This document shows, piece after piece, positions 1-64,000 of a stretch of DNA of 64,000 nt. The notes beneath the pieces are model-generated. The model worked only from the letters and a program-made list of their open reading frames with translations, made no database searches and was not told the origin of the DNA. The stretch spans positions 48,945,996 through 49,009,995 of the forward strand of contig JALIGW010000003.1 of the NCBI GenBank assembly GCA_023053685.1, in the 5' to 3' direction. The number at the start of each line of letters is the position of its first letter. Position 1 is the first letter of the stretch. A program made the translations under genes and the position numbers. The DNA comes from Diadophis punctatus similis (taxonomy: Eukaryota; Chordata; Lepidosauria; Squamata; Dipsadidae).

Positions 1-399
1 AATGTAGGATTTTCTCATTTTTCCAGAACCAATACAAATTTGTTTCGGAATACAAGAATCATTCCATCATTATCACTATCATTTTCCTTAATAAGTGTGA
101 GCTGGTGTAATGCATTGGTTTACATTTTTAATTAGCCTTTTCACTATTGCTGTCCACCCATCTTGAAGAGGCAGAAAACTGTATCAGTGTGAGGTCTGCT
201 GTCCCCATTGCTGCTCCCCATCCTGCTTCTATTTCATATCATCAGAGATGCCTGACTTCCCCACAGGAAAAATAGTGACAAAAACCTAACAGATTTTTAT
301 GCTTTGCTAAAAGCTGTCCTGGATAGTACAGAATAAGGGATTTGTACGTTTGCCCTCACCCATGAGTTAGGGATGGGATGAAGTCAATGTCAAAATACA

Positions 400-433
<34 letters not shown>

Positions 434-3339
434 TATGTTGCTAAGGCATGTTTGGGCAACAAACATAAAACCGGAGGGATTTATGTCCAGATTCAGACAG
501 GGAATCTCAGTTGACTATTGGCTGGTTGCAAATCTCAGCCAAATCTTATGGGGAGAAGCTAATGGAGGGACTTTGATTATAGTTCAGTATATTATGTGAC
601 TCATTTACTATACAATTCATGTATTATGCAAATCCAGAAAATGATGTATTTAGTAGAACAGGTTTATGTAAATCAAGAAATAATGTCTGATGATCTGACC
701 TGTGTTTGTATGATTACAGAAAAAAAAATGGATTTGGAGATTGGGGGATTCCACATTTGGGGGGACGACTTCAAGTGCTTTTAGTTAAAGTTCCCTAGGA
801 AAGTCGGAAAAATATGGTACTATGTGGATTGTTTCAAAAGTTCTCAATAGCCTGCATTTTTTCTTTTCAAACGTATTCTTGATTTACATTTACTCTTATA
901 GATCGTTTCCATGATGCTTATCCATTGTTGATATAACCATGATTTATTCAATTGAGACAATTTTCTGTACTCTTGTATGAATAAACCATAAACTGCCCAA
1001 ACAGGCTCGTGTTGGTTGACGCTAGGCTAAAATATAGTTAGTTTAGTAAGTTGTGCAAACCTAGCATTATCTTGAAATTATTTGCTTCATCTTTTTCTGT
1101 GGAATAGATTATTAGAATAGAAAAAATGTAAATTCAAAGGAGTGCAATTTATTTCCTGAAATCACTTTGAATGTTGTGGCTCCTGGTTCTGTCTTTCAAT
1201 GGTAGTAGATGGAAATGCTTCTGTCTGAATCTCAATATTTTGGAGTCTGCAAAAGTGAAGATGTTAGTGGGGTCATTTTAAAATGGTTTTTGAGGTCTGG
1301 AAGTAAAAATGATGGTAGTATGAAAAATTCTCTAAGAGGCTGGGAAAAAATAAAACTACAGATTTTGCTTCACTCTAAGGAGAAGTACAAGACCCTAGAT
1401 TATCACTGCTGGCTAAGCTTCACAGAATTTCAAATCAAAGTCATCAGGAGGTGTCTGACTGGAGAAGTCTGTTGTATGTTCTATCCTGGAAGTCTCCCAA
1501 CCTTTTGGGTGTAACTTATATGAATTATGCAAAAAGATCAATACATCTGGAAGCTACTCTCTCCCTCATGTTTGATCACTTCTTTCAAACCATATAAGAC
1601 CATATCAAGGTCTTGTTTTTAATATTTCTTATGATTTTTTTATTGCAAAGTAACTAATATCTTTGTAGTATTGCATTACTTTACAGCATTCTAAGGAGTG
1701 GAATGGACAGAAATAAATGGATATGCATCCTCCCCACCCCTTTAAGAGTAAAGATTAATCCTACTTTATAGCTAAATCAGAAAACATATGTTTGGCTGTT
1801 ACCTTTCTTAAGCCTTCTTTATCATGCATTTTCTGAGGGCCCCACTCAGCACTTCCGAGCCTTTGACTCCTTTCTCATGTAAAACACTTGCATGATTATT
1901 ATCTTTTTCAACTGCCATTCCTTTCCTTAATCTTGCCTCCCCTCCCTTCTTGAAAGAGAGGCAAGCAACTGATAATAAATTTTCTCATTTGTCACTATCT
2001 CCTCTTTCATCAGCTTCTATATCACTTTTCTTCAGCTTCCCTGTATTTCAGAATTTGCTTTTCAGCTTTTCTACCTCCTGGGTCCTCTTTCCATCAAGCT
2101 TTTCACTCATCACTTTTTTTCTTGTGAAAAACATTTACCTCATCTGGTGAAACCAAAGGCATGGCTGATCATTTCCTTCAGCAGATGGCATATTCACAGC
2201 CATGATAAGGCCCATCAGCTCAACCAATAGGAACCAAAGATTTTCCTCTCACTATCAAAATTACCACTGAACCTCCCAGCAGTTACAAATTAGTTTGTTC
2301 AGAGTTAAAATTCAGATGAGGGAAAACTGAAAAATGCATCACATAAAAAGAGAAGTAAGAGAGATATGGCCCATATAATATTGCCTTAAGAAAAAAACAT
2401 ACCCCAAATGCAAACATTTTAAATTTATTTGGTATTGCTGGTGTGTGATTATTTCAATCAAGAAAGCATTATTGTAAATTTAAATTGCAATCTATTAAGT
2501 CTGCTCCACATGGGAAGGTTTATAGAGGAAACCAAATCAAAGAAGGGTCATATTTTTTTCTTTCACTTATTTTCATTTATGAGTTCCCTAAAGGCAGAGT
2601 TTCTTTTACTCAGCCCAGTTGGAACAGTTTTTGAGTACAGGAATGATTCTGATTCCTTCCAACAACTGTCTACTGCTGCCCTCTCACTGTTTCTTTTAAA
2701 ATAAGCAGACTCTATTGCCATGGTAACAGTGTCACCAACATCACATACTTCCTTTGCGGATTCTAGACTATTTATCACTCTAAAAAATGGTTCATGTCAT
2801 CTTGCACAATATTAAAAGTTGCTCCAGGACTTTGGAAATGGAACAATATGCCTGGTAACCTATGAAGATGGAAACAGCATTTCCCTCCCAGCTAATCCTC
2901 AGTCATCAGCTTGCTCTTTCAATATCACAAAACCTTTTTAGACCATATCTCTAGAAGTCTTTGGAGACCAACTCACAAAAATTTCTTGCCATCTTTTTTC
3001 TGAACTTGTTGGTACCACTAAAACTTGTTGGTACCACTTTCCTGAGCATTAGGGAATCTTGAAAATAACTTACATTTCTCATCAGTTGCTGAAGAAAAAA
3101 AATCCATTTTCTTCTAGATTTGTTCTGGAAAGATTCAATAAGACCATCTTTTGCATATGGAAAAAGGAATTTTGCTCAGAATATCCTGCACCTTTGGCCT
3201 GGGATACTAGGTATGTATCTGCCTATTGCAATATAGTTATAAACATGCATTTGATTTCTGTACCAAATGACACCAGTGGCTCAGGATAAAAATTTTTAAA
3301 TGTGTACATGAATCCCCATTTTAAAGAGCTTGTAACATA
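1..3339. other. Upstream intergenic DNA, no gene recognised
   Basis: AT-rich sequence with stop codons in all frames and no exon-like conserved peptide flanked by splice sites. The only clear structure is a TA dinucleotide run at about 400-431. In mammals the gene upstream of KDM4A is PTPRF on the same strand. I recognise none of its coding sequence here, so its 3' end is either outside the window or represented only by untranslated sequence that I cannot identify. Confidence 0.5.
400..431. repeat. (TA)n microsatellite
   Basis: An uninterrupted TA dinucleotide run of about 16 units. It yields a spurious Ile-Tyr repeat if translated. Confidence 0.95.
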
Positions 3340-3554
3340 CAAGTAGTCTCTATTTAGTAAATTACTTGTTTATCAACTGTTTGCAGTTATAATGGTGATG
3401 AAAAAAATAAATTTGTGATCGGTCCTTATATTTATGACCTTTACAGGTCTGTAAAGCTCTGAAGATCATAAGAACAATGAGTTTTGTTTAGCAACTGCTT
3501 TGCTTAATGACCAAATTGCTGGTCTCAACTGTGGTTGCTAAATAAGGACTACCT
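3340..3554. mobile_element. TA-flanked MITE (GTAGTCC family), internally deleted copy
   Basis: The left end begins CAAGTAGTCTC after a TA and the right end reads GGACTACCTG before a TA. These are the inverted termini of the family seen intact at 23198-23574 and 61178-61553. At 215 bp it is shorter than the ~377-bp copies, so it carries an internal deletion. The TA target duplication points to the Tc1/mariner superfamily, which is inference. Confidence 0.65.
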
Positions 3555-3766
3555 GTATGTGAATGTTCCTGCTGACAGCCTGTTCGGCATAGTTTAATTT
3601 CAGCAATGATATATTGGGGTAGTGAGCCTAACACCTTCTGTAAATAAATATGTTTCAACAGATGGCAGCACTTAGTTCCCACTTCTGAGCTTAGACACTA
3701 AATTGATTTGGAATTAAGAGTTGGATAGGAGACCTCTGGGGAATATCAAGTTTGTATGCTGTAAAC

Positions 3767-3895
3767 CAGGGGTGTGAAACTTGCGGCCCGCAGGCCAGAT
3801 GCATCCTGCACTGGCCACGCCCACCAGTTTAGCGAAGGGGGAAGTCGTGATACGTCACATGACGACAATATGCCGCCACGAGTTTGACACCCTTG
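3767..3895. mobile_element. hAT-like MITE, 129 bp, 8-bp target duplication
   Basis: The termini are CAGGGGTGTGAAACTTG on the left and CGAGTTTGACACCCTTG on the right, which are imperfect inverted repeats. The flanks repeat CTGTAAAC exactly at 3759-3766 and 3896-3903. An 8-bp duplication with CAG...CTG-like ends is the hAT signature. No transposase is present. Confidence 0.85.
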
Positions 3896-4845
3896 CTGTA
3901 AACCATTTTCATATTATTGAAATGAAAACATGGTTGGCTCTATGATTTTACAAGGAGTGGAACTCAATTTAAAAAAGGCACAGGTATTGTCATTACCGCT
4001 GTAAATACTGCTTCAAGTCCTTTCTTGATTTGATGACCTACAAATACAATAAATAAATATGACAAGGTAGGAAGCATTACTTGGTTTTTTTTTCTTACAT
4101 CTGGAGGAGCTCAAGTTCAGTGTGAGGCACGTGCTCATCTTTTTTCCTTTTCCTCCTTCCAAGCATCATTCTAAAGTCAAATTATCCAACATAAACTTGT
4201 CTGTATGTGTTTGTAGGAGTTGAAATACATCTACCAGTATTGAACCAAATATCCAGTTATTTTGAGTACGATGAGAATGTAGGACTTCCACCAGAAAAAA
4301 AATGTAATTACATGAATCCGTTTTACAATTATTACAATGTTGAAGCTTCTAATAGATAATGGTTACTTTGATACTGCCTACCAGCTTCTAAATTATAAAC
4401 TTAAATATTGAAATAATTAAATATAACAATTGAAAACTATCAATTTTGGATTTTTTCCCCATACCATATACTAAGGCACAGGCAAAAAGCATATTAGCCT
4501 TTTGTAGTGTTAAAAGTAATATTCCTCTGGGTTCAGTTCCAAGTGGGGAAAAAGACACTGGATTCATGGAAGTTGCTTGGAAAGAAGGTTTAATATGGTG
4601 GACAGGAGCACATGGCATGAGTCCCTGTACAGAAAAGGTGGATCACATGCTTCCAGATGTTGGGTCCAGAGAAAAGGGAAGAAAAGATGCTGAGTCCCTT
4701 GGTTTTATGACCTCTGTTGGGCCCCACCTCTTAGTTTCCTGTTCCTGAGTATGTAATGCACTCCGATTAGTGGTCAGACCCCCCCCCAGGGGTGGGGGTC
4801 TTAGCTAGCCTTTTAGGCTGTCTCCAAGTTTGTTTGAGTGCTGGT

Positions 4846-7650
4846 AATTTATTTATTTATTTTATTTATTTAATGGATTTTTATGCCGCCCAATCCCTAG
4901 GGACTCAGGGCAGCTCACAACATATTAAATCCATTACAGAATAAAAGCAATAATTAAAATATATGACAATACAAAATGCAATAATTAAAAATACAGAAAA
5001 TACAAAAGTTAAAAGAGTATCTCATTCACCCCGCCTGCCGGAAGAGCCAGGTTTTTATTGCTTTCCGGAAGGCCAGCAGGATGGGGATGGTCCTGATCTC
5101 TGGAGGACGTTGGTTCCACAGGGAGGGAGCTCCCACAGAGAAGGCCCTCCCCCTCAGTCCCGCTAGCCGACATTGTTTGGTCGACGGGACCTGGAGGAGG
5201 CCGACTCTGTAGGCTCTAACCGGTCGTAGGGAGGTATGCGGCAGGATGCGGTCCCGAAGATAACCTGGCCCTGAGCCATGTAGGGCTTTAAAGGTAACGA
5301 CCAACACCTTAAATTGGATCCGGAGACTAATGGGCAACTAATGCAGCTGGCGGAGGATCAGTGTTACGTGGGTGCATCTGGGTGCACCCACCACAGCTCG
5401 CGCAGCTGCATTTTGCACCAATTGCAGTCGCCGGACACTCTTCAAGGGTAGCCCCATGTAGAGCGCATTGCAGTAATCCAGCCGTGAGGTGATAAGGGCA
5501 TGAGTGACTGTAAGAAGTGCCTCCTTCTCCAAGTAGGGTCGCAATTGGTGCACAAGACGTACTTGTGCAAAGGTCCCCCTAGCCACAGCTGAAAGATGAT
5601 GTTCCAATTTTAGCTGTGGGTCTAGGAGGACACCCAAATTGCGAACCCGTTCTGAGGGGGCTAATTTCTCCCCCCCAAGAACCAAGGAGGGACAGTTGGT
5701 CGAGTCCTTAGGAGGTAATATCCACAGCCACTCGGTCTTCTCAGGGTTAAGCTTTAGCCGGTTCTTCCCCATCCAGACCCTAACATCGGCCAGGCAGCGG
5801 CCCATTACGTCTACGGCTTCCCCGAATTGAGACGGGGTGGAGATGTACAACTGGGTATCATCAGCGTATTGCTGATACCTCACCCCGTGTCGTCGGATGA
5901 TCTCACCCAGCGGCTTCATGTAGATGTTAAACAGGATGGGCGAGAGGACCTAGCCCTGCGGCACCCCACATAGTAGGGGCCTAGGGCTCGACCTCTGCCC
6001 CCGTCAACACCGACTGCGTCCTGTCAGAGAGGAAGGAGGAGAACCACTGCAAAACAGTGCCGCCCACCCCCACCTCTCCAAGACGACGCAGAAGGATACC
6101 ATGGTCAATGGTATCGAAGGCCGCTGAGAAGTCAAGTAGCACCAGGATAGAGGACTGACCCCTATCCCGGGCTCGCCAGAGATCATCCATCAGGGTGACC
6201 AAAGCCGTTTCCGTACTGTAACCGCGCCTGAAACCAGATTGAAAGGGATCCAGAAAATCAGTGTCATCCAACAGTCGTAGGAGCTGGAGTGCCACCACTT
6301 TCTCAACAACCTTCCCCGCGAAGGGAAGGTTGGAGACTGGACGGAAGTTCTTTAAATCCGCCGGGTCCAGGGAAGGCTTCTTGAGGAGGGGTCTCACCAC
6401 CGCAGCTTTTAAGGGCTGCGGGACGGATCCCTCTCTCAAAGAAGCGTTGACCAACGCCTGGAGCCAGCCGCGTGAAACCTCCCTGGTGGCCGAAACCAGC
6501 CAGGAAGGACACGGGTCCAATAAACAAGTGGCGGAGCTCATAGCTCCTATGGCCTTGTCCACATCCTCAGGAGTCACCGGTTCAAACCTACCCCATATAA
6601 CCGGACTAAGACCTGCCCCAGTCATCTCGGCCTGTACTGCCCAATCGGAGTCCAGGTCTGTCCGAATCTGAATGACTTTATCTGCCAGAAACCGAGAAAA
6701 TTCCTCAGCTCTACCCTGCAAGGGGTCTCCGCCTTCCTCCTTAGCCAGAAGGGTGCGGGTCACCCTAAACAGGGCGGCTGGGCGGGAGTCAGCGGACGCA
6801 ATAAGAGCGGAAAAATGCGAACATTTTGCCGCCCTTATCGCCACTAAGTAAGACTTAATGAAAGTTCTTAAAAGTGTCCGGTCAGACTCAGCTTTACTAG
6901 ATCTCCATCGTCGCTCTAGGCGTCTCTTGTGGCGCTTCATCTCCCGGAGTTCCTCGGTAAACCAAGGAGCCCTCCTGGATCCACTTCCACGGAGAGGTCG
7001 CAAAGGCGCAATCCGATCCAGAGCCCCCGCTGCTGCCTGATTCCAGGCGGCAACCAGGGATTCGGACGAACTGTGTACCAGGGATTCAGGTATCTCCCCA
7101 AGTTCCCTCTGGAATCCGTCGGGTTCCATTAGGCGCCTGGGGCGGAACCACTTAATCGGTCCCACCTCCTTGCGGTGGAGGAGTGGTGCCATGAAATCCA
7201 ACCTCAGAAGGAAATGATCTGACCACGACAAGGGTACTGTGACTAAACCCCTTAGCCCCAGATCATCTCTCCACTGCCCCGAGAGAAACACAAGGTCAAG
7301 CGTGTGACCACCCTCATGAGTTGGACCCTGAACTACTTGGGTCAGGTCCATGGTTGTCATGGAAGCCATGAACTCCTGGACTGCCCCCGAGGCTTCGCCG
7401 GGCGATGGCAGATTGAAGTCCCCCAGCACCATCAACCTGGGGAACTCAACCGCCAGCCCTGCAACCGCCTCGAGCAGAACAGGCAGGGCCTTTGTAACGC
7501 AGCAGGAGGCAGGTACGTTAACAAAAGGCCCACCTGGACCCCTAAGTCCAACTTCAGAAGGAGTGTCTCACACCCAACAATCTCTGGGGCAGGGCTCCTT
7601 CGAGGACACAGATTCTGGCGAGCTATAAATTTCCAGGTGCTATGTGGTAG
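4846..7650 (-). mobile_element. 5'-truncated CR1/L3-type LINE
   Basis: A minus-strand non-LTR retrotransposon. Its 3' UTR starts with a TTTA-rich stretch at about 4846-4875 followed by a 'gccgcccaatccctaggg' segment, then ORF2 reads leftward from about 7640. Both borders are approximate and are set by where the host LTR sequence resumes. The copy lacks the N-terminal part of the endonuclease, consistent with the 5' truncation common in LINE insertions. No target duplication is obvious. Confidence 0.85.
5026..7500 (-). pseudogene. LINE ORF2 (endonuclease / reverse transcriptase), inactivated
   Basis: The endonuclease remnant shows a GDFN motif near 7425 and an SDH motif near 7230. The reverse transcriptase follows with FRPVSNLP, the catalytic-palm LDFSAAFDTIDH near 6120, GVPQG near 5955 and YADD near 5860, then a C-terminal domain of CR1/L3 type ending at 5026. 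Three lesions are visible. The frame shifts between 5981 and about 5955. A TAG at 5950-5952 replaces the residue after GVPQG. A second TAG at 5338-5340 replaces an expected Trp in the LH-W-LP motif. Family knowledge: ORF2 nicks target DNA and copies its RNA there. This copy cannot make a full protein. Confidence 0.9.
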
Positions 7651-7858
7651 AGGGCTAATCCTATCATGTCCTAAGGGTGAAGGTCTTAATCCCATCACCC
7701 TGGAGCTGAAGGGGGGGCAGGGAGCTGCAGGAAGCTGCTTTGTATTTAAAACATGTTTCTCCTTTCCTCATTCAGGGAAACATATTCTTCCTTTTTCAAT
7801 ATTTCCTAGGATATTTCATTTCTCTAGGAGAGGGGTGGGTGCTAACTTCCTACAGTAG

Positions 7859-8356
7859 TATTAAATGTAGTGTCTTAGTCAGATTCACAACTGGTATTCA
7901 GTTGTTTCTAGTTCTACACCAAACTGTATTTTTCCAGGCTGACCAAACAAACTGTATAGTACAATCAGGGCAGAAATCCAGAACAAATTTGTGCTGCCAA
8001 AGTATCAGATGCCATGTTAATTTATGATTGAGAATATATATTTGAACCTAATAGGACTTCCTTCTAAGTCAACATATACTAAATGTTGCCATGACTGAAT
8101 CATAAGCACTCTCAGGGTGGGGGAAATATACAGTATCTGACAAATCCTGTCTCATTACTTGTAAACCAGGATTTATCCTGCAGTGTGCTACATTTCAAAG
8201 TAATATCTTATATCATATCCCAGAGGTGGTTGCCTATGGATAAGGCAAAAATAAACAATCTATGGAAATGTTTGTAGGTATGAGCAAATATGGTATATTA
8301 TTTTACGACTGCTAGATGCACTCTGTTGAGTAGATTACAGAAACGTTTCAGCAACC
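7859..8356. other. Non-coding intergenic stretch
   Basis: No exon, repeat terminus or RNA structure that I recognise. Confidence 0.4.
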
Positions 8357-8358
8357 TA

Positions 8359-8697
8359 CCGTATTTTTCGGAGTATAAGACGCACCTTTTTCCTCCCTAA
8401 AAGTGGCTGAAAATTTGGGTGCATCTTATACTTCAAATGTAGCTTTTTTTCTAACCCTAACCAGGTGCTATCTATCTTCCCAGCTCTTACCGGCTTGCAG
8501 GCTCTTTCATTGTTACTCTATCAGAAGAAGGTTTTTTTAAGTCCTAACCAGGGGATAAAATAATGTGCTGAAGCTGACCAGACTAAGGACGCTAGGCAGA
8601 TGAATATCTGGTAGGCAGATTGTTTCCCCCTATTTTCCTCCCCAAAAACTAAGGTGCGTCTTATACTCCGGTGCGTCTTATACTCCAAAAAATACGG
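8359..8697. mobile_element. TA-flanked MITE, CCGTATTTTTCGG family
   Basis: Begins CCGTATTTTTCGGAGTATAA and ends with the inverted counterpart ...ATACGG, flanked by TA on both sides. It is 339 bp with no coding capacity. Related termini occur at 26991-27363, 29356-29914 and, more distantly, 36957-37945 and 20319-22412. The TA duplication suggests the Tc1/mariner superfamily, pogo/Tigger-like by resemblance. Confidence 0.8.
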
Positions 8698-9339
8698 TAA
8701 TGCCATTCAAAATTTAAAAGTACAGAGGGTCATCTCAGGATTTCCTATTAATCAGTTTTATGATTTATTTTATTTCTCAGGTGTATGATCCATATTTTCA
8801 ACATACTCCGTAATAAATTTATCAGAGTACCAATAAAAATTTTAAAAGGCAGGGGGGGAAAGCTTATAAAAGAATGGCAAGCCAATAAAAGTTACTTGGC
8901 GCTTTAAAGATAATGGCAAAAAAGCACTGGGTATTTTGCCTCAAGGACCAGATATCCAGAGTTGGAGAACCTCAGACAAACCTCCTCTCTCGATTCAGCG
9001 TTACCACCCTCCTTCAATCCCCTTCTTTGATCAAAGATTTCCAACCGTCTTATTTTCACCTGAATCTGATCCGACTTGAGCTTCAAGCTCAGTCCTGAAA
9101 AATTTGAAAGTACGCCTACTGAATATTTATAGGGGGCTTATCAGCCATTTTCCTCTGCAGGAGAGAAGGAATCTAGTGTCACATTTGTTTAGCATTCAAA
9201 ATAAAAGCCGAGGGAGGGGGAACCAACAACAAACGTAACCATTCTCCAATCCTACGTGATACTGGTAATGCATTCACAACGGTTAGATAACAGCATCAGC
9301 AGCTTCTCCTCTCTCGCTTTTTCTACCAGCCCCTTCTAA

Positions 9340-9869
9340 CTCTAATCAAAACCATATCTGCCTAGTAACACCGATCCTTTCTCACTGATTGGTTGGTCCG
9401 TTAAGGCACTTCTTGCTGACTGGACCTGAGCAATAATTATGCGCAACTTGGGAAACGGAGGGAAAGGGGAACGACGAATTAAAATAAAAGGGTAAAACGC
9501 CGACAGAAAGAGACGACTAAGCGACTCCAGCGGAGGGATCCATCTGACATCTCGTTTAAAACGCATAGTGGCGTAACCGCGTCGCGCTCAATCCGTGCAT
9601 CGCTACGGAACTACTTTCGCAGCGGGGAGTCCTAATTCGATCCGCCGTCGCGACGCTTACGAAACGAATGCAAGGGGCGTGATTGGCACTTCCTGTAACC
9701 CATGAGACGGTAAAACGGATGCGGAAACTCTTGGGGATTGGATCGTGGCCGGGAAACGTCAAGAACGTGACCGTGGGGGGCGGGACCCAAGACGGGGTTG
9801 GCCCCAAGCTAATACAGAACTCTATTTCGGGCCCTGTCAGAAGTGCAGGTGGTTCCTGTGAGGCCTTCG
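9340..9869 (+). promoter_or_regulatory. KDM4A: KDM4A CpG-rich promoter and untranslated exon 1
   Basis: CpG dinucleotides, rare elsewhere in the window, become frequent from about 9340 to 10220. No TATA box is evident. An inverted CCAAT (ATTGG) lies at 9682-9687 beside an ETS-type core (ACTTCCTG, about 9688-9695), and a GC-rich box (gggggcggg) lies near 9775-9785. A consensus splice donor, CTTCG|GTGAGTG, ends exon 1 at 9869. The start site is not resolved and probably lies between 9600 and 9800. Assignment to KDM4A rests on position about 1.5 kb upstream of the start codon on the same strand. Confidence 0.75.
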
Positions 9870-11334
9870 GTGAGTGAAAATGCGGTAAAGGGAGACCGCG
9901 GGGAAGAGTTAAGTCCTGGCGTGTTATGAACAGGGAGGAAGGAAAGCCTCATCCGGGCGGGGCTCCTCGGTCGACCTGGATCGCGCTGTGGAGAACCGAA
10001 AACCGAGAGGAGGGTGGACTTCCTTGAAACCGGGGAGGGGATGGAAGTGAGGGGTGGATGCTCTTCCTATTTCAGCCCCCATCCATCCAGTGAAACATTG
10101 AGGGCTCGGAAGTTGCTATGTCAACGCCGGGCCTTCTGGGCTTTTCCCGAGAGGAGGTCGATCTGGGTCGCTTCCTCCGTGCCTCTTCCCAGCCACAAGG
10201 GCGCTAGTGATGCCATGATCAGCTGTTATCCGTGTATAAAAGAGGGCTAGGATCACAATAGGCGGAAGAACTTCGAGGAACAGTTTCGAAATTTTGAGGC
10301 GAAACAGGCTCCCCTCTCCATTTAGCACAAAGACCGTTCTTAGATAACACATTTTTCTGGTCCAGCACCAGCGCGTGGCAAAGAAAAACGAAAACGAAAG
10401 AAAGGAATTGAATGAGGGCCGGTACAGAAGAGAGAGGGTAGGGAAATAAAATGAAGAATTTTTGGGGGGGGACTTCTAAATGTTGGGGCTCTTAGAGCAC
10501 TAGGTAAACAAATACAACTGCTTTTAACATCATGCAGATGACTTGAGGTATTTAGAACCGGATAAATTGAAAGTTAAAAAAAAGGGAAGAAAAAGATTAC
10601 AAAGAATTTTGGGAAATCCCTGATAATCTTTTTTTCCTTATTTCCAGTTTTTTTTAAAAAAAGCTTTGAAATAGTTTCAATATTTAAAAAGTAACTATAA
10701 ATTCCATTCCCCCCCCCTTAGCTCCTCTATTTCAATAAATAAACACACATAAATTAATTTTAGTTTTATCTGTCACCTTTCTTTTCTCCATTTCTCTTGA
10801 GGGCCTAGTAAGCAAAACAAGGATATAGGCATTTTGGAGAAGCATTCTTTTCAGAAAGAAATACCTGTGGGGCCTCAGTTGGCTGTGAGAGAAGATTCAG
10901 GACCTGGATAGGTCTTAGACCAGTGCTAGTCATTTAACAGGATAGTTAAACAGATTTCAGAGCAGGAACTTGCTTTTCTCTATGGAAAACAAAGCTGTGC
11001 TCTTTAATATGAAGCTAGCCTCCAAGAAGAGGAAAAGTGATAGTAATACAGAACTTTTTATCAAGAGAAGTTCACATTGGTGGGTTTTGATTTATCAATG
11101 GCTATTGAGACTTATTCTGTAACTAGTTATTTCTGTTATTTAAGATTGAGGCTTTTTTTTATCAAACAATAGAATTGGTACATGTACTTTACTGGGTTTC
11201 TTCTGTAAATCTGAGTGTGAAATTGATATTTAGGAGTATAAAGGTTTTAATTAAGAAAGTGGAAATATTTTGATGCTATTCCTCATTCTTTATTGTGTGC
11301 TCAATAACTCTGCATAATACTTATTAATTTGCAG
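9870..11334 (+). other. KDM4A: KDM4A intron 1
   Basis: Starts in the CpG-rich zone, which fades by about 10230, and then becomes AT-rich. I see no repeat element or exon. The acceptor is most likely TTTGCAG at 11328-11334. A second possible AG at 11363-11364 has a poorer pyrimidine tract. Confidence 0.55.
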
Positions 11335-11409
11335 TCCTTATAATTATTTGTATTAGTGCACTAGTTCTCCTGGTTCACATATGAGAAGAACGATTGTGGG
11401 GGAAAAAAC

Positions 11410-33620
<22,211 letters not shown>

Positions 33621-34981
33621 TAGCTTGCAGCAGGATTGCAGTGAACACCCCACAATGGATCCTAGGACTCCAGCACAGCAGAAGCCAAACAGACAGTCTT
33701 CATATCCCACTTTTTTTAAAAAAAGAAATGAGATAAGCTTATCTGACTCTGTAGCACCTTGAAGGTATGGATTTGGCTTTACTGGCAAACTCCAAGGCTA
33801 TCATTCGGGAGCACATCTTTTGAGTTTGTGAAGCATTTGGTTCATACCAGCTTCGATGTCTTCGCCGTTAGCTGTGAGTTTCTTCATTCAGTACAAACTG
33901 TTCTTTGCCAGAAGGATAACTTTCCATTACCATCCAAGGAGTAGCTCAGACAGTCGCAGTGCTAAAAATGACTTTACCCTTTTTTCCTGGATTAAATGTC
34001 TATTTCTGGGGGAAATTCTGAGCTCATCCTGCCTGCACAAAGCTGGTGATGTTACTGGTGCTTGACAATGAATTCCTTTTTATATTTATAACCCTGTTTT
34101 TTGTCATGAGCACGCTTCTTTTTTTTTTAAGCATCACCTCTGAGAACAGAGCTAAGTGAGCTGAAGAATGGAGAGTGAAATTGATTAACTCTCTTTATTC
34201 CCAACTTCTTGAACCTTTGAAGCTTTTGTCCCTATTTTATATTCAGAGACTTATTTACTCATATGTTTAATTGTTATAGTTTGTGCCTATGTAATAGGAA
34301 AAGGTTTTGAGCCATTCAGCGCTGTGCATTCCTCAGGCAAGAGAATCCTGGGAAATATCCTCGATTAAGGCAATAAGGACTACAAGGATTCCCATTCCTG
34401 TTTGGCATGGAATGGCCTCAAATTGGACCCAGGTTTGCAACAAGATTGCCTGGGAAAATTAGCATTCTTTCATCTCACTGGCAGTGACCCCAAATTGTAG
34501 GGTATTTGCATCCAGTTTGAATATTCATTAAATTATGTCAGAGGTCAGCATTATTGGTATTTCCGTTTGGAAGCTTTGCACTGTTTTTGCCCAAACCTAT
34601 ACAGGCAAGACTAATGGAAGGGCTCATGTATATTTAGATTTATCTTTTGTGGGACAGAGAAAAGGAAGCTGAAGGTACATTTTCAAGAGGTGTCTCATTT
34701 CTTTGCTGTGCAGTCATTGGGGGCAATTTTCATCCAGATATATTGCAAGAAAAGAAAAGCTACTTGTCCAGTTATAAACATGCCCTTGTAGTCTGTGTCT
34801 ATAGTACCTGGAACATGCCCATATCATCTAATCTTGGAAGATAAATGTGCTCATGCTTACTACGGTAGAGGCTCCAGGGAATACTGTAGTAATACTGTAA
34901 TGCTGTACTGTAGTAATACAGTGTAGTATTCCTTCCCTTTATTTATCTGTTTATCTTGCTGCATAAAGTTCACACAACATA

Positions 34982-35383
34982 TAGGTGGTTCTATTTTTAC
35001 ATCCATTCATTTAAAAGTGGTTCAGAGTTATGACAGCCTCAGAAAAAGTGACTTGCAAACTCTCCTCAAAGTTACAACTGTTGCATACCCCCCCCTCAGT
35101 CAGCTGATCACAGTTCAGGCGCTTGACCGTCGACTCACGTGGGATGCAGTTGCAGCATCTTGCAGTCACATGAAAGGTTGTGATTTGTGATTTTTCCAAC
35201 AAGCAAAGTCAAATGGAAACCAGGTTCACTTAACTGTGATTCATTTAATGACCACATGTTTAATGACCATGGTAAAAATGGTGGTAAAATAGGTCCAGTC
35301 ACACAATTCATTTTATGACTGCACCAACTTACAACAGAAATTCCAGTCCTACCTAATTGTGATTGTAAGTTGAGGACTACCTA
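34982..35383. mobile_element. TA-flanked MITE (GTAGTCC family) in KDM4A 3' region
   Basis: The right end is TTGAGGACTACCTA before TA. The left end TAGGTGGTTCT after TA is degraded. The interior shares 'gcaaagtcaa', 'ttcacttaac' and 'aagttacaac' blocks with the intact copies. Confidence 0.7.
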
Positions 35384-36073
35384 TAGAAGCAAAATTCTTC
35401 AAAGTTCAGGTGAACAAAATCTCAAAGCCTTTTCTGACTCTCCTTCCTTTATTAATTAGGAATGCATTTTGAAAGAAACCTAGAAGAAGTGGAGAGATGT
35501 ACATTTCAGTATACAGTATTGATCACCTTTCTGTATTACTTTAGAATTTAAATCTGTATTAGAGATTGGCTCTCTTCATAAGCACAATATATGCATATAT
35601 ATATAAATATGTACAAAGGAGCAAATTTTGAAATATTTGCAATTGGACACTGCCTCTCAATTTGGAAGTAAGATTGGTAATTATATAGTACATGAGTACT
35701 GCTCTCAGTTGCTGCCTGTCTCCAGTCTCCTTTTGGGTCTTGAATAGATGTTGCGCTAATATTTATTTAAATGGTTTGTGCTATCTAGTAAGATGGGCAG
35801 CCTTTTCTTTTTGGCCCTTGTGTATTAAGCAAAAGTCATCCTGGGCAATGCATTCTCTATGTCAGTATTCTTTTGATTCCCCAGGAATGTTTTTAGTACG
35901 AAACAGAAATCCCCCCCCCCCTCTTTTCTTACCTCTTAACTTGGAGGTTACTGCTGTCCCAGATATAATAGGCTTTTCCGTATCAATATTAAAACTGAAT
36001 CATGATGCCAAAGGTTCGTTCAACAGGCATAGAGACTTTTCCTTAAGGTTTTTTTTTCTGCTTTTAAATTGAA

Positions 36074-36079
36074 AATAAA
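36074..36079 (+). terminator. Candidate polyadenylation signal AATAAA
   Basis: The first canonical AATAAA that I see downstream of the KDM4A stop codon. Two ATTAAA variants lie closer, at 33991 and 34527. Confidence 0.4.
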
Positions 36080-36956
36080 CCCTAGATGATATGTATCAAT
36101 GGATTTTAAAAATATTTTTGAACTGTAGCTTGAACTGTTCAAAATCTTTCTGACTTTTCAAACATGAATTTACATCATAATCAAATATGTCTGAATATAT
36201 TTACAAATTGGTTTAATTCATTTCAAAATCTAGAAGATGATTTTGCAGGATTTTAATATGTCTGCTTATAATTGAGCAGGCAGTAAGAATTCTAAGAGCC
36301 CTTTTAATCATTATATTCTATTTTATTCTTACAAATGTGTCTATTGCTCTCATCCACTCAAACTGCAGTTGTTTTATCTGAAATCATTGTAATAAAATTG
36401 TTGATTAATTTTATAAGTTTGACACATAATTGGGATAAACTTCTTCCTATTGATGGTTTAACAAGCTTTTGAAAATATAAGCACCATTTTCTTAGTTTGC
36501 CCCTGGTATTTAATATATGCACACACCTCTGTATAAGGTTGCAGCAGGCTTTATATGTACAGAAAAGAACAAGATGAAATATGTGATCTGAACATGATCT
36601 ATTATGATTCCTTAAAGACCGACTCCAATAATTTCTGACCTATTGGAAGTTGTGCTGGTTTTAGGATGCCAGTGTGAGATGTATACAAGACAGGCAGCTT
36701 TATGTATTGTTTTTCTGATCTAGTAATATAATTTTGGACTAGAATCAACTGATTAAATCTGAAACACTTTAACATGAAAGCCTGTGCGTCTTCAGTTATA
36801 CTCCTGGGTTTCATTCAGTATCTCTCCTAGGTTCTTTCTTTTTTTAACAAGTTACATCTATTCAGTCTCAGTAACTGGTACATGACCAGCTACCTACCCC
36901 GAGTCAGGAATTATTCTAGATTTTCTTTAGTTATTAATATTTCTAGCTTTTATTTA

Positions 36957-37945
36957 CCGTATTTTCCGGCGTATAAGACGACTTTTTAACCCAGGAAAAT
37001 CTTCTCAAAAGTCGGGGGTCGTCTTATACGCTGGAAAATATGGGTAATTGTCAGTGCTGGAAAGCCGCCCCAAGAAAAAGTTCCTCCCCCCAAAAAAAGC
37101 CTCAAAAAGTTCCGTTAACGCCAGAAGTTAAAAGGTTCGGTAACTCCCTACTCAGCTAAGGGATTGTTCCCCTCCCTCTCACAGCAGCTGCATTGAAGTT
37201 CCAAGGCATCGAAAGACTGTTTGACTTTGAAGGGGAAAAAGACCCCCCCCCCTCTCTCCTGCATGAATTTTACAAAGACTTTGTTTAAGTGGAAAGCTGA
37301 GGCTTCTCCTGCTTGGAGGGGAGAAGGAATTTGTTATACCAACTGAAGTGCTAAAAGCGGCCCAAGAAAATGCATGTTTGAGTTTCCTTTGCAAGGATTT
37401 TTGCAAAGGAACAACCCTGACACGAAGAGAAGGACAGCCTTCTCTTCGCACAAGTCAAAAAAGTTCCAGCTCAATCTACATTTCAAAGCCCAGGAGGAAA
37501 AGCAGCACGGAGGAGAACAAAATTTAAAGGGACCCTGCAATAATAGCCTGACTATGGAGTGTAGAAGAAAAATAAATAAATAAAAAGCCCCATTGACCCG
37601 TTTTCTTTAAAAAGGTGGAAAAACTGAGCTTAAAGGAAAGAAGAGAACTCTGAAATATAAAGTGGATTTGGAATGGTTTTGCCTTTGATTAATTATAGAT
37701 TGATTATATTACTGGGTAATTTGATAAGCCTGATTTATCATATGATTGTTTACATATTAATTGATTGATTAATTAAGATATTGATTGATTACTGATAGAT
37801 GTATTGATTGCATTGATTACATTACATTGATTACATTACATTGATAGATACATTGATTACTGATCTACATGCAGATCATTTTAAACCATCTTAAAGTTGG
37901 GGATCGTCTTATACGCCCAGTCGTCTTATAAGCCAGAAAATACGG
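36957..37945. mobile_element. 989-bp TA-flanked element, CCGTATTTTCCGG ends
   Basis: Begins CCGTATTTTCCGGCGTATAA and ends with its inverse (...GCCAGAAAATACGG), with TA at both flanks. The termini resemble, but differ from, the CCGTATTTTTCGG family. Inside is an ATTGATT-rich low-complexity stretch (about 37684-37862). No transposase frame is seen. Confidence 0.8.
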
Positions 37946-37949
37946 TAGT

Positions 37950-39970
37950 TAGAATAAATGTTCGTATTTGGGTGTATTTGGAAGTTCATTAGATTTAGGT
38001 TCACAGCTTCTGATCAGGGGAATAAAAATGGAAAGTGGAACTCCTAAGAAGGGAGTATATGGAATGAAGATAAGCAAAATGAGAGAAACAAACCTCTCCC
38101 TTTCTTCTTGTGGAATGTAATGTGCCAACATAAATTAGTAGAAAAATAGAAAATTCAAGAATTCATAGGTCTATTTTTTAAAATATCTAATTTGTACAGT
38201 ATTGTTACTATTTTATTATTACAGTTTTATATTCCCTTATTTAAAATTATGTTTAAGTTTATATGTAAAAAGATATATAATTCTTGTTTTTTAATTCAAA
38301 CACATAATTCTTCTGCCTCCTATTTTCCCACAAAAAAACCCCTTGTGATGCGATCTGGACTGAGAGTGACTAGCCCAAAGTCATCCAGCCAGGTTTAGAA
38401 CTCGTACTCTTCTGGTCTTTAGGCCAGCACCTTAACCACTATACCGAACTGACTTTTAGATGTAATATGATGTATCTATACTGAATAGTTATCACAGATT
38501 ACTTTTGTTTAAATAAATACAAAATACATAGCAATTGTTTATGAACAAAATTATAGTCCTTTGGATCCTAGTCTGCATTGTAATATATTTATGATTTTTA
38601 TGTATTTAAATCCAAAAAAATCCTGACAACACAACATATGACATACCTAGTAAGGTGAGCTGCTTTTTACTGTATCTCAGATCTCCTTGGCATAGCATCC
38701 AAAAACAAATGGTTGTTGTGACCACTTTGTCTCATAATGTGAACAATTTCAGCTTTGATTAAGGCTGAAACCTTAAGAATTAATTGCATCAAAATTAATG
38801 AAATTTCCTTCAGAGTTTCCATGTGTAAAATAGTATAGGAAGCTTTTACAATTCCTTGGCTTTAACTAATTAATGAACTTATCAAATTATTTCTTGAAAA
38901 TGCTGAAACACCAGTCTTATTTAGTGTTCTTCTATGCCGCCCTACTCCCTGAGGACTAGTCTTGGATTATTATTTTTTTCTGAGAGCACTTAAAAACGAA
39001 AATAAGGATTTTTGGTTTCTTATTGCCAATCTAGATGCCTGAGCATCTCCATACACTACAAATCACCTTTCCCTCTTCAAGATTACTGGTCAGTTCTACA
39101 AAACAGTGTATGTACTTCTTCTTTTTTAAATCAGGAAATGAAGAGTTTATGGGAGAAGGAAGATGTGACTTTTCATCTGCAATAATATCTTTTGCTGAGG
39201 TCCAAACTCCAATTAAAGCCGCATATTTGTCATTAGAACAACATTTCTTCTCAATACTGTCATTTATGCAGCGGCCCAGTCTGCAAGTTTGTCAAACTTT
39301 ATTTAAAAGAAATCGAAAGTTTGACAAATATGCAGACTGAACCATTTATTTTGCTACAAGGATTGTGTGGACAGTGATTATACCTTACTAAAAACACTGG
39401 AGGGCTGCAAGGCTAGAAACTTTTAATATCTTGCCTAGCAACTAGCTAAGATCGGTTATCCTGTGAGAGGCCCAGGCTGGGCTGAAGGGAGACTAGCACA
39501 ATAATGCTCTTGTACTTGGCTTGTAGAGAAAAGGGAGGAAAGAGAGCAGGAACTGCTGTAGAGATGAAGGGGTATTTTGGGCTGATCATGTTCACTGTAG
39601 CTGAGCTGATCTTCCATTGTTTGTTAACTTTTACTAACTGGATCTTGTTTTCAGACACTTGGACACAGCAGGAAGTGGAAAATTTTCTTAAAGTGCCAAT
39701 TATTTTAACTGTTTTACCAGACATCGTCAAGAGTCAGGAGCATACAAAACAATACAGTGCAAACCATTCATCTATAGAAGCCCTATTAGATTTGCAGAGT
39801 ATGTTATTTATTTATAAAGCGAGCCAAGCTAATTTTTTCAGTTTTGATATGGTATATAGTTTAACCTGTTTTAGTCAAGACTGACATCAGAGAGAAAGAG
39901 AAAATTCTCAGAAAATAAGAGTGCAACTGTAGCAGAACTGAGCTTGGGAATGTTAGCCATTTATCATTTT
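37950..39970. other. Intergenic DNA with a SINE fragment
   Basis: A minus-strand Sauria-type SINE piece lies at about 38300-38455 ('gactagcccaaagtcatcc', 'ccttaaccactataccg'). I recognise nothing else. Confidence 0.5.
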
Positions 39971-39974
39971 CATA

Positions 39975-40520
39975 TGTTATAAGGAAATATCCTTTTAGGT
40001 TCAGTTCCAAGTGGGGAAAAAGACACTGGATTCATGAAGGTTGCTTGGAAGGAAGGTTTAATGGTGGACAGGAGCACATGGCAGGAGCCCCTGTACAGAA
40101 AAGGTAACTTACATGGTTGTGTGGTGAAGAGAAAAAAGAGAAAAAAATATGCTGAGTTCCTGGTTTTTATAGTGTAAGTTGGGTCCCACCTCTTAGATTT
40201 CCTTTTCCTGTATAGAAATGTATCCCATTGGCTCTCAGACCCCCCAGGGGCATGCTGGGGTGGCTCTTGGCTTTTGTCTAATCCAGCTTTGGCTGAAATG
40301 AAAGGGCCTTGGGCTAATCCTATTATGGTTTTGTCATGCAAAAGACTTTCAGCCAGGTGAGAGGAATATGTGAGCTTAGCAGGGGTGGGGGTTTCCAAGA
40401 GGAGTCTTTTGTTTGTTTAAAAGCATGTTTCCAGATATATTCCACATAATATTTCCTACATTTTAATATCTCCTAGGATATCTCATTTCCTAGGAGAGGG
40501 GTGGGTGCTAACTTCCTACA
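39975..40520 (-). repeat. 3' LTR of the retroelement
   Basis: TG...CA-bounded. On the minus strand it starts TGTAGGAAGTTAGC and ends ATATTTCCTTATAACA. It is identical to the other LTR except at 40244. Confidence 0.9.
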
Positions 40521-41469
40521 ATCCCTCATTTTTTTTTTCAAAACATGTGAGTGCAACACATGTTTTGACACAAGCTTCAAATTGATCAGGTCAGGGAGAT
40601 TTTATGGGTGCTTTCAATTTTCTCTGATGCAGAGGGGAAGACGTTGAAAGAGGCAGTTGAAAGAGGCAGCAGCAGGATTCCTTCAGTGACTCCCAAAAGG
40701 AGAGCTTTCAACCATGATGGTCAATGGCCAGGGCAAAAGTTCTGGCAATAAATTTACAGTATCCAATTTTCCATGCCAATTATGTTCAGATGTTTGATAA
40801 CACTTTCGATGAGCTCCCAGACAGGTTTCAAGCAAGCACAGGCCCCACAATATTCCCACAGCCATGGTTTACCTTGAAATCACAGGCTGCCCATTTCCAA
40901 GGGATGGTTCTTGAATCTGCCCTAGCTCTTACTTTAGTGCATCTAGGATTTGTGAGTCCAAATTGAAATTAGCCAGTGTGCAATCTAGGCTTTTCCTTTT
41001 TTTTTTTTTTTTTTTAGAATGAGCCCTGGGACTCTTACTCCTGAGACCACCAGTGCAAAATACCTTGCTTTACTGGGCAGCAGTCAGGCCTTGGGTTTTC
41101 GAAGATCCTTTCTGCTAGCTCTTCAAGTGGGGAAATTGCCTGAGGGGATCTGTCCCCTTCCCCCATGGAATTAGCAGGGAGATATGACTGCCTGGGCTTT
41201 AATGCCACAAAGCAAGAGTCAAAACAACAACAACAACAAAAAACCAGCAAGCTAAAAGCAGCTTTGGGTGGGGGTAGGTGAAAAAAAGGGATAACCTCAG
41301 TCTAATTCTGAATGGCGTGTCTCTGTGTGTTTGTGTATGCAGCTACAAATTTACCTCCCACTAGACAGAAATCTAAAGTGTACAGAACTCACTGTGGCAA
41401 CCACTCCCAATACAATTCTTACATGAGTACATTAAACTGATTACAATATAGATGAGACAAGAAAGAGAA

Positions 41470-41792
41470 ACGTTACAATGAATTTCAGTGAATGAAGCAA
41501 GGAAAGAAAGAAAACAAAGAAAAAAAAACTTTACAATGAATTTCTGTGACTGAAGCAAAGAAAGAAAAACTTTACAATGAATTTCTGTGACTGAAGCAAA
41601 GAAAGAAAGAAAAACTTTACAATGAAGTTCTGTGACTGAAGCAAAGAAAGAAAGAAAAACTTTACAATGAATTTCTGTGACTGAAGCAAAGAAAGAAAAC
41701 TTTACAATGAATTTCTGTGACTGAAGCAAAGAAAGAAAACTTTACAATGAATTTCTGTGACTGAAGCAAAGAAAGAAAACTTTACAATGAAG
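41470..41792. repeat. Minisatellite, eight units of 40-45 bp
   Basis: The unit 'tttacaatgaatttctgtga' plus a 'ctgaagcaaagaaagaaa' part starts at about 41471, 41530, 41571, 41616, 41661, 41701, 41741 and 41781. The last intervals are exactly 40 bp. It lies inside the LTR element body. Confidence 0.9.
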
Positions 41793-43327
41793 TCCCCCCC
41801 TCCCCCCTAGTCTTTTCAGCTGTCTGCTGGGGATTGAAAATAGATGTTTGGTCTTTATTTGTCCATCTCAGGGTCCTTTCATTCATGTCTGCTGGGTGGC
41901 CTTAGGTGTTGGTGGTAAGGCTGGTCAGCCAGGCTTGGAAAGATCTGCTCCACTCTGGTTGCTGTGATGACTAGAGGACTAGATTCAAACCCAATTCTGG
42001 CTCAAATGGATGGAATGTCTTTACTGGAGGCAGTTTCTGAGCCCATTTGGTCTGCTTCCATAGGCTTCAGGATCATGTGTGCAGGGCTGAAAGACATAAG
42101 AACAGGGTCCCTTCCCCCTTTTGCTGGTAATTCTACCACGAGAGGCATTGTAAAAGGATTAGAGTTTGGGGGGGGGGTAGATAGCTTGTAGGCAGGGTTT
42201 GAGGAAAACAAACAACACATCAGTATCGCAGTTAAATCAATTATAACAAAATGGAGACATCACCGGGGAAAAAATGAACAGACATTTCCATCTTAGCAGA
42301 GAATTGGTATCCATTAAACATCACAGAAGAGCAATATTAAAACTGTTTGCATGTACATACAGTAAATGTGAGAATGGAATTTTCCTGTAAATTAACTTAA
42401 AACATTGTCCCTTAAATTTTGGCTTTTCTTAAAAACACCGAGAGGAATAGGAAAATTGAACTCTGTTCCTTGTCCCAGATCAGGTTGGCCAGTCCTAACT
42501 GGGCAAAGACATTTTCCTTTCTTTTCAGTGCTTTTAATTTTCTAACAATTTGAAATTCATATCTCTAGGAAACAGAGATATTTTACAGTTGCAATTACCT
42601 CGAGTGCGCACAAGACAAGACAAAGACGTACACAGACACAAAAACATGGACAAAGAGGATGACAGGACACACACACAAGTCCTTCCTGCCATAAATCTCA
42701 GTTAAAATTAGGGAAGGCACAAGTCTTAACAAACAAACCACGTGGTTACATATAAGAGAGAGAGAAGAAAAGAGAGAGAGAAGAAACAACAAACACCTCA
42801 ACATTTTTCCTTTTCTGTTTTCTTAAGTACCTTTATTTAGCCAAATTGGCTGTTTTGTTTTGTTTTGTTTCTCTGTGTCATCCCTCAGCAAAGCCCATTT
42901 TCTACACAAGTTTCCTGCTTTTACTTTTTTGCACATTCCTGTCATACAGATATATTCCTGGCGTCCCAGGTTCCAAGCCCACACAAGGGTCTCCGCCACC
43001 CACGAACTAGAGCTTCCCATGATCCTTTAAATGTAAGGTTCACTTTGGCTTAGCTAGTGACGCGCTCAACAGTTTCAGAGACTAAAAAAACTCTGGGAAG
43101 GACTTCCGATTCTCTCGTAGAAGTAAGGCCCCCTTCCTGTAGGGAATCTCTCTAGGTTTATCAGATCCAAAAAGGGGATCTGCGAGGACTAGCCGCCCCT
43201 GTACAGCTAGTACTAGGACCTCCATACTCACGGGCTTCACATTTAGAACTGAAAATTCTGGGGTTTGCTTTTGGGATGTGCACATAAAAACGACAACAAC
43301 AACAACAAAATTTGCTTTCCCACCCTT

Positions 43328-43353
43328 CAATCACACACACACACACACACACA
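43328..43353. repeat. (CA)n microsatellite
   Basis: CA dinucleotide run of about 12 units within the LTR element body. Confidence 0.9.
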
Positions 43354-43499
43354 GACATTCTTCCTCCTTCCCTAACAGAAGGTCCTGTGCTCTGTAAACG
43401 CTAAACAGAACTTACACAAATCAAAACAGAGAAAGAGAAGACATTGACACATAGGCTGGTAGATGAGAAAGAAACTCTATACTACCAAATGAGGATAAA

Positions 43500-44230
43500 C
43501 AAAAATAATTCAATATTATGAAAAGCTGTATGAGCAAGAAGTTTCAGAAAAATAAAATTAAAGAATATTTGGAAAAAATGGAATTGCCTAAAGTACCAGA
43601 AAAGGACAAAAACTATTAAATGAATGAATATCAATGATGGAATTATCAGAAGCAGATCAAGAGACAAAAGAACAACCAAACACCAGGACCAGGTGGGCCA
43701 GTGGCAGAATTTTACAAAGATTTTACATAATGAGGTATTGATTGATGTAAAGGTACCACATTCCTGAATGGGAGCAAATATTACTTTGATTCCAAAATAA
43801 GATTCAGATTTAATGCAGATAAAACTATAGGCCCATCTCTTCACTGAATGCTGACTATAAAATATATACTTCAATAATGGCAGCAAACTAAAAGGTTCCT
43901 AAATGAATTTATACATTCAGCTCTCTTAAGCTTTTTCTAAGAGACAGATTAAAAACAAAATGAGAATGATTTTAAATACATAAAAAAAGGCACAAGAAAA
44001 GGATGCTATTGATTTTGATACTGGAAGTGCTAAATATAAATATTATGGCAGACACAGAAATTAAAGGCATGGAAACTTTAAAAACTAATTTTGCACCAAG
44101 TGAGAAATAAAATATGTTAATAACCAACCTTACTGACAATTTTGTTGTCCAAAAGGTAGAGAAGAGAACTAGAGGAGATAATTAAGTCCATACTTGACTT
44201 AATACTTACAAACAAAGAAGAAGTTGTAGA
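43500..44230 (+). pseudogene. Decayed L1-like LINE ORF2 fragment within the LTR element
   Basis: Plus-strand translation in shifting frames gives PGPGGPVAEFYKDF near 43685-43730, then YRPISSLNADYKIY near 43830, NEFIHS near 43900 and TEIKGM near 44055. These follow the order of the reverse transcriptase fingers and palm of L1-clade ORF2. Several stops and frameshifts are present. A possible later piece (VQQIKTDLEKWK) lies at about 45130-45170, beyond the CR1 fragment. Confidence 0.65.
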
Positions 44231-44299
44231 AGGATTTGAAACTGCATCATTAACATAACAAAAACGATTCAACACAATTGAACACACTAAAGTCTTAGA

Positions 44300-45060
44300 T
44301 TTTAAAATAAAGCTGACCTTAATAAACTCAAGAGAAACTTGAGAAAGATTCCTTGGATGAAAGTCTTAAAGGAAAGAAGCAACTCAAGAAGCTTTGTAAA
44401 CTCTGAAAAAACTTGATTATAAAAGCCAATTGCACAAAAGCAATCAGGAAAAAAAAACCAGAAATCCAAGAAACACCAGCATGGCTGCATGAAGACCTCA
44501 CTGACAAATTGAATGAATGAAGGACAGATACAAAAATGGAAACAGGGACACATAACTAAAGCAGAATATCAGCAGATAGCAAGAATCTGTAAAGAAAAAT
44601 CAGGAAACAAAAGCCTTGAATGAACGACTTGCAACAAAGTGAAAGATAATATAAAAGATTCTTCCAATACATAAAAAAAAAAACAAGAAGAAAAATCAAG
44701 GAAACAGTTGGACCACTAAGGAGAGAAGGCAACACAGAGAAAGCCATGAGTTGCTTAACTCATTATTTGCATGTCTTCTTGCAAAAAGAAATGCAACCCA
44801 ACTAACCAGAAATATAACTGGAAAGGAAAAAATAAAACAGACTGTAAACTAAAGTTAAAATAAGCAAAAACAGTAAGAGAACACCAGGTCCCAGAGTCCT
44901 AAAGGAGCTGGTAAATGAAATCTCAGAACCACTGCACATCTTAAAAAAAAAATATTGGGACACGGGGACCACCTGAGAAACTGGGAAAAAGCTAATGTGG
45001 TTCCCATCTTCAAAAAGAAAGAAAAAAAAAACAACAACAAAATTCTGAGTCCATGGTTCT
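44300..45060 (+). pseudogene. Decayed CR1 LINE ORF2 fragment within the LTR element
   Basis: Translations such as TPAWLHEDLTDKLNE near 44475 and PRVLKELVNEISEPLH near 44900 match the spacer between endonuclease and RT, and the RT start, of CR1. The same segments occur on the minus strand at 52740-53480. Stops and shifts are present. It appears to sit inside the L1-like fragment. Confidence 0.7.
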
Positions 45061-45580
45061 AAGGCAAAGAAAAGTAAAATCCTACCCCTAGGTAAGGAAA
45101 ACCAAAAATATAGATAACTATTATAAATTGGTGCAACAAATTAAAACAGATTTGGAGAAGTGGAAAAGAACCACCATAAAATGAGTATCCTGCAATGGCT
45201 AGCAGACAAAACAGGGCTGGGGGGGGAGAAGGGGGGGGAAGGAAATATCAAAGGATTTAGGAAGATACATTAACTTGGTTAAACAAAAAGCATGATTATT
45301 TTTTCCCTAAAATGATTTGTACCCAGACAACACACTATTCAATTGAAATTGGAATTTACATATGCCATAAAGTATAATTAAAAAGCAAAAATTACCCCCC
45401 ACACACATACACACATGCAAACACACATTTCCCAGTTTTCTATGGTTTAAAGTAAAATTTAGAGGTAGGTACTCACCTTCTTTCCAAGCAGCCCTTGAAT
45501 CAAAACCCCTTTAAAACCTACTTCCCAATGGCCAAGGCCTAATAAATTTATTTAGGCCAGGATCATTGAAGAGGTTACTT

Positions 45581-45600
45581 GGAATCCATCTGGCTCGCCA
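45581..45600 (-). other. Primer binding site, tRNA-Arg-like
   Basis: The minus strand reads TGGCGAGCCAGATGGATTCC. The complement of the 3' end of a vertebrate tRNA-Arg (TGGCGACCCAGATGG, from memory) matches at 14 of the first 15 positions. Confidence 0.6.
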
Positions 45601-45602
45601 AT

Positions 45603-46148
45603 TGTTATAAGGAAATATCCTTTTAGGTTCAGTTCCAAGTGGGGAAAAAGACACTGGATTCATGAAGGTTGCTTGGAAGGAAGGTTTAATGGTGGACAGG
45701 AGCACATGGCAGGAGCCCCTGTACAGAAAAGGTAACTTACATGGTTGTGTGGTGAAGAGAAAAAAGAGAAAAAAATATGCTGAGTTCCTGGTTTTTATAG
45801 TGTAAGTTGGGTCCCACCTCTTAGATTTCCTTTTCCTGTATAGAAATGTATCCCATTGGCTCTCAGACCCCACAGGGGCATGCTGGGGTGGCTCTTGGCT
45901 TTTGTCTAATCCAGCTTTGGCTGAAATGAAAGGGCCTTGGGCTAATCCTATTATGGTTTTGTCATGCAAAAGACTTTCAGCCAGGTGAGAGGAATATGTG
46001 AGCTTAGCAGGGGTGGGGGTTTCCAAGAGGAGTCTTTTGTTTGTTTAAAAGCATGTTTCCAGATATATTCCACATAATATTTCCTACATTTTAATATCTC
46101 CTAGGATATCTCATTTCCTAGGAGAGGGGTGGGTGCTAACTTCCTACA
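45603..46148 (-). repeat. 5' LTR of the retroelement
   Basis: Partner of the LTR at 39975-40520, of the same length. On the minus strand it is followed by a 2-nt spacer and the primer binding site. Confidence 0.9.
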
Positions 46149-46152
46149 CATA

Positions 46153-47220
46153 ACAGAAAGCCAGCAAATTGGGTGGCCTCCAACTGCATTGGAACGGCAA
46201 TTCTCAACATTTCTGGAATGTAGCAGACTGAAAATAATTTCTCCTATGTTAGAAATTTGAACTGCTGCTGAATTTCAGCATTATCTTGTATGTTTTTATT
46301 TTGTTTTCATCACTGAGAAACGCTGTTATATGAAGCTCATGCATCTTTTTTTTTTCAGTTAAGTCCTTTATGTTTCTGTTTCTGGTCTCATTTATATAAC
46401 TTAGCATGATTTTCTCCTTGCTTGGATATAAGCATAAAGAATGTTTCCACTTCTTATATTTAGATTCTTCCCTTTCAAAATGTTCACACCTTTCTCCTTT
46501 ATTTCAGAGGTAATATTGTGAATAAAGGACTAACAGACCACCTAAGGAGCTTCATGGATAGGAATTTAGACACAAGTCTTCCTAGTTCCAATTTTTATTG
46601 CTGTTTCAGTACTGACAAAAAAAGAAACAAGAGATAAAAATATATAACATTGTCAAAGAAAAGAAAAGAAAACACATAGAAAGTGCTTTTCAAAAAAACA
46701 GATCTGGAAAATGCTTTCAGAAAATAAATTCTTTGTTTAGAAATTTTTTATGGGCTTCTTAAATTCTGAAAATAGTTGTACAGAAAATGCAGTTACTAAA
46801 TAATGAGGGAGGATTTGGTTTTCTGAACTGAGCTATATTTTCATGCTTACCTGTTGTCAAGTATCAAATGCTGGAAATTGATATTACTTTTTTATTTGGT
46901 TGAATTAGGATCTAAATGTACTAAAACTCTAGTACTTCTGGAAACATTTACATCAATTAGAAAACCATGGAATGGAATGTCAACACTTTTTTCCATGCTA
47001 AATTGACTATGAGGAAAACCAACTTGAAATATAGGGGGGAAAGATGATGATGTGGAAATAATTGGATGGAAGTGAGGATATTGACTTTCGACCAACTGAT
47101 AAATCATGAAGATAAATTTTTAACATATTTCGCATTGAGACAAATGTCTTCTACCGGTTATAACTCAATGGCAATATTTATAGTTATAACATTTAACAAC
47201 TTTCTCCAGTTTTGGAGAAA
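46153..47220. other. Intergenic, nothing recognised
   Basis: AT-rich sequence with no repeat termini or exon-like frames that I can support. Confidence 0.4.
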
Positions 47221-47224
47221 GTAC

Positions 47225-48840
47225 TGGATTATATGAACAGAACAGAATAGAATGTTTGCAAGGGACTTTGGAGGTCTTCTAGTCGAACTCCTGCTCAAGC
47301 AGATGACCTTATACCATTTAAGACAACCACTTTGTAAAAACCTCCAGTGATGGAGCACCCACAACTTTTGGAGGCAAGCCATTCCACTGGTTTATTGTTC
47401 TCAGTGTTATTTCTGGGTTGGATCTCTCCTTTATAAGTTTCTATCTGTTGCTTCTTGTCCTGCCTTCAGGTGCTTTTTAGAACAAGTTGACCCCCCCCCC
47501 TTTTCTTTATGGCGGCCCCTTAGAAATTGGATCTACTGTATCATGTCATTCCTGGTCCTTCTCTTCATTAAATTAGACATTATTTATTTGTTTGTTTGTT
47601 TTTGTCAAGTACGTATTGGTGATATACATAGATATAACATTGTTTACATACATAAGATGGGTACTAATAAAAGGGAACATTAGGACAGGGACGCTAGGCA
47701 CGCTGGTGCACTTATGCACGCCCCTTACTGACCTCTTAGGAATCGGGTGAGGTCAACAGTGGACAGTCTAAGGGTAAAGTTTTGGGGGTTTGGTGACGAA
47801 ACCACAGAGTCAGGTAGTGAGTTCCAGGCATTAACCACTCTGTTGCTAAAGTTGTATTTTCTACAGTCAAGTTTGGAGCGGTTCACTTTGACTTTGTATC
47901 TATTGTGTGCTCTTGTATTGTTGCAGTTGAAGCTGAAGTAGTCGTTGACAGGAAGGACGCTGTAGCAGATAATTTTATGAGCTACACTTAGGTCATGCCG
48001 AAGGCGACGTAGTTCTAAGCTTTCTAAGCCCAAGTCTGGTTGCGTAAGGTATTCTGTTGCGAGTAGAGGAGTGGAGGGCTCTTCTTGTAAAGTATCTCTG
48101 GACACTTTCTAATGTATTTATGTCCGATAAGCGGTGTGGGTTCCAGACAGATGAGCTGTATTCAAGGATTGGTCTGGCGAATGTTTTGTATGCTTTGGTT
48201 AGTAGTGTGATATTACCGGAGAAGAAGTTACGTACAATTAGGTTAACAACTCTTGAAGCCTTTTTGGCGATGTTGTTGCAGTGAGCTTTGGCACTTAGGT
48301 CATTTGATATGAGTATTCCAAGGTCTTTGACAGAGTGAGGGTCATCTGCAACGTCGTGTCTATTCAGCTTGTATTTGGTGTTCTAATTCTTTTTGCCAAT
48401 GTGTAGGACAGAGCATTTGTTGGTTGAGATTTGGAGTTTCCAGTCACTGGAACCATTCTTCATATGTTTTACCCTCCAGTCCCCTAATCATTTTTGTTGC
48501 TCTTTCCTGTAATCTTTCTAGAGTCTCAACATATTTTTTGTATTGTGGTGAACAAAACTGGGTGCAATATTCCAAGTGTGGCCTTACCAAGGCATTATAA
48601 AGTGGCACTAACACTTCATGTGATCTCTGTTAAGGCAGCCCAGGATTGTGTTGGCTTTTTTGGCAGCTGCAGCATGCTGCTGACTCATACTTAAGTGGTT
48701 ATCCACTAGAATTCCTAGATCCCTCTCACAGTTACTGCTATTGAGCCAGGTGTCACCTCTTCTATACCTACGCATTTGTTTTTTCTTGCCTGAGTGTGGC
48801 ATAAAGTGTATTTTTCTTTTTAATTTGTCAGTCTCGAAGG
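47225..48840 (-). mobile_element. CR1 LINE 3' portion split by another LINE
   Basis: The minus-strand CR1 C-terminal region is present in two parts, 47225 to about 47580 and about 48445-48840. The second part encodes [20 protein letters not shown] and [14 protein letters not shown]. The parts are contiguous in the uninterrupted copy at 59351-60120. The gap is filled by an L2-like LINE (47581-48445). Confidence 0.75.
47581..48445 (-). mobile_element. L2-like LINE 3' end nested in CR1
   Basis: Starts with a TTTG/TTTA-rich tail, then a minus-strand reading frame at 47725-48105 with LRRLRHDLSVAHKI, NRYKVKVNRSK and NFSNRVVNAWNSLPDSVV. This is the C-terminal signature of L2/CR1-group ORF2. The upstream frame continues with 'VKDLGILIS'-like and 'LEYSSSVWNP'-like motifs. 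A related piece lies at about 61740-62310. Confidence 0.7.
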
Positions 48841-49600
48841 CATTGGCAGGGTATGTGGAGAGATGAAGATCAGGTCAATCATTGACTTTGCTGGCTGATT
48901 AGACTGATGGCTAATATTGCCATGATCAAGGGAGGTGATAACCAACTGTTGGGCAACAATGTACTCTTGCTTATTTAAAGGAGACATGTTTATGATTTCT
49001 ATTTTAAAAGCCTTCTTTTAACCAAGTATTTTTTCTAAATATAGGCTAGTCTCAAATATTCCATCATTGGTATGGTATGATGACAGAGACAGTGATGGAT
49101 GAAACTTCTGGATCTATTTCAGTAAGGTTTTTAAATATCCATTTAATTATTTTAATTGCATTAAACCATGTTTTCTGTTACCTGAGAGACAGCAACAGTG
49201 TTGGCAGCATACGGAGGCAAGTCATATTTACACTCACAGCATTTCTTCTTAAGAGTAGAGACACTAGAGATAGATAATTCTGCATTGCCCAGAGCCTGCA
49301 ATACCAAGGGCAGGACATTGTTGATCATTACAGTGTAGTCAGCTAGCCATTCTGAGAGAGCCCCTACTATGATCTGGCTCTGTTAAAATGCCTGCTTATA
49401 GTGGAGCAGAAGCAGGCAAAATAGAGGGTAACTATTCTCTAAGTGTGTTCTCTTACTTTCTCAACCTAATTGACCATACTGGTTTGAGACAATGAAAGTT
49501 GCAGTTCAGATGTTCAGGAGTATGCTTTGTTGGTAAGTCTGGTTTAAGCCAGTCTAGTTATTCTTGGAGAAACACTTGGCAGCTTGAATATTTTCCTTTA
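48841..49600. other. Intergenic, nothing recognised
   Basis: No repeat border or exon evidence. Confidence 0.4.
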
Positions 49601-49607
49601 CCATTGT

Positions 49608-49608
<1 letters not shown>

Positions 49609-49649
<41 letters not shown>
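49609..49649. repeat. (TG)n microsatellite
   Basis: TG dinucleotide run of about 20 units. Confidence 0.95.
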
Positions 49650-49650
<1 letters not shown>

Positions 49651-49767
49651 TTGATTCATCTTCTTGCCTTCATCTATTCAGTTGAATTTACCATATTTTA
49701 ATTATCCCTTTTATTGTCATTTGGGGATTTGCTGAGCAGAATGTGGAGTCTTCTCTAGAAAGTACTC

Positions 49768-50099
49768 CAGGGGTGAAATCTTCCCGGTTCGCCCGGGCCA
49801 GTCCTTCGGCATATAGCCGATGGAACTGGCGGCGGTAGCGGCGCGGAGCTTCTCCTGCCCGCTTTCCCGGCCCGGCTGAACACAATCACCGCTTTCCCGG
49901 CCCGGCTGACCACAATCATTCAGGTTATTTTTCCCTCTGTGCATGCGCGCGCATGCACAGAGGGAAAAATAACCCGAATGGCGGCGTTCAGCCGGGCCGG
50001 GAAAGCGGGCGGGAGAAGCTCCGCGCCGCGACCGCCACCAGTTCCATCGGCTATACGCCGAAGGACGGGCCAGGGCGAACCGGGAGGATTTCACCCCTG
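49768..50099. mobile_element. hAT-like foldback element, 332 bp
   Basis: Begins CAGGGGTGAAATCTTCCCGG and ends GAGGATTTCACCCCTG. Long GC-rich arms are reverse complements, centred on TGCATGCGCGCGCATGCA near 49948. The flanks AAGTACTC (49760-49767 and 50100-50107) are identical. It contains a short internal duplication of 'ccgctttcccggcccggctga'-type sequence at about 49858-49912. Confidence 0.93.
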
Positions 50100-50107
50100 A
50101 AGTACTC

Positions 50108-52342
50108 CTAAGTCATGTTTGTAGTAAAATATCATAATCAGCATTCACTGAATTAAAAAAAAACCTCTCCCAAACTTATAAAAGCATATGAAAGAACATT
50201 ACCTAGGCCACTATTAAGTTTCAAAAGCTACCTGGATAAAGTTTTCTTAGTTTTGCAAAATGTCAATACTGAGAAGGCCAGGTACATGTTTAAGGTGTGG
50301 AAGGCAAGGTGTTCCAAAGCATTAGAGGTAGAATAAGACCTGCCTAATTATTAATATCTCCCTTATTTCTTGAGGACAAAGATCTTGAGCAGATCCTCTG
50401 TACATCACCTGCTAGGATGGCAAAATTATTTTGGAGGACACATATCCTGATAAAGATTAGAGCTGCACCATAAATGGCTGTGCAGCTAATAAACGGCAAC
50501 TAAAATGGGCAAATATTTTTTCCTCCTTATCACTGTGAACTTGATAAGATTGGTTGAAATTCTTACTTCCTGGGTGTCTCTGCCCCAGACTCTGGCAGAT
50601 TGTTAACTGATCAGGCAAAGTCTTGGCTTATTACTTGCGGAAGAGCCTGTACTCATTTTATACTCATTTCCTTTTAAGGCCTTAGCTTTGGATGTTTTTC
50701 TTAGAAATACACTTGATGTATTTCTATAGATGAATTCCATTAGCAACAAGATAGATAAGAAAATGTAACTAATCTCTTTGCTCATTGATTCATCTTCTTG
50801 CCTTCATCTATTCAGTTAAATTTACTTCAATTATCCCCTTTATTGTCATTTGGAGATTTGCTAGGTAGAATGTGTGGTCTTCTTTAGAAAGTACTCCTAA
50901 AAATACCAGTGTAAAGCTAGAAAGAGCCACTGGATGAAACAAAGTCGTATGTAAGTATGAATACTAGCTATAAGAGTGCAATTAAATTTTGAAGTAATGT
51001 CTTGGCAGATGTTGGGAAGATACTTAGGAAGAATGTATCCTACTCCCTGAATCATAATGTGTGCATTATAGTACTAGAAAGTAATAGTAATATTCTGTTG
51101 CCTGGATAAGAAGCAAAAATGCCCCACCCACCATTTAATATATCATAGCACTGCCTGGAACTTAATGTGAAACTGGGAAATTACATTTCTATTGATTGCA
51201 CAACTTATGATCTACCAAACGGAATGTACCAGTCCACTTGCTATGTATACAATCTGTCAAATATCTGACAGTTCTTATTTATGGATATGTATGTAATATA
51301 TAAAGTGGTTTCCTGAACCTTACTAATTGCTATACATTGCTGATCACTTGTATTTGGCCAAAGGGGTTACCAACAGTACAAGTATAACCTATAGTCTAAA
51401 ACTAGAAAAATATACCAGATTAACTACAGACTTTTTTGAATGATATAAAGATAAGCAAATAGCTCAAGAAAGACTTTGAAGCTCTGACAATTGGTAGAAA
51501 TTGGTGCTCAATTTTTATTTCAGCCTCACTGTTCCCATCACACTGTCCTGACTAGCCAAGTGGAAAATGATTATGCCACTATGGGCTTCTCTGCAATTTT
51601 CTAGACTCCCCCCCACCCCACCCCAATGCAGGAACAAGCATGAGTTCTAAAATCTCTGATAAAAAAGGGTTATAAATTTGGAAGGTTGATAACTAAGGAA
51701 GTCTTAATTCCCTAATTTTTCTTTTACATTTTAAATTGTCTTAAGGAGTCCAGATAAGCTGCTCCCACTTCCTTTTCTGAAAAGAAAAGGTAAGTAACAG
51801 ATACCAATATATTTCATAGTCACTGATACTTTTGTAGTTGCTTAATGCTGTACTGTATCTCTCCTTAACAGGACAAGATGTGCTTAGTGGAGTTCTGCTA
51901 TGCACATACGTACATTTTTGCATTTTGGAATAATCAACTATTGCTGTATTCATCTTCAGTACATTACTTGCTGTATTAAGTTAACTGAATTAAGTTAAAA
52001 CTTATACATTCTTCAAAGTCCCTGGGTCAACTCTGCCACCAACGTTTGAACAATATAACAAACAACACATGTTTTGGCTCTTCTGCCTTAAAATAAACTC
52101 GAGCAATTTCACTTTCCTTCTATCAATGTCTTCTTCAGACTCTTGCTTTTGCTTATCATCATTTAGCTTATCAAAACCAGAACTGCCAGAGTTTTGGACA
52201 GCTTATTTGAAAGAATAGGGTTGTCATATTCAATCTTTCCTTCTGTAGTATGCTTTAGAACAATTAATAGTTGAGATGATATATCACAGAACATACATAC
52301 TGGAATAATCTGGATAAGAAGAGAACATTATTCATCATTAGT
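50108..52342. other. Intergenic, nothing recognised
   Basis: About 50785-50900 repeats the sequence around 49650-49770 ('cattgattcatcttcttgcc' versus 'gattgattcatcttcttgcc', then 'gtcatttgg', 'tttgctgag/taggtag' and 'agaaagtactcc'). That is a segmental duplication of about 115 bp without the hAT insertion. I support nothing else here. Confidence 0.5.
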
Positions 52343-52343
52343 A

Positions 52344-52672
52344 CGAGGGTGAGTCAAAACGTAATGCCATTTTCTTTAGGACAGGTATAATTACCAACAC
52401 AGGAACATGTAGCATACATCAAAATGAAGCTGGTCCTCTGTGGATCACATCCCTACTTCTCAACATAGTCACCGTTTCTCTCAATAGCAATGTTCCGCCT
52501 TTGAATGAGAGCATGTATCCCTGCCTCATAAAATTTTGTTGATTGTTCTTTGAGCCACTTCTTCACTGCAGTTTTCACTCCCTCGTCACTGGAATAATGT
52601 TTGCCTCTCAAACCCTCTTTCATGGGGCCGAAGAGATGATAGTCTGAAGGCGCTAAATCTGGTGAGATGGAG
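52344..52672 (-). pseudogene. Mariner transposase C-terminal fragment with one terminal repeat
   Basis: After TA, the end CGAGGGTGAGTCAAAACG is a typical mariner-type terminus. Minus-strand translation gives SPDLAPSDYHLFGPMKEGL, then HYSSDEGVKTAVKKWLKEQ and NGDYVEK followed by a stop. This is the end of a mariner transposase with the last catalytic Asp of the D,D34D motif in SPDLAPSD. It is truncated at about 52672, where other sequence begins. Confidence 0.85.
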
Positions 52673-52734
52673 GATTATGGAGGGGAACTCTGTGCCGCCA
52701 TGGCATTAGGCCACACCCATCTCGCTTCCCGGGT

Positions 52735-53490
52735 ATTGATGTTAGGCTGATTGATCTGTAGTTTCCTGGGTCGGTTTTTTTTCCTTTTTGAAGATGGGAA
52801 CCACATCAGCTCTTTTCCAGTCCTCTGGTAGTTTCCCGGTGTTCCGGGATTTTTGGAAGATGTGGTGCAGTGGTTCTGAGATGACATCTGCCAGCTCCTT
52901 TAGTACTCTGGGGTGTAATCCGTCCGGTCCTGGTGATTTGTATTCATCAAGTTCAGACAGGTGTTATCTTACTGGGTTTTTTTTGCTTATTTTAACTTTA
53001 GTTTCCAGTCTGTTTTTTGCAGTTATATTTCTGGTAGGTTGGGCTATAGTTTCTTTTTGTGTGAAGACCGATGCAAAGAATTAGTTAAGCAGCTCTGCTT
53101 TTTCTCTGTTGCCTGTTACTTCCTTGCCATCTTCTCTCTTTAGTGAACCAACTGTTTCCCTAATTTTTTTCTTGTTATTTATATGTTGGAAGAAACTTTT
53201 TTATTATCTTTGACTTTTGTTGCAAGTCTTTGTTCATTCTGGGCCTTCGCTTTCCTGACTTTGTCTTTGCAAATTCTGGCTATCTGCTGATGTTCTGCCT
53301 TAGTTATGTGTTCCTCTTTCCATTTTTTGTACTTGTCCTTTTTTCATTCAATTTGTCAGAGAGATCTTTGTGCAGCCATGCTGGTTTCTTCTTGGATTTC
53401 TTGTTTTTCTTTCTCATTGGTATTGTGCTGGTCTGGGCTTGTATGATCACTCTGCCTCAAATCCTCAAGTTACAATGTTTCCGCTCCTCC
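52735..53490 (-). pseudogene. CR1 LINE ORF2 fragment
   Basis: Minus-strand translation gives KPAWLHKDLSDKLNEK near 53380, then GPDGLHPRVLKELADVISEPL near 52900 and LPEDWKRADVVPIFKK near 52800, the CR1 RT start. Frames are interrupted. It ends near 52735 at a junction beside the mariner fragment. Confidence 0.8.
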
Positions 53491-53586
53491 ATTTAATCCA
53501 ATATTTGTACCTCCTTTTTAGGGTTCTCAAAAACTCACAGTTTGACTAATACAAAATAATATAATTGATTGAATTATTGATTATTG

Positions 53587-54020
53587 ATTAATGATATGGC
53601 CATAGGAGTATACTATAGACCACCCAATCAAGCAGAAAAAATGGATATCCTTTTTGCTAACCAACTAAGGAACACCAGAGGTGGGTTCTTTGCATCAGTC
53701 TTCACGCAAAAATAAACTATAGCCCAACCTACCAGAAATATAACTGCAAAAATAGCAATAGCAATAGCACTTTACTTATATACCGCTTCATAGTGCTTTC
53801 CAGCCCTCTCTAAGCGGTTTACAGAGTTCAGCATATTGCCCCCAACAATCTGGGTCCTCATTTTACCCACCTCGGAAGGATGGAAGGCTGAGTCAACCTT
53901 GAGCCTAGTGAGATTCGAACAGCTGGACTGCTGAACTAGCAATCAGCTGAAGGTCGCAATGCTGCTTTTAACCACTGCGCTATCTCAGCTCCTGGAAACT
54001 AAAGTTAAAATAAGCAGACT
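53587..54020 (+). pseudogene. CR1 LINE fragments split by a SINE
   Basis: Plus-strand AIGVYYRPPNQAEKMDILFA near 53600 is a CR1 endonuclease piece. A junction then leads to FFASVFTQK near 53695, which continues after the SINE with LETKVKISR at 53994-54020. There is an internal deletion between the first two pieces. Confidence 0.65.
53756..53996 (-). mobile_element. tRNA-derived SINE with (CTATTG)n tail, minus strand
   Basis: Reverse complement of the family at 22558-22805. The tail 'aatagcaatagcaatagc' is at the left and the tRNA-like head ('aaccactgcgctatctcagc') at the right. Confidence 0.85.
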
Positions 54021-54852
54021 TCCTGCAGTGATGTCAGCACGAGCGGGAGCGAAGAAACGGGCTCCGTTTCCCAAGCTCCTTTTTCTCCAGCCTGGAAGCC
54101 TTAAAAAGGCACTATCTGCCCCGGAGAGGCAGATAGAAAAAAGAGAAAATTCCAAGGACCTCTGGGAGAAAGGCAATCTCCCAGAGGTCTCAGGAATACT
54201 CCCTTGATTCCGGCTGGGAAGAAACCAGCCATTTTGGCAGGTTCAAAGTGCTGACAGCCGAAGAGAAGGAAGCGAAGATTAAGAAATCAACATAAAAACG
54301 TTGGCATGAGAAGAGAACCCCATTCTATTCAATTAATCTAGTAGGCAATCAATTAATCAACTAGATAATCGATGATACTGTGATCAATCTCAATCAATCA
54401 GTTACTAGTCACGCTAATCAGTTTATAGGTTAGTCAATAATCTATCCTTAAACCAATCAATTAGTTAATTAATCAGGTAGCCAATCAATTAGCTAATTAG
54501 TTAATTAATAAATGATTCAATCAATTATATTATTTTGTATTAGTCAAACTGTGAGTTTAACAATGTTATAAGTATTGAGGTAATGAAGCAGTATTGAAGG
54601 TCATCAAGGAGGGGGTTTCTTTTCTTGAGCCACGTGGTTTGTATTGCTTTAATGGCGGCTACCAGATGATCCACTGGGTGCAGGGAGATCAGGCCACACC
54701 AAAACAGGCTCTGCTGAAACACTCTGGAACACGTTGAAACATGCTGGAACAAGCTGGAACATGCTGAAATACTCTGAAGCACACTGGAAACTCTCTATAA
54801 CGTCCTCTGATGGGACACGCTGAAACAGGCGCTCCAACTATCTTTGTTGGGG

Positions 54853-54883
<31 letters not shown>

Positions 54884-55660
54884 GGATCAGGCCACACAGT
54901 GGCTCAGACGGATCAGATGATCTCAATCTCACCGGGTCAGTTGACATCATATGATCACAAACTCCACTGCCCCACCGGTCCCGGCCGCCGAGCTGTCCCT
55001 TCCGAGCGGTCGCTTCCGAGCGATCACTTTCGAGCCAACAGCAATTCCCTCTGAGCTCCGAGCTTCATGGAGCTTTGTGGCGATTCTTCCTAGGCTTGGA
55101 TGCGGTGGGTGATCCCCCCTGAGCTTTGCAGAGCTTCGTGGCAAACCTTTCAAGGTAGGGATGTGATGGTTTCTTCTTTCTTACATACTTTCTGGTCGAA
55201 TATGCAAGGCTTGATCTGGCTTCTCCTCTCTTTGCCAAGAAGTCAAATTATTCATATATATTATGAATATTATTATATGAATACTATATTATTCATATAT
55301 TCCGAGTTAAATTTTCAAATTAGACAGCATTATTTCTAAGTACCATTAATTGGTGAGGGGGAAAAAAACCAGTGACTGCTTCACCAGTTATCATATGGAC
55401 ATTAGTTACAGATTCTAGCTCCCAAACATGTCTTTCACCATAAGTATTTTTCTTCACCTGGGAAAATAACGTAGTCGGCTAAGATGAAACCAGATGGAGA
55501 TGGCTAATTTTCATTAGTCAAATTCTCCTATTCTGGCTCTGATTGCAAATCTGACTCTATATAACAGTCCTACAAATTTATGAGGTGATAGATAATTGCC
55601 TATTTCTAGTATTGTCTGACCACAAAACAGACCACAAATGCCATACACACACACATGATC
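54021..55660. other. Intergenic region with low-complexity and CpG-rich patches
   Basis: Contains an AATCAATT-rich stretch (about 54320-54540), a degenerate 11-12-bp repeat of 'tgaaacatgctggaa' type (about 54705-54790), a CA run (about 54850-54877) and a CpG-rich patch with 'cttccgagcg' repeats (about 54975-55050). No gene is supported. Confidence 0.5.
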
Positions 55661-56026
55661 CAGGGGTGGGTTCTAACTTAACTCGCTGCTGGTTCACTTC
55701 CTCCCGCGCCGTGTGGCCACACCTCATGCTTTGCGCATGCGCACATGCACAAAGCCGAAAAATTAAAAAAAATCCGCCCCAAAAGCCGAAAACAAGATGG
55801 CAACGCATGCGCAATGCTGGAAACTCGGCTTCTGCACATGCACAGAAGAAAAAAAATCGGTGAAAAATTTAAAAAATAAATAAATAAATTTAAAACAATA
55901 AAAAGAAGATGGTGGCGTCCATGGACCGGCACCAACAGAACCGGTTCCGTGACATCATCATGACATCACCAGCGGCTTGCTACCGGTTCGGTCGAACCTG
56001 TCTGAACCAGGAGGAACCCACCTCTG
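55661..56026. mobile_element. hAT-like element, CAGGGGTGGGTTC ends
   Basis: Begins CAGGGGTGGGTTCTAAC and ends GAACCCACCTCTG. The flanks ACATGATC and ATATAATC agree at 6 of 8 bases. The interior has 'gcgcatgcgcaca' motifs and an AT-rich middle. Confidence 0.75.
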
Positions 56027-56169
56027 ATATAATCAAATATATCAAAGTCAATTCAGAGCTATAGTATTATATTCTCTTAAGATCTGGCTTGATGGCTATT
56101 CAAGTTTTTACTTTTAAGTGGAGCAGAAATATCATCACATGGTCTAGGAATCACGTCATTAATCTCTTT

Positions 56170-56990
56170 TGCTTGTATGTGTTTATTACATTTTACACCA
56201 TCCATTTCACAATGGTTCTGGGTAGTTCACAGAATAAAAAACAAAAACACTCCAAACAATAAATAATACATAATACAATGATTTAAAAAAACCCCAAGCA
56301 ACAAGTGATGGTGCAAACTGGATAATAGCCAAAGCAAACCCATATTACCCAGAAGGGGGCTTCGGTCACCCTCACCAAAGGCCTAGGCAAAGAGTCAGGT
56401 CTTCAAATCTCTTTGAAATACCAACAGGCTGTGGGCCACCTGGATCTCAGGAGGAAATTCATTCCCAATGGCAGGCATTATGACAGAGAAGGTGCACTTC
56501 CGAGATCCTGATAGAATGAATTCTTTAATCAAAGCAACCTGAAATGCAGTAACCCTACTGGATTGAATTATCCAGGCAGATAATATTAGAGACAGGCCCC
56601 ATGCCATTTGGACTTCATAGCTAATGACTAGCACCTTGGATTGCCCCCAGAAGCATACTGACCACCAGTGCAGCTAGCAGAGCAGAGGTGTTCCATGGGC
56701 AATTATTGGGCATAGTCAGTTATGCCATCACTGCCTATGTTACTGCATTCTGGTCCTGGATCAGTTGGAGCTTCCAGGGCAGCTCTATGTAGAGGCATCG
56801 CAGTAGTCAAGCCATGCAACTGACTGATGGAAGAGACCCTCAATTTAGGAGAGGATGCAACTAGCATATTAAATGAAACTCTGCAAAGGCCTCCCCAGCT
56901 GCCACCTTTTCACTGAGCAAGAACTCTGTGTCCAGGAAACTCCCCACCCCCCAGTGGATTAGGTTTGCAGGGATCCTATTTCAAGATTTA
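56170..56990 (-). mobile_element. Old CR1/L3-type LINE 3' fragment
   Basis: Colinear at low identity with the 3' part of the LINE at 4846-5640. The shared order is a 'gttcacagaataaaa' UTR segment, then 'caggtcttcaaatctctttg', 'gcacttccgagatcctgata', 'cagctctatgtagaggcatcgcagtagtc'-like text and the following coding part, all with many indels. Confidence 0.6.
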
Positions 56991-57309
56991 CTGCATTACA
57001 CAAGCTGGTTTTATATAAAGCAAAGACACCTGAGAACATGTTACAGTGTTTCTAGAGACACCAAACACAAGCTAACAAATTACAATCTTGCTGCTCTCTG
57101 ACTTAACTATCCAGATAATTGTTTCCCTCACCTTTTGATGGAAGCAGGTCATGCCTTTATCAATGGCCTTTTTATTTCCTATCTTCCACACTTTATTTCC
57201 AAAGTGTGAACACACACTTATCCAACAGGAAAAGGTATGAGTAGCAGGATTACTTGAGCAACTGACCAGCTCAATGGGTTTTCAGATCTATTGGGCAGAG
57301 AGGATTTTA

Positions 57310-57600
57310 CAGTGGTGGGATTCAATTTTTTTTACTACTGGTTCTGTGGGCGTGGCTTGGTGGGCGTGGTTTGGTGGGCGTGGCAGGGGAAGGATGCTGT
57401 AAAATCTCCATTCCCTCCCCACTCCAGGGGAAAGTTACTGCAAAATCCCCATTTCCTCCCTATCAGCTGGGACTCAGGAGGCAGAGAATAGATGGGGGCG
57501 GGGCCAATCAGAGGTGGTATTTACTGGTTCTCCAAACTACTCACAATTTCTGCTACTGGCTCTACAGAACTGGTCAGAACCTGCTGAATCCCCACCTCTG
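57310..57600. mobile_element. hAT-like element, CAGTGGTGGGATTCA ends
   Basis: Begins CAGTGGTGGGATTCAA and ends TGAATCCCCACCTCTG. A possible duplication is GAGAGGAT (57298-57305) and GAGAGGAA (57601-57608), with 5 extra bases between the left copy and CAG. The interior has 'gggcgtgg' repeats. Confidence 0.65.
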
Positions 57601-57904
57601 GAGAGGAAGTCACATCAGGGGAAATCTGAGGACAGAACTGTGTGCTATATGGCCTACCTGCTGTCTCTTAGACTAACCTGTTACCTTCACATAGGATAGT
57701 TAATACTTTCTCATCACCAGCACTAGTTTTGCATTCAATGGCTATTTTTTAAAATTACATTTCTTCTTTTGGAAATGGGATGAGACTTGATGCCATTTTT
57801 TTCTTTGGCCTCACATAGATGTCTTAGCTTAGGCTTGACAGAGGTTGTTGAAAAAGGCTGTTACCTACACAAGATGATATTATTCAACTAACCAATAAAG
57901 GAGA

Positions 57905-57908
57905 ATAT

Positions 57909-57975
<67 letters not shown>

Positions 57976-58060
57976 TTTCATTTTTTTTTGTCGACAAGTG
58001 CAAGGAAACAGGACACATGAAAAAATGGTACAAATAAATGGATATAAAGAAGCACGTTCA
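57905..58060. repeat. (TTTA)n microsatellite with LINE 3' tail remnant
   Basis: A long TTTA tetranucleotide array (57907-57980) followed by 'gtcgacaagtgcaaggaaac', which resembles the 3' UTR of the L2-like LINE at 47581. The array probably grew from that tail. Confidence 0.8.
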
Positions 58061-58822
58061 TCAAAAAAACCAGCACTTTTCCTTTTTTTGCAAATAAAAA
58101 TATTGTTATCTTGCTGACGTGATAGTTATTTATAGTGAGGCACTTTCAAGGGGGTTGCAGATCTAAAGTCCAATTACTAGCAAGACATCCTGGTTAAAAT
58201 CATTTGATTAAGCACAAATAATTTGTTGAACTGGGGCAAAAAGTCTCAACTTATCACCAGATCTGATCAACTCTATGTTTAGGTCAGCTGCTTGCAGCAA
58301 GGCAGTATTTAATGACGGGTTGACTTTCTGAACTTAAAATAGAAAAAGATGGTGTTGATACTGAAGGGAGATAAAAACTCCTTCACAGTGTAAAACTAAA
58401 AAGAGTGCCTAAAGCAGCTGTGTTGAAGTTCTAGCAATACTATCTGAATATAATTGTCTTCTCTCCCAATTGGAATTCAGTTTGCATGTATCTTTTTATT
58501 TTCTAAATGCCCAAATTAATGAAAAGCAAAAATGCCTTTTATTTACTTGGCTATACCCCAGCTTTTGGCTTTTTAAAACATCTGATTCATTTATCTATGT
58601 CTTTGCTATGGCTTTTTGATTTTACATCTATTTTTAAAACAGCTATTATCACTATGATTTAATATTGTCATTTAATATTTTCTTTTAATTCTCTTAGATT
58701 CTATATTTCTATAACATAAAAAATATTCTGTTGACATTTATTCTGTGATCTTATCCATATCCGTTATGAAGCAAGTCCTGTTAAATGTCTATGGATGGAT
58801 TCTCAATCATTCAGGACCAGGT

Positions 58823-58950
58823 CATGGTTGTCCCAAAGGTGCTTTTTCAAGAGGCAACTGGACTTTCTTGGATGAGAAGCGAAACGTCTTCATAGAAAAA
58901 CAAGAAAGTCACATTGCCTCTTGAAAAAGCACCTTTGGGACAGGTCCTGT
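58823..58950. repeat. Foldback structure of about 125 bp
   Basis: 'gtcccaaaggtgctttttca' near 58829 and its exact inverse near 58940 are arms of about 28 bp. Shorter inner arms ('gactttcttg' and 'caagaaagtc') and a loop with 'gaagcgaaacgtcttc' lie between. The family is unknown to me. Confidence 0.7.
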
Positions 58951-60120
58951 TAAGGTTTTTTTCTGCTGGGTTTATTTAATCCCAGGAAGTTTTCAGAGAA
59001 TATGTAAGGATTACAGATTACAGATTATTAGAGTTGGAAGCAGGGGTGAAATCCTCCTGGTTTGCTCTTACCTGTCGGTCGCCGCAGAGCCTTTGGAGCT
59101 GGTGGCGTTCGTGGCGCGGGGCTGCCCCTGCCCGCTTCCCCCGCCCGCCTGGATGCTGCCATTTGCATTTTTTTGCCCTCTGCGCATGCACAAAGCGTTC
59201 TGCATGTGCAGAGGGCAAAAGAATGCAAATGGTGGCATCCAGGTGGGCGTGGGAAGTGGGCGGGGGCAGTCCCGCGCCGCAAATGACACCAGCTCCAAAG
59301 GCTCTGCGGCGACTGACAGATAAGAGCGAACCGGGAGGATTTCATCCCTGGTTGGAAGGGACCTTGTAGGTCATCTAGTCCAATCCCCCACTCAAGCAGT
59401 AGTCCCTACATCATTTCGGACAAATGGCAGTCCAATCTCCCTTTAAAAGTCTCAAGTGTTGGAGCTCTCACAACCTCCACAGGCAAGCTGTTCCATTGGT
59501 TGATCGCTCTCACCGTCAGAAAGTTTCTCCTTATTTCCAGGTTGAATCTCTCCTTGGTCAGTTTCCATCCATTATTCCTTGTCTGGCCTTCTGGTGCCTT
59601 GGAGAACAGCCTGACCCCCTCCTCTCTGTGGTAGCCCCTCAAGTATTGGAACACTGCTATCATGTCACCCCTGACCCTTCTCTTTGCCAGACTGGTCATG
59701 CCCAGTTCCTGCAATCGCTCTTCGTATGTTATAGTTTCCAGTCTCCTAATCATCCTGGTTGCTCTCTTCTGCACTTTCTCTAGAGTTTCAATGTCTTTCT
59801 TGTAGTGTGGTGACCAAAACTGGATGCAGTACTCTAGGTGTGGTCTAACTAAGGCTTTATAGAGTGGTATTAGTACCTCCCTAGTCCTTGATTGTATCCC
59901 TCAATGCAATTTAGGATTGCATTGGCTTTTTTGGCTGCCGCTGCATATTGCTGGCTCATATTTAGTTGGTTGTCCACAAAGACTCCAAGATCCCTCCCGC
60001 AGTCACTGTTATTGAGTGTGGTTTCACCCAGTTTATATGTATATCTTTGGTTTTTCTTACCTAGGTGTAGGATTTTACTTTTCTCTGCATTGAATTTCAT
60101 TTTATTTAGGATGAGGGTGG
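58951..60120 (-). mobile_element. CR1 LINE 3' end with an hAT insertion
   Basis: The minus-strand frame 59406-59774 reads QKRATRMIRRLETITYEERL, then RGDMIAVFQYL and INQWNSLPVEVVRAP, the C-terminus of CR1 ORF2. The frame 59870-60100 carries the preceding DLGVFVDNQLNMSQQYAAAA. The CR1 3' UTR ('gagttggaagggaccttgta') is split by the element at 59041-59350. Only the C-terminal part of ORF2 is present. Confidence 0.85.
59041..59350. mobile_element. hAT-like foldback element, 310 bp, in CR1 3' UTR
   Basis: Begins CAGGGGTGAAATCCTCCTGG and ends GAGGATTTCATCCCTG. The two halves are near reverse complements, folding at about 59195. The flanks GTTGGAAG (59033-59040 and 59351-59358) are identical. It belongs to the same family as 49768-50099. 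Confidence 0.93.
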
Positions 60121-61177
60121 AGGTTTGCCACTATTACGAATATATAACAATACTAGGCAAAATCAGAACAAAAGAGAAGTTCTGGCTGATAGCTATTTTT
60201 AGATGTCAGCCTTGTAGAACTGGATACTTCTTGTAAATTGAGGAAGATGTCCGCATATTCTGTGGTATTTGCACAAGATGAAAGGGGATGTGTACTTTTT
60301 CAACTTTTTAGCTGATATAATGCTTATTCTTTGTAATTATACTATTCCCCTTTTTTATCTTTTGACAGGAATCTCTTGCAACTTCTCCTTCTGATCTATA
60401 TTCTTCAGCTAAAGCCTAGTCTGTTAAATGTATTATAGCTCATTTTGAACTTTTTGAAATTTATAACTCATGTTTTCAGGGGTTTCCACAGGATATGGTT
60501 AAAGAAAAGTCAAGATGGTGGCCACAATGGCATGATTTTAGTTTAGCTGGTAGGTTATTTTTGACACATAGAAAAGCCAGGCTGTCATCTTGAGGTTTTT
60601 TTTTACCATAACCTGTGGACATCCTTGCTTATTTTCTTCATATACTCCCTTTAAACTTTGTTCATCAGTCTCCATTCTATTGCTTCCACTGAATATTGCT
60701 TCCACTTTTCTCTATTGTCTTTGTGTTTTTATCTTCTTGGGGAGAACACAATTTTCTATACATTAACTATTTTGCTCAAATTGTGCCTACCTTTGTGGTA
60801 CTTATCTTCTGATATCTGTTTATACACAGCTGGTAATTTTGATAGGTACTCTAAAAATATTACTTTGTTTTGCAATAAGCAGCATTTGACAGATCACATG
60901 GTGATACTACAAATATATGGTACCTTTCTTGCCTCTATTTCTATTTGGTGTTACTAAAAGTAGAGATTAAAAACAGCCACTGTACAATCAGTAGTAGGCC
61001 ATTTCACAAGGAAACATTGTAATGTGGTTGGGCCAAGCAGTGCATTTTTGCAGGCAACTGAAGAGGGCAAAAGAGGATATGCTGGAAATTCTTCTAGAAA
61101 CAAGATAATCAGTGTTGTAGTCAGAAGGCTGAACTAACCACATCTAGCTTTTCTATCCCCCCAGTGTCTTCCAGATA
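60121..61177. other. Intergenic, nothing recognised
   Basis: No exon or repeat border that I can support. Confidence 0.4.
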
Positions 61178-61553
61178 CAGGCAGTCCTTCACTTAAGAAC
61201 CACAATTGAGCCCAAAATGTCTGTTAAGTGAGTTTTGCCCAATTTTACGACCTTTCTTGCCAGTTGTTAAGTGAATCACTGCAGTTGATAAATTAGTAAT
61301 CCGGTTGATAAGTGAATCTGGCTTCCCCGTTGACTTTGCTTGTCAAAAGGTTGCAAAAGATGATCACATGATCTTGGGACACAGCAACGGTCATAAGTAT
61401 GAACCAGTTGGCAAGCATCTGAATTTTGATCACACGCTCATGGGGATGCTACAAAGGTTGTAACTGTGAAAAACTGGTCATAAGTTACTTTTTTCAGTGC
61501 TGTTGTTACTTTGAACGATCACTAAATGAATGTTGTAAGTCGAGAACTATCGG
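61178..61553. mobile_element. TA-flanked MITE (GTAGTCC family), intact 376 bp
   Basis: Begins CAGGCAGTCCTTCACTTAAG after TA and ends GTCGAGAACTATCGG before TA. It is colinear with the copy at 23198-23574 in inverted orientation or as a self-complementary family. Confidence 0.8.
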
Positions 61554-61739
61554 TATGTGGCAGCTACAGCTCTCAGGATTCCCACTGAGTGTGGTCAAAT
61601 ATATTAGCAGAATACCTCAGGAAGCTGTTTTAGAACCTGAATGGAACCACCTTACATCATAGCTCTTCCTTCTCAATGGTAATATATATTCCACTGATTA
61701 CTTCCAAATGTGTGAATGACACTGTTGCTTTTGGAGTGT

Positions 61740-62310
61740 CCTCATTTATTTATTTTATTTATTTATTTTGTCAAACATGTACAGGATAGTAGTTGTTTGT
61801 ATAAACATAACATAAGCCGAGGTGGCGCAGCAGTTAGAGTGGGGTACTGCAGGCCACTTTAGCTGACACTGATCTGCAGGTCAGTGGTTCAAATCTCACG
61901 GGCTCAAGGTTGACTCAGCCTTCCATCCTTCCGAGGTAGGTAAAACAAGGACCCAGATTGTTGGGGGCAATGTAAATATACATTGCTTACTGGTGTAAAC
62001 CGCTTAGAGAGTGCTTGCACTGTGAGGCGGTATATAAATCTCACAAATAAATAAATAAATAGATAAGTAAAAAAAGTACCGATAAAAGAGGACAATAGGA
62101 CAGTAGGACAGGGATGGTAGGCACAGTGATGTGCTTATGCACGCACCTTACAGACCTCTTAGGAATGGGGAGAGGTCGACTGTAGACAGTCTAAGGTTAA
62201 AGTTTTGGGGGTTTGGGGAAGAAACCACAGAGTCAGGTAGTGCATTCCAGGCATTGATCACTCTGTTGCTGAAGTCGTATTTTCTGCAGTCGAGTTTGGA
62301 GCGGTTTACA
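61740..62310 (-). mobile_element. L2-like LINE 3' end with a SINE insertion
   Basis: The TTTA-rich tail and 'ttgtcaaacatgtacaggat' lie at 61740-61815. After the SINE the element resumes at about 62047 and matches 47680-47890 ('gacctcttaggaat', 'aaagttttgggggtttggg', 'cacagagtcaggtagtg'). Confidence 0.75.
61816..62046 (+). mobile_element. tRNA-derived SINE inserted in LINE tail
   Basis: The head GCCGAGGTGGCGCAGCAG and B-box-like GGTTCAAATCTCACG, with the body as in 22558-22805, end in an AAATA-rich tail. The (CTATTG)n tail is absent in this copy. Confidence 0.85.
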
Positions 62311-62849
62311 TTAAGTTTGAATCATTCTTCTGACACAGCTTCATGGACAAGAGACCTTTTGAGTTGTGGGGCAAAAGAGACGTGAATCCATAAAGGTGCC
62401 TTTACACAGACACATGCACTCTAGTGAGGTTCACTCCAACCTAGTAAATGATTTGGTTCACACATGCATTTTGTCAGGGTTAAATCTGTTTGCTGAATCA
62501 ACACAATGGTTGGGCTCAGAAACGATGATCAGATGTGTCCTTTCTAAGATGCAGCTTTCCCCCCCAGAAGCTGCCAACACGAGATACCCACACCCATCTC
62601 TGGTTTCAATCCAGATAGATTCATAGCCCTAATCAAAAATTTTTGAGGCGGTCCCAATTGTCGAAGGCAGCCTTTTTCTTCCTATAGAACTGCGTTGCCG
62701 ACACCTGCAGCTGGCAATCTTTGGCTTTTGAAAAGGAAATATGTTGCTACACGCCCAAAGGGAATGAAACAGATTGCTTGCATTTTCTCTTTATGTATTC
62801 TTTTTTTTTTAATTTTGGTATGTTATGACTACGACTTTTACTGCGAGAG

Positions 62850-63290
62850 GACTAACAGCTTGCGAGCTCTCCTCAGTCGAAGTTCCCGCTCTCATGTCTC
62901 GGCGCCGCCTTGACTCATCCGTATCGCTTTATTCGGGGAGCTAGTTTTGCTTTTTCCAGATCCGGTGAATCAATAATGACCTCGTCTAGCAAGGTTAGTA
63001 AGCCAGGGAAGCGCTGCGAGAGCGCCAGCAGATTTTGGAAGACTCGGGAGAAAATGCAGCCATTTATATGAGGCGGGAAACGACGCGCCTGATTCCCCGG
63101 CATCTCTATGACTCGTTTGAAGCGGGACCTGCAAAACTTAAGGAGGATGGGGAAAAAAAATGAGGTGGTGTCCCCCCCAAAAAAATCACGGCACATAGAA
63201 CGCTGGGTGATAGGATCCGGGTCCAGGAAATCACAGATGCTTAAAAGAAAGGGACGTGAATCACGCTATTTTCCTAGTACGTTATTTTAA
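62850..63290. promoter_or_regulatory. CpG-rich patch, possible promoter or first exon of the next gene
   Basis: CpG frequency rises locally ('tctcggcgccgccttgactc', 'gcgctgcgagagcgccagc', 'gcgggaaacgacgcgcc'). A possible plus-strand donor, GCAAG|GTTAGTAAG, lies near 62992. In mammals the neighbour is ST3GAL3 on the same strand, whose 5' exons are untranslated. No coding proof is present and a transposon origin is not excluded. Confidence 0.35.
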
Positions 63291-63299
63291 ACCATTGCT

Positions 63300-64000
63300 C
63301 AAACATCGCTTTGTGTATTCCGTCATAGATATACACCACGTACATTTTCTGCTGTTTTTGAAGTCTCTTAAAGTATGAACTACGTCAGAGGAGGAAAAAA
63401 ATAAAGATTCAGAATATCTAATGTGGGAGGCATATTAAAGAATGGAAGAATATATATGCTTACTATTAAGTAGTAAATCTGTCAGACCCTGACAATGTCT
63501 TTTCAAAGACGTGACAATCGTATCGATTGATCTGGTGAGCCAAGAAGGTGGAGAATGTTAAAAACTACAGTGCTTTCAATTGATTTATGAGTGTGGTATA
63601 TGACATCAGGGATCCGGAGAGCTGCTGTTTCCAGCACCATGTTAGTCACTTGTGGTTGCCCTTTCAGTTCCTAATCCTGGAATACTTGTCTGCAAGCAGC
63701 CATTGCACTCCTGGTTCTCTTTGTCAGAGACACTATTCTCTAATCCATCCAGTCATTCCACTGGGAGGGCTGTTATTATCCCTGGGCCCATCCGCCTATT
63801 GTGGGAATGTATTAGCCCAGTCTCACTGGGTTTACAGTCAGTCCTTGGTTTGGTTTTCTTCACTGGAAGGTTATTCTAGCTCTTCCTTCTAGAATGACTT
63901 GCTTAAAAGTGCTTCTGGATTGATTGTTTTGCAGGTCTGCAATGAAGTTTTCTACAGGGGCTCCTATCCCTGGGGGAAACCCTGTTGGATGACAGTATTG
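63300..64000. other. Window end, nothing recognised
   Basis: The open frames at 63587-63892 have no recognisable protein similarity and no splice context that I can defend. Confidence 0.4.

Follow-up and report, generated by a model that had tools for sequence, protein, structure and literature searches.

A probable young, non-autonomous ERV-like LTR family with a passive L1-CR1-L1 cargo in a squamate genome

LARDs, a class defined in plants, are large LTR elements with long non-coding interiors; among endogenous retroviruses (ERVs), the interior of ETn is non-retroviral, VL30 keeps retroviral remnants, and a 4-bp target duplication is typical of the Class I (gammaretrovirus-like) members. 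The cargo of ETn is not known to be a LINE chimera. In passages of a source covering mouse elements (PMC6466679), ETn, the partner of which is MusD, is described as non-autonomous, LTR-flanked, multi-copy and the cause of most germ-line mutations of its group, VL30 as a Class I ERV that is non-autonomous and is packaged together with MLV, and the ERV-beta4 element of the Ednrb-s mutation as a 5 kb structure of no coding competence, the middle half of which is without retroviral homology and which has 15-20 close relatives.

Within the 64,000-nucleotide stretch of DNA analysed (the window), the element that spans 39975-46148 (Table 1) is of this general kind: it is ERV-like and non-autonomous and can be compared with ETn or VL30, its LINE cargo being unusual. 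Considered together with its relatives in the source genome, it belongs, with a probability of about 0.9, to a young non-autonomous LTR family of ERV-like type that is present in high copy number in a squamate genome and has LINE pieces as passive cargo. Like ETn, it is non-autonomous, LTR-flanked and multi-copy, and has no coding capacity of its own; however, the autonomous partner of ETn is known, whereas that of the snake element is one that we infer. Retroviral remnants of the kind retained by VL30 were not recognised in it. The sequence-only reading had called the element LARD-like, a description that fits how it works, mobilisation in trans of the LARD type being probable, and that agrees with the traits present (an LTR element over 4 kb, the long non-coding interior of which is conserved and common to the copies); but host and LTR lineage are other than those of plant LARDs, and membership of that class is not established. 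Lack of coding competence and a non-retroviral middle are shared with the ERV-beta4 element, although the latter has far fewer copies and its middle is not described as LINE-derived in the relevant passages of PMC6466679.

Table 1. Features of the element, its flanks and an older related LTR within the window (positions are those of the window; limits within the chimera are approximate: L1 about 43460-44074, CR1 about 44075-45116, L1 about 45117-45200).
Feature	Position	Strand	Basis
Older related solo LTR split by CR1 insertion	4508..7854	-	Sequence comparison
Target-site duplication CATA, left	39971..39974		Sequence; matches 46149-46152 exactly
3' LTR, TG...CA	39975..40520	-	545/546 identity to other LTR
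Polypurine-tract-like stretch AAAAAAAAAATGAGGGAT (minus-strand letters), adjoining 3' LTR	40521..40538	-	Sequence
Interior, non-coding 3' part	40521..43459	-	No Pfam family in tested sense frames; no common long sense frame
Tandem array, 40-45-bp unit	41459..41793		Tandem Repeats Finder
L1 ORF2 fragment, RT region, antisense to element	43460..44074	+	Anolis protein P0003; present in 22/22 elements
CR1 ORF2 fragment (endonuclease end, linker, RT start), antisense to element	44075..45035	+	Protein P0001
CR1 fragment past RT core	45036..45116	+	DNA identity to window CR1; L094
L1 ORF2 fragment past RT	45117..45200	+	Residue match to human L1 segment; continues in L094
5' leader with primer-binding-site-like TGGCGAGCCAG and splice-donor-like AAG/GTGAGT	45331..45602	-	Read by eye
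5' LTR with minus-strand CCAAT, TATAAAA and ATTAAA motifs	45603..46148	-	Motifs read by eye
Target-site duplication CATA, right	46149..46152		Sequence

Alignment confirmed that the two 546-bp LTRs, as had been judged by eye, differ at one site only (40244 C versus 45872 A), and the near-identity of these direct repeats, their TG...CA ends and the target duplication on both flanks are features of an LTR retroelement. Reading direction is given by the minus strand, an orientation absent from the earlier reading. The primer-binding-site-like sequence lies two bases inside the 5' LTR and, over about 11 bases, presumably corresponds to tRNA-Arg. The polypurine-like junction also borders LTRs in other copies, and the tandem array varies in length between copies. 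Scans for Rfam families and for tRNAs gave no hits in the window.

Neither gag nor pol nor env was recognised in the element, and no Pfam family was detected (E<=1) in 10/10 minus-strand open frames. Six further frames were compared with Pfam: five lay in element sequence, three of them without a match and two with matches only below family cut-offs and to unrelated families, and the sixth, which belongs to a CR1 insertion in copy L035, gave a match to RVT_1. The copies have no long sense frame in common, and these searches and the comparison of frames across copies uphold the previous description of an interior devoid of its own gag or pol. The lack of any recognised retroviral trace in the interior frames tested would also be compatible with a pair of LTRs that at first enclosed unrelated genomic DNA, so that the whole interior, beyond the LINE block, would be transduced host DNA. 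This is a possible if rather doubtful variant of the preferred reading, with which it can coexist: a leader, a primer-site-like sequence and a polypurine-like tract occupy their expected places, which points to retention of real element ends, and decay could hide a gag-pol.

The LINE-derived part of the interior is an L1-CR1-L1 chimera (43460-45200) placed antisense to the element and riddled with stops and frameshifts, and protein alignments set against shuffled controls bore out both the L1-like and the CR1 ORF2 fragments previously proposed, stops and shifts included. The frame-joined CR1 reading was matched by protein P0001, labelled as from the snake Ahaetulla prasina (E 6.6e-36); frameshift-tolerant alignment to this protein scored 583, whereas none of 12 shuffles exceeded 50. 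Identity was seen at 174 of the 315 codons, and the alignment required 4 stops and 15 frameshifts. The CR1 RT core is absent from the window element and partly present in an older relative, L094. The L1 reading retrieved nothing in the first protein search and nothing relevant in a solved-structure search, and its RVT_1 match was below the cut-off of that family (E 0.023). Its identity was fixed by the Anolis RT protein P0003 (database E-value 1.6e-3) together with a shuffle test (score 221, the highest of 30 shuffles reaching 56; identity at 82 of 207 codons), and is real, although weaker than that of the CR1.

Assignment of 45061-45116 to L1 was dropped after this stretch was found to be 89% identical to the CR1 at 60091-60036; the post-RT CR1 assignment rests on that DNA identity, a protein-level comparison of the piece being not significant (score 25 versus a null maximum of 26). 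Beyond it, 9 of 18 residues encoded by 45113-45166 agreed with a segment of human L1 (score 54 versus a null maximum of 41 in 20 shuffles). The L1/CR1 junctions, earlier placed at about 43500, 44300 and 45060, are corrected to limits at about 43460, 44075, 45117 and 45200. The joins of the LINE pieces showed neither tails nor target duplications. The suggested nesting of a CR1 in an L1 agrees with the position of the CR1 pieces between L1 pieces, the order of nesting being one that we infer.

The search for further copies urged by the sequence-only reading was productive. An LTR query of the source genome gave 1819 first-look candidates, and among 41 listed matches 40 were 99-100% identical, the remaining one, at 95%, being a fragment of 201 bases. 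Selection by LTR likeness, which favours young copies, gave the 26 best loci, among them 5 solo LTRs and 21 loci with 22 interior-bearing elements, every one of which (22/22) contained the chimera. Genome-wide, the L1/CR1 join gave 369 matches and the LTR/primer-site join 443, the control being 0 in each case. The LINE block was found in 63/63 exact LTR/primer-site places followed up from 100 listed of the 443, and for 53 of the 100 exact L1/CR1 joins listed, the matches listed included no exact LTR/primer-site partner. All 7 stop codons tested were kept in 18/18 aligned copies, window included. There are, in short, many dispersed copies with one common non-retroviral interior, and relatives without the LINE pieces, which would speak against the proposed carriage of these pieces within a moving element, were absent from both sets of copies. 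Viral contigs and prokaryote genome contigs gave no match to the LTR, as expected.

An inspection by eye of 39 older LTRs for an adjoining primer site or leader (their start being unplaced for L078 and only rough for L076 and L079) identified one, L073, with a recognisable leader; the rest are possibly solo LTRs or left-hand ones. Extension of L073 yielded L094, an older relative with the same chimera, covered over 2.6 kb, which has the CR1/L1 join in common with the window element and is 91-94% identical to it (gaps excluded), alike over LINE and non-LINE segments. On the evidence of this one relative, cargo uptake appears to predate the split of the L094 and window lineages. Because its chimera is less decayed (7 frameshifts and 1 stop, versus 13 and 2 in the window), decay is likely to have continued inside the element lineage. 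The earlier contention that the LINE decay is older than the insertion holds for the lesions common to the copies, but part of the decay arose after capture.

The four-gamete test failed for 474 of 946 site pairs in 14 copies, and the copies are mosaics. In the mechanism proposed for the family, LTR-driven minus-strand RNA would be packaged and copied by proteins of a putative autonomous relative, reverse transcription would probably be primed by an Arg-type tRNA, integration would create 4-bp duplications, and copies would recombine, probably through template switching. An ancestral copy would have acquired the LINE block in the form of genomic DNA, antisense between the LTRs, the simplest source being an L1 already holding, or later receiving, a CR1; the block would then have persisted as passive cargo over many rounds, pieces being lost en route. 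Mosaic copies make it likely that template switching occurred, but capture of the LINE pieces by a switch of reverse transcriptase onto LINE RNA in particles is improbable: the cargo is antisense, but sense LINE RNA used as the new template would be expected to give sense cargo, and a CR1 between L1 pieces resembles genomic debris.

It is very unlikely that, instead of being passive, the LINE block is kept for a function, whether as a source of small RNAs against LINEs, antisense L1 and CR1 RNA being predicted in every transcript, or in packaging or RNA stability. Nucleotide diversity (pi) among copies was 0.0023-0.0053 for the LINE block, 0.0069-0.0091 for the interior at 40521-43459 with the tandem array left out, 0.0056 for 45201-45602 and 0.0013 for the LTRs. 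The lower diversity in the LINE block was weighed as a possible indication of constraint and set aside: the effect is modest, the copies were chosen by LTR likeness, and the divergence of L094 is near-even.

Matching 4-bp duplications, as in Class I ERVs, surrounded 17/17 single elements with both ends covered; in L018 and L035 they sit outside partial LTR repeats, and among the five solo LTRs four had perfect duplications and the fifth matched at 3 of 4 bases. Comparison of 24 flanks from 12 elements revealed one similar pair. Since the copies have their own flanks and their own 4-bp duplications, it was concluded that they moved independently. One tandem arrangement (LTR-interior-LTR-interior-LTR, L012/L013) is of a form that segmental duplication or satellite-like amplification, as opposed to retrotransposition, could produce, but spread of the family by such means is extremely improbable in view of the differing flanks of the copies examined and of the duplications around both single elements and solo LTRs. 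Across 18 LTR pairs, 22 substitutions were counted in 9827 sites; older pairs exist, with 10 substitutions in L029 and 14 plus 7 gap columns in L035/L039. A single LTR mismatch cannot by itself exclude gene conversion, but an old provirus that received LINE pieces which then decayed in place, its LTRs being homogenised by conversion, has next to no likelihood, since one and the same block, lesions included, recurs at many separate insertion sites and the copies retain their 4-bp duplications. Duplication and conversion were both rejected on flanks, 4-bp duplications, LTR-pair counts and lesions in common, and the recent insertion previously suggested for the window element stands with no need of conversion.

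On the preferred reading of a mobile family with passive cargo, a retrovirus-like element with no recognisable genes would have transported the remains of two other classes of retrotransposon, both in its older history and in the recent burst. Repeat annotation should take note that hundreds of L1 and CR1 'copies' would then owe their spread to an LTR element, and any LINE ages estimated from these copies would be in error. The relative L094 gives a handle on the erosion of cargo during transposition and, since its cargo is antisense, the family could serve as a natural test of whether mobile elements are able to provide silencing RNA directed at other elements.

The window also holds the older solo LTR listed in Table 1, which resembles the LTR of the element at both of its ends (80% over 279 bp at one, 93% over 61 bp at the other).

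Alignment of the two 546-bp LTRs of the element, an ERV-like copy, bore out the sequence-only reading that they differ at a single base, and a 4-bp duplication, CATA, was present on both flanks. The element reads on the minus strand. On that strand, a primer-binding-site-like sequence, TGGCGAGCCAG, which we take to resemble the 3' end of a tRNA-Arg, lies two bases inside the right-hand LTR, and a purine-rich tract precedes the left-hand LTR. By eye, CCAAT, TATAAAA and ATTAAA motifs were located in the LTR (minus strand) and a splice-donor-like site within the leader; the interior also holds a tandem array with a 40–45-bp unit.

Components of the element and of the LINE-derived block within it
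Feature	Window positions	Strand	Basis or character
3' LTR	39975–40520	minus	546 bp, TG...CA
L1 ORF2, RT region	43460–44074	plus, antisense to element	protein alignment to Anolis P0003
CR1 ORF2 without RT core	44075–45116	plus, antisense to element	match to P0001
L1 again	about 45117–45200	plus, antisense to element	18 residues plus continuation in L094
5' LTR	45603–46148	minus	546 bp, TG...CA

The CR1 piece was matched by a snake protein (P0001, labelled Ahaetulla prasina) at E 6.6e-36. An alignment permitting frameshifts, which contained 15 of these and 4 stops, scored 583, and none of 12 shuffled proteins exceeded 50. Database evidence for the L1 piece was weaker (the Anolis RT protein P0003 at E 1.6e-3, an RVT_1 match below the cut-off, and nothing useful from two other searches for an L1 reading); its alignment to P0003, with 3 stops, scored 221, the highest of 30 shuffles reaching 56. 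These shuffle-tested alignments confirmed the proposed L1-like and CR1 ORF2 fragments with stops and shifts. P0001 and P0003 were the nearest proteins to the block, a turtle CR1 protein (P0002) being more distant, which points to a squamate host. The accompanying guess that a CR1 is nested in an L1 fits the order of the pieces, but neither tails nor duplications were seen at the joins.

No Pfam family was detected in any of 10 minus-strand frames of the element; of five further frames of its sequence, three were without match and two gave sub-cut-off matches to unrelated families. Likewise, no long sense frame was common to the 18 copies compared. As had been claimed, therefore, no gag or pol of its own was recognised in the minus-strand frames searched, and because coding capacity was not recognised the family would be mobilised in trans by a putative helper. 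Non-autonomous ERVs of the mouse include ETn, VL30 and the Ednrb-s ERV-beta4 element, of which ERV-beta4 has a non-retroviral middle (PMC6466679). Among the titles and abstract openings listed from the open-licence literature, none described an animal LTR family that carries a chimera of LINEs, which leaves novelty unproven.

Searching the 1.78-Gb source genome (G000) for the left LTR produced 1819 first-look candidates; among the 41 matches listed, 40 were at 99–100% identity and one was a 201-base fragment at 95%. These corresponded to 26 loci, every one of which was examined: five were solo LTRs (L025, L026, L027, L034 and L036), and the other 21 contained elements that retain an interior, 22 in all because one locus has a tandem pair. 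L1 and CR1 pieces were present in 22/22, the window copy counted, the block of copy L035 lying beyond its first stretch, in the continuation L039. Matching 4-bp duplications were found for all 17 single elements with both outer ends covered (the window copy, L009–L011, L014–L021, L029–L032 and L035/L039); L033, L037 and L038 were covered at one end only. An additional partial repeat of the LTR, 16 bases long in L018 and about 203 in L035/L039, sits at one outer end of these two copies within the target duplication; the match lies beyond it. The tandem pair L012/L013 (G000:C1:172213452-172225327), in LTR-interior-LTR-interior-LTR order, is flanked by TA repeats, and its target duplication was uninformative. 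Duplications matched at four of the five solo LTRs and over 3/4 bases at L036. Comparison of 24 flanks from 12 elements returned one similar pair (74% over 84 bp).

Genome-wide, there were 443 matches to the LTR/primer-site join (34 bases, at most 2 mismatches) and 369 to the L1/CR1 join, against 0 for the reversed control of each. For each join 100 exact matches were listed, and 63 exact LTR/primer-site places fell in the region common to both listings. An exact L1/CR1 join lay 1060–1612 bp inside 47 of these 63 among the matches listed; two more were the known block carriers L010 and L011, and 501-base probes of each of the remaining 14 matched the block in 13. At the fourteenth, L054, it is present, displaced outward by a CR1 insertion, giving 63/63 among the matches listed. 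No family member with an interior but without the LINE pieces was encountered in either survey, and their presence in other copies with their own duplications upholds the view that they moved within the element. A further 53 of the 100 exact L1/CR1 joins were without an exact LTR/primer-site partner among the matches listed, and may represent mutated, truncated or other copies. Window positions 44130–44198 and 44259–44432 are absent from L040, L043, L046, L051, L052, L053 and L054, and roughly 44130–44198 alone from L044, L047 and L050. Since the L054 LTR is only 91% identical to that of the window, the block is also present in an older branch.

Across 18 LTR pairs, in which L012 and L013 have the middle LTR in common, 22 substitutions were counted over 9827 sites (0.22%), 10 of them from L029 alone; a nineteenth pair, L035/L039, showed 14 substitutions and 7 gap columns. 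At vertebrate rates of 0.7–2 per billion years, 0.22% corresponds to roughly 0.6–1.6 million years, a young-biased estimate because the copies were chosen by LTR likeness. All seven stop codons tested in the block were kept in 18/18 aligned copies including the window's. Of 16 frameshift sites, 11 showed no indel differences in any of these copies, and the others were free of them in 12 to 17 of the 18; these shared lesions indicate that most of the decay is older than the burst.

Of 39 older LTRs, one (L073) had a recognisable leader; it adjoins 2.6 kb, L094, bearing the same chimera, including the CR1/L1 join. With gaps left out, identity to the window was 91–94% across pre-L1, L1, CR1, leader and LTR-start alike, the LTR comparison covering 29 aligned bases only; with gaps counted, BLAST identities of the long pieces were 76–86%. 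L094 has its own deletion (about window 43725–44300), and its positions 1481–1911 keep sequence that the window is without, part of which aligns to the RT region of P0002 (residues 250–356). Its CR1 has 7 frameshifts, 1 stop and 167/243 codons identical to P0001, against 13, 2 and 131/232 for the window in the same comparison. On the evidence of this one relative, the common chimera places capture before the two lineages split, and the less decayed CR1 and extra sequence indicate that decay and loss continued in the element lineage. The proposal that decay preceded the recent insertion stands for most of the lesions, and part of that decay arose after capture, within the element lineage. The L073/L094 primer-site region, in the leader next to the LTR, reads TGGCACCCAAGAGATGGGACT, unlike the young family's TGGCGAGCCAG; the two presumably resemble different Arg tRNAs, which suggests a primer switch.

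In a four-gamete test on 14 copies, 474 of 946 site pairs failed, and by this measure the copies are mosaics, such as template switching between co-packaged RNAs would generate; some of the failures may also stem from gene conversion or recurrent mutation. The antisense orientation of the block argues for entry as DNA rather than by copying of a sense LINE RNA. CR1 insertions in single copies (L021, L035/L039 and L054), together with a short CR1-like piece in L018, illustrate how the old cargo could have been acquired. Those at L035 7333–9882 (minus; an 850-residue stop-to-stop frame, RVT_1 at 4.1e-38) and L054 1337–3958 (minus; 874 residues stop-to-stop) have long open frames, and CR1 may therefore have been active recently in G000.

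Elsewhere in the window, an older solo LTR related to that of the element (4508–7854, GTAG on both sides) is interrupted by a CR1 that is about 2.8 kb long (4845–7614, on the minus strand as read from the sequence). Searching with this older LTR produced 3021 first-look candidates, of which the best 40 scored 93–100%. A second CR1 fragment (52600–53430, minus) is better preserved than the element's, and an adjoining reading presumably resembles mariner transposase. Adjacent tandem repeats with units of ~220–230 bp occupy 20552–21245 and 21253–21814, a stretch of 53% G+C.
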